64,000 bases of DNA from Thermosynechococcaceae cyanobacterium MS004 (lineage in GTDB: Bacteria > Cyanobacteriota > Cyanobacteriia > Thermosynechococcales > Thermosynechococcaceae). The DNA is taken from assembly GCA_022402525.1 (NCBI GenBank), contig JAKRSB010000099.1, forward strand, positions 1-64,000, written 5' to 3'. The notes under the pieces were generated by a model, which saw nothing but the letters and a program-made list of their open reading frames with translations, did not search any database and was not told where the DNA came from. Within the stretch, counting starts at the first letter, position 1; every line of letters begins with the position of its first letter. This document shows, piece after piece, positions 1 through 64,000 of the stretch. The translations under genes and the position numbers were made by a program.

Positions 1-1
1 T

Positions 2-427
2 GGAGAAATCTTGCACCAGGACACGATCATCCAAACGCTGTATGGCGATCTCAGTCTTGAAGACCTCAAAGGTGAACGCAAAAGAATGAGTACCGTCTTA
101 CTCAACGGCGTTAGAGATAAGCGATGGAAGAAAGCGGCAGCTCCATCCAGCTACTTCCTGAGTGACACAGCAGCCAGCACAAAGCCGAAGCGTCCTAGCC
201 GTAAACCAGACCCCTCCAAAGAGCCGCAGCCTGAACCTGTGGCAGAAGCCGTAGAGGAAATCACCCAATCCCCCACCGAAGCTCCAGCAGCGAAAACCAA
301 GGCAGCACGAAAGCCCGGTCGGAAGCCTGCGATCACAAAGGCAAAGCCGAAGCGGAAGCGGACACGATCCAAGCAAAGTGAATTGGAGTTAGTGGCACTA
401 TTGCGGAAGGCGGATGTTCAGATTTAG
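2..427 (+). CDS. C-terminal part of an unrecognised protein with a basic Ala/Pro/Lys tail (5' truncated)
   Basis: The frame is open from the first bases of the window, and the only early initiator is a TTG at 11 with no visible ribosome binding site, so this is probably the end of a longer gene that starts upstream. The visible part has a short mixed segment (residues 1-50, containing LYGDLS and RWKKAAA), then a low-complexity tail rich in Lys, Arg, Ala and Pro with several KPGRKP/KPKRKR-type basic stretches that resemble AT-hook-like nucleic-acid-binding tails. It lies 75 bp upstream of HU on the same strand. I do not recognise the family. A DNA- or RNA-binding role is only suggested by the basic tail. 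Confidence 0.55.
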   Translation, partial: GEILHQDTIIQTLYGDLSLEDLKGERKRMSTVLLNGVRDKRWKKAAAPSSYFLSDTAASTKPKRPSRKPDPSKEPQPEPVAEAVEEITQSPTEAPAAKTKAARKPGRKPAITKAKPKRKRTRSKQSELELVALLRKADVQI

Positions 428-502
428 CTGCTAGAACCCAGAGAATGACTGAGATGTAGTCAATTCAGGCTACAATTCTCGGCGATAAAGTGAGGAGAAT
501 CC

Positions 503-835
503 ATGAATAAAGGTGAATTGATAGATGCGATCGCTGAAAAGGCACACGTCACGAAGAAAGACGCAGACAGTATCCTGAGTGCGACCTTAGACCTCATCGT
601 TGAGTCGGTTGCCAGTGGTGAAAAAGTGAGCTTGGTGGGCTTTGGCACCTTCGAGAAACGCGATCGCGCGGCCAGAGAGGGACGCAATCCCAAGACAGGT
701 GAAACCTTGTCCATTGCCGCTACGACTGTGCCTGCGTTCAGCGCTGGGAAGTCATTTAAGGAAAGCGTTGCAGGGGAGAAGGCCAAAGCTGCGCCAGCGC
801 CGGATGCCAAAGCAAAAGGTAAAGGCAAGAAATAG
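503..835 (+). CDS. hup: DNA-binding protein HU
   Basis: This 110-residue protein is a typical bacterial histone-like HU. It begins MNKGELIDAIAEKA, has the V-S-L-V-G-F-G-T-F-E core and the GRNPKTGE arm that inserts into the minor groove, and ends its folded part at about residue 92 (PAFSAGKSFKESV). HU dimers bend and compact DNA and assist replication and recombination. It is about 20 residues longer than E. coli HU because of a basic Ala/Pro/Lys tail (residues 93-110), which is common in cyanobacterial homologues. The ATG follows a GAGGAG ribosome binding site at 492-497. The gene ends in tag at 833-835, shortly before the PhoD-like gene. Confidence 0.93.
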   Translation: MNKGELIDAIAEKAHVTKKDADSILSATLDLIVESVASGEKVSLVGFGTFEKRDRAAREGRNPKTGETLSIAATTVPAFSAGKSFKESVAGEKAKAAPAPDAKAKGKGKK

Positions 836-902
836 AAAGGCGATCGCCCTTTCTGACGGCTGGCGGTCAGAGATAAAACTATCACCACCACGGAACAGAA
901 CT

Positions 903-3383
903 TTGCAAATTGACCAATTGCCTTTAGTTCTTGCAGGGCCTATTTTGCGGCGCACCGAGCCACGGGCTGTCACCGTTTGGCTAGCACTTCAGGAAGCGTG
1001 TAACGTTTGCCTTACTGTTCAGGAAACCACCCAGCAGGGAGAGCAGGTTAGCGATCGCATTTTGCTCAAGGGGCAGGGCACCTCGACTCGGCTAGGTCAA
1101 AATTTGCACGTCGTTGCTGTTACTGCCTATCCCCATCTTCAGCAACAGCTACAGCCCGATACCCTCTATGCTTACGACCTAACTTTTGCACCTGAACCAT
1201 CACCCAATGAGTTAGGTCATCCCGAAGGCTTCAAAGCACAGACTCCCATTCAACTCTCTTCCGCATTACAGACACCAGCCTTTTCTTCTCCGCCAATTAG
1301 CTACTTTAGTCATGGGCTACCCACCTTTGCCCTCTCTCCTAGCGATCTTTGTCATCTGAAGATCTTTCATGGCTCCTGTCGCTGCATTCATGACCGCGAA
1401 TCTGATGCCCTCCCTATCCTGGATTTAGCGATCGCCGATAACGCCTGCTCTCCCCTCAGCAGACCACACCAGCTATTTTTTACAGGCGATCAGATTTATG
1501 GAGATGAAGTAGCCGAGCCGTTTCTCTGGGCTATTTTACAATTGATGCCTATCCTGTTCGGCTGGCAAGAAATTTTGCTCAACGGAGCAGGACTTCCCCT
1601 GCCGCAGACCCAACTTCAGCCAGGTCAACGTCAAGCCATCGCAGAACAACTTGCAGGATTTACAGCCAGTCGCCAGGGGAAACCAGAAAAGACAAGAAGT
1701 CACCTACTCCGATTTGCAGAATATGCCACCGCTTATCTGTTTGCCTGGTCAGATTCTCTGTGGCATTTCCCCTTCCCATCAAGCGTCACTATGGGTTTAA
1801 CGGGAAAAGCTGCTCAAGAGTGGGATAAACAAGTTCAACATATCTCACAATTTGCCCGTTCTCAGCCGTATGTCCGGCGAGTTTTAGCCAATATTCCTAC
1901 CTATATGATCTTTGACGATCATGACGTAAGCGATGATTGGAACTTAAACCAGGCTTGGTGCTTGCAGGTACTAGGAAAACCCTTAGGACGACAGGTCGTC
2001 CAAAATGCTCTCCTTGCCTATGCTCTCTTTCAGGCTTGGGGAAACACCCCAGACCAATTCCAGGGCGATGAACCCGGTGCGCAACTGCTCCGGTCAACAC
2101 AACAGTGGTGCTTGAGCCAAGGGCAGTGTCAAGACTCTGCCCAGCAACTTTCCCAAGTTCTAGGTTTACCGCCCCGTAACCCTGTCACTGGCTTCCCCCG
2201 GTTACGCCATGAGGAAGGCGTCGTATCACTGGATCGCTCTCCCCACGCTATCCAGTGGCACTACAGAGTACGGGGTACGCGCCATGAAGTGCTAGTGCTT
2301 GATACCCGTACCCAACGGGGCTATCCCATTGGTGAAGCCCTAGATGCACTTCCCCAACTGCTCAGCCCCAGAGGTTTTGAGCAGCAGCTTAAGCCAATGC
2401 TAGGGGTTGCTGCTCAAGAAATTCAACAGGCTGATACGCTTCTACCGACTCAACTAACGTTCGTGGTAGCCCCCACCAATATCTTTTCATTAAAGGTTCT
2501 GGATCAAGTCCAGACTCTAGGGCATTTTCAGGGCAAAACCTTTGATATTGACATTGGCGACTCGTGGACGCTAGAACGCTCAACTCGTGCCAGGCTACTA
2601 GCTCATCTTTTGGAGTCTCGCCAATCTGTCATCGTCTTATCGGGCGATATTCACTTCAGTGGTGCCATCCACGTAGACTACTGGTCTCATCGCGGGGAAA
2701 CAGAACCCCTGCTCTCAACCCAGCATCAAAAAGGCCAACAGGCGCGTAAGCGCACCTTAGTTCAATTTACGGCCAGTGCGCTCTGTAATTCTGACTCGCT
2801 CACAGAAATTTTACACACGCGCATCAAGTCTCTATGGCCTGAGCGCCCCCATCATTGGATTGGTTGGGAGGATTCTGAGGAGATCGAGGTTGGGTTGGGC
2901 TGGTGTTCAGCGCTGAGTCGTTTTTTCGGTTATCTGCTCTCCTCCTTGACATGCCTGTTGCCAGGATCACGACACAAAGCATCGCGCCCCAAAAGACCGC
3001 GCCGCCCTCCGGATTGGCAATATGAAACCTACTGGGTACGCCGACAGGCCGCCCAAACGCCACTTTGGGGTATTGCCCCGCCGTGGAAAAGCTACCACGA
3101 CGAAAACATCAAGACACGACGGCAAAGCTGGATGCAGCAACGTTGGATGCAGCAACTTTGGAGATCCCGCTGGTTCCAAGAAGGGAAGGAAGTGATTGGT
3201 CTGAACAACATTGGTTTGGTGCGCCTAGAACAATCAACGTCAGACCGCTCACCTCAGGAAAGCCTTCCCGATATTGCAGTTCACGAGCTGTTTTGGTATG
3301 CCCCCTGGAGTAAGGTGCCAACTGTCGTTAGCAGTCAGTTTCGCACCAACCTCAGAAACTCTCCCTTTAAACGATCAGGTTAA
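903..3383 (+). CDS. PhoD-like metallophosphatase (alkaline phosphatase D superfamily)
   Basis: This large protein of about 826 residues resembles the long cyanobacterial PhoD-like phosphatases, a branch of calcineurin-like metallophosphoesterases that hydrolyse phosphate esters or diesters. It opens with LPLVLAGPILRR, then has a beta-rich N-terminal domain. Metal-binding motifs follow in order: FTGDQIYGDE, IFDDHDVSDDWN and VLSGDIHFSGA. No signal peptide is seen, unlike secreted PhoD. The reading frame is open much further upstream through HU in another frame, but homology-like sequence starts only here, so I chose the TTG at 903; another TTG at 918 is possible and neither has a clear ribosome binding site. 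It ends just before a strong hairpin. Confidence 0.8.
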   Translation: MQIDQLPLVLAGPILRRTEPRAVTVWLALQEACNVCLTVQETTQQGEQVSDRILLKGQGTSTRLGQNLHVVAVTAYPHLQQQLQPDTLYAYDLTFAPEPSPNELGHPEGFKAQTPIQLSSALQTPAFSSPPISYFSHGLPTFALSPSDLCHLKIFHGSCRCIHDRESDALPILDLAIADNACSPLSRPHQLFFTGDQIYGDEVAEPFLWAILQLMPILFGWQEILLNGAGLPLPQTQLQPGQRQAIAEQLAGFTASRQGKPEKTRSHLLRFAEYATAYLFAWSDSLWHFPFPSSVTMGLTGKAAQEWDKQVQHISQFARSQPYVRRVLANIPTYMIFDDHDVSDDWNLNQAWCLQVLGKPLGRQVVQNALLAYALFQAWGNTPDQFQGDEPGAQLLRSTQQWCLSQGQCQDSAQQLSQVLGLPPRNPVTGFPRLRHEEGVVSLDRSPHAIQWHYRVRGTRHEVLVLDTRTQRGYPIGEALDALPQLLSPRGFEQQLKPMLGVAAQEIQQADTLLPTQLTFVVAPTNIFSLKVLDQVQTLGHFQGKTFDIDIGDSWTLERSTRARLLAHLLESRQSVIVLSGDIHFSGAIHVDYWSHRGETEPLLSTQHQKGQQARKRTLVQFTASALCNSDSLTEILHTRIKSLWPERPHHWIGWEDSEEIEVGLGWCSALSRFFGYLLSSLTCLLPGSRHKASRPKRPRRPPDWQYETYWVRRQAAQTPLWGIAPPWKSYHDENIKTRRQSWMQQRWMQQLWRSRWFQEGKEVIGLNNIGLVRLEQSTSDRSPQESLPDIAVHELFWYAPWSKVPTVVSSQFRTNLRNSPFKRSG

Positions 3384-3386
3384 CCT

Positions 3387-3417
3387 TGACCTCAAAAAAC
3401 AAGGCTTTTTGAGGTCA
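3387..3417 (+). terminator. Hairpin after the PhoD-like gene
   Basis: A perfect 12-bp inverted repeat (TGACCTCAAAAA at 3387-3398 and its complement at 3406-3417) encloses a 7-nt loop, four bases after the stop codon. The arm is A/T-rich at the loop side and there is no long U-run after it, so it may act as a terminator or as a 3'-end-stabilising hairpin. Confidence 0.65.
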
Positions 3418-3571
3418 TTTGGGTCGAATAGGCTAGAAAGGTTGAATTACCCACCGTCAGAGTCGGGATAGGGTTGTTGTGTGAGAGGGTGCCTCGCACC
3501 ACAGCGATCGCCTGATAATGTTGATGCTGGTCGGTCATGGCGTCGGGATTAAGGATAGTAGTGGCAGTCTC

Positions 3572-4567
3572 CTAAAGCAAGCCCAAATCTTTAAGGCTGC
3601 GGCGAGTCACCTCAATCCGGGCAGGTGCATCTTCCGATTTCAGTAGGTCAACCGTTGTGGCAAAGAAATAGACGTTTTTATTTTGTTCAAGGTATCCCAC
3701 AAACCAGCCTAAATCGGGTGTAGAAGCATCTAGCCACCCTGTCTTGCCTCGCAACGTATAGGTCGGGGTCTGCTCTCGTACCATGATGTCTTTGACTAAA
3801 GCTATTGTCCGTGGAGAAAAAGGCAGCTTGTTTTGGTATAGCCGTTGTAAAAACTCGATTTGGCCTTTCGGCGTAATCTTGAGAGGGCCTTGCAGCCAGA
3901 ACCGATCAATGTCGTTAGCACCGCCAAGCTGACGATTTCCATAGCCGGCTTGATCGATCCACTGCTGCATCCGCTCCTGTCCAGCCCGACGAGCTAGAAC
4001 TTGGTAAAACCAGACCGTTGAATCCTTAAAGGCATGGCGCAAGTTTGTATCCCGATTCCAGGCTGGAGCATCTTGATTGGCAATCTTTCTACGAATGCCA
4101 TCCCAAGTTAGAACCGCTACATCATCCGGAATAACCCCTGTTTCTAAGGCCACCAGTGAATTGAATATTTTGAACGTTGATGCTGGGACAAGTTCAGTCC
4201 CATTGCGCTGCGGATTAAATTCATAGGTTTGCTTCTGTTTTGAGTCGTAAATGATCAGTGACCCATTGACCCCCAAGGCTTTGAAATGTTTCCCAAAATC
4301 TGGCGATCGCTTTGTGGCAGACGTTGGGCTAATGGATGGCTGAGCAAGCGACCTTGTTTCTAGGCTCCCACCCAAGCTGAACAAGACACTAAACAAGAGC
4401 GCTGCGATGGCAGGAGCCAAGGGTCTCCAAGACCGAGACTGCAGGTTGTGTCCTGACAGCTCGCTCCCTTCGAGGGTTTTTAGCTGCTCTGGGGCTGTGT
4501 TTGCGTCTAGAATAGCGGCAATAGCTTCGACATGCTCATGCACTGCTTGTGCTTCTTCAGGGGGCAT
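3572..4567 (-). CDS. Class D (OXA-type) beta-lactamase with an unusual N-terminal extension
   Basis: The C-terminal 240 residues form a class D serine beta-lactamase or penicillin-interacting relative. The motifs are complete: S130-T-F-K133 (active-site Ser and carboxylatable Lys), S183-T-V, Y209-G-N, W224 and K275-T-G. Such enzymes open the beta-lactam ring in the periplasm. A hydrophobic stretch at about residues 50-65 looks like a signal peptide or anchor, but it is preceded by about 45 soluble residues (AQAVHEHVEAIAAIL ... PEQLKTLEG) that do not belong to the family and recall the N-terminus of ISKra4-type cyanobacterial transposases. A TTG at 4418-4420, right before the hydrophobic segment, could be the real start, giving a normal secreted enzyme. 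Downstream of it lies the convergent PhoD-like gene. Confidence 0.88.
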   Translation of the reverse strand: MPPEEAQAVHEHVEAIAAILDANTAPEQLKTLEGSELSGHNLQSRSWRPLAPAIAALLFSVLFSLGGSLETRSLAQPSISPTSATKRSPDFGKHFKALGVNGSLIIYDSKQKQTYEFNPQRNGTELVPASTFKIFNSLVALETGVIPDDVAVLTWDGIRRKIANQDAPAWNRDTNLRHAFKDSTVWFYQVLARRAGQERMQQWIDQAGYGNRQLGGANDIDRFWLQGPLKITPKGQIEFLQRLYQNKLPFSPRTIALVKDIMVREQTPTYTLRGKTGWLDASTPDLGWFVGYLEQNKNVYFFATTVDLLKSEDAPARIEVTRRSLKDLGLL

Positions 4568-4745
4568 GGGACGTTATACCAAACTCAATGGAGCCCTATT
4601 TTAATCTCTCTTGAGACTAAGCATTTATACTTGCCGTAAAGCTAGAATGCTTCCTTCGTCGTTCTCATCCAGACGAGAAATCATGGCTATTTCTCTATCA
4701 AACTAACGTCTAAACTAACGTCAAAGCACGCAGGAAATTTTTAAT

Positions 4746-5030
4746 ATGCCTAAAGCAACCTGGAATGGCGCTGTCCTTGCAGAGAGCGATCGCTGTGAAG
4801 TGGTGGAGGGAAACTACTATTTCCCCCCGGACGCCCTTCAGCGTGACTATTTTCAAGACAGTCCTACCCACACAACCTGTCCCTGGAAAGGTACAGCCAG
4901 CTACTATAGCGTCGTTGTGGAGGGGCAGACCAATAAAGACGCGGCCTGGTACTATCCCAAAACAAAGGATGCAGCCAAAAATATTGAAGGCTATGTCGCC
5001 TTCTGGCGAGGCGTACAGGTAACGCCCTAG
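4746..5030 (+). CDS. DUF427 domain protein
   Basis: This 94-residue protein consists of a single DUF427 domain (PF04248), recognisable from the order A-T-W-N-G-A-V-L-A-E-S, then YYFPPDAL, the TTCPWKGTASYYSV core, D-A-A-W-Y-Y-P and the end VAFWRGVQV. The family is widespread in bacteria and fungi, small and cytosolic, and its biochemical function is not established. The Cys-Pro-Trp-Lys-Gly motif is its most conserved part. It stands alone between the divergent beta-lactamase and hemC. The ATG is favoured because the family always starts immediately before the K-A-x-W-N strand. Confidence 0.88.
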   Translation: MPKATWNGAVLAESDRCEVVEGNYYFPPDALQRDYFQDSPTHTTCPWKGTASYYSVVVEGQTNKDAAWYYPKTKDAAKNIEGYVAFWRGVQVTP

Positions 5031-5235
5031 CGCCTTGAGCAATTGTTCTTGGGGGAAGCAGAAGATGTGCCCTGGCAAACAGCCGTTTGCAAGAGCCAGA
5101 AGCTGCGCCATTCAAACAGCTAGGGTAAAACGTCAACAAATGTATCATTCCGCCCTCTACAGTCTTTCAGGGTGTCCCCGCCGTTCTGTAAGGTAGAGTG
5201 AATACCTGTCTTTTAGCCCTGCCAGCATTTGCTCT

Positions 5236-6213
5236 ATGTCCTCAGCCGTCTCTAGCCCCACTCGCACCATTCGCATTGCGTCACGCAAAAGTCAGCTTGC
5301 GCTGGTTCAGACCCACTGGGTGCAGGGTGAGTTTCAAAAGCTTTATCCAGACTACGCCTTTGAAGTCGTCACCATGACGACTCAGGGTGACAACATTTTA
5401 GATGTAGCCCTCGCAAAAATTGGTGATAAGGGGTTATTTACGAAAGAGCTGGAGCTTTCAATGCTGCGGCAGGATACAGACTTTGCGGTGCATTCCCTAA
5501 AAGATTTGCCCACCCACCTACCCGAAGGACTGATGCTGGGCACCATCACGGAACGCGAAGATCCGGCGGATGCGCTGGTGGTGCATCCAAAATTCAGCAG
5601 CTACCAAATTGATACGCTGCCGCCCGGAACGGTCATTGGTACGTCATCCCTCCGCCGGCTGGCGCAGTTGCGCTACCACTTCCCACACCTAGAGTTTAAG
5701 GATGTGCGGGGCAATCTCAATACCCGCCTTCAGAAGCTAGATGCAGGGGAGTATGACGCGCTGATTTTGGCGGCGGCGGGTCTGACAAGGCTAAACTTTA
5801 GCGATCGCATTCATCAGGTCATTCCCTCTGAGATTTCCCTTCATGCGGTGGGTCAAGGGGCGCTGGGGATTGAGTGTCGCTCAGATGACCCAGATATTTT
5901 GGCCATCCTAAAGGGCCTAGAGCATCAGCCTACGGCCTTTCGCTGTCTGGCGGAGCGTTCATTCCTCCGCGAGCTAGAGGGGGGATGCCAGGTGCCGATT
6001 GGGGTCAATACCGCGATCGCGGGCGACCAGCTAACCCTCACGGGCATGGTAGCCAGTCTAGACGGACAGCGCCTGATCAAAGATGAAGTCGTGGGTGCCG
6101 CGACCAGTGCGGAAGCGTTGGGTGCTGCCTTGGCTGAAAAGCTAAAAGCCCAGGGTGCCCAAGAAATTCTGGCCGAAATCTTTGCGGCGGTTCGTGCAGA
6201 TGTTGTCCATTAG
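5236..6213 (+). CDS. hemC: Hydroxymethylbilane synthase (porphobilinogen deaminase)
   Basis: HemC condenses four porphobilinogen molecules into the linear tetrapyrrole hydroxymethylbilane, in the common trunk leading to haem, chlorophyll and bilins. The 325-residue sequence is full length. It carries the N-terminal substrate-binding segment [15 protein letters not shown], the [11 protein letters not shown] and [12 protein letters not shown] motifs, the GTSSLRR motif, and Cys251 in [10 protein letters not shown], which binds the dipyrromethane cofactor. The ATG at 5236 is preferred, since the protein needs only a few residues before RIASRKS. It is followed by a minus-strand gene; no operon partner is evident. 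Confidence 0.97.
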
Positions 6214-6270
6214 CATTAGATGCTGTCCATTAGATGTTGTCCATTAAAGGATTCATTAAGGGCGACAGCT

Positions 6271-6795
6271 CTACAATGACAGGCTAACAATACTGCCCGG
6301 AGCATCAAAGTCGGGCGTGCGGAGCTTAAGGGTTGCGCCTATTCTGGTGCGTTTGAGTCCCAGAAAAACGCCTTTATCGTTCGCGTATCCTTGCCCCTCC
6401 AGGGTCAACTGTAAGTTGTTGCTAAACTGCATTTCTGGCCTGGGGTCAGGCTGCGCTTTGAGCGTGCCATCCCGCTGAGTGCTGGCGACGGTGCGGGGAA
6501 TGGCCTGGGTTGCCTTAACGCGCATAGGCAGCTCAGGCGCATTATTAATTGAAACCTGAATGGCTTCGCCCTGCCGAAACGTGGTGGCCAGGTCAGCATC
6601 GTTCATACCCATGATGCTGACCTCTAGGGTAATGGTGCGTTCCGGCAAACCAATCTTGATCAGGGGCAACCCCTCTGGCCCCGGCACAAAGCAAACATAA
6701 ATGAGCGACAGCACTAGGATGGCGATCGCGCCTAGGTTTACCCAATTTTCTCTTAGATTTTGCCTGAGATTTTGACTATTCTGACTGGCCGTCAT
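6271..6795 (-). CDS. DUF4330-like membrane-anchored protein
   Basis: This 174-residue protein has one membrane segment at residues 19-36 after a short polar N-terminus, then an extracytoplasmic or lumenal beta-rich domain. The order DGTLKAQPDPRP, then LQLTLEGQG, GVFLGLKRTRIGATLKL and a final SIVSLSL resembles cyanobacterial DUF4330 proteins, though this assignment is from memory of the family pattern. The function is unknown; the family is usually a single-pass membrane protein. It lies about 100 bp downstream of the fused ABC ATPase on the same strand and could be co-transcribed with it. Confidence 0.62.
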   Translation of the reverse strand: MTASQNSQNLRQNLRENWVNLGAIAILVLSLIYVCFVPGPEGLPLIKIGLPERTITLEVSIMGMNDADLATTFRQGEAIQVSINNAPELPMRVKATQAIPRTVASTQRDGTLKAQPDPRPEMQFSNNLQLTLEGQGYANDKGVFLGLKRTRIGATLKLRTPDFDAPGSIVSLSL

Positions 6796-6893
6796 AGTTA
6801 TGCCTTGGTTCTGGATTCAGTGCTGGGTTCAGCTTTTGATTGAGATTGCAGTTCAGTTGGGGTCATCCCCCTAAACTTTTAGCTTTTCACGGG

Positions 6894-8546
6894 CTACAGG
6901 CGCGTGAGAAGGGGAGCCGCTTGGAGTAGGGTTTGGGTATAGGGATGCTGGGGGTTTTCAAACAGCGATTGGGTGGTGCCCAACTCTACAATTTTGCCTT
7001 GATTCATGACTGCAATGCGATCGCAGAAAAATCGCGCAACCCACAGGTCGTGGGTAATAAACAGATAGGTCAGATTAAACTCGTCCTTAAGATCCTGCAT
7101 TAAGTCCAGCACCTGTGCCTGAATGCTGGCGTCTAGCATACTCACTGGCTCATCACAAATAATCAGCTTGGGATGGGTAATCAGGGCGCGGGCGATCGCA
7201 ATCCGCTGAAGCTGGCCGCCGGATAAGTCGCTAGGGAAGCGATCATAAAAGTCCTCTGCTGGGGTTAACCCCACCCGTGCAAATAGCTTTTTAGCCTGTA
7301 TCTCTGCCTCGGCAGGAGTCGCCAGCCCATGAATGAGCAGCGGCTCGGCAATGCTCTGACCCACCTTCATCATGGGATTCAGGCAGGCGCGGGGATCTTG
7401 AAAAATCATCTGGAGCTCGCGGCGGTAAGACCGCAGATCGCGGGGGGTGAGCTGTGTCAGGTCAATGTCGTTAAACAAAACCCGACCACCCGTGGGCCGA
7501 ATGAGCTGCAAAATGGTACGGGACAGGGTGCTTTTGCCGCAGCCAGACTCGCCCACTAGCCCCAGGGTTTCTCCCGCGTAGAGGTCTAGGGTAATATCAT
7601 CAACTGCGCGAATGGTTCGGCTAGAGGCTTTGGACAGAATGCGCTCCAGCAAGGTTGGGCTTTGGTCGTAGTGCTGCTGAAGGGACTCTAGCTTAATGAG
7701 TACCGGAGCGGCTTCTGCCTTGGGCTTTTCTAGAACCGCTTCCGCCTGTAGGTGCAGGGCAGACTCCAGCAAGGACTGGGTATAGGGATGCACGGGAGAC
7801 TTCAAAATTTGCTCAGCGGTGCCCAGCTCCACCATTTTGCCCTGGTACATCACCGCAACGCGATCGCAGTATTCGCTCACTAGAGCCAAGTCGTGGGAAA
7901 TCAGCACCAGACCCATCTGGCGATCGCGGCAGAGGCGGGTCAGCTCTTGTAAAATCTGGGCTGAAACCGTTACGTCTAGGCTCGTGGTGGGCTCATCCGC
8001 CACGATCAGCTTTGGCTCCAGCAAGAGGGTTAAGGCGATCGCCACCCGCTGCCGCATCCCGCCGCTAAACTCGTGGGGGTACTGTGTCCAGCGCTCCGGG
8101 GGAATATTGACCGCCGCCAGCGCCGCCAGCACCTGGGATTTAGCCTGTTCCTTGGGTAGATGGGGCTTATGAACCTGAAGGGTCTCTAGACAGTGGTCCT
8201 TAATGGTCATCAGCGGGTTGAGGCGCGTCATGGGGTCTTGAAACACCAGACCAATTTGCTCGCCCCGAAAGGTGCGGATCTCTTGCTCTGACAGATCTAA
8301 AACCGACTGCCCTGCAAACTGGATGCTGCCTTTTACCTGGCTTCCTGCTGGCAGCAGCCGCAAAAGCGCTCGACCAATCGTAGACTTCCCGCAGCCCGAC
8401 TCCCCCACCAGCCCCACGCATTCACCGGGCTGGACGGAGAGTGTTAAATGATCCACCGCCCAAACTGTAGTTTGCGTCTGTTGGGGATACCCCACACAGA
8501 GAGAGTCAATGGACAAAAGCGCCGCATTTGGTAAAGGGATGGGCAT
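6894..8546 (-). CDS. Fused OppD-OppF-type ABC transporter ATPase (dipeptide/oligopeptide/nickel family)
   Basis: Two complete nucleotide-binding domains are fused in about 550 residues. Each half has a Walker A GESGCGKST, an ABC signature (LSGGMRQRVAIA, then LSGGQLQRIAIA), a Walker B (IVADEP, IICDEP) and the C-terminal HPYTQ(S/T)LL element that typifies the OppD/OppF class. The protein would energise import of peptides or related solutes. No permease or binding-protein gene is adjacent, so its partners must be elsewhere. A start at the ATG at 8546 (MPIPLPN) is chosen; a slightly longer version starts at 8555. The gene runs towards the DUF4330-like gene. Confidence 0.9.
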   Translation of the reverse strand: MPIPLPNAALLSIDSLCVGYPQQTQTTVWAVDHLTLSVQPGECVGLVGESGCGKSTIGRALLRLLPAGSQVKGSIQFAGQSVLDLSEQEIRTFRGEQIGLVFQDPMTRLNPLMTIKDHCLETLQVHKPHLPKEQAKSQVLAALAAVNIPPERWTQYPHEFSGGMRQRVAIALTLLLEPKLIVADEPTTSLDVTVSAQILQELTRLCRDRQMGLVLISHDLALVSEYCDRVAVMYQGKMVELGTAEQILKSPVHPYTQSLLESALHLQAEAVLEKPKAEAAPVLIKLESLQQHYDQSPTLLERILSKASSRTIRAVDDITLDLYAGETLGLVGESGCGKSTLSRTILQLIRPTGGRVLFNDIDLTQLTPRDLRSYRRELQMIFQDPRACLNPMMKVGQSIAEPLLIHGLATPAEAEIQAKKLFARVGLTPAEDFYDRFPSDLSGGQLQRIAIARALITHPKLIICDEPVSMLDASIQAQVLDLMQDLKDEFNLTYLFITHDLWVARFFCDRIAVMNQGKIVELGTTQSLFENPQHPYTQTLLQAAPLLTRL

Positions 8547-8763
8547 AGAACGCACGGGGTAGACGGACTAAACGGAGAAAATTCAAGAAAGATAACTGGC
8601 TAAAGATAACTGGCTACTATACAGGGACAAGGCCAATCGCCTCTCATCCTAAGATTGAATGGCTGGGATGGCAATCTTAGGGTTCAGTCTCCCTGTCTCA
8701 TTTTTTAATTTCTCGCCCATTTTATTTCCAGCCCATTTTTTTCTGGCCCACTTAGTCCACAGG

Positions 8764-8819
8764 CATACTTATTCCGCAGACATACTTATTCCGCAGACAT
8801 ACTTATTCCACAGACATAA
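8764..8819. repeat. 17-bp tandem repeat, three copies plus a partial
   Basis: The unit CATACTTATTCCGCAGA occurs at 8764-8780 and 8781-8797 and, with one change, at 8798-8814, followed by the first bases of a fourth copy. It lies in the 454-bp gap (8547-9000) between the ABC ATPase and the small secreted protein. No gene is seen in this gap: the open frame that crosses it is generated by the repeat and has no ribosome binding site or recognisable protein. Confidence 0.9.
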
Positions 8820-9000
8820 GTTCTGTAACGGAATCTCACGACCAGAGGGACTGGCATGATACAGATCAAAGAAGAAAGGGAAATAAATTTAGCCTAGATC
8901 GCCCTTATGGAATCTATGTTTTATTTCCGCTTTTGCTCAGGATCTGATTCAGAACCTGGCTTAAATTCTGGCCTAAACTTCAGGAAGGGAGAGGATCAGG

Positions 9001-9516
9001 ATGGGACGTTTCCCCTTTGTCAAACCAAGTTGTTGGATATTGAGTTCTCTAGGGGCAGGGCTGCTCAGCACAATTGGCACGACGGCGATCGCCAGTACCC
9101 TTGAGATGCGCCCTCACGTAACCCTAGAAAGCAGCCCCAATAGCTGCCCCGCCAAAGTAATCGCTTACCAAACCCCACGTCCCTACCAAGAAGGAAGCTA
9201 CTCTACGGACGGGATGGTTCAGCTTCAGGCGATCGCCACTCAAATTGCGATCACCCAAGTGGACGCCTACAGCGTGACCTGGGTGGGAACCCTCAAAGCG
9301 CCTTTTGCTGCCTGTAAAGCCACCGCAGGCATAACCGCAATCGATAGCACCCCGTATACTGAGCATTCCTATCTGCGATTGCGCTTCCAGAACGGCAAGG
9401 TGTACTTTATTTTGGATATGACAGGCTTACGGGATGCAAATAGCTATACCCCTGTCATTCTGAATCGAGAACTGCGTCAAGGCAATCCCCGCTGGCGGTG
9501 GGGCGGGACAGACTAA
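9001..9516 (+). CDS. Small secreted protein of unknown function
   Basis: This 171-residue protein starts at an ATG with a good ribosome binding site (GGGAGAGGA, about 8 nt upstream). Residues 12-33 form a likely Sec signal peptide ending in TAIAS, and the mature part has at least two cysteines (SCPAK and FAACKAT) that may form a disulfide. It ends in an aromatic, basic segment (NPRWRWGGTD). The alternating beta-type pattern (VDAYSVTWVGTL, YLRLRFQNGKVYFIL) suggests a compact extracytoplasmic beta domain. I do not recognise the family. It is probably monocistronic. Confidence 0.7.
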   Translation: MGRFPFVKPSCWILSSLGAGLLSTIGTTAIASTLEMRPHVTLESSPNSCPAKVIAYQTPRPYQEGSYSTDGMVQLQAIATQIAITQVDAYSVTWVGTLKAPFAACKATAGITAIDSTPYTEHSYLRLRFQNGKVYFILDMTGLRDANSYTPVILNRELRQGNPRWRWGGTD

Positions 9517-9642
9517 TCGGTTAAGCCTAATCGAAGTACTGTCGGTTCGAGGATTTTAGGCAAAAGAAATTAATTAAATTTTGCGCTCAATTGACCGTAA
9601 CTCAACCCTTTGCGATTTCCGTGAGGTTGACTCAGTTCTCGG

Positions 9643-9938
9643 TCACTTTTTCTTGCGCTTACCCTGAAGGTATTTGTGGATCCCAAGGTTAACAAACGGT
9701 TCTTGGCTAGCGGGAGCGGCGTTGATAGAATTTAGGCTTGAAATCTTAATGCTTTCAGGCTCAGAGCCGTAAGTTTTAGCGCTCACTTCCAGGGCCTCTT
9801 CCAAAGGCGAAGGAAATTGATAAACCCCTTCAAACTTTTCTGCTCAGAGTCAGCCTCTGGGTAGGGAAAACTCTGGGGAATCAAGTTAGGCGAGGTTTAT
9901 GCAAAATCGAGCGATTCTTTATCCCAGATGTTAGTGAC
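9643..9938 (-). pseudogene. Possible decayed gene, unrecognised
   Basis: On the minus strand three consecutive open segments in different frames read as one plausible polypeptide: TNIWDKESLDFA up to a stop, then PNLIPQSFPYPEADSEQ, then KFEGVYQFPSPLEEALEVSA and so on to a lysine-rich end (stop at 9643-9645). The last open segment (9643-9843, 66 residues) has no ATG. This pattern fits a gene broken by two frameshifts, but chance cannot be excluded. It occupies the 411-bp gap before the plus-strand gene at 9928 and slightly overlaps its 5' end. No protein family is recognised. Confidence 0.3.
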
Positions 9939-11064
9939 TCCCTTAGAGAAAGAAACGTCTCCAATTTTTAATGCAGAAGCCCCTGTCGCGGGTGAGACTT
10001 TGCACCCCTTTGACGCTTCAGAATTTGATGACTCAAAATTTGATGGTTCCGAATTTGATAGTTCAGAATTTGATACTTCAGAATTTGATACTTCAGCGTT
10101 AGACCCCTCAGAGATTGAGTTGCCGGAACGTTTTTCATGGCTCGAATATTTCAAAGGAATTCCTTCCTGGGTCTATGGCGTTAACTTAGGTCTGATTGTC
10201 CTAGGGTGGCTACCTTTAGCAGTCGTACTGATCGCTCGGCTACAGCGCCCCGCTCCACCATTGATTATCGCTAAACCCCTAGCGCCTCAGGTTCAGTATT
10301 CTCTTCAGCCCCAGAAATTAATTCCAAAAACCGTTCAGAAGCCTGCTCGAATCACTCAGAAGCTGGCATCCAAAAAGCCTAAAGCCCCTGTACCCAAATC
10401 TCCATCAAAGTCTGTCCCCAAAAAAGCAGCACCTCAGTCAGCGCCCACTGCTACCCTTGTACTTAAGCGGCTACAGGAAAAAAAGACACAGGTCAAAAAG
10501 CCAGCGTCTCAAGCGACTGTGGCGCTCAAACCAACTTCTCAGGGCAACCAGCCCAGACGCGTTCGCAAACGTCCCGCAAGGTTGGCTGCTCTCACGCCAC
10601 GGTTAAGGCAAAAAATCCGGAGACAAAAGGCGATCGCTTCAGCCCCAAGGCGCACGGCTCCAGCGGCTCCAGCTCAGAATGTCTCTCAAGTTTCAGCGCC
10701 AACGTTAGCGTTAAGTTTGCAGCCCCTCCAAATTCCTTCAGAAATCAGCGAACTCTTGAACCGCTTCAAAGCTCAGGATGTGGACGCCACTGCAATGGCA
10801 GACCCTACTCTCTTTAAGGACAGCTCCAGCGTTATCAAGATGGCGTTATTAGAGGGTAATCCACCAGAGAACGTGATTGACGCCTTTAACAACGATCTTC
10901 AATCGAGTGGATATACGGTGTCCCTCAATATCCCCAATCTCTACGCCAATGGGTATGTCTACCAAGTCAAAAACGAAGCGTTCTCAGGCTTTGTTAATTT
11001 TGTGCCAGAGAAGGACGGGCGGGGCGTCGTCGTTGTGTTTTGGAAAACAGCACCTTTAGAGTGA
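9928..11064 (+). CDS. TonB-shaped single-pass membrane protein with acidic N-terminal repeats, function unknown
   Basis: The 378-residue protein has four parts. Residues 28-62 are an acidic pentapeptide-type repeat based on SEFDx (seven to eight units). Residues 82-105 form one membrane helix. Residues 106-250 are a Lys/Pro/Gln/Ala-rich linker with many KPxxKxPxK patterns. Residues 270-378 form a folded C-terminal domain (from SEISELLNRFKAQ to GRGVVVVFWK). A membrane helix followed by a Pro/Lys linker and a small C-terminal domain is the shape of TonB, but I see no TonB motif, so this is architecture only. The repeats are encoded by 15-bp DNA repeats and look like recent expansion. The gene is convergent with the HicB remnant. 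Confidence 0.72.
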   Translation: MLVTPLEKETSPIFNAEAPVAGETLHPFDASEFDDSKFDGSEFDSSEFDTSEFDTSALDPSEIELPERFSWLEYFKGIPSWVYGVNLGLIVLGWLPLAVVLIARLQRPAPPLIIAKPLAPQVQYSLQPQKLIPKTVQKPARITQKLASKKPKAPVPKSPSKSVPKKAAPQSAPTATLVLKRLQEKKTQVKKPASQATVALKPTSQGNQPRRVRKRPARLAALTPRLRQKIRRQKAIASAPRRTAPAAPAQNVSQVSAPTLALSLQPLQIPSEISELLNRFKAQDVDATAMADPTLFKDSSSVIKMALLEGNPPENVIDAFNNDLQSSGYTVSLNIPNLYANGYVYQVKNEAFSGFVNFVPEKDGRGVVVVFWKTAPLE

Positions 11065-11070
11065 TGGTTA

Positions 11071-11216
11071 TGTTCTAGAAGGGCGGCAATGCTTCCGGCT
11101 TTACCTGCACTGAGGAGGCGTTGGCTGAGGGAGACGTTGGCATCAATATACTGGACGATCGCACTTGCAAAGCCGACTTTGGCTGACATTGTGTCGGTGG
11201 GATAGGCTTGGACGAG
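11071..11216 (-). pseudogene. Downstream in-frame remnant continuing the HicB chimera after a stop codon
   Basis: Immediately after the TAA that ends the HicB-like frame (stop codon at 11217-11219), the same frame continues as LVQAYPTDT, then MSAKVGFASAIVQYIDAN and LLSAGKAGSIAALLEHN. Together with the preceding AEAAKEIQDLIE this recalls a C-terminal tail that I remember from several cyanobacterial pentapeptide or effector-associated proteins (AEAAxEIQxLLxQLxxTYPT ... ALKAG). The stop therefore looks like a nonsense mutation within what was one gene. The frame runs on into the antisense of the neighbouring plus-strand gene, where the similarity ends. Confidence 0.45.
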
Positions 11217-11510
11217 TTATTCGATCAGGTCTTGAATTTCTTTGGCAGCTTCGGCTAGGTTTTGAGCGTTGACGATTTTGTTACCTACGCCATTGCTAAA
11301 GTTTGATGCAGCTTGAGCAGGTTTTACAGATCTGGGTTCTGGCAAAGGCTGCTGGGTATCTTGCAACACTGCGATTAGACCTTCTAAGGCTTCTTGCCCA
11401 TTGGCGGCAGCTTCTTGGTAGATCTTGCCATGCGTGACAAACTGTTGCCAAGGAAAGTCTGGCAAGTGAACCAAGTACAGCTCATCTTTTTCCAACCACT
11501 GGATTACCAT
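11217..11510 (-). CDS. HicB-like antitoxin domain, orphan and chimeric
   Basis: Residues 1-60 match the HicB antitoxin fold (partial RNase H-like): MVIQWLEKDELYLVHLPDFP, then THGKIYQEAAANGQEALEGLIAVLQ and a final PLPEP. HicB normally neutralises the HicA mRNA interferase. No HicA-like gene (a 60-residue protein with a G-x-x-x-H patch) is found on either side. The remaining residues (from about 70, SNFSNGVGNKIVNAQNLAEAAKEIQDLIE) do not belong to HicB; they look like part of a different cyanobacterial gene fused in frame and then cut by a stop codon. It is probably a leftover rather than an active antitoxin, though the HicB domain itself is intact. Confidence 0.6.
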   Translation of the reverse strand: MVIQWLEKDELYLVHLPDFPWQQFVTHGKIYQEAAANGQEALEGLIAVLQDTQQPLPEPRSVKPAQAASNFSNGVGNKIVNAQNLAEAAKEIQDLIE

Positions 11511-11735
11511 CGGATGTTTAAGGTTTATTATTTGAGTTATCTTCCAAATTTCCGAGAGTTCTTAGGGCTTGTATCATTTGTTTTTCCAAATACTTAGGCG
11601 CGTCGTCTCTATCTTTACCTCAATGCCACTGAAATAGTCCGAAAAGACTGCTAAATATGAGTTACAGCTTCTTTTTCCATGTTCAATCATTAGCGATCGC
11701 TTAGCAACGACAGAATAAACCTCTCAGGGCAGAGG

Positions 11736-11866
11736 ATGGCACGGCCTAAAGCAAAAATTTAAGATCTGAAACAAGACAAGGAAAATAGCGAAGATGCTTG
11801 GAACTCTTATTTGGGGGCATGTATAAAGAATCTGATGATCCTTATTTCAGTGGCATTGAACTCTAG
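11736..11866 (+). pseudogene. Small decayed reading frame, unrecognised
   Basis: From an ATG preceded by GAGG the frame reads MARPKAKI, stops at a TAA (11760-11762), and continues in the same frame as DLKQDKENSEDAWNSYLGACIK. It then makes sense in the next frame as ESDDPYFSGIEL followed by a stop. One nonsense and one frameshift change would explain this. The surrounding gap (11511-11899) holds nothing else that I can support. It sits between two orphan antitoxin-like genes, which fits a patch of decaying toxin-antitoxin modules. Confidence 0.3.
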
Positions 11867-11899
11867 GGGTGCCAATTTGGATTATCGATAAGAAGATTT

Positions 11900-12208
11900 T
11901 CAGCTTGTGCGATCGCCTCGATCCTCAATCACCGTTTCTGACAGAGGCTTGCCAGAAATCTTCAGATTCTGAGTCATTTCTTGTAATGCTGCCTCAGAAA
12001 TCAATGGGACATTTTGACAATGCAGCGGTGACTGAATTCTGCCCGAAGCAATTAATGCCTGCAAAACATGCTCCTCTGACTGCGGAACGGTTGATGCTGG
12101 CGACACAGTAGGTTCACGGCTTGTCAGCTTTTCATTCAACAACAATCTCTCTTCCACAGGCAGCGAAAGAATAACCTGCATGAGCGATTCAACGAGCTGT
12201 ATATTCAT
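11900..12208 (-). CDS. Orphan antitoxin-like protein
   Basis: The N-terminus MNIQLVESLMQVILSLPVEERLLLNEKL is the signature of small cyanobacterial antitoxins that pair with PIN-type toxins (the usual form is MNxQLVExLxQxIxxLxxEERxLLxxKL). Here the protein is about 102 residues with an extended Ser/Thr/Pro-rich middle (residues 28-50) and a second helical part. The usual toxin gene, overlapping or directly downstream, is missing: no PIN-like frame is present below 11900. The ATG at 12208 is preferred over the TTG at 12229 because the family starts there. It is probably an orphan. Confidence 0.55.
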   Translation of the reverse strand: MNIQLVESLMQVILSLPVEERLLLNEKLTSREPTVSPASTVPQSEEHVLQALIASGRIQSPLHCQNVPLISEAALQEMTQNLKISGKPLSETVIEDRGDRTS

Positions 12209-12249
12209 GAACCTTAACCATAGCTCCAATTATTCTATCCGCTCAACCC

Positions 12250-12387
12250 GTGCGATCGCCCTTCAGCACAACGGGGCGATCGCAAGTGGTAACTATTCAG
12301 CGACCGGGCGAGAAATTTGAAGCTTTTCTGGCAGCGGCTGAAGATACCACTGCTGAATATCGAGATGCTTTGAAGGCACTGGCTTAA
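12250..12387 (+). pseudogene. Truncated antitoxin of the downstream Doc-like gene
   Basis: The frame ending at 12387 reads VVTIQRPGEKFEAFLAAAED, then TTAEYRDALKALA and a stop. This matches only the C-terminal toxin-binding tail of Phd/AbrB-type antitoxins, whose ends usually read (Y/F)xxALRALA. A DNA-binding N-terminal domain of about 45 residues should precede it but is absent. Upstream there is only a GTG-initiated stretch rich in HIP1-like CGATCG sites. The stop codon overlaps the toxin start (TAATG), the normal translational coupling of such pairs, so the junction with the toxin is original and the 5' part has been lost. Confidence 0.5.
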
Positions 12388-12770
12388 TGGGTGAACCCAA
12401 ATGGGTCAGACGCGACGCTGTTTTGATTGTCCATGACCGTCAAATTGAGCTGTTCGGCGATCAATATGGGCTGCGTGATCCTGGTGTACTCGACTTGGCG
12501 ATCGCACGGCCTAAAAATCCCTTCTTCTATGAAAAGGCTGGTATTACTAGGCTGGCTGCTGCCTACGGCTATGGCATTTGTCAAAATTATCCGTTCATCA
12601 ATGGCAATAAGAGAACTGCTTTCGTTGTCTCAGTTGCTTTTCTTAAGACTAACGGATTCCAATTCCAGGCTTCTCAAGTTGATGTGGTTTACACGATGCA
12701 GAATCTAGCTGACGGTATCCTCTCAGAAGAAGCTTTCACTGCCTGGATTAAAAAATACTCCCTAATTTAG
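12387..12770 (+). CDS. doc: Doc-like (Fic family) toxin with a substituted active-site motif
   Basis: The 127-residue protein matches Doc toxins along its length (LFGDQYGLRDPGVLDLAIARP, then the helix before the Fic motif, then NGNKRTAF). Doc kinases inactivate EF-Tu by phosphorylation and need His and Asp of the motif HPFxDGNKR. Here the motif reads Y68-P-F-I-N72-G-N-K-R: the catalytic His is Tyr (codon TAT at 12588-12590) and the metal-binding Asp is Asn. Both are single-transition changes. The protein is therefore probably inactive as a toxin, which fits the loss of most of its antitoxin. Length and the rest of the fold are intact. Confidence 0.82.
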   Translation: MGEPKWVRRDAVLIVHDRQIELFGDQYGLRDPGVLDLAIARPKNPFFYEKAGITRLAAAYGYGICQNYPFINGNKRTAFVVSVAFLKTNGFQFQASQVDVVYTMQNLADGILSEEAFTAWIKKYSLI

Positions 12771-12792
12771 AGTCAATTTGGTAGAGCATTGC

Positions 12793-13761
12793 TTACTGTT
12801 GAGAAAACACGAGCGTTAGACCCTTATCTGAGTAAAGGCGCAATTGACCGCCCGCGAGTTCAAAGCGTGTGGTTGCCTCAAGTAAGCGTAGAAAATTCGC
12901 TTCAAGCTGGCTGGCTTTTGCACTGAGGCAGGCGCGTCTTGTGGAGACAAGCTGCGAAAGCTTCAGCGTACTGCCATTTACTTCAAAGCTCCCAGAAAAG
13001 CGATTACAGCCGCTATCGCCAGATACTCGACGCGCTTGAGCGTCAAATTCTAGAGTGGGCTGACTTTCTCTCAGACGCTGCCCCGCAATTTCAGCGAGCG
13101 TCCAGCGCTTACTGGCAATTAAAGCAACGCTGCTGGGACGGCTGTCTGATGCTTGACTGCCTTCTGATGTATTCCCCTGGCACATCACGGCTGTATCGAC
13201 GCGGGTTGCGGTCAGGCTTGGTACATCGTCACGAACCAGAGCATAACTGACGCTGGCTAACTTTGACGGGCAGCAGAGCGGATCGGTTGCAGCATATCGG
13301 GCAAAGTCCAGCACGAAGTTGGTTTCGCTCACCAAACGCAGGGCAACCATTGCGCCATCTATACGGGAATTCATCAGCGTGGGTGATAAGGTTCCGGCAT
13401 ATCGGCCTTCCCAGTAAACGAAAGCCTGAAATCCAAGGGGGCGGCACATGCCATCAAATCCCGACAGCGCGGTCACGACGGTCGTTAGTCCGTAGCTCTG
13501 GGTTGCGCCATAGAGCCGCCAACCCCGTCTGACCAAGGCCGTCTCTGCGGGGCTAGCCGGTGGACGGATTTGTGCAGCACAGCGATTGTCAGTTGGACGC
13601 TCACGGGCAAGCGGGCTGGGTAAGCTGGGCAGATTGCCCTCTGGCCGATTCCAATTGGTTAGGGGTTGGTCTAGCCATATCTTGCTCGTTTGCGCCGATG
13701 CGGCAGAGCACAGCATCAAGCTGATCAAAGCGGCCGTCAAACTTTTACAGATCATCCGCAC
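12793..13761 (-). CDS. Secreted protein with LppP/LprE-like and META (HslJ-like) domains
   Basis: The 322-residue precursor has a Sec signal peptide (residues 1-23, ending SAASA-Q). Residues 60-195 resemble the LppP/LprE lipoprotein-type domain (C-A-A-Q-I ... WRLYGATQSYG ... CRPLGFQAFVYWEGRYAGTLSP), with paired cysteines. Residues 220-322 are a META domain: RWTLAEIAGQ, LEFDAQARRVSGDSGCNRFSGSFEV and LRLYSDKGLTLVF, as in HslJ, which is linked to stress and novobiocin tolerance in E. coli. The exact role is unknown; it should act in the periplasm or outside the cell. It stands alone, convergent with the Doc gene. Confidence 0.78.
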   Translation of the reverse strand: MRMICKSLTAALISLMLCSAASAQTSKIWLDQPLTNWNRPEGNLPSLPSPLARERPTDNRCAAQIRPPASPAETALVRRGWRLYGATQSYGLTTVVTALSGFDGMCRPLGFQAFVYWEGRYAGTLSPTLMNSRIDGAMVALRLVSETNFVLDFARYAATDPLCCPSKLASVSYALVRDDVPSLTATRVDTAVMCQGNTSEGSQASDSRPSSVALIASKRWTLAEIAGQRLRESQPTLEFDAQARRVSGDSGCNRFSGSFEVNGSTLKLSQLVSTRRACLSAKASQLEANFLRLLEATTRFELAGGQLRLYSDKGLTLVFSQQ

Positions 13762-13875
13762 CCTCCGGCGACTAAGTTGCCAGTATTAAACCCACATTTC
13801 CAGCCTACGCTGTTTCGCCACAGGCTTTACTAGTCATGGTCATAGGCTTTGACTCAGAAGCAAGACGATCGCAGG

Positions 13876-14514
13876 TCAGGGTTGAATCATCGACAAGACG
13901 CCACTGGATTGGAACTGCTGAAATAGCTCAGGCGATCGCCACAGCAGGTATCCAATCCCAAATACAGCCACCGTAATGGCCAGGGTCATGCCGTAGCTCA
14001 CGCACATCAGCAGCCCATCGGCCTCCAGCATGGCAAACACAAACAGCAGAATGCCGACGGTTGGAATCGGGTTCGTGAGAGGAATCGGCAAAATTAGCAA
14101 AAACGACAGCCAGCAGATACATAGGCCATTCATCCGCCACACGGAGGGGTTATTGACCAGCCACGGTAGCCGAGGTCGCACAAACCGCTCTAGTAGCTTG
14201 GTGAGCCACTGAATGGTCTTCAAGAGCTGCTTCATCAGCGATTGCGGAAACTTAAGCTGCGCTACTTTCTTGGGAAGCCAAGGCGATCGCCGTCCCGCCA
14301 TCATCTGGAGGCCCAGCAAAATGCAGCCCCCGCCCGAAATACCGGAAACCCCTGGCGGCATGGGCAACAAAAAGGGCAGCGCCAATAAAGCCATGACTAA
14401 ACTAAAGTTCTGGTCAGGCGTTTCTGCCAATAGCTCCTCTATCGTTAAGGACTGCTCAGACAGTTTTTCAATCAGGGGCTTTAGTTCTTGAGAAAACCGC
14501 AGATGCATGGGCAA
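13876..14514 (-). CDS. exoD: ExoD family membrane protein
   Basis: The 212-residue protein shows the ExoD family pattern: an N-terminal soluble segment with SLTIEELLA, then LPFLLPMPPGVSGISG and a C-terminal set of hydrophobic helices (about four to five) separated by the conserved NPIPTVGILLFVFAMLEADGL stretch. ExoD was named from exopolysaccharide production in rhizobia, but its molecular activity is not known. It lies downstream of the biuret-type operon on the same strand with a gap of about 290 bp, so it is probably a separate unit. Confidence 0.88.
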   Translation of the reverse strand: MPMHLRFSQELKPLIEKLSEQSLTIEELLAETPDQNFSLVMALLALPFLLPMPPGVSGISGGGCILLGLQMMAGRRSPWLPKKVAQLKFPQSLMKQLLKTIQWLTKLLERFVRPRLPWLVNNPSVWRMNGLCICWLSFLLILPIPLTNPIPTVGILLFVFAMLEADGLLMCVSYGMTLAITVAVFGIGYLLWRSPELFQQFQSSGVLSMIQP

Positions 14515-14662
14515 AAACCTGAGGAATAAAAACCATGATCACGTTTTATCGCGCCAGATGCCAGATATTTACAGCATTGTATTTACAGCATTAAACATCC
14601 GGCGAGCATGGGCCAATCTTACGCCAATTTTGAGCAAGGCCATACTGAAAAAGGCCAAGCCA

Positions 14663-14794
14663 ATGACCGACTCAGACCTTACGCTCAAGACAAACAGAAC
14701 ATCCTGGGAACAGGCTAACGCGATTGCCCATCGCGCACTGGTTGAGGCGATCGCCTCTACGGCGTCCCCTGACTTAATCTCTAGGTTTAAGTGA
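14663..14794 (+). CDS. Possible 43-residue small protein
   Basis: An ATG at 14663 opens a short frame, MTDSDLTLKTNRTSWEQ and so on, that reads like a soluble helical peptide (ANAIAHRALVEAIAST). It lies between ExoD and the isochorismatase gene, antisense to neither. There is no recognisable family and only a weak ribosome binding site; it could equally be non-coding. Confidence 0.25.
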   Translation: MTDSDLTLKTNRTSWEQANAIAHRALVEAIASTASPDLISRFK

Positions 14795-14800
14795 CGTAGG

Positions 14801-15514
14801 CTATGCCAAAACGTTCCAGTTCATAGCGGCCAGAACATTGGTAGATGGCGCAGTCCAGCCCACGATGCCGCCCTGAGCTGTCACCATTGCTAAGGTTGCC
14901 TCCTTAAAGGCCGCAAAGTAGCTCTCGGTGCAGTCTTCTACCAGTAAACATTCATATCCGCGATCGTTGGCTTCCCGCATGGTGGTCTGCACACAGACTT
15001 CCGTGGTGACGCCCGTCAGCAGCAAATGGGTAATGCCGCGCTCCTGAAGTAAGGCTTCAAAAGGGGTGCGGCAAAAGGCCCCTTTCCCTGGCTTTTCCAG
15101 CACAATTTCACCAGGCAGGGGGGCAAGATCATCAATGATGCCGTTCCCTGGCTCTCCCGCAATGAGGATGCGCCCCATCCCACCGCGATCGCCAATTTTA
15201 AGCGACCCCTCGCCACGTTTGAGCTTTGCGGGGGGGCAGTCTGATAAATCTGGTCGATGACATTCAATGGTATGCACAATGGTCATCCCCTGGGCACGAC
15301 AGGCCGTAAGCAGGGTCTTGAGGGCAGGCACAATGGCCTGGAGCCGGAGGACATCGTTGCCTAAGGCATCTCCAAAGCCTCCTGGTTCTAAAAAGTCGCG
15401 CTGCATATCAATGATGACAAGGGCGCAGTGCTGAGTCGGCAGCTCAAAATCGTAGGGCTGAGCAGAGACAAGGGTCACTGGAGGGACTGGAGGCACTGAG
15501 GGCACTAGGGACAT
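14801..15514 (-). CDS. Isochorismatase-family amidohydrolase (paralogue of biuret hydrolase)
   Basis: This 237-residue cysteine hydrolase keeps the family triad: D36 in IIDMQRDF, K141 in EKPGKGAF and C174 in [11 protein letters not shown]. It shares with the BiuH-type gene in the same operon the segments HRPDLSDCP and [17 protein letters not shown], so the two are paralogues with similar urea-derivative substrates. Triuret, a ureido acid or another amidated compound are candidates; the sequence does not decide. The frame can start at a TTG at 15535, but the ATG at 15514 has a ribosome binding site (GGAAAGG) and overlaps the cupin gene by only 10 nt. It is the last gene of the operon. Confidence 0.85.
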
Positions 15515-15855
15515 AGCTGAATGGGCCTTTCCCAAACGACAAAAACAATACAGCCAAATTCACTGGTGACGCGATGGCGGCTGAGCGGTGGATTAATAAT
15601 CAGCGTACCTGCTTCATAGGTGCCTTTCTGATCCGACTGCGATCCGGCTAGTACCAGAATATGCTCAAAGCCCCCATGCTCATGCTGCGGGACTGCTGCA
15701 CCAGGCTGATAGCGCAATAGAGCAGCAGCGGAGCCGTCTGCGCCGCTTTCGTAGAGAGGGAAAATTTCGACCCCCTCTCGAAAGGGCTGCCAGGAAAGCT
15801 GACTTTGCAGTTCAGCCACGTTGAACAGATTACTCAGGATAATGGATTGATCCAC
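15505..15855 (-). CDS. Small ChrR-type cupin
   Basis: A single cupin barrel of 116 residues. The metal motif is present: [11 protein letters not shown] (two His, a Glu and a His) in the first half and [10 protein letters not shown] in the second. It resembles the cupin domain of ChrR anti-sigma factors and other small cupins that act as sensors or as accessory enzymes. Its start lies about 60 bp after the ATPase gene and its end overlaps the isochorismatase gene, so it belongs to the operon. A role in binding or processing the imported compound is inference only. Confidence 0.8.
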
Positions 15856-15917
15856 AGCAGATAGACCAGCGTGAGATAGACCAGCGTGAATAGTCGAGAT
15901 CGAGAAAAAGACCGAGA

Positions 15918-17465
15918 TTAATGGCCTGCCATACTGCGGCCAATGGTTGCAAAATCAACCTCGGCGATCGCGCTTTCGTAGGCAAACCGTCCCTCACTCA
16001 TCACCAGTAGGCGATCAGCCAGCTTCAGCAGCTCATCCAGGTCTTCACTCACCAAAAGCACCGCAACCCCTCGGTTCCGCGCCGCCACAATTTGGCCGTG
16101 GATATACTCCACCGCCGCAAAGTCCAGCCCAAAACAAGGGTTTGCCGCAATCAAAAGCTGAATATGCTCAGAGGAAAGCTCGCGAGCCAGCACAGTCCGC
16201 TGGACATTGCCGCCGGACAGGTTGCCCACAGGCGTTTCGGGCGATGGGGTTTTGATCTTAAAGGTCGAAATCAAGCCCGTCGCCATCTCACGGATGGCCT
16301 TCAGGATCAAAAAAATACCGCCCTTGGCCTGGGGAGGGCGATCAAATGTCCGCAGCGCCAGATTTTCTGCCACGCTCATGTGGGCAACGCAGGCATTGCG
16401 CAGGGGTTCTTCCGGTAGGGTAAAAACCTGATGCCGATACATTTCGGCACGGGTGGCTTTGTAGGGTTCGCCATTCACCAAAATCTGCCCGCCCGTCGCG
16501 ATGCGCTGTCCAGCCAACACTTCCACCAGTTCGCGCTGACCGTTGCCGGAAATTCCGGCAATGCCGACAATTTCACCGCTGTGTACCCTGAGATTAACGC
16601 CCGCAACGCCTTCCACGCCGTTGTCTTTATGGGCGCGCAGTTCCTGAACCTCCAGCATCGCCTTGGGATTAGGGTGAAGCGTTTTGGTTACCTGTTGAGG
16701 TTCGCGGCGTTCGCCCATCATCATTTCAGACATATCGGCAATGCTCAGGTCTTTAACAACCCCACGACCTGCAAATTTTCCCTTGCGCAGCACCGTAATT
16801 TCGTCGCAGAAGGACGTCACTTCCCGAAATTTATGGCTAATAATCAGCACACTCAGGCGGCCTGCGGTCACGGACTCCCGCAGCAGTCCCAGCACCTCGT
16901 CCGCTTCCTGGGGCGTCAGGACAGAAGTCGGCTCGTCCAGAATTAAAATCCGTACCTTAAGGTAAATTTGCTTCAAGATCTCCAGCTTTTGCTTTTGGCC
17001 AGCGGCAAGCTGGGCAATGGGCAGGTCTAGCGGCACCTTAAAGGGTGCGTCGGCCATAAAGGCATTGAGCTGTTCGTATTCTTCCTTCCAGTTGATCAGT
17101 TTAGGGCTATCAAATCGAGACAGAACCAAATTCTCAGCCACAGTCATGGCGGGGACGGAGGTAAAGTGCTGGTAGACCATCCCAATCCCGTAATGGTGGG
17201 CGTCGCGCGGGCTGGCAATTTCCCTGGCGTGGTTGTCAATCAGCACGTCCCCATGATCGGGGGAGTAAAACCCCATAATGCACTTCACAAGGGTGCTTTT
17301 TCCTGCGCCATTTTCGCCTAGCAAGGCGTGAAATGTACCAGGCTTGAGGTGCATGGAAACCTGATCTAAGGCAATCAGGCTACCAAACTGCTTGGTCATA
17401 TTGACCACCTCTAGTTCGGGCGGTCGAATAACCTCCGTTTTGGGATTAGCTACGGCGGTTGTCAT
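15918..17465 (-). CDS. BMP-family ABC importer, double ATPase subunit
   Basis: This 515-residue protein has two fused nucleotide-binding domains of the simple-sugar/nucleoside (RbsA/YufO) class. The N-terminal half has [15 protein letters not shown], the IAQLAAGQKQKLEILKQ signature and LILDEPTSVLTPQE. The C-terminal half has the degenerate Walker A IAGISGNGQRELVE and the signature GNLSGGNVQRTVLARE, as usual for this class. Together with the two permeases and the BMP-type lipoprotein upstream it completes an importer. It lies between biuH and the cupin gene on the same strand. Substrates of characterised relatives are nucleosides; the neighbours point to a urea-type nitrogen compound here. Confidence 0.92.
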   Translation of the reverse strand: MTTAVANPKTEVIRPPELEVVNMTKQFGSLIALDQVSMHLKPGTFHALLGENGAGKSTLVKCIMGFYSPDHGDVLIDNHAREIASPRDAHHYGIGMVYQHFTSVPAMTVAENLVLSRFDSPKLINWKEEYEQLNAFMADAPFKVPLDLPIAQLAAGQKQKLEILKQIYLKVRILILDEPTSVLTPQEADEVLGLLRESVTAGRLSVLIISHKFREVTSFCDEITVLRKGKFAGRGVVKDLSIADMSEMMMGERREPQQVTKTLHPNPKAMLEVQELRAHKDNGVEGVAGVNLRVHSGEIVGIAGISGNGQRELVEVLAGQRIATGGQILVNGEPYKATRAEMYRHQVFTLPEEPLRNACVAHMSVAENLALRTFDRPPQAKGGIFLILKAIREMATGLISTFKIKTPSPETPVGNLSGGNVQRTVLARELSSEHIQLLIAANPCFGLDFAAVEYIHGQIVAARNRGVAVLLVSEDLDELLKLADRLLVMSEGRFAYESAIAEVDFATIGRSMAGH

Positions 17466-17531
17466 GGCTTTAAAACTCCATCCTGAGCAAACTTGACTCT
17501 GTACCTGACTCTATAAAATTCACAAAGAAAA

Positions 17532-18257
17532 TCATAAGGAAACCGAATAGGCTGGCTGGCTGGGTGATTCTACGCCTTCAATTGCCGCCAAAAGAGCCTT
17601 GGAATCCGCGATCGCCCCAAAGACACCGCCCTGCATCAAAATCATATTCAGGGCAGCCTGGTAGTTCCCGTAGTCCGTGGCACCTGTGCAGTCCGTTAGC
17701 ATCAGGCATTCATACCCCCGATCATTGGCGTCGCGCATCGTGGTGTGGACGCAGACATCGGTGGTAATGCCGGACAGCAGGATATTCTGAATGCCCTTGA
17801 GCTTCAGCAGCAGGTCTAGGTCGGTGGCGTAGAATGAGCCTTTTCCGGGCTTGTCGATAATGGGTTCTCCTGGCAGGGGAGCAAGCTCTGGAATAATTTC
17901 CCATCCTGGTTCGCCCCGCACCAAGATTTTGCCGCAGGGGCCAGGATCACCGATGCCTGCCCCAATTTGTCGCGATCGCCAGCGTTTGTTGTCAGGCAGG
18001 TCAGACAAGTCGGGCCGATGGCCTTCGCGGGTGTGAATGATATAAAAACCCTTTTGCCGCAGAACCTTCAGCAAATTTTTGATCGGCTCAATGGGAGCAC
18101 GGGTGAGGGACAGGTCGTACCCCATCCGATCCACATAGCCCCCAACACCGCAGAAGTCGATCTGCATGTCTATGATAATCAGCGCCGTATTTTCTGGACG
18201 CAGATCGCCATTGTAGGGATAGGGGTAGGGTTCGGCTTGGACAAAACAGGTCATCAT
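17532..18257 (-). CDS. biuH: Biuret amidohydrolase
   Basis: The 241-residue isochorismatase-fold enzyme closely follows the biuret hydrolase pattern I remember: PYPYPYNGDLRPENTALIII, GGYVDRMGYDLSL, HRPDLSDLPDNKRWRS, GAGIGDPGPCGKIL, GEPGWEIIPEL and GSFYATDLDLLL. The Asp-Lys-Cys triad is D30, K136 and C169. Biuret hydrolase converts biuret to allophanate and ammonia in the cytoplasm; allophanate is then cleaved by allophanate hydrolase, which is not in this window. The start codon overlaps the stop of the upstream gene (TAATG), showing tight coupling within the operon. Confidence 0.87.
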   Translation of the reverse strand: MMTCFVQAEPYPYPYNGDLRPENTALIIIDMQIDFCGVGGYVDRMGYDLSLTRAPIEPIKNLLKVLRQKGFYIIHTREGHRPDLSDLPDNKRWRSRQIGAGIGDPGPCGKILVRGEPGWEIIPELAPLPGEPIIDKPGKGSFYATDLDLLLKLKGIQNILLSGITTDVCVHTTMRDANDRGYECLMLTDCTGATDYGNYQAALNMILMQGGVFGAIADSKALLAAIEGVESPSQPAYSVSL

Positions 18258-18745
18258 TAACCTCCCTGTGAACTCATAATCGGATCTTTGGCTGCGCCTC
18301 TATCGTTCTCTGTACGCTTCAACAGCGTGGGCATATCCGCGACTCGCGCCATGTGCTCCTCTGCAAGTTCCGCAGAGAGATAGGCTCGCCAGCCCCCCCA
18401 CTGGGTAATTTCGCGTTGGCCTTCACACAGAATTGGTTCGCCCAACACGCCTAGCACCACTGACCCATCGCTCAGCCGAACTTTGCCAATGCTTAAGCCA
18501 GCGGGTTCTTGATTCAGAATTGTCCCTAACCCTGCTGCGGGAACATGCCACACCTCAACGGCGATCGCAGCGCCTCCCTCCCGCACCCTCACCATCGCAG
18601 GATGCCGATCTGCAATAGACCACAGCCGATAGGATGACTCTGTCAGAGCCTCTTTGACAAACACAGCGCCCACGGCCAGGAGATTTGGATTGAGCACCAG
18701 ACCCCGCATCAATGTTCCGTTGACTGCCAGATCAAATCCGTCCAT
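18257..18745 (-). CDS. Free-standing allophanate-hydrolase C-terminal-type domain protein
   Basis: This 162-residue protein matches the C-terminal domain of allophanate hydrolase (a gamma-glutamylcyclotransferase-like fold), from L-A-V-N-G-T-L-M-R-G-L through YRLWSIADRHPAMVRV, EGGAAIAVEVW, GLGTIL and IGKVRLSDG to QWGGWRAYL. In full-length AtzF-type enzymes this domain follows the amidase and acts on the small decarboxylating intermediate. Here it is a separate gene with no amidase domain. It precedes biuH, with a one-base overlap. Residues 130-162 are a non-conserved tail. Its own activity is unknown; a role in the pathway fed by the importer is likely. Confidence 0.78.
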   Translation of the reverse strand: MDGFDLAVNGTLMRGLVLNPNLLAVGAVFVKEALTESSYRLWSIADRHPAMVRVREGGAAIAVEVWHVPAAGLGTILNQEPAGLSIGKVRLSDGSVVLGVLGEPILCEGQREITQWGGWRAYLSAELAEEHMARVADMPTLLKRTENDRGAAKDPIMSSQGG

Positions 18746-18788
18746 GTTAATTGCCCCCAGAGGCTAGAGTACCCATCCCAAGATCCAG

Positions 18789-18835
18789 TGCATTTAATTC
18801 AGTGCATTTAATTCAGAGCATTTAATTCAGAGCAT
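18789..18835. repeat. 14-bp tandem repeat, three copies plus a partial
   Basis: The unit TGCATTTAATTCAG occurs at 18789-18802 and 18803-18816 and, with one change, at 18817-18830, followed by AGCAT. It fills the short gap between the second permease gene and the allophanate-type gene, inside the operon, and so is transcribed. Confidence 0.9.
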
Positions 18836-18851
18836 TGACCAGAAGCTGACG

Positions 18852-19778
18852 CTAACTATCCGTTCCCAGCGCGCCAGGGGCTCCGAATATCGTGCGGTTG
18901 GGCGAACAGGTCAAAATCATAATGGCGAGGGTCAGGATATAGGGTGCAGCATTAAACAAGTAGTACCCCTGGGTCATCCCCACGGACTGAAGAGCCGGAC
19001 CTAGGGCCTGTGCCCCACCAAAGAGCAGCGACGCATAGAGGCACTGCATGGGCTGCCACCGCGCAAAAATCACCAGCGCCACGGCCATTAATCCCTGACC
19101 GCTAGAAATCCGCTCGCTCCAAATGCCAGGGTAATAAAGGGATAAGGAAGCGCCGCCAATTCCAGCTAAGAAGCTACCCGCAATAATTGCCAGCATCCGC
19201 ACTTTGGGAATAGAAATGCCGATCGCCCTAGCTGCATCAGGGCTATCCCCCACCGCTCGAATTAACAATCCCCAACGGGTGGACTTAAAAAACCAGGTCA
19301 TGAGGGGAGCTAGAGCAACGCCCAGTAGAAAGAGGGGACTAATCTTTAAGACCTCCTGGACGGAGGGAATGCTGCTCCAGGTGCCAAGATTGAGGGTGGG
19401 CAGTTGGGGGGCGGAAGGCTGGATAAAGGGTTTTCCTAAGAAAAAGGCAACCCCACTCCCAAAAATAATCATGGCAATGCCCACCGCCACATCGTTGACT
19501 CGCGGCTGCTGGGTAAGCCACGCATGGAGAAGCCCCAGCGCCATCCCCGCGACCCCAGCCGTAATGACGCCCAGCCAAGGCGACCCGGTCAGGTAAGAGA
19601 TGGCGTAGGCGCTCATGGCCCCAGTCAGGAGGGTGCCCTCTAGACCTAAGTTGATTTTGCCGCTCTTTTCAGTTAGGCATTCGCCCAAGCTCACGAAGAG
19701 AAAAGGAGTGCCGCCCCGCATGGTTCCAGCGGCGATCGCCAAGGGAACGCCCCACCATCCAATGGTTTCTGCTGCCAT
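18852..19778 (-). CDS. BMP-family ABC importer permease
   Basis: This 308-residue integral membrane protein has about eight to ten hydrophobic segments and the branched-chain/simple-sugar permease pattern: FLFVSLGECLTEKSGKINLGLEG near the N-terminus and the EAA-like loop with DSPDAARAIGISIPKVR at about residues 180-200, then GIGGASLSLYYPG. It is the YufQ/NupC-type partner of the longer permease upstream. The pair forms the membrane channel of the importer. Two other operon genes flank it on the same strand. Confidence 0.9.
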   Translation of the reverse strand: MAAETIGWWGVPLAIAAGTMRGGTPFLFVSLGECLTEKSGKINLGLEGTLLTGAMSAYAISYLTGSPWLGVITAGVAGMALGLLHAWLTQQPRVNDVAVGIAMIIFGSGVAFFLGKPFIQPSAPQLPTLNLGTWSSIPSVQEVLKISPLFLLGVALAPLMTWFFKSTRWGLLIRAVGDSPDAARAIGISIPKVRMLAIIAGSFLAGIGGASLSLYYPGIWSERISSGQGLMAVALVIFARWQPMQCLYASLLFGGAQALGPALQSVGMTQGYYLFNAAPYILTLAIMILTCSPNRTIFGAPGALGTDS

Positions 19779-19818
19779 TTAATCTTCTCCGTCCTGCATC
19801 GTGGGGTTTGGTTATGGG

Positions 19819-19866
19819 CGTTTGAGTATGGACGTTTGAGTATGGACGTTTGAGTATGGACGTTTG
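19819..19866. repeat. 14-bp tandem repeat, three copies plus a partial
   Basis: The unit CGTTTGAGTATGGA repeats exactly at 19819-19832, 19833-19846 and 19847-19860, with CGTTTG following. It separates the two permease genes of the operon, a similar place to the repeat at 18789 but with a different unit. Confidence 0.92.
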
Positions 19867-19881
19867 CAATTAAGCTTCTGT

Positions 19882-20997
19882 CTATACCGGAACGGCTGGC
19901 GGTCGCTCTGTTTTAATCTTTGCGGACTGCTCCTTAAAGATTTCAAAGCGGCCATACAGGGATTCGCTGTACATGACTACGAGAAAGACAACGCCTTGAA
20001 ACAACAAAACCGTCGCGTCTGGTAGGTTATGTACCCGCTGCAAAATGCCGCCACTGGCCAGAATGCCGCCCAAGAGCGTAGCGACTACAATCGCTGCCAG
20101 CGGGTTGTAGCGCGCAATAAACGCCACTAAAATTCCGCTATATCCGTAGCCCGCATTGAGCGATTCATTGGCCCGTCCATGCACCGCCGCCACTTCCACC
20201 ATGCCGGCCAGCCCCGCACAGGAGCCAGCCAAAAAGCAAATAGCCATCGTGAGCTTACCGACGGGTAAACCCGCGACCCGTGCCGCGCGCAGATTGCCCC
20301 CAGCGGTTCGCGCCGCAAACCCAAAGGTGGTGCGTTGAATCAGGATGTAGGCAATAACGCAGGCTACTAGGCCGTAGATCAAACCATAGTGAATACGAGT
20401 TCCAGGCAATACGCCCAGCATGTTGGTATCTAAAATCGGGTAGCTGGAGGGCTTATTCAGGGAGGCGGGGTCTTTCATGGGGCCATTGACCAGATGGTTC
20501 AAGAGGGCGATCGCAATGTAGTTCATCAACAGGCTGCTGATGGTTTCGTTGACGCCCCGATAGTGCCGCAAAGCACCCACCGCCCCAATCCATAAACCTC
20601 CGCAAACCAGACCCGCGATCGCCATGCTTAGCTGCACCACAAGGGATGGAGCGCTATTGAGCGCCAGTCCAGCGGCGATCGCCCCGATGCCGCCCACCAC
20701 CAGCGCCCCTTCATTCCCAATAATGACAAGCCCCAGCCGAGCCGGAAGCGCGGTACAGAGCGCCGTCAGCATCAGCGGGGAAGCGCGAATTAAGGTATTT
20801 TGAAACGATCTCCAGCTCCCAAAGGCGGCCTTGTAAATAGAGCCATAAACCTCAAATGGGTTAGACCCCACCGCCGCACAAAAAATGCCGAACAGCAGCA
20901 GCGAAAAGAGCAGCGCCGCAACGGGCAAACAGATCGACTCCAGGGTTTTTCCCCAATGGATGCTCCAGCCTGAACTCCGGCGACGCACACTCTCCAT
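19882..20997 (-). CDS. BMP-family ABC importer permease
   Basis: This 371-residue permease has about ten hydrophobic segments. Family marks are TALCTALPARLGLVIIGNEGALVVGGIGA (shown in parts), LRHYRGVNETISSLLMNYIA and the cytoplasmic coupling loop with GFAARTAGGNLRAARVAGLPVGK. The N-terminus is short and basic (MESVRRRSSG) before the first helix, as expected for the inside-positive rule. It begins 4 bp after the binding-protein gene, so the two are cotranscribed. It is the YufP-type subunit of the same importer. Confidence 0.9.
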   Translation of the reverse strand: MESVRRRSSGWSIHWGKTLESICLPVAALLFSLLLFGIFCAAVGSNPFEVYGSIYKAAFGSWRSFQNTLIRASPLMLTALCTALPARLGLVIIGNEGALVVGGIGAIAAGLALNSAPSLVVQLSMAIAGLVCGGLWIGAVGALRHYRGVNETISSLLMNYIAIALLNHLVNGPMKDPASLNKPSSYPILDTNMLGVLPGTRIHYGLIYGLVACVIAYILIQRTTFGFAARTAGGNLRAARVAGLPVGKLTMAICFLAGSCAGLAGMVEVAAVHGRANESLNAGYGYSGILVAFIARYNPLAAIVVATLLGGILASGGILQRVHNLPDATVLLFQGVVFLVVMYSESLYGRFEIFKEQSAKIKTERPPAVPV

Positions 20998-21001
20998 CGC
21001 T

Positions 21002-22195
21002 TTACCCTCCTACGTTGCCAATGACACCAGACGCGAGCCAGTCCATTTTGTCCAGTGCCGGATCGGTTACCTTCAAGTTCTGCCCAGCCGGAATCTCAGT
21101 CTTACCCGTATTATCCTTAATCTCGCCCTTATAGACGTAAAGACTACCGTCAATCAGCTTAGCCTGGGTATCATCAGCATCTTTCTGCGTCTCGGCACTC
21201 ACCGCAGCTCCGTAGGGCGCTAGCTTCACAAACTTCTCCTTCATCCCGCCTCGGATTAGGTGCGGAATGCTGTCGTCTATCACAGTTTGGCCTGCCTTAA
21301 ACTTTTCCACATACTGGGTATAGATACTGGGGAAGTCCCATGCAGCTCCAGTGAGGTAGCCCTTGGGTGCAAGGCTCGACTGCACCGTATGGAAGCCACT
21401 CGAAAAAATACCGCGCTTCTCGGCGGTTTCAATCACGACCTTGGGGCTATCAACGTGCATGCTCACCACATCCACCCCCTGATCCGCCAAGCTGTTCGTG
21501 GCTTCGGCTTCCTTCACCGGAAGTGACCAGTCGCCCGTAAAAATGACCTGCATTTTAATATCTGGCTTCACGCTCAGAGCGCCTAGCATAAAGCTGTTCA
21601 GGTTGCGCAACACGGGCGTAATGGGCTTAGCCGCCACAAACCCCAGCTTGCCTTTCTTTGAGGTGGCAGCAGCCACTCGACCGGCCACGTACTGGCCTTC
21701 ATCCACATCGGCAAAGTAGCTGCCAATATTTTTAGGATGCTTCCCTTCCTGATACAGCGCACCGTAGTGAAAAAACTGCACCTCAGGAAACTCTTCCGCA
21801 ATTTTGAGAATATGCGGGTCAAAATAACCAAAGGAGGTGGGAAACAATACCGTTGCGCCATCTTGCTCAATCATGTTGCGCATGGCTTCCTGGGCTTCAG
21901 TTGTTTCCGGCACGTTGGCCTGCTCTACAATCTTGACCCCCGGCAGTTTGGCGATCGCCGCTGCACCTTCAGCGTGAGCCTGGTTGAACCCAAAGTCATC
22001 CTTGGCTCCCACATAGAGAAAACCTATCACTAAAGGCTTTTCGTCTCCACCTCCAGCTGAGCTACCCTCTGGAGAAGAACTACATCCGACCAGCTTGGAC
22101 GTTATCCCAAAAGCCGTAGTGGCAAGTATTCCACGAATGATCTGGCGACGGCGAAGATATAGCAGCCCTCTCGTTGGCACTTCTCTTGTTGACAC
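21002..22195 (-). CDS. BMP-family substrate-binding lipoprotein (first gene of the operon)
   Basis: This 397-residue protein has a signal with both a twin-arginine segment (RRRQII at residues 15-20) and a lipobox ending LVGC, with Cys38 as the probable lipidated residue, so it is a lipoprotein possibly exported by Tat. The mature part follows the Bmp/PnrA fold: VIGFLYVGAKDDFGFNQAHAEGA, then FPTSFGYFDPHILKIAEEFP, YFADVDEGQYVAGRVAA and ADQGVDVVSMHVDSP. Bmp proteins bind purine nucleosides in other bacteria, but this group sits with biuret-type hydrolases. It is the promoter-proximal gene, about 220 bp after the predicted start site of an NtcA-type promoter. Confidence 0.92.
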   Translation of the reverse strand: MSTREVPTRGLLYLRRRQIIRGILATTAFGITSKLVGCSSSPEGSSAGGGDEKPLVIGFLYVGAKDDFGFNQAHAEGAAAIAKLPGVKIVEQANVPETTEAQEAMRNMIEQDGATVLFPTSFGYFDPHILKIAEEFPEVQFFHYGALYQEGKHPKNIGSYFADVDEGQYVAGRVAAATSKKGKLGFVAAKPITPVLRNLNSFMLGALSVKPDIKMQVIFTGDWSLPVKEAEATNSLADQGVDVVSMHVDSPKVVIETAEKRGIFSSGFHTVQSSLAPKGYLTGAAWDFPSIYTQYVEKFKAGQTVIDDSIPHLIRGGMKEKFVKLAPYGAAVSAETQKDADDTQAKLIDGSLYVYKGEIKDNTGKTEIPAGQNLKVTDPALDKMDWLASGVIGNVGG

Positions 22196-22425
22196 TTAGA
22201 TATTCACTCCACAACGTTATTAACAGCAAGTTAAACCTGGAACATTAGCGATAAAAAGCGATAAAGTCCCATTGTCTACCCCCACCAACGCCCCAGGCGC
22301 TTAGAAAGCGACCTAGTTCTGAGCGTTTTAGATTTCTTCCGCTTCGTTTTACAAGAACAAGAATCTTTCATCCAAGCTCTCTACAAAAGCCTAAGCTCAA
22401 CATACTAGAGCTGCATACTGGATAC

Positions 22426-22468
22426 AAATTACGGCAAAGAATCGTTAGGGAAAAGTATAAAAAACTAC
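22426..22468 (-). promoter_or_regulatory. NtcA-activated promoter of the biuret-type operon
   Basis: GTA at 22455-22457, eight bases and TAC at 22466-22468 form a perfect NtcA box (GTA-N8-TAC, palindromic). Reading on the minus strand, 23 bases after the box there is TAATTT (22426-22431), a match to the TAN3T -10 element. This is the standard layout of class II NtcA-activated cyanobacterial promoters (box about 22-23 nt before the -10). Transcription would start near 22419 and run into the binding-protein gene, leaving a leader of about 220 nt. NtcA activates under nitrogen limitation. Confidence 0.72.
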
Positions 22469-23032
22469 AAACCCATAAGTTTCCCATTAAGTTTTGACTC
22501 ACAGCGAAGCAGCACTTACTTCTAACACTTGATCTTGGCTCTTCCAGAGTAAAGCTTTGGCTTAGAGCTAAGAGAGAGGGGCTGATTAAAAGGCTCTGAT
22601 CCCTTGCAAGGACGCGATAAATCAAGCTTGGTTATCTAGGCTTAGATGAGTTTTACTGAATGAATTTTGCCGAGGCCAGCTTTAACCTTTGGCTCTACCC
22701 TCAGCACGACCTTACAAGTGTTGAAAACCAGGGTGTTATGGCAGTTGTCATCTCTACAAGACATGACTTCACTTTGTATTTCTGTATACACTTTCTAGTA
22801 AATCAACAAATTAATGTTTTTGTATACTGCATCCAGTTTAAAAAAGTCTAGTCGCTGATAATGACTTCAGAGAAAAGCTAGAGAATCCAAATTCTCTCTT
22901 TTTTTTGTTAATTTTTTTGCCTAGTTAAAGTTTGAAGTCAAACTTTCAAGGCTGAGCAGTTTCCTTTCTTTTGAGAAGCCCATCCTGATGGCTTCTAGTT
23001 TGCGTGTGATGTGTGTTTGAAGTGTGAGGAAT
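22469..23032. other. Gene-free gap between the divergent operon and the porin
   Basis: No gene is supported here. Short open frames on both strands lack ribosome binding sites and recognisable sequence. The region is AT-rich with several oligo-A/T runs near 22890-22920 and should hold the porin promoter, which I cannot place exactly. A ribosome binding site GAGGA (23026-23030) lies close before the porin ATG. Confidence 0.6.
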
Positions 23033-24853
23033 ATGAAAAAAACAAGGTCTAGTTTTACGCCGGTCAATGTACGGGTCAATACACAGGTCAATAACAGAGT
23101 AGGCAAGGTTTTTCTGGTTGCCCCAGTCTTGTGCTGGTCGATTCTGTTGAGCGCAGCAGGCGCGATCGCCCAGGTCGCAGAGCCTGAGGTGCCGTCTATA
23201 TCTGTTTCACCCTCTTCTGAATTAGAAGCGCCTCTCTTAGCGCCAGAAGTTCGGTTTAGCTCTAGTATCAATGCTGAAACCGAATTGGAACAGGTCACCT
23301 CTGTCTCTCAACTTTCGGATGTTCAGCCCACAGACTGGGCATTCCAGGCGCTTCAGTCTCTTGTTGAGCGCTATGGCTGTATTGCAGGCTATCCCGACGG
23401 CACCTTTCGCGGAAACCGCGCCGCAACTCGCTATGAATTGGCCGCAGCGCTGAATGCTTGCCTAGACCAAATTAGCGATCGCTTTGCCACCAAAGAAGAC
23501 CTTGAGGCCGTCAAAGCCCTTCAGGAAGAATTCAAAGCAGAGCTTGCCACCCTCAAAGGGCGAGTTGACGGACTAGAGGCCAGAACCGCCACCCTAGAGG
23601 CTCAACAGTTTTCCACCACCACAAAACTCAGCGGTAACGCCTTCTTCAATATTACCGGTGCCACTTCAGGTTCAGGCATTAGGGCAGAAGGATTAAATGC
23701 CTTCACTCCAGCTCGTGTTGGAGGCGTTGGTGCCCCTGTTGTCAGAACAGGCATCCAAGATCCAAACGTTACTTTTAGTGGATTAGTCTGGCTAGGCTTT
23801 AATACTTCCTTTACTGGAAAGGATCTGCTACGAGTTCAACTTGCTTCAGGGACAGGGGATTCTCCGGCCAATGCCTTTGTTTCTGCTGGCTTGTTTAATA
23901 CCTGGGGAACCCCTTTCACCGATCAAACGGCTGGAACCAGTTCTGGAACCTTCGTCGTCCGGGAACTCAACTATAGCTTTCCAGTTGCGAAGAACTTTGA
24001 TCTTGTGGTAGGTCCTCGGATTAATTTCTACCGTTACTTTGACAACAATCGCTTTACATTCTTTTTGACTGGCAGCAGTAGTTTTGATTCCATTGGCAGC
24101 CCACTATTAAACGCCAGCAAACGGGGCGCAGGTGCTATTGCCATTTGGTCTCCGAGCAACAAGCTTCAGGTGAAGCTTGGATATCTGAGCCAAAGTATTG
24201 AATTTCTGCCGTCTTTCTTAAATTCCGCAGAAAATTCACAGCTTGGGCTATTTGATGGCACCAATACGCTAACGGGCGAAATCTCCTATTCTCCTGTCAA
24301 GACCGTCAATCTTCGGTTTCTCTACACCCGCAGCAACATTGGAACAACGCGTATTAATGGCGTAGATTATGTGGGTGGAACGGCAGGGTTGCCTCTATAT
24401 GGCTTTGCTGACAACGGCGCTGGCGGAAGTCTTAGACCAGCAACTGCAAATACCTTTGCCTTTAACTTCGATTGGTTAGCCACAAAAGGGCTGGGTGTTT
24501 TTGGTCGCTATACCTATGGCAATGTCAACTTGACAGATGCTGCAACTGGAGTAAAAAATGACACCAATAATCAGTCCATCCAGTTTGGCCTAGCTTTTCC
24601 GGATCTGGGGAAACCTGGCGCACAGGGGACAGTGTCGTTTGTAGTACCTTCAGATATCCTCTCAGGACGGCGATTTTTGGCATCTGGTGGAGGAGATGGT
24701 GGCACTCAGTATGATATCGAGGCAACTTATTTCTTTCCAGTTAACGATAACGTTGCTTTGGTCCCATCTTTTTACGCCATCATCAACCCCAATAACTTCA
24801 GCAGCAATCCTGCCGTCTTTGTTGGGAATTTGCGGATGCAGTTTAGTTTCTAG
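23033..24853 (+). CDS. Iron uptake-type porin with SLH domain (OprB family)
   Basis: This outer-membrane protein of about 606 residues has the typical cyanobacterial porin order: a signal peptide ending AGAIAQ (residues about 20-42), an SLH domain (VSQLSDVQPTDWAFQAL, GCIAGYPDGTFRGNRAATRYE) that binds peptidoglycan-linked polysaccharide, a coiled coil (EDLEAVKALQEEFKAELATLKGRV, in parts) and an OprB-type beta-barrel with alternating aromatic strands, ending in RMQFSF with the terminal Phe needed for barrel assembly. Such porins carry small solutes and inorganic ions. A GTG nine bases earlier (23024) is an alternative start; the ATG at 23033 gives MKKTRSS, a normal signal start. Confidence 0.93.
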   Translation: MKKTRSSFTPVNVRVNTQVNNRVGKVFLVAPVLCWSILLSAAGAIAQVAEPEVPSISVSPSSELEAPLLAPEVRFSSSINAETELEQVTSVSQLSDVQPTDWAFQALQSLVERYGCIAGYPDGTFRGNRAATRYELAAALNACLDQISDRFATKEDLEAVKALQEEFKAELATLKGRVDGLEARTATLEAQQFSTTTKLSGNAFFNITGATSGSGIRAEGLNAFTPARVGGVGAPVVRTGIQDPNVTFSGLVWLGFNTSFTGKDLLRVQLASGTGDSPANAFVSAGLFNTWGTPFTDQTAGTSSGTFVVRELNYSFPVAKNFDLVVGPRINFYRYFDNNRFTFFLTGSSSFDSIGSPLLNASKRGAGAIAIWSPSNKLQVKLGYLSQSIEFLPSFLNSAENSQLGLFDGTNTLTGEISYSPVKTVNLRFLYTRSNIGTTRINGVDYVGGTAGLPLYGFADNGAGGSLRPATANTFAFNFDWLATKGLGVFGRYTYGNVNLTDAATGVKNDTNNQSIQFGLAFPDLGKPGAQGTVSFVVPSDILSGRRFLASGGGDGGTQYDIEATYFFPVNDNVALVPSFYAIINPNNFSSNPAVFVGNLRMQFSF

Positions 24854-24957
24854 AGCAAGCAGGCTTTGCGGCTGATGGTTTAGCCAAAGGCTGGAACAAT
24901 AGCGGTGATCCAAAACTCGCGGGTGCGGGTTAGGATCATCGCTTTAGACGATCTTCT

Positions 24958-25821
24958 ATGCTCAGCTCTATGTCCAATCAACTTACGCTGCTCAAGCACT
25001 ATCAAAGCTTTGGCGGTACGCTCTCGTTCTATAGCCATTGGTCAGAGCGTTGTGCCTGCACCATGAATTTTTCTATTTTTCTGCCACCGCAGGCGGCTGT
25101 CCAGAAACTTCCTGTGCTGTACTTTCTGGCTGGCCTAACCTGCACTGAAGAAAACTTTATGGCTAAGGCTGGGGCGCAGCGCGCTGCGGCAGAGTACGGG
25201 TTAGCCCTCGTTGCGCCGGATACGAGTCCGCGTAATGTCGGGATTCCGGGGGAAGACGATGACTGGGATTTTGGCACGGGCGCAGGGTTTTATGTGGATG
25301 CAACGGTGCCGCCTTGGAGCCACCATTACCGGATGTACTCCTACATCACAGAAGAGCTGCCAACCCTTATTGCAGCATATTTCCCGATCACACCTGATCG
25401 CCAAGGCATTTCTGGCCACTCGATGGGAGGACATGGTGCCCTCGTCTGCGGACTGCGTCATAGCGATCGCTATCGGTCAATTTCAGCCTTTGCCCCCATT
25501 GCCGCACCGAGTCAGTGCCCATGGGGGCAGAAAGCCTTCAGCCATTATCTAGGCGAAAACCGCGCCGACTGGAGCGCTTATGACGCGACGGAGTTGGTGC
25601 TTACCCTTCCTAATGACGCAAGGCCTATCTTAATTGACCAGGGCCTAGCCGACTCATTTTTAGAAGGACAGCTTTACCCAGAAAAATTTGTCGAAGCCTG
25701 CCGTCAGGTTAATCGTGACTTGACCTATCGAGCGCAGCCGCAGTACGACCATAGCTACTACTTCATAGCCACCTTCATTGAAGATCATATTCGTTTCCAC
25801 GCTCGTCACCTCAACCCCTAA
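24958..25821 (+). CDS. fghA: S-formylglutathione hydrolase
   Basis: The 287-residue alpha/beta hydrolase matches FghA (esterase D), which cleaves S-formylglutathione to formate and glutathione in formaldehyde detoxification. The nucleophile is Ser155 in GHSMGGHGAL. Other marks are LPVLYFLAGLTCTEENF, PDTSPRNVGIPGEDDDWDFG (in parts) and the catalytic His region QYDHSYYFI. The usual partner, class III alcohol dehydrogenase, is not adjacent. Start at the ATG at 24958; an ATG at 24970 (MSNQLTL) is equally possible. Confidence 0.95.
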   Translation: MLSSMSNQLTLLKHYQSFGGTLSFYSHWSERCACTMNFSIFLPPQAAVQKLPVLYFLAGLTCTEENFMAKAGAQRAAAEYGLALVAPDTSPRNVGIPGEDDDWDFGTGAGFYVDATVPPWSHHYRMYSYITEELPTLIAAYFPITPDRQGISGHSMGGHGALVCGLRHSDRYRSISAFAPIAAPSQCPWGQKAFSHYLGENRADWSAYDATELVLTLPNDARPILIDQGLADSFLEGQLYPEKFVEACRQVNRDLTYRAQPQYDHSYYFIATFIEDHIRFHARHLNP

Positions 25822-25869
25822 AATGGGAAGGGTTCGCCTGAGTGTATCGGTTCTGAAGTCAGTAGCTGC

Positions 25870-26427
25870 ATGGATATTTTAGAATTTTTCCAGCTTTGTG
25901 AAGGCAAGTGGGTTTCCCAAAGAACCACTCACTATCTGGTCGAGCAAAAAAATCAAAGCGATCGCTCTGATCTCTGGGTTGAATTTGTAGATGCTGCCGA
26001 TCCTGTCGTGGCTGAGCTATACCAGGCGTCTGCCATGCCTGAACTGCCCCTAGGCGGCCTCAAAATTCGCTGGAGCGAGGTTGCAGAAGCTTATCAAAAC
26101 AAGTTCAAGCCCAAAAATGAGGGGTCTGTCCTTCTGGTTCCTCTCCAGGGAACTGAAGATGCACATGCCGGACAGCTTTTGCGCCAGATGGGGGGTGAAT
26201 CGCTCACGGGAACCTATCGCTTTGGAGCCGATGAGGCGCTCACCCTCTACCTAAATAATCAGGGCTTCATTACAGAAGAGCGTCTGTGGTTCGCAAGCCC
26301 CAACCTCCGGCTGCGAAGCAGCTTCACGCGCCAAGAAGGAACCGTCTGCATCACCAGCTTCTGCTCTGAAATTCGCATGGGTGCCACTGCACCCCCTGCC
26401 GAAGCCGCTCAACCCTCCGCACCTTAA
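25870..26427 (+). CDS. cpcS: CpcS/CpeS-family phycobiliprotein lyase
   Basis: This 185-residue lipocalin-fold protein matches the CpcS/CpeS lyases that attach phycocyanobilin to Cys84-type sites of phycobiliproteins. Marks are FFQLCEGKWVSQRTTHYL at the N-terminus, the central SEVAEAYQNKFKP, the GTYRFGADEALTL strand and the IT-EERLWFASPNLRLRSS segment, ending CSEIRMG. The last 15 residues are a Pro/Ala tail. It shows that the organism makes phycobilisomes. The ATG follows fghA by 48 bp on the same strand; co-transcription is possible but functionally unexplained. Confidence 0.9.
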   Translation: MDILEFFQLCEGKWVSQRTTHYLVEQKNQSDRSDLWVEFVDAADPVVAELYQASAMPELPLGGLKIRWSEVAEAYQNKFKPKNEGSVLLVPLQGTEDAHAGQLLRQMGGESLTGTYRFGADEALTLYLNNQGFITEERLWFASPNLRLRSSFTRQEGTVCITSFCSEIRMGATAPPAEAAQPSAP

Positions 26428-26434
26428 ACGGTCG

Positions 26435-27295
26435 CTAAATAGACGAATGGGCGATCGCCTCTAGTCGCTCACAGAACTCAGCGGGCGTAGCCTGAGGCAT
26501 GAACTGATGAATCGGTTCCTGACCCAGCCGATGTAGGGTCAAGGGCAATAAGTTATGCATCGCCGAAACGGAAGACAGTACAGAAGGTTTTTCCTGAATG
26601 GCGACGCGGCGGCGATTTAGCGTTAGCTTCTGCCCAATATCTGGCTCTAGGGCCGACTCTAGGTCTGACTCTAGCCAATAGTCCACCTCAGCGGATAGCA
26701 AGCCTGCCTCGGCAGAATCTTCTGAAATAGGAGTTTCGGAGGCGGCAGTCTCCGAAAAAATCTCTAGGGCGGAAACTTGTTCAGACACTGACTGAACAAC
26801 CGTCCCCTGGGCCGCTGCAAAGCCCTCAACATTGACCGAAATGGGAGACAGCATCGGCAACACTGGCTCGTGAGGAACCAATTCTGTTGCGACAGAAGCG
26901 ATCGCATTGGTCTGATGGGGCACATCATGACAAACCAGTGACGCAAACTCGTGGTTGAAATGTAGCGTAGGCTGTCCGCGACGGCTCCATAGCTCTAAAA
27001 GCTGCTCTACACAAATCATTTTGTAGCGCCCCTGATACAGAGACTCTACCAGCGCTAGCCGCACCCACTGCTCCGAATGATGTCGCAGCCACTGTGTTAG
27101 AATCTGCCCCTTACTCAGCGGGGCGCTCCCAGATTGGGCGCTCCCAGACTGGATATAGCGATCGCCCTCTAAACTGAAGTACGACAGCAGCTCAAAAGTT
27201 GTCGAGAGTGAAGAACCAGAAGAGAACCGTGAGAGAGTATCCATACCTTCAAAGCGAAGCTTTAGAGCACGCAAATAACGATAAGCCATTTTCAT
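26435..27295 (-). CDS. Hypothetical protein, unrecognised
   Basis: This 286-residue soluble protein has a helical N-terminal part (KMAYRYLRALKLRFEG, LLSYFSLEGDRYIQSG, WVRLALVESLYQGRYKMICVEQLLELWSRRG in parts) that looks conserved, and a long acidic, low-complexity second half (residues 120-230) before a last helical segment. The segment QSGSAQSGSAPL comes from a 15-bp DNA duplication, and SDLESALEPD from another. No signal peptide or membrane helix is seen. I do not recognise the family; the N-terminal half may be a small cyanobacterial domain. It ends 8 bp from the convergent lyase gene. Confidence 0.7.
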   Translation of the reverse strand: MKMAYRYLRALKLRFEGMDTLSRFSSGSSLSTTFELLSYFSLEGDRYIQSGSAQSGSAPLSKGQILTQWLRHHSEQWVRLALVESLYQGRYKMICVEQLLELWSRRGQPTLHFNHEFASLVCHDVPHQTNAIASVATELVPHEPVLPMLSPISVNVEGFAAAQGTVVQSVSEQVSALEIFSETAASETPISEDSAEAGLLSAEVDYWLESDLESALEPDIGQKLTLNRRRVAIQEKPSVLSSVSAMHNLLPLTLHRLGQEPIHQFMPQATPAEFCERLEAIAHSSI

Positions 27296-27721
27296 AAACC
27301 GCTGCAGAAGCAGCTTGTATTCATTCGACCTGTAAAATGATGTCTATAAAATGATGATGAATAAGATCGACATCAGATCGACAAAAGTGAAATCGATAAA
27401 AGAGATCTATCCATAGGCTGACTTACTAACCAGTCTATATTTCAAGCATCAAATCCGGCCACTCTCACACCGTAGACTAGAAATTCCAGAAAAGAAGCAA
27501 AAGTTTAAATTAGAGGTCTAGCCTAGCTGAAATGCTTTACTAAAACTGTTCATGACAGTTCTTTTCTATTATTCTACGCGCTAAGCTTTGAGAACTAAAG
27601 CGCGCCCAGCTTCAATATTGCATAGGATTAAATTGCCCAGGACTAAATTGCACAGGTCTAAAGCTTAAGTCTAACAAGGTCTAAACCCCTAAGCTTTAGA
27701 GAGTCCTAAGCTTTAGAGAGA
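27296..27721. other. Gene-free AT-rich gap with short direct repeats
   Basis: No gene is seen. The right part holds imperfect direct repeats: AAATTGC-CAGGACT-type units at about 27625-27660 and CCTAAGCTTTAGAGAG twice at about 27689-27720, immediately before the next start codon. The promoters of both divergent genes should lie here. Confidence 0.6.
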
Positions 27722-28228
27722 ATGCTGTCCTCACTCTTGTCCCTGTACAGTCATGCTCCTATTCCTGATGTTATGAAGCCCAGTCTTGCCTCGTTTCCAA
27801 GCCTATCTGTAATCTGTGTCAGCTTAGCCTATGGGTTTCTGGGCTGGAAGCTGTCGCAGATGTCAGCCAGTTGGCTGGTTAACCTCTGGATTGTGATAGT
27901 CATCATCATTTTTATCCTAATTTGGGGGAAAAGTATTTGGAAACTGGCGCGCATTGGCCCAGGCAGCTTGGTTTCTATTTTTGTGTTCAGCATGATCATC
28001 ACCCTATCGTTTGCCTATACTGAGACATTTGGTTTGGGGTTGATTTTGGTCCTGACTATCTCTTTCGGTCGCCTTGAGCTAAAGGTGTGGGGAGTCAAAA
28101 AAACAGTCTCGCTGTTTATTTTGTCCTTTGTTGTGGGGGGTTCCCTCGCAGGGGGCTGGGTTTTGGGGAATGGCGTACTGAGTTCAGAAATGCTTCAGCA
28201 ATCTGCTCAGTGGCTACAAAGTCATTAG
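27722..28228 (+). CDS. Small integral membrane protein, unknown function
   Basis: This 168-residue protein has five likely membrane helices (about residues 28-44, 50-70, 78-96, 102-118 and 128-150), separated by short basic loops such as WGKSIWKLARIG and RLELKVWGVKK. It has the look of a cyanobacterium-specific hypothetical membrane protein with no enzymatic motif. An alternative start is the ATG encoding MKPSLASF at residue 18. A strong hairpin follows about 100 bp downstream. Confidence 0.7.
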   Translation: MLSSLLSLYSHAPIPDVMKPSLASFPSLSVICVSLAYGFLGWKLSQMSASWLVNLWIVIVIIIFILIWGKSIWKLARIGPGSLVSIFVFSMIITLSFAYTETFGLGLILVLTISFGRLELKVWGVKKTVSLFILSFVVGGSLAGGWVLGNGVLSSEMLQQSAQWLQSH

Positions 28229-28324
28229 TGCGTCGAGATTTAAGGTTGATGGAAATGGATAACATTTCTCTGCTGTTAAGACTGGAAGATCCTTTGGCGA
28301 GATTTTTCCTCACCAAACCATACA

Positions 28325-28360
28325 GCAAAGCCAGCCAAGGAAACCCCTGACTGGCTTTGC
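28325..28360. terminator. Bidirectional-type hairpin between convergent genes
   Basis: GCAAAGCCAG (28325-28334) pairs perfectly with CTGGCTTTGC (28351-28360) across a 16-nt loop. An AT-rich stretch follows. It lies between the plus-strand membrane protein and minus-strand psbK and could end transcription from either side. Confidence 0.65.
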
Positions 28361-28469
28361 CAAATTATTTTAATTGGCTTACTGCTATTCAATGGCAGCA
28401 GAACTCGATTTTTTTCTCGCGCAGCCCCCTTGAGAGCGTCTGAGGGGTTAATTCATTAGAGCCAGATAT

Positions 28470-28607
28470 CTATCTAAACCCAACGGCAGCCTGCCACACA
28501 AAGGCAAGCAGCAGGAAGAAGACAGGAATGACGGGCAGGACGTCAACGAGGGGATCAAAAATTGAGTAGGCTTCGGGCAATTTTGCCAACAGCAGGGCAG
28601 CTTCCAT
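28470..28607 (-). CDS. psbK: Photosystem II protein K
   Basis: This 45-residue gene is too short for most gene callers but clear: [20 protein letters not shown], then [20 protein letters not shown] and AVGFR. PsbK is a single-helix subunit of photosystem II near CP43; the first eight residues are removed and the mature protein starts at KLPEAY. The Pro-x-x-Pro before the helix and the terminal GFR are typical. A purine-rich AAAAGGAA lies about 8 nt before the ATG. It follows tgt on the same strand, a gene order often seen in cyanobacteria. Confidence 0.95.
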
Positions 28608-28761
28608 GGATAAAAATTCCTTTTAACACAGCGTCAAAATCACTAAGAATCTTAACATGGTTTCTCATCTAACTTGATCGTGAGATCCCTCTCAGTAAAC
28701 AGCACTCCGAGTCTCGACAGTGGCCACGCAGCCTTGAGGGTGTTTTACGATTTGTTGTGGA

Positions 28762-29886
<1,125 letters not shown>

Positions 29887-30972
29887 CTATACCCCCGTAT
29901 GGTGGCCGAGGGCTAGCCCCGCCACCAGCATCCCCAAAACCAAAAAGGGTTGAGCACTGGCCTGATATTTTACGTCATTTTTAAGGGGGTCGCGCAGGAA
30001 GTACATATCCTGGAAGGTAATTTGCGGAATGACCAGCAAAATTAAAATTGTGGCGTACAGGTTCTCATGGATGCTGATGAGATACCCAGCAATGCCAATC
30101 TGAAACACATCAATCATCAAGACACAAATCCAGGCGGCGGTCTGAATCCCAAACATGACGGGTAAAGACTTCAACCCAAGCTGACGATCGCCTTCGACGC
30201 TCTTGAAGTCGTTGACCACGGCAATGCCCAACCCCGCCAGACTATAGAACAGGGTCAGCACCATGATGGTAGGGGTAAGGGTGCCAAATAGCGCCTGTCC
30301 TGCCCACCAAGGCAGCGCGATGTAGCTAGCACCGAGGGCATAGTTGCCCAGCCAGCCGTTTTGTTTGAGCTTGAGGGGCGGTGCAGAATAGATATAGGAC
30401 AAAAACGATCCGGCGATCGCCATGACGGTAATGGTCGGGAAGGTATGTCCCGCCCAGCGATCTAGCCCATAGGCGATCGCAACTCCCCCAAAAAGCAGCA
30501 CCAAAATTTGCGTGACCACTTGGGGCAGCGAAATCGCACCCGACGGGATTGGGCGATAGGGTTCGTTGATGGCATCAATCTCGCGATCGTAGTAGTCATT
30601 AATGGTTTGGGTATAGCCCGTTAGCATCGGCCCCGACATCAACATACACGCTGCTGAAATCAGCACATACTCAAAACTCCACACATACTGACCCGATGAT
30701 GCCGCACCACAGACCACCCCCCAGATCAGCGGAATCCAGGTAATGGGCTTCATAAGCTGAAGGCGAATCTTCCAAATATTGGTTTCGCCGGAAGCCCCCT
30801 TCATGCCCAGCATCTGACGGGTCTTACTGCCGCGATCGGAAGGTTGTTCATTGGGCGCGATCGCTTCAGTTACCTGCGCCTCAGGGCTGACTGTGGGGGG
30901 ATTGAGTGAAGCGTCTTGTTGTGGAGGACTGGATTGTAGAAGATCTGGTTGTAAAGAATCTGAGTCTGCCAT
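29887..30972 (-). CDS. chlG: Chlorophyll a synthase
   Basis: ChlG prenylates chlorophyllide a with phytyl or geranylgeranyl diphosphate in the membrane. It is a UbiA-family protein with about eight to nine helices. The Asp-rich motifs are present: NDYYDREIDAINEPYRPIPSG and NDFKSVEGDRQLGLKSLP. The N-terminal 50 residues are a variable Gln/Ser/Pro-rich tail. I chose the ATG at 30972 (MADSDSLQ), where the frame gains normal composition; the frame is open up to 31011. chlG heads the chlG-tgt-psbK unit and is divergent from nothing close. Confidence 0.95.
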   Translation of the reverse strand: MADSDSLQPDLLQSSPPQQDASLNPPTVSPEAQVTEAIAPNEQPSDRGSKTRQMLGMKGASGETNIWKIRLQLMKPITWIPLIWGVVCGAASSGQYVWSFEYVLISAACMLMSGPMLTGYTQTINDYYDREIDAINEPYRPIPSGAISLPQVVTQILVLLFGGVAIAYGLDRWAGHTFPTITVMAIAGSFLSYIYSAPPLKLKQNGWLGNYALGASYIALPWWAGQALFGTLTPTIMVLTLFYSLAGLGIAVVNDFKSVEGDRQLGLKSLPVMFGIQTAAWICVLMIDVFQIGIAGYLISIHENLYATILILLVIPQITFQDMYFLRDPLKNDVKYQASAQPFLVLGMLVAGLALGHHTGV

Positions 30973-31208
30973 AGTGCCTGCTGTAGTCCTGAACTTATTA
31001 TCTTGCCTCACTTCTCGACCCGCTAGATCCTAGGCAAGCATCAAATTCACCCGATAACTGACTTTGGATTACGCTCTAGCTTTTGACGTTCGAGATACTT
31101 TCTAGTCAGCTTACTTGCTGTTTAGTCTAAGTTCCAAATGTAAGCTTCGCCCCGTAAAGGCGACAAAATCTTGAGTATGGAGTGAGCCAACTCAATTTCA
31201 ATCCAATG

Positions 31209-31796
31209 CTAATCCGTCTGAGAAATAGTACTTATACTTAGAGTAAAACCAGGCAATACATTTTCTCCCGAAAGCGTGACAGGAGATTGCAGTATTTCTG
31301 TAGAGCCATCAATTCGATAAATTTCAACCTGCTGCATTTTGGGAATAATCAGCCAGCCCAATCGACAGCCGTTTTCGATATACTCCTGCATTTTTTGGCG
31401 GAGGGTGTCTAGGTCGTCAGATTCAGACGCTAGCTCTAAAATAAAGTCTGGGCAGATCGGTGCGAACTTTTTACGCTGGTCTGAGGGAATAGCATTCCAT
31501 CGTTCGTTCGTAATCCAGGCCGTATCGGGCGCTCTGGTTGCACCGTTGGGTAACTTGAAGCCTGTTGATGAGTCGAAGACTTTCCCTAATTGAGTTCGGC
31601 GATTCCAGATGGCGATATCGGTTGTCACTTCAGCGTTATAGCTGCCGCCTTCGCCACCCGTGGGGGGCATTATAATTAGTTCTCCCGCAGCCGTACGTTC
31701 TAGGCGTAACTCAGGATTAGTCTTCGCCAATTCCCAGAACTGGCCGTCGGTAACGGTAAAGCTTTGGGGCAGATAGACAGGCGGTGAGCTGACCAT
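31209..31796 (-). CDS. Uma2-family (PD-(D/E)xK) nuclease-like protein
   Basis: This 195-residue protein is a single Uma2 domain, a restriction-endonuclease-like fold greatly expanded in cyanobacteria and of uncertain role. Catalytic-type residues are in APDTAWI and CPDFILELASESD, followed by the QKMQEYIENGCRLGWLIIP core and the closing VEIYR. The start MVSSPPVYLPQ leads straight to the typical TDGQFWELAKTNPELRLERT. It stands alone. Confidence 0.9.
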   Translation of the reverse strand: MVSSPPVYLPQSFTVTDGQFWELAKTNPELRLERTAAGELIIMPPTGGEGGSYNAEVTTDIAIWNRRTQLGKVFDSSTGFKLPNGATRAPDTAWITNERWNAIPSDQRKKFAPICPDFILELASESDDLDTLRQKMQEYIENGCRLGWLIIPKMQQVEIYRIDGSTEILQSPVTLSGENVLPGFTLSISTISQTD

Positions 31797-31851
31797 AGAC
31801 TGAACTCTTAATGAGTTGATTCTAGTGTAGCTTTATGGCGTCAAGCTGTAC

Positions 31852-32196
31852 CTACCCGCCACTGATTTTGGCCTTATACCCGAACCCAATGAGATATTGA
31901 TGCACTTTTTCGCAGTGATCGCCTTGCACCTCAATCGTGCCGTCCTTCACCGCGCCCCCTGCCCCGCAATGGCCCTTTAGCTTTTTCGCCAGCTCAGCCA
32001 GTGCTGCCTCAGACCCCTGAATTCCACTAATCACCGTCACCGTCTTGCCCTTCCGTCCCTTCCGGGATGCCTGCACCTTCACCTGCTGTTGAGCTGGTGG
32101 CACTTCAGGACGTGCTGTAGCGGGCCGTTGGGTGGCATCCACCCCAAACTCAGAATAAACACGACGCTCCAAGGGGTTAGGGGTTGAAGATTTCAT
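31852..32196 (-). CDS. yciH: SUI1/YciH-type translation initiation factor
   Basis: The protein has a 45-residue variable N-terminus followed by the SUI1 domain: VKVQASRKGRKGKTVTVISG, then LAELAKKLKGHCGAGGAVKDG, IEVQGDH and the end YLIGFGYKAKISGG. In bacteria YciH is an eIF1 homologue that can affect start-codon fidelity under stress. The ATG at 32196 (MKSSTPNPLERRV) matches cyanobacterial homologues better than the upstream start at 32232. Confidence 0.93.
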   Translation of the reverse strand: MKSSTPNPLERRVYSEFGVDATQRPATARPEVPPAQQQVKVQASRKGRKGKTVTVISGIQGSEAALAELAKKLKGHCGAGGAVKDGTIEVQGDHCEKVHQYLIGFGYKAKISGG

Positions 32197-32379
32197 AAAC
32201 AGATCACCTATCCCTGTATTCTGTGGACGCAAATTAGTTGGGTTAATTAATGGGTTGGGCTAATCGAGGCCAAGCGTTAGCGATACCTAGGTGTCTCTGG
32301 GCGCTTAGTCTAGAACCTTGTCGCAATAGACGCCCCGCGTCAAAATGGTAAGTGACTCCTTACCTGCTACAGCATTCTA

Positions 32380-33738
32380 ATGGTTCAGCCGCCTTTGGTT
32401 TCCCAACTCAATTCTACTTCTGTGCCAGAAGATTTCAAAACAGAAGCGCTTAACCTACAAGACTCTAACCAGAACGCCATACTCCAGAACACTATCCTCA
32501 ATTACGATTTGGTGATTGTGGGTGGTGGCATTGTGGGTGCAACCTTGGCAGTTGCCCTAGAAGGGTCTGGCCTTACGGTACTGATTGTGGAAGCGCAGAA
32601 AAAAGCTGAGGCGATCGCGAAAGGACAAGCCTATGCCATTCACCTTAGCTCCAGTCGGATTTGGGATGCGCTGGGCGTTTGGGCTGCCATTGAGCCGCAG
32701 GTGCAGGAATTTAAGCAGGTGCATCTTTCCGACGGGACAGATCATCACGTTGTTCAATTCATGCCCCAAGACTTGGGCCAAGACTTGGGCCTATCGTCCT
32801 TGGGCCATGTGGCAGAACATCGCGTCCTGCTTTCCGCACTCCTAGACCGGGTGCAGCGCTGCAAGAATATTCACTGGTGCTGTCCTGCAAGGGTCGCCCA
32901 GACCAAGGTGCAGGGAGACTATACAGAGCTAACCGTAGAAAGCCTGGATGCAGAAGCCATCAGTGACAACCCACCCTTTACTGTGCGATCGCGGTTGGTC
33001 ATTGGGGCGGATGGTGCCAAGTCTCAGGTGCGCGAACAGGTGGGCATCAAAACGCGGGGCAAAGCCTACTGGCAGTCTTGTCTGGTGGCAACCATTCAGC
33101 CGGAAAAAGCGCACCGCAATATTGCCTACGAGCGCTTCTGGCCGAGCGGCCCTTTTGCCATTCTGCCCGTCTCCGAAACCCACTGCCGCATTGTATGGAC
33201 AGCACCCCATGCTGAAGCCCAGCGACTCCAGGCGCTCAATGAGCAGGACTTTAGCGTAGCCCTGACCGAACGCTACGGGACACAGATGGGTCAGCTCACC
33301 CTAGTGGGCGATCGCTTTACATTTCCGGCAAAACTGGTGCATTCCTGTGAGTACGTGCGGCCTCGCGTCGCGCTTGTTGGCGATGCAGCCCACTCCTGCC
33401 ATCCGGTAGGGGGGCAGGGACTGAATCTTGGGGTACGGGATGCGGCAGCCTTGGCGCAAATTTTGCGGACTGCCCAGATTCAGGGGGAAGATATTGGCAG
33501 CTTGGCGGTACTCAAGCGCTATCAGCGCTGGCGTAGAACCCAAAATATTCTGGCGCTGAGCTTTACGGATATCCTCAACCGAATGTTTTCCAATCAAATT
33601 TTGCCCCTTGTTGTTGTCCGGCGTTTGGGGCTACGTCTAATGAGTATGATTCCCTGGATAAAAGTGACGTCCCTTAGATTTATGGCAGGGCTGCTGGGTA
33701 AAGCGCCGCTCCTCCTGCCGCCCACACCCTCTAAATAG
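32380..33738 (+). CDS. UbiH/VisC-type FAD-dependent hydroxylase
   Basis: This 452-residue flavoprotein has the Rossmann FAD motif LVIVGGGIVGATLAVAL at about residue 45, the second motif VIGADGAKSQVRE, and the third, VALVGDAAHSCHPVGGQGLNLGVRDA (in parts). The family includes the 2-octaprenyl-6-methoxyphenol hydroxylases of ubiquinone synthesis. Cyanobacteria make plastoquinone instead, and their members are of uncertain substrate. The first 40 residues are an Asn/Gln-rich extension. The gene is monocistronic by spacing. Confidence 0.9.
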   Translation: MVQPPLVSQLNSTSVPEDFKTEALNLQDSNQNAILQNTILNYDLVIVGGGIVGATLAVALEGSGLTVLIVEAQKKAEAIAKGQAYAIHLSSSRIWDALGVWAAIEPQVQEFKQVHLSDGTDHHVVQFMPQDLGQDLGLSSLGHVAEHRVLLSALLDRVQRCKNIHWCCPARVAQTKVQGDYTELTVESLDAEAISDNPPFTVRSRLVIGADGAKSQVREQVGIKTRGKAYWQSCLVATIQPEKAHRNIAYERFWPSGPFAILPVSETHCRIVWTAPHAEAQRLQALNEQDFSVALTERYGTQMGQLTLVGDRFTFPAKLVHSCEYVRPRVALVGDAAHSCHPVGGQGLNLGVRDAAALAQILRTAQIQGEDIGSLAVLKRYQRWRRTQNILALSFTDILNRMFSNQILPLVVVRRLGLRLMSMIPWIKVTSLRFMAGLLGKAPLLLPPTPSK

Positions 33739-33773
33739 TGACAGCATCTAACAAACGCTAGAGTCTTTGCTGC

Positions 33774-35033
33774 TCATGATGCCCGTGCAGCAGTCCGTGA
33801 ACTAAAAAAGCGCTGTAGGTTTTTGAGCGGCGAGGACGTGGGGTAGAGATGGTCTTTCAGGCGATCGCTGAAAAGATTGACGAACTCCTTAAGTTGCGGG
33901 TCTTGCCCCCTAATCTCTTGGTGCTTGAGCAGTTGGAGCTGCTCGTAACCCTGTTTCAGAAGTTGAGTCTGCACAGCACCTGCGGCGGATTGCGCCTGGG
34001 TGAAAGTTTCGAGAATATCTGTGGTGAGGACAAAGGCTTCATGGAACTGCTGCGCCTCCCGCTCACGGCGATCGCGCTCTCGCTTGGCCATCCAGCGATG
34101 GAGGGTGCCAGCGGCTAAGATTCCGACGCCGACGGTTGCTGCAAAGCTAAGGGGGCTACTCACCGCATGGGCGATCGCCAATTTAGAAGACCCTAACCCA
34201 GCGCCGCTCAATCCAGCACTACCCAATCCAGCACCACCCAATCCAGCACCAAGCGCTGCGAGACCCGTCCCTGCCAGCAGTCCAGCGGCAGTTCCTCCCG
34301 CCACGGCAACGCTTTTATTCCAGAGATCGGCATTCAGCGCCATTTCCTGTAGCTCTTGGTCGCGCAGGAAATGATGCTTCGAGAAAACACGACCCACAAA
34401 GGCATCTTTCTGGAGCTGAAGCGTCTCTGCAAACAGTCGTTGACGAAGCTGGCGCTGCTCCCGCTCTAAACGCAGCCCTGAGGCAGACTCCAGAGGTTGT
34501 TTCAGAACTTGCGTGGTGAAGATATCTATCGACTCTGCGATCGCATCTTTCATCGTGCGGCGCGGATCGGTCATCCATTCGCGCAGGGCAAGGAGCTGAT
34601 CTTTCTTAAGATCAAGGGCATACATGAGCCAGCGCATTTCTTCTTCTTCGCGGTATTGCGTCACGTACTGCCGCATCAAAGCTTCTGCTTGGCCAAGGTC
34701 ATAGCGGCAGGTTTCGAGCCGATCTGATTTTTCGCGCTTTTGTCTGCGATCATCCAGGGCATTGGAGGCTAACCCCACGCTCAATCCTGCGCCAGCGGCG
34801 ACTGGCACTAGATAGGGCGCATCTTGCTCTAGAGCGTAGAGCGTTCCGCCCGTGCTCAGCACGCCCGCCACTAAGAAAGCCATCGTATGTCGCCGCCAGC
34901 GGAAAACATTAGGCTGCTGGGACTGATGCTGTGCAATCTCAAACTCATCCTTCGCATTATTGCGAATGAGCTGCGCCTCATTGGCCTGCTGCTCTAGGAC
35001 AGCAACCAAGTCTGTTTGCTGTGGATCGGTCAT
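33774..35033 (-). CDS. Membrane protein with Gly-rich helices, unknown function
   Basis: This 419-residue protein has an N-terminal soluble helix, two hydrophobic segments (about 50-68 and 72-90), a long charged helical domain (95-240), then a glycine-rich hydrophobic block (245-310) containing repeats of GLGGAGLGSAGLSGAGLGSS type, and a C-terminal charged helical part. The Gly-rich block, encoded by a 15-bp DNA repeat, resembles the glycine-zipper segments of membrane-inserting or pore-forming proteins. This is compositional only; I do not recognise the family. The gene overlaps nothing and is convergent with the hydroxylase. Confidence 0.72.
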   Translation of the reverse strand: MTDPQQTDLVAVLEQQANEAQLIRNNAKDEFEIAQHQSQQPNVFRWRRHTMAFLVAGVLSTGGTLYALEQDAPYLVPVAAGAGLSVGLASNALDDRRQKREKSDRLETCRYDLGQAEALMRQYVTQYREEEEMRWLMYALDLKKDQLLALREWMTDPRRTMKDAIAESIDIFTTQVLKQPLESASGLRLEREQRQLRQRLFAETLQLQKDAFVGRVFSKHHFLRDQELQEMALNADLWNKSVAVAGGTAAGLLAGTGLAALGAGLGGAGLGSAGLSGAGLGSSKLAIAHAVSSPLSFAATVGVGILAAGTLHRWMAKRERDRREREAQQFHEAFVLTTDILETFTQAQSAAGAVQTQLLKQGYEQLQLLKHQEIRGQDPQLKEFVNLFSDRLKDHLYPTSSPLKNLQRFFSSRTAARAS

Positions 35034-35306
35034 CTCTGGCTATCTCAGTGTCACTTCATCTATTATGCCTTGGGTTTTCTGTGATCCACAGCTCGTCCAC
35101 ATCCCAGCTCGTCCATATCATGGATACCCTTGTCGATACCCTCGTCATTCCATGCTATAGGTTACGGCTCAGTCATCTAACTGGTGATCCATGTGGGTGC
35201 GATGATCATCAATGTAATGGCCATCGGTAATGGTCATCGTAGTCATGATCATCGTAAAGTCACTGCCACAGAAGTCAGTGCTACAGCAATCATTGTTACA
35301 GAAGCA

Positions 35307-35564
35307 TTACGACCCTTTTTGATTGGCAGAGCGGAATCGGCCTTCTTCAAAGCTGCGTTGTTCCAGATGCTTCGTGCTGCGCCCCGATACTCTTGCTCGC
35401 CACATCTTAAAGCTGGAGTGCTTCATCTCACGACGCATTAAGGCGATCACCTCTTTCTCTGAGAGATTGAACTGTACCTCAATGGCTTCAAAGGGTGTTC
35501 GGTCTTCCCACGCCATTTCAATCACGCGATCGCAGGTTTCTGGGTCAAGTTCAGGCCGCTTCAT
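35307..35564 (-). CDS. DUF2805/TIGR03643-family protein
   Basis: This 85-residue protein is recognisable from DPETCDRVIEMAWEDRTPFE, VQFNLSEKEVIALMRREMKH and SSFKMWRARVSGRSTKHL. The family is small, conserved in cyanobacteria and some proteobacteria, and helical with a helix-turn-helix-like look, but no function is established. It stands alone, with a 270-bp gene-free gap downstream (35034-35306) that holds imperfect GATCATC/GTCATCG-type repeats. Confidence 0.88.
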   Translation of the reverse strand: MKRPELDPETCDRVIEMAWEDRTPFEAIEVQFNLSEKEVIALMRREMKHSSFKMWRARVSGRSTKHLEQRSFEEGRFRSANQKGS

Positions 35565-35661
35565 AGGTCTTCTGGGCGGTTAAAATTCTTAGTTAAAATT
35601 CTTAAGTCCATTCTAAGCCAAAGGGCCAGAGCGACGCGGAACCCCAACGATCGCTAACCTC

Positions 35662-35693
35662 GCTCTATGATGCAAAAGCTCTATGATGCAAAA
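35662..35693. repeat. 16-bp direct repeat, two copies
   Basis: GCTCTATGATGCAAAA occurs twice without a gap, about 25 bp upstream of the GTG start of the next gene. Confidence 0.9.
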
Positions 35694-35718
35694 GTAACTT
35701 GCGCTGCCCTAGAGTTCT

Positions 35719-36774
35719 GTGCCTCATTCTTTTGTGCGTCGTTCTATTTCACTCTCAATTGTTTCACTCCTGAGCGCTATAGCCTTTGCCGCTATGCCGT
35801 TTACGGGTATTTTTCAAGAAGTAGCATCCAGCGCAGCCCAGCCACAGTCGGCGGATCTGGTGCAGTTTCCTGAAGTGGGACTTGCGATCGCCCAGCCCAA
35901 GGGGTTTGAGAAAGCTGAAACCTTTCATGGCTTTCAGCAGCCCTCCACCCAATCCTCCATCCTGCTCATATCCCTTCCGGGGCCATTTGCAGAAGTCACA
36001 AAAGGGTTCAATGCAGACAATCTGTCGGCACGAGGGATAAAGCTGCTTTCTAGGGTGGATATGCAGATCAACAATCAGCCAGGAATCCTGGTTCAGCTCG
36101 CTCAGACTGCCTACGGCCAAGACTTCCTGAAATGGACTGCAATTTTTGGAGATGCCCAAAAGACCCACATCATCACGGCAACCTATCCTCAAGCCTCCGC
36201 AAAAGGTGTGGGGGATACACTAAAGCAGATTGTCTTGAGCGCATCTGCTATCAAAGATGCGCCTTCAGGAAACGCAACTTCAGGAAACGCGCTTCAACCG
36301 GATGCTGAACGCTCTTTCACCGTAACGCCTGCCCCTGGATTAAAACCCGCTGCACAGGCTGCTTCCCTTGGTAAAATCATCGCGTTAACCCAGAATGGCA
36401 AGTTAACCCAGACTTCCCCGAACAATCCATTAATGATTATTACGCCCTCCCTAGGGGCAGTGCCGATTGTGGATCAAAAAGCCTATGCCCTGGGGCGTCT
36501 CAAGCAAACTAGTCAGATCCAAGTTCAGACTGTTCAAACCACCACACCCATTACCATCGATGGACTGAACGGCTATGAAATTTTGGCGACGGGAAAAGAC
36601 ATTAAAACTGGGCTTCCGCTTCAACTTTATCAGGTGATGCTCTTTCCAGAAGCCGGTGGTTATGTATTGATGACGGCCCAAGTCGGCAAAAAGTCAGCGG
36701 CGCTCTATTTGCCTAAATTTAAGGCTACAGCCAGAACCTATCAAAGCAAGCAAAGTAAAGGGACTGCTCCGTAG
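35719..36774 (+). CDS. Secreted protein with PsbP/DUF1795-like repeats, unknown function
   Basis: This 351-residue precursor starts at a GTG; residues 7-25 form a signal peptide (SLSIVSLLSAIAFAAM). Two similar beta-alpha-beta segments follow (about 45-170 and 185-340). Both contain a strand pair around LLISLPGPF or LMIITPSLGAV and a helix before KTHIITATYP or GGYVLMTAQVG, which suggests tandem Mog1/PsbP-type domains like DUF1795. This is a fold-level impression only. The linker has a short duplication (SGNATSGNA). It is likely periplasmic or lumenal. Confidence 0.68.
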   Translation: MPHSFVRRSISLSIVSLLSAIAFAAMPFTGIFQEVASSAAQPQSADLVQFPEVGLAIAQPKGFEKAETFHGFQQPSTQSSILLISLPGPFAEVTKGFNADNLSARGIKLLSRVDMQINNQPGILVQLAQTAYGQDFLKWTAIFGDAQKTHIITATYPQASAKGVGDTLKQIVLSASAIKDAPSGNATSGNALQPDAERSFTVTPAPGLKPAAQAASLGKIIALTQNGKLTQTSPNNPLMIITPSLGAVPIVDQKAYALGRLKQTSQIQVQTVQTTTPITIDGLNGYEILATGKDIKTGLPLQLYQVMLFPEAGGYVLMTAQVGKKSAALYLPKFKATARTYQSKQSKGTAP

Positions 36775-36910
36775 GGTTGTGGGCGATCGCAGCCTTCTTC
36801 CCTCAGGACAGCAGATCAGTGCATTAGACAGATCAGTGCACTAGACTCAGTGCACCAAATCAGTACACCAAATGAGTAGGATAAGATGGCAGAGCGTATT
36901 GCTTCGCCCC

Positions 36911-36950
36911 AGTCCCGCCCCAGTCCTGCCCCAGTCCCGCCCCAGTCCTT
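36911..36950. repeat. 11-bp tandem repeat before rimO
   Basis: The unit AGTCC(C/T)GCCCC occurs at 36911-36921, 36922-36932 and 36933-36943, with AGTCCTT following. It sits 20 bp before the rimO ATG and creates a false N-terminal extension in the rimO frame. Confidence 0.88.
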
Positions 36951-36970
36951 CGTCAAAAACCCTCTCCCCC

Positions 36971-38350
36971 ATGCCAGACTCTCCCTCCATCGCCGTCGCC
37001 CACTTAGGCTGCGAGAAAAACCGCATTGATACCGAGCACATGCTGGGGCTTCTGGTTGAAGCAGGCTACGCCGTAGATACCGATGAAGAAACGGCGGATT
37101 ACGTCATTGTCAATACCTGTAGCTTTATTCAGTCTGCCCGTGAAGAATCCGTGCGGACTTTGGTGGAGCTGGCTGAGGCAAACAAAAAAATTGTAATCAC
37201 GGGCTGCATGGCCCAACATTTTCAGGAACAGCTTCTAGAGGAACTCCCCGAAGCCGTTGCCCTAGTGGGCACAGGCGACTACCACAAAATTGTGAATGTC
37301 ATTGAGCGAGTCCAGCAGGGAGAACGGGTCACAGCAGTCTCTGCGGAGCCAAACTACATCGCCGATGAGCATACCCCCCGCTACCGCACCACCACCGAGG
37401 GCGTGGCCTACCTGCGCATCGCCGAAGGCTGTGACTATCGCTGTGCGTTCTGCATTATTCCTCACCTGCGCGGCAATCAGCGATCGCGCACCATTGAGTC
37501 TATTGTTGCTGAAGCCACCCAGCTTGCTGCTGAAGGCGTGAAAGAAATCATCTTAATTTCCCAAATCACGACCAACTACGGCGTAGATCTCTACGGCAAG
37601 CCGAAGCTGGTTGAGCTACTCCGCGCCTTAGGCAAAGTCGATGTGCCCTGGATTCGGATGCACTATGCCTATCCCACCGGACTCACCCCGGAGGTCATTG
37701 CGGCCATCCAAGAAACCGACAACATTCTGCCCTACCTCGACCTGCCGCTTCAGCATTCCCATCCTGAAATGCTCAAGGCTATGAATCGTCCGTGGCAGGG
37801 TCAGGTGAATGACGATATCATTGAGCGCCTGAAAGCCTCGCTGCCCAATGCAGTGCTGCGCACAACCTTAATTGTGGGCTTCCCTGGCGAAACCGAAGCG
37901 CATTTCCAACACCTGTGCGACTTTATCCAGCGACATGAGTTTGACCACGTGGGCGTGTTTACCTTCTCTGCGGAAGAAGGAACAGCAGCCTGCAATTTAC
38001 CCAATCAGCTTCCTCAAGAGGTCATGGATGCAAGGCGCGATCGCCTAATGGCCCTACAGCAGCCCATTTCTCTGCGCAACAATCAGCGCGAAATTGGAAA
38101 AACCGTCCAAGTCCTCATTGAGCAAGAGAATCCCACCACAGGGCAGCTCATCGGGCGATCGGCCAGGTTTTCACCAGACGTGGATGGGCTCGTGTACATT
38201 CAGCCCAGTGACAGCGACCCGCGAGATTTCTCCGCACAGTTGGGCACCCTAGCCTTAGTAAACATCATCGACGCAGACCCCTACGACCTTTTTGGACAGC
38301 TTGTGACAGCTCAACAGCTATTCGGTAAGTCTTCTGCCGCAATCGTTTAA
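36971..38350 (+). CDS. rimO: Ribosomal protein S12 methylthiotransferase
   Basis: RimO adds a methylthio group to the conserved Asp of ribosomal protein S12. The 459-residue sequence has the N-terminal MTTase domain with cluster cysteines (C14 in AHLGCEKN, then NTCSF and TGCMAQ), the radical-SAM cluster C154xxxC158xxC161 (CDYRCAFC) and a C-terminal TRAM domain ([10 protein letters not shown] ... [12 protein letters not shown]). The ATG at 36971 is chosen because the upstream part of the frame is generated by a DNA repeat. It is followed by a DEAD-box helicase, the same order as rimO-crhR of Synechocystis. Confidence 0.95.
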
Positions 38351-38713
38351 GCCGTATCCTTGCGCCAATATCCAAAGGGGATTCAAATGGGTAGGATTCC
38401 GATGGATTGGAAGTGTGAGATGAAATACTCGCTTTTTGTAACGGTTTGTTGCAGAATAGAGAATGAAGACTTCAGGAAAGCGAAAAAATTTGACGTTTTA
38501 AACTGAAGTGTTTAACTAGTTAAACTTTTAACTTGTTTTTTCATTTGTTTTAGCTGCGCTGCTCTTTGATTCCGAGTTAAGGAAAGATTAATCGGGGAAC
38601 CTTTCCCCATTGGCCTCTATCCTCTGTAGGATGCGTCTGCTGTTGGCCTTGACGGGCTGTGGGCAGGCGAGCGTGAGCGGCAGCACATTGTTGACCCGCT
38701 ATTAGGAGAATAC
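38351..38713 (+). promoter_or_regulatory. Leader/promoter region of the DEAD-box helicase with a 16-bp palindrome
   Basis: This 363-bp gene-free gap contains a perfect palindrome GTTTAACTAGTTAAAC at 38510-38525 in an AT-rich stretch, which could be an operator, and a ribosome binding site AGGAG at 38705-38709 before the helicase ATG. In Synechocystis the homologous crhR is cold-induced and is controlled by LexA and by its own product. I infer similar regulation; the palindrome is directly visible, its function is not. Confidence 0.5.
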
Positions 38714-40120
38714 ATGACCTCATTGTTCAGTCAGCTCGGTCTGTCTCAACAACGCGTTCAATGTCTTGAAAAGTTAGGCTTTACGGAGCCGACGCCCATT
38801 CAGCTTCAGGCCATTCCAATTCTATTGGAAGGCAAAGACATTATTGGACAAGCCCAAACGGGCACTGGTAAGACGGCAGCCTTCTCGCTGCCTATTTTAG
38901 AGCGTATCGACCCCGATTCTAAGGCGGTGCAGGCGCTCATTTTGACGCCTACGAGAGAGCTGGCTATGCAGGTCAGTCAGGCGATGCAGAGCTTTAAGGT
39001 AGATCCCAGCGTCTATGTACTGCCTGTGTACGGTGGGCAGTCCATAGACCGGCAAATTGCTCAGCTTCGTCGCGGCGCTCAGATTATTGTGGGCACTCCA
39101 GGCCGGGTGCTGGATTTATTGAAGCGCGGCAATTTGGTCATCGACCAGCTCAAGTGCTTTGTCCTTGACGAAGCAGACGAAATGCTCAACATGGGCTTTA
39201 TCCCAGACGTGAAGCAAATTTTAACCACGGTGCCCAGTACGCGCCAAACCGCGTTTTTCTCGGCAACCATGCCGCCAGAAATTTATCGGCTCACCAAGCA
39301 GTTCTTGCAGTCGCCTGTCACCATCACGATCAAACAGCCCCAGGCTGCACCGACTCGCATTCGCCAGATTGGGTACAAGGTGCCTCGCCAAAGCTCACGG
39401 GCTTCGGTGCTACAGGCCGTTTTGGAGCTTGAAAATCCTGAGGCTGCAATTATCTTTGTGCAGACCCGACGGGAAGCAGCGGATCTCACCAGCCGTCTCC
39501 AAGGCGCTGGCTACAGTGCCGATGAGTATCATGGCGACCTGAGCCAAGGTCAGCGGGAGCGTCTTTTGCAGCGCTTTCGTCAACGCCAAGTGCGCTGGGT
39601 GGTGGCAACGGATATTGCTGCACGGGGGATTCACGTCGATGACTTGACCCATGTCATTAACTACGATGTCCCAGACAGCAAGGAAAGCTACGTCCACCGC
39701 ATTGGCCGCACCGGACGGGCGGGTAATGAAGGGACGGCCATTACCCTCATTCATCCCTCAGAGCGCTGGAAGCTGCGCCATATTGAAAACCATGTGCGTC
39801 AGGAAATTGTCATTCAGCCAACGCCCACACGCGCCCAGATTGAAGGGCGTCGCCTAGAGCATTTGACCGCTGCAATGCGGGATGCGCTCTTGGGTGAGCG
39901 GCTAGCGTCATTCTTGCCGCTGGTGTCTGAATTGACTGAGGAGTACGATATTCGGGCGATCGCAGCGGCTGCCTTGCAGATGGCGTTTGACCAGTATCCA
40001 CCCATTTCGCCCCAGCTTGAGGCTGACTTGGAAACTTCCAATAAGCCCATCAAGGTAAATAAAGTGGAAAAAGTGAACCGAGGCGATCGCTCTCAGGTTC
40101 CCACCCGCTCTTCCCGCTAG
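38714..40120 (+). CDS. crhR: DEAD-box RNA helicase, CrhR/CsdA type
   Basis: All helicase motifs are present in 468 residues: Q motif (FTEPTPIQ), motif I AQTGTGKT (47-54), Ia PTRELA (79-84), II DEAD (152-155), III SAT, and VI HRIGRTGRAG. A C-terminal DbpA-like region follows (ERLASFLPLVSELTEEYD) and a short basic tail. Such helicases remodel RNA structure in the cold; CrhR of Synechocystis, encoded after rimO, is redox- and cold-regulated. The same gene order here supports orthology, but the extended RNA-binding tail is short. Confidence 0.92.
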   Translation: MTSLFSQLGLSQQRVQCLEKLGFTEPTPIQLQAIPILLEGKDIIGQAQTGTGKTAAFSLPILERIDPDSKAVQALILTPTRELAMQVSQAMQSFKVDPSVYVLPVYGGQSIDRQIAQLRRGAQIIVGTPGRVLDLLKRGNLVIDQLKCFVLDEADEMLNMGFIPDVKQILTTVPSTRQTAFFSATMPPEIYRLTKQFLQSPVTITIKQPQAAPTRIRQIGYKVPRQSSRASVLQAVLELENPEAAIIFVQTRREAADLTSRLQGAGYSADEYHGDLSQGQRERLLQRFRQRQVRWVVATDIAARGIHVDDLTHVINYDVPDSKESYVHRIGRTGRAGNEGTAITLIHPSERWKLRHIENHVRQEIVIQPTPTRAQIEGRRLEHLTAAMRDALLGERLASFLPLVSELTEEYDIRAIAAAALQMAFDQYPPISPQLEADLETSNKPIKVNKVEKVNRGDRSQVPTRSSR

Positions 40121-40145
40121 GGCTTCCGAGGTTCCACCTTTGAAG

Positions 40146-40182
40146 AAAAAGCTGTCCTGTACTTTGCGCAGGGCAGCTTTTT
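40146..40182 (+). terminator. Rho-independent terminator of the helicase gene
   Basis: GCTGTCCTG (40151-40159) pairs with CAGGGCAGC (40169-40177, one G-U pair) across a 9-nt loop, flanked by AAAAA before and a T-run after. The layout is that of a classical terminator, 26 bp after the stop codon. Confidence 0.82.
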
Positions 40183-40206
40183 GGTGTCAGGCTATTTGAG
40201 ACTAGA

Positions 40207-40258
40207 ATTTTGAGATTAGATTTTGAGGTTAGATTTTGAGATTAGATTTTGAGATTAA
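40207..40258. repeat. 13-bp tandem repeat, four copies
   Basis: ATTTTGAGATTAG occurs at 40207-40219, 40220-40232 (one change), 40233-40245 and 40246-40258 (last base changed). It lies between the helicase terminator and cobS. Confidence 0.92.
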
Positions 40259-40287
40259 AGCTTGATGCCAGAGATTGACGGGCTATC

Positions 40288-41124
40288 GTGCAGATTTTAA
40301 TCGTGCAGACTTTAAAAGACTGGCTTTGTCAGCTTGGCGGCGCACTGGTGTTCTATACCATTCTGCCCTTGCCGCAGCATTGGCCCCTAGAGTTTTCGCG
40401 CATTGCGCGCTGGGCACCCTGGATTGGCGGATTGATTGGGGTGTTCTTGACGCTCACAAATCATCTGCTCCAGCAATGGTCAGCCTCTGATTTACTGCGG
40501 GGAGTCTTGGTCACCGCCCTGTGGATTTTAATAACGGGGGGACTGCACCTGGATGGGGTCATGGATACCGCCGATGGCCTGGCTGTCCTTGACCCCGAAC
40601 GGCGACTCTCCGTCATGAGCGATAGCCGCACTGGAGCCTTTGGCGCGATCGCTGCAATTGTCTTGGTCTTGCTGAAAGTTGCCGCGATCTCCGATCTCTC
40701 CCCCAACGCTCCCCTCTGGGTCATTCCCATCTGGGGACGATGGGCGCAATGGTATGCGATCGCTCGTTACCCCTACCTCAAGCCTGACGGAAAAGGAGCC
40801 TTCCATCGCCGCAGCCTAAAACTGCCCCAAGATCTTGGGCCTAGCCTCGTTTTATTTTTGGGCATTCTGGGTCTTTATTGGCACCGACAGCCCTCTTCCA
40901 TATCGGGTTTGAAATCAGGACTGACATCAGGACTGGCATCGGGATTGACACCAGGACTGGTATCGGGACTCCTTCAAACTGGAATCAGCCTAGGAATAGC
41001 CTGGGGCGTCGGCGCATGGTTTAATCAGCGGTTCCACGGAATGACGGGTGACCTTTATGGTGCCATCACCGAATGGACAGAAGCACTCATCCTTTGCAGC
41101 TTCAGCCTTGGGGTAAATTTTTGA
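40288..41124 (+). CDS. cobS: Adenosylcobinamide-GDP ribazoletransferase (cobalamin synthase)
   Basis: CobS joins adenosylcobinamide-GDP to alpha-ribazole in the last steps of B12 (or pseudo-B12) synthesis, in the membrane. The 278-residue sequence has the family marks FYTILPLP, the GGLHLDGVMDTADGLAV active-site motif, and SDSRTGAFGAIA. Five to seven hydrophobic helices are seen. Near residues 208-232 there is an inserted run of SGL-type tetrapeptides (SGLKSGLTSGLASGLTPGL), encoded by a 12-bp DNA repeat, in a loop between helices. No cobalamin riboswitch is visible upstream. Confidence 0.92.
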   Translation: MQILIVQTLKDWLCQLGGALVFYTILPLPQHWPLEFSRIARWAPWIGGLIGVFLTLTNHLLQQWSASDLLRGVLVTALWILITGGLHLDGVMDTADGLAVLDPERRLSVMSDSRTGAFGAIAAIVLVLLKVAAISDLSPNAPLWVIPIWGRWAQWYAIARYPYLKPDGKGAFHRRSLKLPQDLGPSLVLFLGILGLYWHRQPSSISGLKSGLTSGLASGLTPGLVSGLLQTGISLGIAWGVGAWFNQRFHGMTGDLYGAITEWTEALILCSFSLGVNF

Positions 41125-41644
41125 TGTTTTTTTGACGAAAGAACAACATTCAGATTAAGATGGCGCTAAGAGCCTTCATATTTTGAAGCTCGCGCTATAA
41201 TGCAGCTCAATTAGCATCCGTAAACGCATCTCTTGCCTTGGTTTACAGATGTCCGTGCTACCGAGACGCTTAAAAGCGCTCCTAGCTCCTTATCTTCTCC
41301 CTCCCGTTGCGGCTGACTAAGATACCGGGCAAAAGCGCTTAGTGGTCAAGGTGTGCCCTCTCTTCCGCCGCCTCAGCTCTTTGTAAGTTTTTACATATCT
41401 AAAAGTTTTAGGGGTCTGGTTGCTTTTTGAGTAAGCCAGCTTGAGACTTGGTAGGATATTTCGATACTATCGGTTGAACTATTCGCCCGGTAGGGCTTTT
41501 ACAAATAGCTTTACAGCCTTGTAGCTAATCTAGATTAGCCAACCCCAAAAACTTAGCCAGCTAAATATGGCCTGTTATTCAGCACAAGCCCCCTAACCTG
41601 AGGCGTTTGGAGAGTCTGTTGCTGAAGCGCATAAAGGAATTTGA
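41125..41644 (+). promoter_or_regulatory. Long leader region of rne with a sigma-70-type promoter
   Basis: This 520-bp region holds no gene. A perfect -10 TATAAT lies at 41196-41201 with a weak -35 (CTTCAT, 41174-41179). If used, it gives an rne leader of about 430 nt. Long structured leaders of RNase E genes often mediate autoregulation, as known in enterobacteria and reported in cyanobacteria. An AAAGGAA ribosome binding site lies about 5 nt before the rne ATG. Confidence 0.5.
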
Positions 41645-43975
41645 ATGACAAAGCAAATCATCATCGCAGAGCAGCATCGAATTGCCGCTGTTTTTTCAGA
41701 AGATCAGATTCAAGAGCTCGTCGTTGCAACGGGCGAACATCAAGTCAGCGACATTCATCTCGGTATCGTTGAGAACGTTCTTCCCAGCATTGATGCGGCG
41801 TTTGTAAATTTAGGCGACACCGAGCGCAACGGATTTATCCACGTCACTGACCTAGGGCCAGTCCGGCTCAAAAAGACTGCCGGCTCCATTACCGAACTAC
41901 TCGCACCTCAGCAAAAGGTGCTTGTACAGGTCATGAAAGAGCCCACAGGCAACAAAGGCCCTCGACTCACGGGCAATATTTCCTTGCCGGGACGCTACTT
42001 GGTTCTGATGCCCTACGGCAAAGGCGTTAACCTTTCTCGCCGCATTCGTGAGGAAGAAGAACGCAGCCGTCTACGGGCCCTCGGCATCCTCATTAAGCCT
42101 GCTGGAATGGGGCTGCTTGTGCGCACCGAGGCTGAAGACGTTGCCGAAGAGGCCATTATTGAAGACCTTGAGCATCTACAGGGTCAGTGGGAGTCTATTC
42201 AGCAACAGGCGCTCTCAACCCGCGCTCCGGCCCTGCTTAATCGAGATGACGACTTTATTCAGCGCGTGCTGCGCGATGTCTACAGCGCAGACGTTAACCG
42301 AATTGTGGTGGATTCTCCCGGCGGTCTTAAGCGCGTCAAGCAGCACCTCACCAGTTGGAATGGGAATCGGCTGCCCCAGGGCGTACTCATTGATCAGCAT
42401 CGTGAAGGCAGCTCCATCCTGGAATATTTTCGCGTTAATGCAGCGATTAAAGAAGCCCTCAAACCACGGGTTGACCTTCCCTCTGGGGGATATATCATCA
42501 TTGAGCGAACCGAAGCCCTCACCGTTGTAGACGTTAACTCCGGCTCCTTCACTCGCTCTGCCACGGCTCGTGAGACGGTTCTGTGGACTAACTGCGAAGC
42601 CGCAACCGAAATTGCGCGGCAGTTGCGTCTTCGCAACATTGCGGGCGTCATCATTGTTGACTTCATTGACATGGATGCGCGCCGCGATCAGCTTCAGGTT
42701 CTAGAGAGCTTCAACAAAGCGCTCAGGGCAGATAAGGCGCGTCCGCAAATTGCGCAGCTGACGGAGCTGGGTCTTATTGAGCTGACTCGCAAGCGCCAAG
42801 GCCAAAATATTTACGAACTCTTTAGCAAGCCCTGCGCCACCTGTGGTGGGCTAGGGCACATGGCGCATCTACCGGGAGAAACCCCAGATGCTGTGGTAGA
42901 GCAGGTGCCTGTCATTCGTGGGTATGAGCCGGGTAGTGCCCCCAGCTTACGATCTTCTGTGGAGCTAAATCCCAGCCGAGACCCCAGCCGAGATTCCAAT
43001 CGAGATCCCAATCGAGCTAGCCTGGATGCCTCCAGCAATTTACAGGAGCTAGACCTCACCAATCACCCCAACTATCAAGAACGCGGGTCGCGGCGGCGGC
43101 GCAGAGGTCGTCGGCTAGGAGAAACATTGCCCAGGGAAAATGCCACTCCCAGCAAGCGCCTCAGCAGACAGCCCTCTGGAAAGCTCTCTGCGGAAACAGT
43201 GTTGCCTGCTGCTCCCCTACCGGAAGAGTCAGGAAATGGCCTAAAAAATGACTCCGCCACCGCTGGGAAGAAGCTGGAAAAAACTGCCCCAGAGCGAACA
43301 AAGCCTAGCCGTACCGAAGTCAATAAAGGGCGAGAAGAAGCGCCCCCTGACATTATTTCGGTCACAATGACGCCCACAGAGCAAGATGTCTTTGCCTTTA
43401 TGGGTATTTCACCGCTGGTGCTTTTTAATGGAGAGGTCAGTAATCCGCGCACTGCCATTCTTCAGATTCAGCTTCCTGGAGAGAGCAGCGGAGCAAATGG
43501 GGTAAATGGAACCAGTGGAACTGAGCCTACGACTCAAAACGGTTCAGACAGTCCGGAAGTGAAGGTTCTTGAGGTACGGTCTAAGACCCTCAAGCAAAGG
43601 GGCGTTCATGCAGGGGCTGAGCCTACAGTTGCCGGTCAGTCTAGGATAAAGTCTCCTGAGACGGAGAACCCCTCAGCAGATGTGTTGGGAGAAGACGTTG
43701 CGGCGACAAAGGGTTTAACAGCCGCAAGGGATTCAGCCGGACAGAATGCGGTTCGATCGGCGCTAGAAATCCCCTCGCCAGCTGAGGTGGAGAGCTTAAA
43801 AGCCGCAGACCCTATCTCCGAAGCATCTATCTCTAAGGTGGCTCACTCTGAAGGGGCAAACTCTGAAGCGGCCAATTCTGAAGAAACTATCTCTGAAGCG
43901 CCTCGGCGACGACGGAGACGGTCTTCAGCGGCAGGAGATGATGCAAAACAGCTTTCGCTGGAGACTCAGAACTAA
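41645..43975 (+). CDS. rne: Ribonuclease E
   Basis: This 776-residue RNase E/G starts mRNA decay by single-strand cleavage. The catalytic half (about 1-410) has the S1-like domain, catalytic D296 (DVNSG) and D339 (DFIDMD), and the zinc link C397-A-T-C400 for tetramerisation. The non-catalytic half is low-complexity and contains duplicated segments (PSRDPSRDSNRDPNR; EGANSEAANSE). Near the end R754-R759-S-S-A is the arginine-rich nonapeptide that in cyanobacteria binds polynucleotide phosphorylase. It is followed by plmA rather than rnhB. Confidence 0.96.
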   Translation: MTKQIIIAEQHRIAAVFSEDQIQELVVATGEHQVSDIHLGIVENVLPSIDAAFVNLGDTERNGFIHVTDLGPVRLKKTAGSITELLAPQQKVLVQVMKEPTGNKGPRLTGNISLPGRYLVLMPYGKGVNLSRRIREEEERSRLRALGILIKPAGMGLLVRTEAEDVAEEAIIEDLEHLQGQWESIQQQALSTRAPALLNRDDDFIQRVLRDVYSADVNRIVVDSPGGLKRVKQHLTSWNGNRLPQGVLIDQHREGSSILEYFRVNAAIKEALKPRVDLPSGGYIIIERTEALTVVDVNSGSFTRSATARETVLWTNCEAATEIARQLRLRNIAGVIIVDFIDMDARRDQLQVLESFNKALRADKARPQIAQLTELGLIELTRKRQGQNIYELFSKPCATCGGLGHMAHLPGETPDAVVEQVPVIRGYEPGSAPSLRSSVELNPSRDPSRDSNRDPNRASLDASSNLQELDLTNHPNYQERGSRRRRRGRRLGETLPRENATPSKRLSRQPSGKLSAETVLPAAPLPEESGNGLKNDSATAGKKLEKTAPERTKPSRTEVNKGREEAPPDIISVTMTPTEQDVFAFMGISPLVLFNGEVSNPRTAILQIQLPGESSGANGVNGTSGTEPTTQNGSDSPEVKVLEVRSKTLKQRGVHAGAEPTVAGQSRIKSPETENPSADVLGEDVAATKGLTAARDSAGQNAVRSALEIPSPAEVESLKAADPISEASISKVAHSEGANSEAANSEETISEAPRRRRRRSSAAGDDAKQLSLETQN

Positions 43976-44016
43976 GCTCTGCCGTTTTTAACTGCTCTGC
44001 TCCTTTGAGGCATGTT

Positions 44017-45015
44017 ATGGTCGAGTTTCATATTCAGACCGAGAGTGAAATCCCGGCATCCACCCAGCTCTTTAGCCAGATTTGTTTTGCGATCGCCTCT
44101 CGACAGTTTCCCCCGGGCTATCGTCTCCCCAGTACGCGCCAGCTTGCGATGCAGACTGGTCTGCACCGCAATACGATCAGTAAAGTGTATGAGCGGCTCG
44201 CCACGGCAGGCTTCGTAGAAGCTCACATGGGATCGGGTATTTTTGTGAGAGTTTTGGGGCAGGAAGTTACACAGACCGCCACCCCATCCCAGACCCCCCT
44301 ACGGGAAATGATTGAGCAAAGTTTGGATGGGTTCTTACAGCAGGGGCATTCCCTCCACCAAATTCGAGACTTATTTCTGCGCGCTACGGATGAGCGACTG
44401 CGCGCCAGCACCCAGCTCATTGTCACCGTCCCGCGTCATGATGTGGGTGCGGGAGAAATTATGCTAAAGGAGCTGCAAACGGCGCTTTCGATTCCGGTTC
44501 AGCTTATTTTTTTAGAAGATTTAGACGCCAGCCTCAGCCAGCAGACGGCCGCCACCCTCGTGACCGTTCGCTATTTTGCCAGTCAGGCAGAAACGGTACT
44601 GAAGGAGCTTCAGACGACCCACCCCAGCGCTAAGGCGTTTCGGATTATTCCCATCGATATCTATAGCTATCAGCAGGAACTCTCCCTAATTCAGTCCCTC
44701 AAGCCCGGCAGTCGATTAGGATTGGTGAGCCTCAGCGCAGGAACCCTGGGCGTCGCCGAGGTGATGATTTATAGTGTCCGAGGCGAGGATATTTATGTGA
44801 TGACGGCGCAGTGTCAAGATGTCCCCAAGCTAAGAGCTCTGATTAAGCAGGCCCAAACCATCATTTGCGATCAGGCAAGCTGCAAAATTGTGAAGCAGGC
44901 GATCGCCCAGTACGAAGAAGACCTGATTCGGATTCCAAAGGTTGTGTGCTGCCAAAGCTACATTGACCCAAACTCCATCGAAGTGCTGCGTCGAGAGCTA
45001 GGGCTAGATAGCTAA
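44017..45015 (+). CDS. plmA: GntR-family regulator PlmA
   Basis: The protein has a GntR winged helix (FHIQTESEIPASTQLFSQIC, RLPSTRQLAMQTGLHRNTIS and KVYERLATAGFVEAHMGSGIFV, in parts) and a long C-terminal domain typical of PlmA, a cyanobacteria-specific regulator. PlmA was first linked to plasmid maintenance and later found to bind PII-PipX, so it connects to nitrogen signalling. I chose the ATG at 44017 with GAGG upstream rather than the TTG at 44005. It is 42 bp after rne and may be co-transcribed. An imperfect hairpin (45055-45094) follows. Confidence 0.86.
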   Translation: MVEFHIQTESEIPASTQLFSQICFAIASRQFPPGYRLPSTRQLAMQTGLHRNTISKVYERLATAGFVEAHMGSGIFVRVLGQEVTQTATPSQTPLREMIEQSLDGFLQQGHSLHQIRDLFLRATDERLRASTQLIVTVPRHDVGAGEIMLKELQTALSIPVQLIFLEDLDASLSQQTAATLVTVRYFASQAETVLKELQTTHPSAKAFRIIPIDIYSYQQELSLIQSLKPGSRLGLVSLSAGTLGVAEVMIYSVRGEDIYVMTAQCQDVPKLRALIKQAQTIICDQASCKIVKQAIAQYEEDLIRIPKVVCCQSYIDPNSIEVLRRELGLDS

Positions 45016-45239
45016 AGCAAGGTTAGCGCTAGGGAAATACTAAAAAACTCTAAAAGACCTTAGAGAGCTGTATCTGCATAGCCCTCTAAAGTCTCATGGC
45101 CTTAACTCATCGTTTATTTAATTGAGTCAGTTTAATCAAACCAGTTTAATCAAGCCAGTCCCATTAAACCAGTCCCATCAAACCAACTTAATCAAACATC
45201 AACCCAATCAGTAACTCAAGGCTGACAAAATGCTTCTGC

Positions 45240-45422
45240 CTAGGCGCGGCGTCTGCGCTGCTTGCGCTTGGCGATCGCCTTCCGTTTGCGCTTTTCAAGC
45301 GGCGTTTCAAAATGGCGATGCTTTTTCATGTCTGGAAAAATCCCAGCCTTGGACACTTCCCGCTTAAAGCGACGTAGTGCGGATTCAATACCTTCACTCT
45401 CACCAGGAATCACTTGGGTCAT
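45240..45422 (-). CDS. rpsU: 30S ribosomal protein S21
   Basis: This 60-residue basic protein is S21: [20 protein letters not shown], then [19 protein letters not shown] and a poly-basic end KRKQRRRRA. The ATG at 45422 has a GGAGAA ribosome binding site; the longer upstream open frame is not conserved. It follows the RNA-binding protein gene on the same strand with a gap of about 320 bp, the rbp-rpsU arrangement known in cyanobacteria. Its downstream region (45016-45239) contains imperfect CCAGTTTAATCAA-type repeats. Confidence 0.95.
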
Positions 45423-45746
45423 TCGGTCTTCTCCTTTGAAATGGACAGTAAATAACAGAAACGAGAATTCAGAGATACAGTCAAGAAGCGCAGCGCTAAG
45501 GGCTGCTGGCAGCAGGAGAGTCACAAGGCATTGTGACTGACCGTCCAAAAAACCTTAGAGGCAGAACCTTCATTCACAGAACATTCAGACACAAAAGGCA
45601 GACGAAGTGCCTGCCCCCCAGGGTTCCCAGCGAAATAGCCTCAAGCAGAATGAGCGCAATTCAAACATTGACTTTTGAATCAATTTTGAATCAAATTGAC
45701 TCTTGAATCAAATTGGCCCTTGAACCAAGCTGATCAGCAGATACCG
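45423..45746. other. Gene-free gap between rbp and rpsU
   Basis: No gene is supported. Imperfect repeats based on TTGAATCAAATTGAC lie at about 45665-45725, directly after the rbp stop. The rest is likely rpsU leader sequence. Confidence 0.6.
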
Positions 45747-46040
45747 CTAGCGATTGTTTTGCCAGCCACCCCCGCCACCGCCAAATGAGCGCTTATCTTC
45801 ACGGGGCTTTGCTTTATTGACCTTCAGATTACGGCCCATCCATTCAGCGCCATCAAGCGCCTCAATTGCGGCAGTCTCTTCAGCATCAGTTCCCAATTCG
45901 ACGAAGGCAAACCCTCGAAAGCGTCCAGTTTCCCGATCCTTAGGGAGCTGAACACTCTTGACAGTCCCATACTCTGCAAAAGCTTGAGTGAGGTCGTCTT
46001 GGGTCACCGAGTAAGATAAGTTACCAACATAGATGGACAT
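45747..46040 (-). CDS. rbp: RNA-binding protein, RRM type with Gly-rich tail
   Basis: This 97-residue protein has one RRM: RNP2 IYVGNL at residues 3-8 and RNP1 RGFAFVEL at about 43-50, followed by a short Gly-rich tail (FGGGGGGWQNNR). Cyanobacterial Rbp proteins bind RNA, and several are cold-induced or target photosynthesis mRNAs. rpsU lies downstream, as in Anabaena rbpA1-rpsU. The ATG at 46040 has a GGAGACATTCC context. Confidence 0.95.
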   Translation of the reverse strand: MSIYVGNLSYSVTQDDLTQAFAEYGTVKSVQLPKDRETGRFRGFAFVELGTDAEETAAIEALDGAEWMGRNLKVNKAKPREDKRSFGGGGGGWQNNR

Positions 46041-46189
46041 GGAATGTCTCCAAAATCAGAAGTCAGAGCAAAGTTCAGATTCGGAGAGACGCCTATCGAA
46101 TGATTTACGCAGCCGAAAATAACCTACATTACTGAGGGTAGCATAATCTCTATCCCAATCGCCCTCAATCCTGAGCGTAGCCAGCGCTG

Positions 46190-47107
46190 CTAGGGCAGTT
46201 CCACTGAAGTGGGTTTCGCAATGTGCGGCAGCCCCCAGCCAAGCTTCTCTCGCAAAATTTTAAAGAATTCTGGAGACCCCAATCGGATAAATCTTGCGGA
46301 ATAAGGAGACTTTCGCACCCGTACCCGATCATCTTGAGTCACGTAGCAGCCCGCATTGCCGTCTACCACTAGAATGAGGCGCTGCCGATTGGCCGGAAAA
46401 ATGACCACGGGTTCTGTGTCAGAAAAGACTAAGGCCCGCGAGGCTAGAGAATGGGGGCAGATGGGTATCAATTGCAGCACGGAAACCCCTGGCGCAATGA
46501 CTGGCCCACCCGCAGCGAGGGCGTAGGCGGTTGAACCCGTTGGCGTTGAGACAATGACGCCATCGGCGGCAATATCCACCAGCGCATGTTCACCCACTTC
46601 AATTTCAAAGTGACACATGCCCGTTAAGGGTTCTTTATGGAGCACCATTTCGTTGAGGGATAGCGCTTCCCAGACAACGGCACCTTCATGGATGACCTCA
46701 ACGGTCAGCGTGACCCGATCTTCTACGGTGTAATGGCCCGCAAGGATGGCGTCGATCGCTTCCGGGAGCTGATTGAGATAGGTTTCGGTGAGAAACCCCA
46801 TGTGTCCAGTATTAATCGCTAGGATCGGAATGTCTGCGGGGGCAAGCTGACGACAGGCAGAGAGCACGGTGCCGTCTCCGCCTAGGACAACAGCAAACTC
46901 CATATCCTGATCAAAGCCGGGAGGCACTAGGTTGGCGATCGCGGAGTAGCAGGCAGGCACCTCCGGTCGGGAGTAGCCCAGAATGCCGTTTTCCCCAGTG
47001 GCAAGGACAACCTCCCATCCGGCAGCTTCGAGGCGCTGCGTTAACGCTTCAGCGGTACGACAGGCAATGGGCTTAATATCGTTATAAACAATTCCCGCTT
47101 TCCCCAC
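46190..47107 (-). CDS. nadK: NAD kinase
   Basis: NadK phosphorylates NAD to NADP. The 305-residue protein carries GGDGT (76-80), [10 protein letters not shown], the NE-type motif [15 protein letters not shown], and [22 protein letters not shown] (in parts). It starts at a GTG ([10 protein letters not shown]), which aligns with the usual start of cyanobacterial homologues. Cyanobacteria usually carry two NAD kinases, and this may be either. It stands alone. Confidence 0.94.
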
Positions 47108-47248
47108 GCGCTTCGGCCTCTTGTCACTGTTTCGGAATTTTGGGATGAAAATCTTAGGATAAAAGTTTGCCAGAAATTAGGCTAAAAAACTGGCCAAAAA
47201 GTAGGCTAAAACGTTGAGATCAAAAAACTGGGAATGCCAGCTTGCTGC

Positions 47249-48235
47249 TTAAGTTGATTGGGATGACTTAAAGGGCGATCGCTTTTTAGACTTTTTCTGC
47301 TGTTGTTTATCGTAGTCCAGCTCCTTCAACTTTTTAAGAATTCGGCCAAAGTAGTCTTGTAGGTAGGATTCGAGGGTGGTGATGCTGTCTGGATCAATCC
47401 CAAAGGTTTCGTAGACGGAAGCCATGGGCGTATCAAGGGGCCGCCCAGAGGTAATCACCTCCGTAAAGGCAAGGCGATCGGCAGAATTCCACCCCCACTG
47501 AAAAAAGCCCACGAGTCCCTGAACAGCTTTGAGTAGACCGATGGGAATTCTCGCGATTTTAGGCTCCTTACCCGACAGGGTCTTACAGAGATCTGTGATG
47601 GCTTCTGGCGTCCAGGCCTTTGGCCCAGCCAGATCAAAGGCGCGACCCTGAGTTGCATCTTGCTTCAGCGACTGGAGCGCAAACCGCGCAATATCTTGGG
47701 TATCCATGAACGCAATGGGGGTGGATTCCCCCGTCACCCAAACGGCCTGCCCCTCTAAAACGGGGATGGCATACTGCCCAATGAGCCCTTGAAAAAATCC
47801 ACAGGGCCTCAGAATGGTGTAGTTTAGCCCAGACTCTTTGAGAAAGGCTTCGGTACAGTTCTTGATATCCATCAGGGGCACTTTAGGATACTGCGAAGCG
47901 CCCATAATGGAGAAAAAGATAAAGCGCTCAATCCCTGCCTTCTGCACCGCCTGAATTAGCGCGACTTTTCCCTCCCAGTCCACTTGGCGAATGCTGAGGG
48001 AGTCTGTGGCACGGGCCGTGGAGGCGTCAATCACCGCAGTGACCCCTTCGAGGGCAGGGGGAAGGCTATCGGGGTTACACAGATTCCCCTTGATGAGATG
48101 GGCACCCCATTCTTTCAAAAAGGCCGCCCTTTTAGGACTCCGAACCAGGCAGCGAACCTCATATCCCTCATCTAAGGCTCGACGAGCAATTTGCCTACCC
48201 AAAGTCCCAGTTGCACCAACAATTAATAAAGCCAT
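47249..48235 (-). CDS. ycf39: Ycf39-type atypical SDR protein
   Basis: This 328-residue NmrA-like protein begins MALLIVGATGTLGRQIARRA, an NAD(P)-binding GxxGxxG, and follows Ycf39 throughout (GYEVRCLVRSPKRAAFLKEWGA, AVIDASTARATD, GIERFIFFSIMGA, ILRPCGFFQGLIGQYA). In cyanobacteria Ycf39 associates with high-light-inducible proteins and ChlG during photosystem II reaction-centre assembly. The last 20 residues are a Lys-rich extension. ChlG is also in the window, though 17 kb away. Confidence 0.93.
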   Translation of the reverse strand: MALLIVGATGTLGRQIARRALDEGYEVRCLVRSPKRAAFLKEWGAHLIKGNLCNPDSLPPALEGVTAVIDASTARATDSLSIRQVDWEGKVALIQAVQKAGIERFIFFSIMGASQYPKVPLMDIKNCTEAFLKESGLNYTILRPCGFFQGLIGQYAIPVLEGQAVWVTGESTPIAFMDTQDIARFALQSLKQDATQGRAFDLAGPKAWTPEAITDLCKTLSGKEPKIARIPIGLLKAVQGLVGFFQWGWNSADRLAFTEVITSGRPLDTPMASVYETFGIDPDSITTLESYLQDYFGRILKKLKELDYDKQQQKKSKKRSPFKSSQST

Positions 48236-48382
48236 GAGGGATTTAATAAAAATATCTTAACTTTTGTAATATTTTATCAGAATTCCATGAGCTCACCGAT
48301 CTTTCTGAATGGGCTTTCTGAATGGGCCTTGAGAATTAACCTGAGCATTAACCTTAGGGATAGGACTTGGAGATGGGCTTTT

Positions 48383-49027
48383 TTAGAGAACGCCCTTAGA
48401 GCTAGGGATTTCGTGTTGACGGCGCGGATCAATGGCCACAGCCATCCGCAGCGATCGCGCGAAGGCTTTGAAGGTCGCTTCAATGATGTGGTGGGAGTTG
48501 ATGCCGTCAAGCTGACGGATGTGGAGGGTCATCTGGCTGTGGTTGACTACGGCCACAAAAAATTCCCGCACAAGCTGGGTATCGTAGGTGCCAACGCGCT
48601 GGGTGGGAATCTCTAGGCCATAGCTTAGGTGTGGCCGACCGGAAAAATCTAGCACCACCTCCACCAGTGCTTCATCCAAGGGGGCAATGAAGTGGCCAAA
48701 TCGCTGAATGCCTTTGCGATCGCCCAAAGCTTGTGCGAAGGCTTGGCCGAGGGTAATGCCCACATCTTCGTTGGTGTGGTGATCATCAATGTGCAGATCG
48801 CCCACGCAGCGGGTGGTGAGATCGATGAGGCCGTGGGCGCTAATCTGATCCAGCATGTGATCCAGGAAAGGGACGCCAGTCTGGTTATTGGCCTTCCCCT
48901 GTCCGTCGAGGTTGAGAGAGACGGAAACATCCGTTTCCTTCGTGGCGCGATGCACGGCGGCGGTGCGATCAGAAGATGAGTTTTCCAGATGGGTTAGGGC
49001 TGAGGGAGAAAGATCGCGCGTTTGCAT
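48383..49027 (-). CDS. hisB: Imidazoleglycerol-phosphate dehydratase
   Basis: HisB dehydrates imidazole glycerol phosphate in histidine synthesis. The 214-residue protein has the metal motifs HHTNED ([13 protein letters not shown]-type region), [26 protein letters not shown], and [16 protein letters not shown]. Only the dehydratase domain is present, without the phosphatase of enterobacterial HisB. Imperfect repeats (TGATCTCTAGT-type) lie just upstream at 49028-49080. Confidence 0.96.
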
Positions 49028-49155
49028 AGTTATTGTGATCTCTAGTTGTGATCTCTAGGTGTTATCTCTCGTTAAATTATCTCTGGTTCGCGCTCAGGAT
49101 GAGGGAGAAGCCTGACTGAAATGGTACCTGACTGAAGTGGAGAACATACCCGTCT

Positions 49156-49701
49156 ATGCAGATTCGACTTGCCCAACGTTCAGATGCGCCCCGCCTCAGA
49201 CAGCTTTTCTATGACACGGTGCATCAGGTCAATATTCAGGACTACAGCCTTGCCCAAGTGAATGCCTGGGCACCTGCGCTGAGCGACCCCCAAAGCTGGC
49301 AGCCTAAGTTTGCGCACCAGTGGACATTAATTGCGGAAGAAGTTGCGGAAGATATTGCGGAAGAAGTTGTTGCAGAAGAAACCTTTCAAATTCTAGGCTT
49401 TTGCGAGCTCCAGCAGGACGGTCATATTGGCTGTTTTTACTGTCATGCGCAGCATCAACGCCAAGGGGTTGGGTCGTTTCTGCTGCGTCACCTAGAGGCG
49501 ATCGCACTGCAGCAGGGCCTTTGCTGCCTCTACACAGAAGCCAGCATCACGGCCAAACCGTTTTTTGAGCACTGGGGCTTTCGGGTTATGCAGGTGCAAG
49601 ATGTGGAGCGGCGTGGTGTCCTTTTGCGGAATTTCGTGATGGAGAAAGCACTGACCCTAGGGAAGGAGCTTGCCGTAGATAAAGGACTGGAAAATAATTA
49701 A
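49156..49701 (+). CDS. GNAT-family N-acetyltransferase
   Basis: This 181-residue protein is a GNAT acetyltransferase: IRLAQRSDAPRLRQLFYDTV at the start and the acetyl-CoA motif HQRQGVGSFLLRHLEAIALQQG (in parts), then FFEHWGFRVMQVQDVERRGV and the closing NFVMEKAL. The substrate is not predictable. The stretch EEVAEDIAEEVVAEE at about residues 57-72 is an acidic insertion made by a GCGGAAGAA-type DNA repeat and is absent from ordinary homologues. Confidence 0.88.
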   Translation: MQIRLAQRSDAPRLRQLFYDTVHQVNIQDYSLAQVNAWAPALSDPQSWQPKFAHQWTLIAEEVAEDIAEEVVAEETFQILGFCELQQDGHIGCFYCHAQHQRQGVGSFLLRHLEAIALQQGLCCLYTEASITAKPFFEHWGFRVMQVQDVERRGVLLRNFVMEKALTLGKELAVDKGLENN

Positions 49702-49725
49702 CCCTTTGGGATTAAAACCTTAGCA

Positions 49726-51066
49726 TTAAAGCTTTACGTCCTGGCGGACAGGCACGAGTTCCAAACTGCCGTGATCGGGCACACCTAGCGCGCCGGGTGC
49801 CCCAAACCGCCAGTGCTGATCGAACTGACTCAAGACATCTTGGCCAATCACCCCATCCACGCCAAGGGTTTGAAAGACCTGGCTATCGGCCACAAGTACA
49901 TCGTGATTGGTCAACCGATGGGTTTGCAGCGCCAGAGAATCCAGCCGACTCCAGCGCGCTTCAATTCGCCCCCCTAACCCCATCACCTGCACGCCATCTT
50001 GAGGCTTGAGCTTCAGCCCTAGTCGCTGACTGAGCGGACGGGAAAGGGTGGTGATAGCAGCGCCAGTATCCAGCAAAAAAGTATAGGAGCCTCGGCCATT
50101 AATGGCGATCGCGGAGGTGGTCATCACGCCCAAACTACCCTTCAGCGGAATTCCCCTCGCAACAGGCGCAGAAGGCCGCAGCAGCGACAGGCTTTTTTGC
50201 TGAGGGCGAATCACTAAATCAAACTGACTCAAGAAGTCTAGCCCCAGAATGCCGTCGCTGCTGAAGGGGGGCTGTTGTGTCGAAAGTCCTAGCCCGCGCA
50301 GTTGGGAGACGCGCGTCTGTCCCAAGGTTAAGGGAGGCAGCGTATACAGAATAGGTGACTGTAGCTTAGGCTCCTGTCCTACCGCCACGTAGCCCAATAG
50401 ATCGGGCGGTGCCGGTTGACCCACTAACTTGAGCTGGCGCGCAATCTGATGATCGATGACGGTATTAGAAGCTCCGGTATCGAGCAAAAAGGAAAACTGC
50501 TGCTTTTGGATGGTGACAGGCACTCGATAGAGCTTTTGTCCCGGCTGAGTTTGGAACGACAGTGTGGTTTGACCCTGCCCCTGGGGTCGAGGCATTTTGG
50601 CACCCGTTTGGCGCATCAGTTGGGCAAGGCGATCGCCTGCATCTGGCCGCACACTCCCGTTAGGGTGCAGCATCACCACGGAAAAAATGCAGCGCTCTGC
50701 AACTTCTTGGGTGGGCATGACTTGGGTGGGCATGACCGTGCGCTTCGCAGAGTCTCCAGTTACCGCGTTTTCAGGTTTCTGGGTAAATCCGGGCAGGGGA
50801 GGGCTATCTCCCCTAGACTGCGCCAAAATACAGGCCTGCACCTGCTCCAAGAGCGTTGGTGGCAGCTTCTGTTGCGCAAGCACTAGGTCAGCAGGCAGTC
50901 CGCTCAAGAGTGCGATTACGTAAACTCGCGCGCCCGTTCTTGCAGCAGATTGGGAACCCGTCAGTGCTAAAGGTCTTAGCACTAAAGGTCTTAGCGTTCC
51001 TTTGATTCTGTGCGCCAAGCGGTGAGAGGACAGAGATCTGGGGTTAGGTTTCGGGTTAGGCATCAA
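49726..51066 (-). CDS. Secreted aspartic protease-like protein with two DTG motifs
   Basis: This 446-residue protein has an N-terminal hydrophobic export segment (about residues 48-65). Two retropepsin-like domains follow: FLLDTGASNTVI with ILGLDFLSQFD, and FLLDTGAAITTL with VIGQDVLSQFD. Each domain therefore has a catalytic Asp and the hydrophobic-Gly partner, so one chain could form a complete pepsin-like pair. The linker includes a short duplication (MPTQVMPTQ). Its target is unknown. Its 5' end overlaps the 3' end of the invertase gene by 11 bp, so the two are likely co-transcribed. Confidence 0.83.
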   Translation of the reverse strand: MMPNPKPNPRSLSSHRLAHRIKGTLRPLVLRPLALTGSQSAARTGARVYVIALLSGLPADLVLAQQKLPPTLLEQVQACILAQSRGDSPPLPGFTQKPENAVTGDSAKRTVMPTQVMPTQEVAERCIFSVVMLHPNGSVRPDAGDRLAQLMRQTGAKMPRPQGQGQTTLSFQTQPGQKLYRVPVTIQKQQFSFLLDTGASNTVIDHQIARQLKLVGQPAPPDLLGYVAVGQEPKLQSPILYTLPPLTLGQTRVSQLRGLGLSTQQPPFSSDGILGLDFLSQFDLVIRPQQKSLSLLRPSAPVARGIPLKGSLGVMTTSAIAINGRGSYTFLLDTGAAITTLSRPLSQRLGLKLKPQDGVQVMGLGGRIEARWSRLDSLALQTHRLTNHDVLVADSQVFQTLGVDGVIGQDVLSQFDQHWRFGAPGALGVPDHGSLELVPVRQDVKL

Positions 51067-52528
51067 GATGCACCAGCTCGATATATTTGGGATGATCTAA
51101 GAAGTCTTGGGCAAGCAAAATACCCGCAATGCTCCAGGTTTGATAGCGACGTGCCATATGCCCAATCAGTCGACCATTACTGCCGTCATAGTACTCCGGC
51201 CATCGATCCATGACCAAACGCTGTCCAGCTCGCAAAATATCTTCACGGAGCTGCTCAATCAGCCCCTGATGTTCGGCTTTAATGGCGGCAGCAGCCAGCA
51301 TCCAGGTCAAGACCGGCCAGCTCCCGCCGTTGTGGTAAGACCAGGGTTTGTTTTTAGGATCGCAGCCTGTGACTAGCTCCCATTCCTGTCCCTCTAGGGC
51401 GGGATAGCAAATCTTCATGGGCATTTCGCCCAAGAGTTCGCGGCGACGGGTGTAGATTAAGTTCATGATGCGGAAGGACTGTTTGGTCTGCGTCAGGTTG
51501 CTGAGAACCGCAATCAGGTTCCCGATCGCAAAAAAGCGCGTGTCTAAGTGGGAAGGCCCTAGGTTGCCCACGAGGTAGCCGGTATGATCCGGAAGCCAGT
51601 TAATCAGGTGCTCAAAGGGAATGGACTGGGAAAAGAGGTTGTACTTATTAAAAAAACGCTCTTCGATAAAGGAGGGGGAGCCGACAGGGTGGGTTTCTCC
51701 GTACTGTTCGTTTTGAGCTTGGTAAAGGGTACGCAGTCGGGGTAGATCCATCCAGTAGTCATCACTAATTTGCCGCTGCAGCCGGACGAGTCGATGGCGA
51801 ATGCGCTTCTGGTAGGGTTCCTCTGGCCGCAATAGCTCTCTGGCGGCTTTTAGCCCTGCATAGAAGAGGGTTTGAATTTCTAGAGGATACCCGTTTAGGC
51901 CCATCCGCCGATCAATCATGCAGGCCCCATCCGGCACCAAGATCATCGGTTCCCCGTCAAATCGATGGGAGAGGTATAGGCTCAAGATCAGCCGTACTGC
52001 TCGCCGCAGCTTGGGGCGCGGCTCGACCCCATCAAAAAGCTCAGGATGCATGGGGGTTTGATCCTGTAGGCAGGCTTTGTAGTATGCCCTCAGTAAGATC
52101 AGCCACCAGAGGGAGGAGTCTACGGGCGTTACCCGCGCGATCGCCCGCTCTCCGTAGTCTGGCTTGATGTGGTCATCTTCTACCTTAAAGCTGGCGGGCA
52201 TCATCCCTGGCGATCGCTCTAGCAGATGGGCTTTGTCAGGCGTAATCTGGAGGTTTGTCATCACTGACAAGAAATTACCTACCACCTGACGGCTCTGTAC
52301 CGTGCCCGTCGGGTGTCCTTCTAGCGGCTCGTTTTTGATGAGGCAAACCAGCGCCACGGGCACAAAGTCTCGAATAAAACACTGGTCATAGTTCACTGCA
52401 GAGGAATCCGACGGAACATCTGCGGCCTTGGTGCCAATAACCTCTCCGGCGTAGCTGACCCAGTATTTGGGCTGGCGTAATTCTTCCCAGGCCCAATGTT
52501 TTATTTCGCTCCAAGACAGCTTGACCAT
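51056..52528 (-). CDS. invA: GH100 alkaline/neutral invertase
   Basis: This 490-residue enzyme matches cyanobacterial and plant-type neutral invertases (GH100), which split sucrose into glucose and fructose in the cytosol. Marks are NYDQCFIRDFVPVALVCLI near residue 46, the D-S-S-L-W-W region, FDGEPMILVPDGACMIDRRMG, and W-S-Y-H-N-G-G-S-W-P. No signal peptide is seen. The ATG at 52528 gives the usual N-terminus. Sucrose in cyanobacteria is an osmolyte and carbon carrier. Confidence 0.94.
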   Translation of the reverse strand: MVKLSWSEIKHWAWEELRQPKYWVSYAGEVIGTKAADVPSDSSAVNYDQCFIRDFVPVALVCLIKNEPLEGHPTGTVQSRQVVGNFLSVMTNLQITPDKAHLLERSPGMMPASFKVEDDHIKPDYGERAIARVTPVDSSLWWLILLRAYYKACLQDQTPMHPELFDGVEPRPKLRRAVRLILSLYLSHRFDGEPMILVPDGACMIDRRMGLNGYPLEIQTLFYAGLKAARELLRPEEPYQKRIRHRLVRLQRQISDDYWMDLPRLRTLYQAQNEQYGETHPVGSPSFIEERFFNKYNLFSQSIPFEHLINWLPDHTGYLVGNLGPSHLDTRFFAIGNLIAVLSNLTQTKQSFRIMNLIYTRRRELLGEMPMKICYPALEGQEWELVTGCDPKNKPWSYHNGGSWPVLTWMLAAAAIKAEHQGLIEQLREDILRAGQRLVMDRWPEYYDGSNGRLIGHMARRYQTWSIAGILLAQDFLDHPKYIELVHLDA

Positions 52529-52565
52529 TCCGCTCCTAAATATTTCTTAGACCTTCTTAGGTCTG

Positions 52566-52612
52566 TATTTCCTAGATTCGTATTTCCTAGATTCGTACTT
52601 CCTAGATTCGTA
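52566..52612. repeat. 15-bp tandem repeat, three copies
   Basis: TATTTCCTAGATTCG occurs at 52566-52580, 52581-52595 and, with one change, 52596-52610, followed by TA. It lies 38 bp upstream of the invertase start. The rest of the 331-bp gap to glcD holds nothing that I can support as a gene. Confidence 0.92.
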
Positions 52613-52859
52613 TCTCTGCTTCGATTAGCTGCCTACAGCCGCATACAGAGATTAATGTCTACAAAGCACGCTCCTGTAGCCACCCTCGCAGGAGATGACT
52701 GCATTATGCCTATACTTGACCTAGGGCAAGCTGAGGTCAGACACATCCCTGGAGCCTTTCCGAGTCAAGATCTTGGCTCAAAATCCATAAAATCCCTGTT
52801 GCTTCTGCTTAGCCTAACCCATCAAAATCCTAGCCCATTCCTATCCTGGCGATCGCCCC

Positions 52860-54332
52860 ATGACTGCAGCTACACCCCAAACCCGAAACTGGCAGCCCAT
52901 CGTCAAGCAGCTTGAAGCAATTGTGGGTCGCAACGGCATTATTAGTAGCCGAGCCGAGCGATCGGTTTATGAATGTGATGGGCTGGCCAGCTACCGCGAA
53001 CTGCCTGGACTCGTGGTGCTGCCCCAAACCACGGAAGAAGTAGTGGCGATCATCCAACTTTGTGATACCCACAATATTCCCTTTGTGGCGCGGGGTTCGG
53101 GTACGGGACTGTCTGGAGGTGCGATGCCCACAGAAGACTGTCTGCTGATCGTCACCACCCGCATGAACCGCATTCTAGAGGTGGACTTAGACAATCAGCG
53201 CGTTGTGGTGCAGCCCGGTGTCATCAACGCCTGGGTGACGCAAGCCGTCAGCGCTGCCGACTTTTATTACGCTCCAGACCCATCCAGCCAAATCATCTGC
53301 TCCATTGGCGGCAACATTGCCGAAAACTCTGGCGGTGTCCACTGTCTCAAGTACGGCGTCACCACCAATCATGTGATGGGCATGAAGATGGTGCTGGCTG
53401 ACGGGTCGCTCATTGAGGTGGGCGGCAAAATTCCTGAAATGCCTGGGTATGACCTTACGGGGGTGTTTGTCGGGTCTGAGGGCACGTTGGGCATTGCCAC
53501 AGAAATCACCCTCAAAGTTCTCAAAACCCCTGAATCGGTCGAGGTATTGCTGGCAGACTTTGCCAGCATTGAGCTGGCGGCTCAGTCGGTAGCCGATATT
53601 ATCAGCTCCGGCATTTTGCCTGCGGGGATGGAAATTATGGACAACCTCAGCATTAATGCAGTGGAGGATGTGGTGGCGACGAACTGCTACCCCAGGGATG
53701 CCGGAGCGGTGCTGCTGGTGGAGCTAGATGGGTTGGCCGTGGAGGTTGCAGCCAGTGGCGATCGCATCCGGGCGCTTTGCCAAGCCAACGGAGCGCGAAG
53801 CATCACGGCCGCCACTGACCCTGAAGACCGCCTCAGGCTCTGGAAGGGGCGAAAAGCAGCCTTTGCCGCAGCCGGAAAGCTCAGTCCCAATTATTTTGTC
53901 CAGGATGGGGTAATTCCGCGTACCCAGTTGGCCTACGTCATCAAAGAGATTGAGGCGCTCAGCGATTTTTTTGGCTATCGTGTGGCCAATGTCTTTCACG
54001 CTGGGGATGGTAATCTGCATCCACTGATTTTGTACGATGAGTCCGTGCCGGGAGCCTTTGCGCGGGTCGAAACCCTGGGGGGTGAAATCCTGAAGCTCTG
54101 CGTTAAGGCGGGCGGCAGTATCTCAGGAGAACACGGCATTGGTGCAGACAAGCGCTGCTACATGCCGGACATGTTCTCTGAAGTGGATCTTGAAACGATG
54201 CAGTGGGTGCGCCATGCCTTTAACCCCAAGGAGCTTGCCAACCCTGGTAAGGTGTTCCCCACGCCGCGCACCTGCGGGGAAGGCGCACACTTTCATCCGA
54301 CGGGTGGACTAGGAGAAGGCGATCGCTTTTAA
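52860..54332 (+). CDS. glcD: Glycolate oxidase/dehydrogenase subunit GlcD
   Basis: This 490-residue FAD enzyme oxidises glycolate (photorespiration) or a related 2-hydroxy acid. The PP-loop FAD domain is clear: PFVARGSGTGLSGGAMP, VVQPGVINAWV and PDPSSQIICSIGGNIAENSGG (in parts). The C-terminal metal/substrate region has NVFHAGDGNLHPLILYD and GGSISGEHGIGADK. Cyanobacterial GlcD1/GlcD2 homologues show this length. The iron-sulfur subunit GlcF is not adjacent. Start at the ATG at 52860; the upstream open frame in another phase is not a gene. Confidence 0.94.
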   Translation: MTAATPQTRNWQPIVKQLEAIVGRNGIISSRAERSVYECDGLASYRELPGLVVLPQTTEEVVAIIQLCDTHNIPFVARGSGTGLSGGAMPTEDCLLIVTTRMNRILEVDLDNQRVVVQPGVINAWVTQAVSAADFYYAPDPSSQIICSIGGNIAENSGGVHCLKYGVTTNHVMGMKMVLADGSLIEVGGKIPEMPGYDLTGVFVGSEGTLGIATEITLKVLKTPESVEVLLADFASIELAAQSVADIISSGILPAGMEIMDNLSINAVEDVVATNCYPRDAGAVLLVELDGLAVEVAASGDRIRALCQANGARSITAATDPEDRLRLWKGRKAAFAAAGKLSPNYFVQDGVIPRTQLAYVIKEIEALSDFFGYRVANVFHAGDGNLHPLILYDESVPGAFARVETLGGEILKLCVKAGGSISGEHGIGADKRCYMPDMFSEVDLETMQWVRHAFNPKELANPGKVFPTPRTCGEGAHFHPTGGLGEGDRF

Positions 54333-54433
54333 GCTCATCCGTCTGGGTTGATATGGATGGAGGTCACCTAAGGGCTAAAACCGTGAGTCCGAGGGGATAT
54401 AATTGGAAACGTTAGATTTTGAGGATCGTACCT

Positions 54434-54856
54434 GTGACGCGCGCAACGATTGAAACCGACAAAGGCACGATTAATATTCAGTTTTTTGATGCCGATGCCC
54501 CCAACACGGTCAAAAACTTTGTAGACCTCGCCGAGAAAGGCTTTTACGATGGGTTAACCTTTCATCGCGTTATTCCCAACTTTATGATTCAGGGCGGCTG
54601 CCCAAACGGAGACGGTCGGGGTGGTCCAGGCTACACCATCAAGTGTGAAATTAATCCCAATAAGCATGTCGCTGGCACCTTGTCCATGGCCCATGCAGGG
54701 CGCAATACCGGGGGCAGTCAGTTTTTTATCTGTCATTCCCCTCAATCACACCTAGATGGCATTCATACGGTATTTGGCCAGACGGAAGATCTCGATGTCG
54801 TGAACGCGATTCGCCAAGGCAGCAAGATCCTCTCAGTCAAGATCGTCCCAGAATAA
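54434..54856 (+). CDS. Cyclophilin-type peptidyl-prolyl isomerase
   Basis: This 140-residue single-domain cyclophilin catalyses proline isomerisation in the cytosol (no signal peptide). It has the family pattern [56 protein letters not shown] and [10 protein letters not shown]. The GTG at 54434 is chosen, with GAGGA about 9 nt before; a good -10 (TATAAT, 54398-54403) is visible upstream. After the stop there is an imperfect repeat of GGAATAAAGCATTCC type (54860-54925). Confidence 0.94.
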
Positions 54857-55039
54857 GGCGTTGAATAAAGCGTTCCGGAATAAAGCATTCCAGAATAGAG
54901 TGCTCTGGAATAAGGCGGTGGCCGGAATCGCTGACTGAAACAAGGAAACTCAATCACCTAATAGGCCAAATCACTTAAGATAAACTTAGTGAACTCATTC
55001 GCAAACGCTCAAAAATCAAGTCCAAGAGAAAGGTAACCT

Positions 55040-55282
55040 ATGGCTGCAACTCTAGAATTGACCCACGAAAATATTGAAACGGTCTTAGATGAGCTACGCC
55101 CCTATCTGATGGCGGATGGTGGAAATGTGGAGCTGGTTGAAGTAGAAGGCCCTGTGGTGAGAGTGCGTCTTCAGGGAGCCTGTGGCTCTTGCCCAAGCTC
55201 TACCATGACGCTCAAAATGGGAATTGAACGCAAACTGAAGGATAGCATCCCCGAAATTGCTGAGGTTGAGCAGGTTCTGTAA
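55040..55282 (+). CDS. nfu: NifU-like iron-sulfur scaffold (Nfu)
   Basis: This 80-residue protein is a single NifU C-terminal domain with the cluster-binding C-G-S-C motif ([15 protein letters not shown]). It matches the short cyanobacterial NfuA-type scaffold, which carries and delivers 4Fe-4S clusters, notably to photosystem I. It is full length ([21 protein letters not shown] at the start). It has a GAGAAAGG ribosome binding site before the ATG. Confidence 0.96.
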
Positions 55283-55411
55283 GGCTTCATTGCTCCATTC
55301 AACGATTGTGTCGCTGGTTGTGTCGCTGTGACGCGATCCAGTGACAGTACGATGGGGCAGTGTTGCGCTCAATATTTCTAGTGTGTGTCAAGCGCCTGAG
55401 TCGAGAGCAGG

Positions 55412-55585
55412 GTGCATCGGCTGAATGCGTTTGCTGAGCGAAAAGGGCTGCAGCCGATTCACCAAGACGATCTAGACCAGGGCAAGACAACCTTTGCCGA
55501 GCTGTGGCAGGAGAATCTCATTCATCTGGAGAGAATGGTGGCAGATGTGTGGGACTTGCTGAAAAAGTTTGGGGTGGCGGTTTGA
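55412..55585 (+). pseudogene. C-terminal gene remnant, unrecognised
   Basis: The frame reads LNAFAERKGLQPIHQDDLDQ, then TTFAELWQENLIHLERMVADVWDLLKKFGVAV and a stop. This looks like coding sequence for a helical C-terminus. Its upstream part is open in a different frame (VKRLSREQGASAE), so the gene appears truncated and frameshifted. No start codon with a ribosome binding site is present. I cannot name the family. It sits at the boundary between the housekeeping region and the polysaccharide region. Confidence 0.4.
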
Positions 55586-55658
55586 GAAGGGCGATCGCGC
55601 TATTGAAGCAAGCTGAAGCCCAGTTTTTGGAGGCTACGGGGAGGGGTGAGAGAATATA

Positions 55659-56888
55659 TCAGAGGTTCGCTTTAGATATCTCTGATTGGTGGCTATGGTG
55701 TCTTGCATAGAAAGATAGGATTTGCTCACCATAGTGTTCTTGGTTAAACCGTTTCGTCACAGTATGACGAGCCTGATCACCCATTTTTAAGCAAAGTTCA
55801 GGGTGAGAGAGTAAGTTTTCTAAGGCCTTGGCTAACGCAGGGGGGTCACCAGGAGGAACGCCGATCGCATCAATGCCATGGGTGAATAGCTCTAATGCTC
55901 CGCCAGCTTTGGCGACGATGACTGGTTTACCACAGGCCATAGCTTCAATAATCGATAGTCCGAAGGGTTCGGGTTCGGTGCTGGCATGGACAACAATGTC
56001 TAGCCAACGGTAGATGTCAGCGATGTTCTCTTGAAAACCTAAAAAATTTAGATGTTCGGAGATTTTGAGCTGGGTGGCATACTGATGCAGTTCAGCCTCT
56101 GAATACTGTGAGCCCTGAGTTTTATAAATAGGTCCGCCAATGATGTAAAAGTGGACTGAGGGATGCAGTTGCGTCTGGAGAATCTGTGCTGCTGCGTCTA
56201 AGAAAACTTTATGCCCTTTCCAACGGGCAAAGGTCGCAACGAGCCCAATCCGAGTGGGGTGGCTTGTGGATAAAACCTTAGATTCGCTTGGTGTGAAGTG
56301 ATGAATGTTGATGGAATTGTAAATGACGCTTAATGGCAAATGCGGGAGACATTTTTGGGTGTCTGCAGCAACGGCTTGAGAGATGGCAATGCCTGCTGTT
56401 GCTCTAATACTAGCCCAGCGGAGTAATTTGGCAACGAGAGGACGACTGCTATAAAAATCATGAATATGCCAAACGATAGGCGTTGATCTGGGCTGGATTA
56501 GGGAAAGTAACAGATGAGGTTTGATGCCGTTGGAATGAATTAAGTCTGGGGCAATTTGATGAATGGTCTGCCGTAAAACCATTAAATATTTCACCAGACG
56601 AGGCAATGAGAGGGTTAGATCCCCAAAAAGCCGACTGATCCCCAGTAGCTTTCGGTTTTGCTTAAAGATACTATCACCTGATTGATTGAGTCGCTCTGGT
56701 AAGGATAGAACCAGAACCTGAACGCCTAAAGCAGCGGATTGATCTGCTAAGGGGCCATTAGAAAAGAGTAGAAGGTGCAGTTCTATGGTGGGTTGGATTT
56801 GCTTGAGCGTCGCAAATATTGTGAGTAAAACTCGCTCTGCACCCCCAATCTCTCCAACGGGATTAACGTATAAAATCCGCATTGTCAT
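55659..56888 (-). CDS. GT4-type glycosyltransferase
   Basis: This protein of about 409 residues has the GT-B fold pattern: MRILYVNPVGEIGGAERVLL at the N-terminus (acceptor domain), IGLVATFARWKGHKVFLDAA and the donor-binding EPFGLSIIEAMACGKPVIVAKAGG (in parts) with the E-x7-E motif. It transfers a sugar from a nucleotide donor, probably to the growing surface polysaccharide. Its start (MTMRILYV, ATG at 56888) overlaps the stop of the upstream glycosyltransferase (ATGA), so the two genes are translationally coupled. Confidence 0.9.
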   Translation of the reverse strand: MTMRILYVNPVGEIGGAERVLLTIFATLKQIQPTIELHLLLFSNGPLADQSAALGVQVLVLSLPERLNQSGDSIFKQNRKLLGISRLFGDLTLSLPRLVKYLMVLRQTIHQIAPDLIHSNGIKPHLLLSLIQPRSTPIVWHIHDFYSSRPLVAKLLRWASIRATAGIAISQAVAADTQKCLPHLPLSVIYNSINIHHFTPSESKVLSTSHPTRIGLVATFARWKGHKVFLDAAAQILQTQLHPSVHFYIIGGPIYKTQGSQYSEAELHQYATQLKISEHLNFLGFQENIADIYRWLDIVVHASTEPEPFGLSIIEAMACGKPVIVAKAGGALELFTHGIDAIGVPPGDPPALAKALENLLSHPELCLKMGDQARHTVTKRFNQEHYGEQILSFYARHHSHQSEISKANL

Positions 56889-58030
56889 GAGTTTCTGAGT
56901 TTTAGGTAAGCTTGAGCAATGATTGATGCATGGGTAGACCAAGAGTATTTACTTGCCTGTTTGAGCTTAGTCTGAAGTGATGGGGCTTGCTGTGGTAGAT
57001 CGATCAGCCTAGAGAGTGTTTCTATCCAGGTTTTAATATCACCCACTGGACAATATATTGCTGCGTTGCCCCCCACTTCTCGGAGTACGGGGATATCACT
57101 GGCCACAACTGTCGAGCCACAGGCGAGGGCTTCAATAATGGGTAGGCCAAAGCCTTCTGCTTCACTGGGTTGCAGTACCACAGATGCTTGGCGGTAAAGA
57201 GCAGCAATTTGACTACGCTCCAGTCCATGAAAATGGTGAATGCTTTTATGAAGATCAAGCTGAGCGATTTGGGTTTGCTGGGCTACGCTCCAGTCGCCGC
57301 TGACTTTAACCAAAGAAAGGTTGGGGTATGCTTGACGTAGGGTAGCAAAAACTTCTAGCAAAACGTCAATGCGTTTCCGTGGTATACAGCTCCCCACATG
57401 GAGCAGAAAGGGGGTTTGGCTGATTTGTGCATTTGGCAGAGGGGCTGCTGGGGCGTGAGCGTTGGGAGAAAATTCTGTTGAGATCCCCAAAGGTGCCTGG
57501 ACTAAGCGTTCGGGCAAAATTAAGCTAAATTGCTCGATTTGTCGACGAACTTCTGCGGTTGAGTAAAAAACAACTGCGGCTTTCTGAATGCCGGCTAAAA
57601 TACGACGGCTCATTGCTCTATACCAAGCTGGACGTATCTCCTGGGGAGGATTTAGTAAAGAGCGGAAGGCATCTATATCGTGACAGTAAATTCCTGTACG
57701 TTCTGGTGGTAGTACATGGATCATTTGAGCGTAGCTATGGTCACAGATATGAAAGAATTTAAACTGGTGAGCAATAGATTTTGCATGATGAGGATAATCC
57801 CAGAAGCGGTTGAGTAGGCGATCGCCATTAAATGCAACTTTCTGCTGGCTTAACCCTGGCAATTGCTGCAGGCGAGACACAAAAGGAGGACAAATCTTAA
57901 TTGTTTCTAGTTCGTTATTATGCTCATGCTTTAGGTGCTTGTGCAGCATCTGAGCGCATAAGTCCATACTAGGCCAATCTTCTTCAGGGTAGTCATAGAA
58001 TAACGCTAGCCGATGAGGAGTATTGACCAT
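56885..58030 (-). CDS. GT4-type glycosyltransferase
   Basis: This 381-residue glycosyltransferase has the family pattern in its C-terminal half: FLLHVGSCIPRKRIDVLLEV, VVLQPSEAEGFGLPIIEALACGS (E-x7-E) and VVASDIPVLREVGGNA. The N-terminal half has FHICDHSYAQMIHVLP. It is the first of a coupled pair with the next glycosyltransferase and is divergent from the gmd-like gene, with 53 bp between the start codons. The sugar specificity cannot be told from the sequence. Confidence 0.9.
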   Translation of the reverse strand: MVNTPHRLALFYDYPEEDWPSMDLCAQMLHKHLKHEHNNELETIKICPPFVSRLQQLPGLSQQKVAFNGDRLLNRFWDYPHHAKSIAHQFKFFHICDHSYAQMIHVLPPERTGIYCHDIDAFRSLLNPPQEIRPAWYRAMSRRILAGIQKAAVVFYSTAEVRRQIEQFSLILPERLVQAPLGISTEFSPNAHAPAAPLPNAQISQTPFLLHVGSCIPRKRIDVLLEVFATLRQAYPNLSLVKVSGDWSVAQQTQIAQLDLHKSIHHFHGLERSQIAALYRQASVVLQPSEAEGFGLPIIEALACGSTVVASDIPVLREVGGNAAIYCPVGDIKTWIETLSRLIDLPQQAPSLQTKLKQASKYSWSTHASIIAQAYLKLRNS

Positions 58031-58083
58031 TTTATTGTGTAAAACTTTACTTAAAATCTATTGATTTTAGATTGAATTTAATT

Positions 58084-59061
58084 ATGAAAACAGCGCTAAT
58101 TTGTGGAATTTCGGGTCAAGATGGTGCTTATCTTGCAGAGCTTTTATTGAAAAATGGATATGTTGTTTATGGTACTTCTCGAGATGCCCAGGTGGCTCAA
58201 TTTTCTAATTTATTAAAGCTAGGAATTCGTGATCAGATTAAGCCTGTGTCTATGGCGCTGAATGACTTCCGCAGTGTACTTCAGGTTATTACTAAAGTGC
58301 AACCCGATGAGATTTATAATCTGGCAGGGCAAACTTCGGTCGGCCTTTCTTTTGAGCAGCCTGTAGAAACCATGGAGAGTATTGCCCTTGGCACTCTTAA
58401 TCTATTAGAGGTTATTCGGTTTAGTGGTGCAAAGGTAAGGCTTTATAACGCTTGCTCTAGTGAGTGCTTTGGGGATGCCGCTGAGCTTGCAGCAGATGAG
58501 GAGACGCCCTTTCGTCCCCGCAGTCCCTATGCTGTGGCGAAGGCTACGGCCTTTTGGCAGGTGGCGAATTACCGAGAGGCTTACAATATTTTTGCTTGCT
58601 CTGGTATTTTGGCGAACCATGAGTCGCCTCTACGCCCCCAGCGGTTTGTAACTCAGAAAATTGTTGCTTTTGCCTGTCAGATTGCCCAAGGCAAATCTGA
58701 AAAACTGAGTTTGGGGGATATTTCGATTCAGCGGGACTGGGGCTGGGCACCGGAATATGTGGATGCAATGTACCGAATGCTACAGCAGGAAACCCCCGAT
58801 GACTATGTGATAGCAACGGGACATACGTCGAGGTTGCAAGATTTTATTGCGGAAGTCTTTTTAACCTTGGGCCTTGATTGGCAAAAATATGTTGTTACGG
58901 ATGCCAGTCTATTTAGGCCTACAGATATTGCGGTCAGCCGCTTAAATCCGGTAAAGGCGCGCTTAAAACTTCATTGGCAAGCTCAGGTTTCTATGGCTGA
59001 GGTCGCTCGTAACATGGTTGAGGCAAACCTGACAGCCAGATCAACAAATCCGCTACCATAG
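58084..59061 (+). CDS. gmd: GDP-mannose 4,6-dehydratase-like SDR enzyme
   Basis: This enzyme of about 325 residues starts MKTALICGISGQDGAYLAEL, with the NAD(P)-binding GISGQDG and the SDR Y-x-x-x-K (SPYAVAK). Family-specific stretches are YNLAGQTSVGLSFEQPVETM, ACSSECFGDA and GILANHESPLRPQRFVTQKI (in parts). Gmd makes GDP-4-keto-6-deoxymannose, the precursor of GDP-fucose and GDP-rhamnose. It is shorter than classical Gmd (about 340-370), so an RMD-like reductase is the alternative. The ATG at 58084 is preferred to the TTG at 58072. Confidence 0.85.
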   Translation: MKTALICGISGQDGAYLAELLLKNGYVVYGTSRDAQVAQFSNLLKLGIRDQIKPVSMALNDFRSVLQVITKVQPDEIYNLAGQTSVGLSFEQPVETMESIALGTLNLLEVIRFSGAKVRLYNACSSECFGDAAELAADEETPFRPRSPYAVAKATAFWQVANYREAYNIFACSGILANHESPLRPQRFVTQKIVAFACQIAQGKSEKLSLGDISIQRDWGWAPEYVDAMYRMLQQETPDDYVIATGHTSRLQDFIAEVFLTLGLDWQKYVVTDASLFRPTDIAVSRLNPVKARLKLHWQAQVSMAEVARNMVEANLTARSTNPLP

Positions 59062-59098
59062 GCTTTAAGAGATTACGCTAGCGAGATCACCTTTCATT

Positions 59099-59305
59099 AT
59101 GACTTCGGTACTCGTTCAGTTCCAAAATCCTTTGCCTGTTGTCACTTGGGAGAAGCTGCCAGCAGATTTTCTCCTACCCGATGAGCCTGTTGAGAGTACT
59201 CTTCAACCTTTATTCGCGGCCGCCTTACGGGAGTCTCTAGAACTGCTTCAACGTGCAGATAGACTGGCGGCTCAACTCAAGGTGCTAGGGATTGAGACTG
59301 AGTAG
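59099..59305 (+). pseudogene. Collapsed Uma2 gene (N- and C-terminal ends joined by internal deletion)
   Basis: The first 45 residues (VLVQFQNPLPVVTWEKLPAD, then FLLPDEPVESTLQPLFAAAL) are the N-terminus of a well-known long cyanobacterial Uma2 subgroup. The last 20 (ADRLAAQLKVLGIETE) are the normal Uma2 C-terminal tail. The roughly 170-residue catalytic core between them, with PD-(D/E)xK residues, is missing, and the frame is kept. The product would be a 68-residue peptide without nuclease function. An intact Uma2 gene of another subgroup follows about 110 bp later. Confidence 0.6.
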
Positions 59306-59414
59306 TGTCAGTCAATATAGTGCAAGTTAATAATAGTGCAAGTTAATGAAAATCTCTGAGGTGACGATCTTTTTGTCTCAACTTTTTTGTTGTCATTAAT
59401 GCCTGTTGTTACCT

Positions 59415-60122
59415 ATGTACTACACTGCTGCTCAGTTTGAAGCACAACTACCCGATGCCACTCAGCTATTGAGTGATGAGCCTGAAATGGAGAGTTCTTT
59501 ACACTACACTCAGTTATTAATTTTGGTGACTTGCCTAGAGTGGCTGTGGCGAGACCGCCAGAATTTTTTTATTGGAGCTAACCTCACCATTTATTTTAGT
59601 CGGCAGCAATTAAAAAAACGAGATTTCCGTGGGCCTGATTTCTTTTTGGTTAACCCTACTGAAAAGCGGCATCGTGCTTCTTGGGTGGTTTGGGAGGAAG
59701 ATGGCTGTTATCCGAATTTAATTATTGAGCTGTTGTCTGACTCAACGGCGAACGTGGACCGAACCCTGAAGAAGGAACTTTATCAAAATCGGTTTCGTAC
59801 CCCGGAGTATTTTTGGTTTGCGCCCAATACCTTTGAATTTATGGGATTTCGCTTGGTTGGTCATGAGTATCAAGAGATTCAGCCGAATGCGGCAGGCTAT
59901 CGATGGAGTGAAGAACTCGGCTTGTATTTAGGAGTAGAGGCGGGTCAATTAAGATACTTTACGATAAATGGGGAAAAAGTTCCGACGCCTGAAGAGGCGA
60001 ATCGGGTTGAAGTCCAAAAAGCTGAGCAAGCGCAAAGGAGGGCTGAGCAGGAGTATGGCAGAGCTGAGTTACTAGCGGCTCAACTCAAGGCGCTGGGTGT
60101 TGAACCTGAGCGGTATGAATAA
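59415..60122 (+). CDS. Uma2-family (PD-(D/E)xK) nuclease-like protein
   Basis: This 235-residue protein has a Uma2 core: FRGPDFFLV and PNLIIELLSDSTANVDRTLKK (in parts) supply the acidic and Lys residues, followed by YQNRFRTPEYFWFAP. The last 50 residues are a Glu/Ala/Arg-rich coiled coil ending LAAQLKALGVEPERYE, typical of the family. The ATG at 59415 (MYYTAAQF) is chosen over the TTG at 59406. Its stop directly abuts the next glycosyltransferase start, so they are co-transcribed by layout, though a functional link is doubtful. Confidence 0.88.
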   Translation: MYYTAAQFEAQLPDATQLLSDEPEMESSLHYTQLLILVTCLEWLWRDRQNFFIGANLTIYFSRQQLKKRDFRGPDFFLVNPTEKRHRASWVVWEEDGCYPNLIIELLSDSTANVDRTLKKELYQNRFRTPEYFWFAPNTFEFMGFRLVGHEYQEIQPNAAGYRWSEELGLYLGVEAGQLRYFTINGEKVPTPEEANRVEVQKAEQAQRRAEQEYGRAELLAAQLKALGVEPERYE

Positions 60123-61220
60123 ATGACAAATTCTTTGGTGACGGCCATTGTGCCCCAACTGCCTCCTGCGATTGATGGGTTGGGTGATTATGGTCTAAAT
60201 TTAGCCCGTCAGCTCTATCAAGATTTTGGGGTGCAAACACGGTTTGTGGTGGGTAGCCCAAGTTGGTCTGGTAATGGGGTGACTGATTTTGAGGTGGCGG
60301 TGGTGGCGGAGTGCTCGACGGCGGCGCTGCTAAGGCGATTGCCTACGGATTCGACGGCGACGGTGCTGCTGCATTATGTGGGCTATGGCTATGCTCGACG
60401 AGGATGCCCTAGTTGGTTGGTGCAGGGGTTAAGGGCTTGGCGCGGGCAGTCTGAGGCTCGGCGACTGGTGACGATGTTCCATGAGGTATATGCTCGTCGG
60501 GGTTCGATTTGGAATAGCCAGTTTTGGACTTCGGATTATCAGCGGTTTTTGGCGTCGCGCTTAATTCAATGCAGTGATCGCTGTGTTACGAGCAACCCAG
60601 CCTTTTCCCAGCTCATTGAGCAATTTAGCCAGGGGAAGCATCGTCAAGTACCAATTTTGCCGGTTTTTTCTAATATTGGAGAACCAAAAGTGCTTCTGCC
60701 GTTGGCGGATCGTGCGCGGCGGCTGGTGGTGTTTGGGGGGCGAGGACCTCGATCGCGGGTCTATGGGCGTTCTCTGACGGGGTTAGTGAGAGCCTGTGAG
60801 GAATTGCAGATTGATGAGGTATTGGATATTGGCCCACCGTTGGTGGATGAGTTGCCTAAGGTGGCGGGGCGACAGGTGAAGGCTTTGGGCATTTTGCCCA
60901 GTCATGAAATTAGTGAGCTACTGGCTACCAGCTATGCTGGTTTTTTTGATTACCCTATTACCTTTCTCGGAAAGTCAGGGGTCTTTGCTGCGTACTGTGC
61001 CCATCGGGTTTTGCCGGTGGGGGGGAGCTACCCTGTGGCTTCTGAGGCAGGTGTTATGGCGGAGCAGCATTACTGGCAGGTGGAGCAAGATGCTGAAGGG
61101 ATAGATGAGATAAGGGCACAGAGAATTGCGGATGTGGCCTATGGTTGGTATGAAGGTCACTGTCTGGCTGCTCAGGCTAGCTTGTTTTCTGAGGTTTTGC
61201 ATAGGAGCTTTAAGCAGTGA
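60123..61220 (+). CDS. Glycosyltransferase (GT-B type)
   Basis: This 365-residue protein begins VTAIVPQLPPAIDGLGDYGL, a pattern of GT-B sugar transferases that start with a Gly-rich loop for the acceptor. The C-terminal half is less typical: it has LVVFGGRGPRSRVYGRSL and LLATSYAGFFDYPITFLGKSGVFAAYCAHRVLPV, without a clear E-x7-E motif. It should act in the same polysaccharide pathway. The start directly follows the Uma2 stop. Confidence 0.78.
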   Translation: MTNSLVTAIVPQLPPAIDGLGDYGLNLARQLYQDFGVQTRFVVGSPSWSGNGVTDFEVAVVAECSTAALLRRLPTDSTATVLLHYVGYGYARRGCPSWLVQGLRAWRGQSEARRLVTMFHEVYARRGSIWNSQFWTSDYQRFLASRLIQCSDRCVTSNPAFSQLIEQFSQGKHRQVPILPVFSNIGEPKVLLPLADRARRLVVFGGRGPRSRVYGRSLTGLVRACEELQIDEVLDIGPPLVDELPKVAGRQVKALGILPSHEISELLATSYAGFFDYPITFLGKSGVFAAYCAHRVLPVGGSYPVASEAGVMAEQHYWQVEQDAEGIDEIRAQRIADVAYGWYEGHCLAAQASLFSEVLHRSFKQ

Positions 61221-62221
61221 ACTGAACGAGTCGGAAAGCTTATGTTTCTCTGAGACTAGCGTACTGAGGTGTCATTAGACCTCGTGATTTTTCGTGAACG
61301 GGGTAGGCTGATCAATTTTTATTCAAGTATGTCAGGTTTGGTTTTGGTATTGGGTATTCTATCTAGGCTCAGGCATGCCACTCGTTATTAGCCTATAAAG
61401 CACGTTACATACACAGGCCTGAAATAATATATGAGATTGGACTTACCTTACACCACCCCTTACAACCCTCTTTTTGATAAAGGGAGGACACTAGGTTGCT
61501 GGTTCCACCTTCATAAGTTACTGTGTACACACAAGTCAAAGAATAATCAAAGTGTGCTTAAATTCCCCCGGTAGGTTAAGCCAATGGAGGAGTGTCCATA
61601 GGGCGGGGTGGGCGGATCAGTAGCGCTATGGCTGACCCACTCCAGGAGAGAATTTCAAGAAAAAATTCATGTTAGAGCAAGGACTCTAGCATTTGTATGT
61701 ATGCTGTATGTAGCCTTATAAGAGGGCTTAAAAGGGGGGATGCAAGATGTAGGAAATAAGAACTAAAGCCAGCGAATAAATTCGTGTCTATAAGAAAAAA
61801 GTCTGCCTGCGCAAACTTGCTATATCAAGGCTTTCGGCCATCTGCTATATTGCTTTTGCTTTTGTAGCTGCGTGTTCAACCGCCAAGCAAACAGTTTAGC
61901 GAGTCAATCAGACTATGGAGATACCGCTTCTTTCAGAAGTAAATTTTGCGTTTTTTGATTTTGCTCAATTTCGTATTTATGGCTTAGGCTCATAAGCAAA
62001 GAGTCGATAAGCAACGGGAAATAAGCTTGTTATCTGCTTTTTGAGTGTTAAGTTTTAACAGGTTTAGGATCTTAAACTTGCTCCAGTAGCCTTAAAGGAT
62101 TAGCCTTTAAGATCTTTATACAGGATTAATTTATTAATACTGTTATTAATACTATTCGACAAATATCGCATTCTCATAATGCTTCCAACATAAATAATTT
62201 AGTCAGGCTCTTACAAACAAA
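61221..62221. other. 1-kb gene-free region with a dispersed-repeat remnant
   Basis: I find no gene. At about 61761-61820 the sequence AACTAAAGCCAGCGAATAAA, then a second hairpin with GTCTGCCTGCGCA, matches in type a dispersed intergenic repeat that I remember from filamentous cyanobacteria: two small hairpins, one with GCGAATAAATTCG and one with a (AA)GTC-GCCTGCGC core. Upstream, 61450-61640 has the look of other intergenic repeats (CCCTTACAACCCTC) but nothing coding. The last 200 bp are very AT-rich and should contain the wzm promoter. Confidence 0.5.
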
Positions 62222-63079
62222 ATGGCTAATTTGGCGAATAATCGTGTAACTGAAACAAGTGAAGATGAGCTTATCATCAAGGCTGGTCGTACAGAGCGCC
62301 AATACTGGCAAGATTTATGGCGTTACCGTGAATTATTTTATTTTTTAGCTTGGCGAGATATTCTTGTGCGCTACAAGCAAACATCGTTAGGCATTGCGTG
62401 GGCTCTAATTCGGCCTTTTTTAGCGATGGTGGTGTTTACTATAGTGTTTGGTAATTTTGCCAAGTTGCCATCGGCAGGAGTTCCCTATCCGATTTTGGTA
62501 TTTGCGGGAATGCTACCCTGGCAGTTTTTTTCAAATTCACTTTCGGAATGTAGTAATAGCTTGGTTAGCAATGCCAATCTATTGTCTAAGGTGTATTTCC
62601 CTAGGTTAGTGGTTCCGGCCAGTGCGGTAGTGGTTAGTTTTGTAGATTTTATGATTTCTGGAATGATTTTGCTGGGTTTAATGGCTTGGTATAATTTTGT
62701 GCCCAGTTGGCGAATTTTGATGCTACCGTTGTTTGTTGCAATCGCGTTTGCTGCTGCTACGGGGGCTGGGTTATGGCTAGCAACACTAAATGTAGAGTAT
62801 CGCGACTTTCGCTATATTGTGCCGTTTATTATTCAGTTTGGTCTATATATTTCGCCAGTTGGATATAGCTCTTCTGTGGTCCCGGAGGAATGGCGATTTT
62901 TGTATTCGCTTAACCCAATGGTAGGTGTTATTGATGGATTTCGATGGGCAATTTTGGGGGGTGAAGCACAAATTTATTGGCCAGGCTTTTTACTATCTTT
63001 GGGAATTGTAATCCTATCTCTAGTTACGGGTATTTGGTATTTTCGCAGAATGGAACGCACTTTTGCTGATGTAATTTAA
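62222..63079 (+). CDS. wzm: Polysaccharide ABC exporter permease (Wzm type)
   Basis: This 285-residue ABC-2 permease has six membrane helices after a soluble N-terminal 40 residues. Typical marks are YWQDLWRYRELFYFLAWRDI, VRYKQTSLGIAWALIRPFL (in parts), GMLPWQFFSNSLSECSNSLV and NLLSKVYFPR. It exports lipid-linked O-antigen-like polysaccharide across the inner membrane together with the ATPase that follows. The N-terminus reads MANLANNRVTETSE. The ribosome binding site is weak. Confidence 0.92.
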   Translation: MANLANNRVTETSEDELIIKAGRTERQYWQDLWRYRELFYFLAWRDILVRYKQTSLGIAWALIRPFLAMVVFTIVFGNFAKLPSAGVPYPILVFAGMLPWQFFSNSLSECSNSLVSNANLLSKVYFPRLVVPASAVVVSFVDFMISGMILLGLMAWYNFVPSWRILMLPLFVAIAFAAATGAGLWLATLNVEYRDFRYIVPFIIQFGLYISPVGYSSSVVPEEWRFLYSLNPMVGVIDGFRWAILGGEAQIYWPGFLLSLGIVILSLVTGIWYFRRMERTFADVI

Positions 63080-63136
63080 AATGCTATTAGCTTTTATCTG
63101 AACCTGTATTCTTAGCATTAAAGAATAAAATAATTT

Positions 63137-64000
63137 ATGTCTGAAACTGTAATTCGAGTTGAAAATCTAGGTAAAAAGTATATTATTGGGCATCAACAAG
63201 AGGGACAAGCAAGATATAAGTCTCTACGAGAAGTTATTGTCAATGGAGCGCAGTCGATTAGTAAGTTGAACCCATTTCAGGGGAAGGAGGGAAATGGCAG
63301 TCACCCAGAGCGGGAGGAGTTTTGGGCGCTGGAGGATGTGTCGTTTGAGATTAAACGTGGGGATCGCGTGGGAATTATTGGTCGCAATGGGGCAGGGAAG
63401 TCAACTTTACTGAAAATATTGAGCAGGATTACTGAACCCACTGAAGGTGAAATTAAAATTAGAGGTCGAGTTGCAAGTTTACTGGAGGTGGGGACGGGGT
63501 TTCACCCGGAGTTGACGGGTAGAGAGAATGTTTACCTGAATGGTGCCATTTTGGGCATGAGCCGCGAAGAGATTAAACGCAAGTTTGATGCAATTGTGTC
63601 GTTTGCGGAAGTAGAAAAGTTTTTGGATACGCCGGTTAAACGCTATTCGTCTGGGATGTATGTAAGACTTGCGTTTGCGGTTGCAGCTCATCTAGAACCA
63701 GAAGTTTTGATCGTAGATGAAGTTTTGGCAGTTGGAGACGCACAGTTTCAGAAGAAATGCTTGGGTAAAATGGAGGATGTTGGAAAAGAGGGGCGAACAG
63801 TTTTATTTGTTAGCCATAATATAGGTGCTATTAAGGCTTTATGCAATTCCGGTATCTTTTTATCCAAAGGGCGGCTAGTAACCAATGGCTCTATTGATTC
63901 AGTTGTTGATCAATACGTCTTGACTGGCTCTAAACCAGAATCAGTTAGGGAAAAAATATTATCCAAGTGCAAACGATTTGAATTAAAACTGCCTTATTGG
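63137..64000 (+). CDS. wzt: Polysaccharide ABC exporter ATPase (Wzt type), 3' end outside the window
   Basis: The visible 288 residues start [20 protein letters not shown] and contain the Walker [10 protein letters not shown] (residues 82-90), the polysaccharide-exporter insert region before it ([20 protein letters not shown]), the [19 protein letters not shown] signature and [11 protein letters not shown] as Walker B. It pairs with the permease 57 bp upstream. The frame is still open at the end of the window; the residues after about 245 would belong to the C-terminal domain, which in Wzt proteins recognises the modified non-reducing end of the glycan. Confidence 0.95.

Follow-up and report, generated by a model that had tools for sequence, protein, structure and literature searches.

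The window, the whole 64,000-nucleotide stretch of cyanobacterial DNA that we analysed, carries a gene for a homolog of the Doc toxin in which the catalytic His is replaced by Tyr. The question raised by this locus is whether the protein has lost its activity and, if so, whether it has been kept in another role or belongs to a module in decay. We consider it likely that this is a defunct type II module of an AbrB/MazE-type antitoxin and Doc, in which the toxin is catalytically dead, the antitoxin is truncated and decay is neutral.

The Doc homolog and its altered motif

The features of the toxin gene are as follows.

12387 to 12770, plus strand: Doc/Fic toxin homolog of 127 amino acids, catalytic His replaced (Pfam, TIGR01550, AlphaFold2 model)
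12459 to 12461, plus strand: G25D (GAT), third altered invariant position (G in 51 of 51 homologs)
12588 to 12590, plus strand: H68Y (TAT), equivalent to H66Y of P1 Doc, probably the decisive inactivating change (alignment, published mutants)
12600 to 12602, plus strand: D72N (AAT), equivalent to D70 of P1 Doc (D in 51 of 51 close homologs, N natural in some active Docs)

The reading frame at 12387-12770 on the plus strand is open and residues 67-76 read NYPFINGNKR. Its product matches Pfam Fic with 6.4e-13 (49.8 bits against a cut-off of 24) and TIGR01550 DOC_P1 with 2.5e-15 (56.7 bits against a cut-off of 38.65); by family assignment it is a true member of the Doc family. These matches confirmed the initial annotation, which had described a Doc with an intact frame and the motif YPFINGNKR at residues 68-76. 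No second Doc gene occurs in the genome, which is a draft assembly of 4.93 Mb in 150 contigs, with completeness rated at 100% and contamination at 0.05%; two longer Fic proteins are encoded elsewhere in it. HIP1 sites and the gene content point to a cyanobacterium as the source.

When the protein was aligned with P1 Doc, H66 corresponded to Y68 and D70 to N72, and N74, K75 and R76 are unchanged. A single transition, C>T or G>A, is enough to explain each of the codons of H68Y, D72N and G25D, the starting codon being CAY at residue 68 and GAY at residue 72, in agreement with the single transitions first proposed for the two motif positions. Besides H66Y, the D70N form of P1 Doc is also non-toxic, and we know of no Doc with this His-to-Tyr change that is active.

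The H66Y form of P1 Doc is a known non-toxic mutant (PMC2686095) and the H68Y form of Salmonella Doc served as an inactive mutant (PMC9207808), so that the inactivation through H68Y put forward in the initial annotation is upheld. By analogy with these mutants, loss of catalysis in the window's Doc through H68Y is well supported, and phosphorylation of EF-Tu by this protein is therefore not expected. The same annotation had also taken both altered positions to be required for Doc catalysis, which is wrong for the second. In the literature the Doc consensus is given as HxFx(D/N)(A/G)NKR, so N fits this position (PMC4257102, PMC13034048); YPFINGNKR departs from it by the Tyr in place of His, N being permitted at position 5. 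Moreover, pneumococcal Doc, with HVFANANKR, causes a strong growth retardation that is neutralised by Phd, and the EF-Tu kinase assayed from E. faecalis is a Doc with HCFYNANKR. The E. faecalis Doc of structure 9vzc reads HCFYNANKR and is without GG at 24-25; from its family and motif we infer that it is the protein assayed in PMC13034048. On the evidence of these relatives D72N alone would not be diagnostic of inactivity, and the argument for an inactive protein is carried by Y68, because N72 does not necessarily inactivate it and D25 perhaps does not either.

We also built an AlphaFold2 model of the window's Doc from an alignment of 45 Docs. The model has a mean pLDDT of 97 and a pTM of 0.90, although AlphaFold2 tends to give the family fold regardless of point changes. 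Its best solved match is P1 DocH66Y with the Phd tail (3dd7; Z 20.3, rmsd 1.5 Å over 122 residues, TM 0.87), and because of this close match the scaffold is predicted to be intact. The initial annotation, which regarded the rest of the protein as intact, thus holds for the frame and the fold; it had overlooked G25D at an invariant position.

Conservation among homologs and parallel cases

The best homologs of the window's Doc, found in the genomes of relatives and of the class, have 45-47% identity; plasmid homologs are no nearer, and a protein search of the genome contigs gave no close homolog. The neighbours of the doc locus were not informative in a synteny comparison with relatives. H and D are both kept in 51/51 intact cyanobacterial Doc homologs, and their loss here is for this reason not attributable to chance. 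The alignment has 25 columns in which conservation reaches at least 80%; the window's Doc keeps 22 of them and differs at three (G25D, H68Y and D72N), each of them fully invariant among the 51 homologs. When each homolog was left out in turn, 47 of the 51 never differed uniquely at a column that was otherwise invariant, and four did so once, none of them at H or D; the window's Doc does so three times. Its terminal branch measures 1.91 against a median of 0.34, a length to which sparse sampling contributes.

The motif NYPF[IVM]NGNK was found in no other Doc among the genomes of 84,980 species, where the five matches are short chance frames, and it is absent from viral contigs. The viral contigs gave no match to YPF[IVM]DGNK, and none of their four matches to HPF[IVM]NGNK is a Doc. 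One cyanobacterial protein with HPFINGNK (L062) is no Doc either; it is longer and unrelated and looks like an enzyme. The viral Docs had been collected by an H..D motif and are uninformative on H/D variants; they were used for residue 25 only, where 71/74 have G.

Similar losses were observed in other cyanobacteria. An otherwise complete Doc (L064, 425-862, genome G045) carries the single change of H to Y (YPFVDGNKR) next to an intact antitoxin gene, and by its motif it is an independent, natural H66Y-like Doc. Another (L065) reads YPFVDGNK and is then ended by a stop. In the genus of the window, one doc has an in-frame stop just past the motif (L024, genome G002) and another has its antitoxin split between two frames (L020, genome G001). 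We regard these four as parallel losses, in draft genomes where some could be errors.

The antitoxin remnant upstream of doc

In relatives doc lies downstream of an antitoxin gene, whose product often has an AbrB/MazE-like half at its N-terminus and carries a C-terminal tail such as YRNALRELAK. Directly upstream of the window's doc we found no complete antitoxin, but only a C-terminal tail.

12316 to 12384, plus strand: putative antitoxin C-terminal tail FEAFLAAAEDTTAEYRDALKALA (HMM of 19 partner antitoxins), within the stop-to-stop frame 12211-12387
12251 to 12284, no strand assigned: perfect 11-nt inverted repeat on HIP1 (GCGATCGC), in the place expected for the region coding for the antitoxin N-terminus

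The frame reads ...RPGEKFEAFLAAAEDTTAEYRDALKALA and its stop overlaps the toxin start as TAATG. With the HMM of the 19 partner tails this segment ranks first in the 64-kb window with E 0.0021, the next one having 1.1; the match is a short one. A profile of the partner N-terminal halves gave no match nearby. At the level of the reading frames, the antitoxin gene has been truncated, with its N-terminal part (dimerisation/DNA-binding) lost and the toxin-binding tail kept, which therefore indicates decay of the whole module. No sigma-70-like promoter was matched in 11850-12900, no substitute full-length antitoxin was found in the genome, and the DNA upstream of doc has no second genomic copy beyond a 23-bp match containing HIP1.

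On its own, the Phd 52-73 peptide is sufficient to bind and neutralise Salmonella Doc (PMC9207808). Since the tail in the window, with 23 residues, has about the same length, it is conceivable that it provides, if translated, a residual neutralising peptide.

Elsewhere, a set of cyanobacterial Doc antitoxins (L050, L009, L042, L038 and L017) combines several N-terminal halves that look unrelated with a short C-terminal tail that terminates in a similar LA motif. Two minus-strand frames were also noted near doc. The first, at 11217-11561, is a HicB-like antitoxin frame (PF15919, 27.1 bits, right at the cut-off) with no obvious adjoining HicA, perhaps a second orphaned toxin-antitoxin part. The other, at 11900-12229, encodes 109 amino acids starting MELWLRFMNIQLVESLMQVILSLPVEERLLLNEKL, with no Pfam family and one weak match among close relatives; we take it to resemble small cyanobacterial antitoxin-like proteins.

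Fate of the module

One alternative is that selection has maintained the catalytically dead Doc for a non-toxic binding function. The protein could, for instance, act as a partner of antitoxin tails or as a sponge for them, and its ligand would be the short peptide upstream. The open frame, the fold predicted with a pLDDT of 97 and the preserved non-catalytic conserved columns fit such a role; in addition, DocH66Y binds Phd in crystals (3dd7), and the C-terminal segment of the antitoxin alone is able to bind and neutralise Salmonella Doc (PMC9207808). We nevertheless hold this to be unlikely, given that neither a further Doc nor a matching full-length antitoxin was found in the genome as a target, and that the leftover tail is without a convincing start or promoter. 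In a simulation on the ORF in which indels were ignored, about 20 neutral substitutions affected some 2.6 of the 25 conserved sites, and 51% of runs stayed free of stops, so the open frame is weak evidence for retention. The binding or decoy role suggested in the initial annotation has gained no positive support, and the truncated antitoxin, which had escaped notice there, suggests decay of the module. A minimal pair kept by selection, in which a peptide of about 30 amino acids made of the toxin-binding tail only would be co-translated with the dead Doc as a stable partner or antidote sponge, seems very unlikely to us.

Persisting toxicity by way of a different catalytic arrangement would agree with the retention of N74, K75 and R76 and with the activity of other Docs having N at motif position 5. 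It is highly improbable, since the H66Y and H68Y mutants serve as the reference for inactive Doc and an active toxin would be hard to tolerate beside a truncated antitoxin. We give equally little credence to sequencing or assembly errors as the source of the changes: the genome is a draft of 150 contigs, but three separate substitutions and, independently, the truncation of the antitoxin would all have to be wrong in an assembly whose completeness is rated at 100% and contamination at 0.05%.

Decay of the module is thus the reading that we prefer. The locus would derive from a type II module of an AbrB/MazE-type antitoxin and Doc, as in other cyanobacteria, that is now defunct. Doc would still fold, Tyr in place of the catalytic His removing EF-Tu phosphorylation; the antitoxin would have lost its N-terminal part, the tail staying in place, and neutral decay would have followed inactivation. 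Cell arrest would be expected from an active Doc whose antitoxin is ineffective, so presumably the toxin was the first to die, or else the leftover tail shielded the cell until the toxin was dead. All three changes lie within the nine fully invariant columns of the 25 (p about 0.04), and there is a weak hint of a targeted inactivation, in which loss of toxicity itself was favoured, over scattered decay. Against decay we counted this clustering in invariant columns, the open frame and excellent predicted fold, which are also expected under selection, the lack of a close relative (45-47% at best) and the short tail match (E 0.0021). In its favour we counted H and D in 51/51 homologs, three departures against none or one, the inactive H66Y and H68Y forms, an antitoxin reduced to its tail with no substitute, the lack of a sigma-70-like promoter, the long branch and the parallel cases.

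Among known systems, P1 DocH66Y (3dd7, 3dd9) shares the fold and has the equivalent His-to-Tyr change, but it is a laboratory form whereas that of the window is natural; P1 Doc itself has 25% identity to the window's Doc, and in P1 the residue D70 is kept and the Phd antitoxin is complete. The cyanobacterial AbrB/MazE-type modules (e.g. L003, L004, L034 and L039) resemble the window in gene order, toxin length and YRNALRELAK-type tail; their toxins, 41-47% identical to the window's Doc, keep H, D and G25, and their antitoxin is complete. The E. faecalis (9vzc) and pneumococcal Docs share N at motif position 5, but these are active Docs in which the catalytic His is preserved.

The window's Doc would therefore be the naturally occurring equivalent of the DocH66Y mutant made in the laboratory, and a new example of a known phenomenon. 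It illustrates how a chromosomal toxin-antitoxin module may be disarmed, by a point change of the catalytic His in the toxin and by loss of the front half of the antitoxin. For annotation, it warns that a match to the Doc profile does not equal a working toxin, and that a change of D to N alone should not be taken for inactivation.
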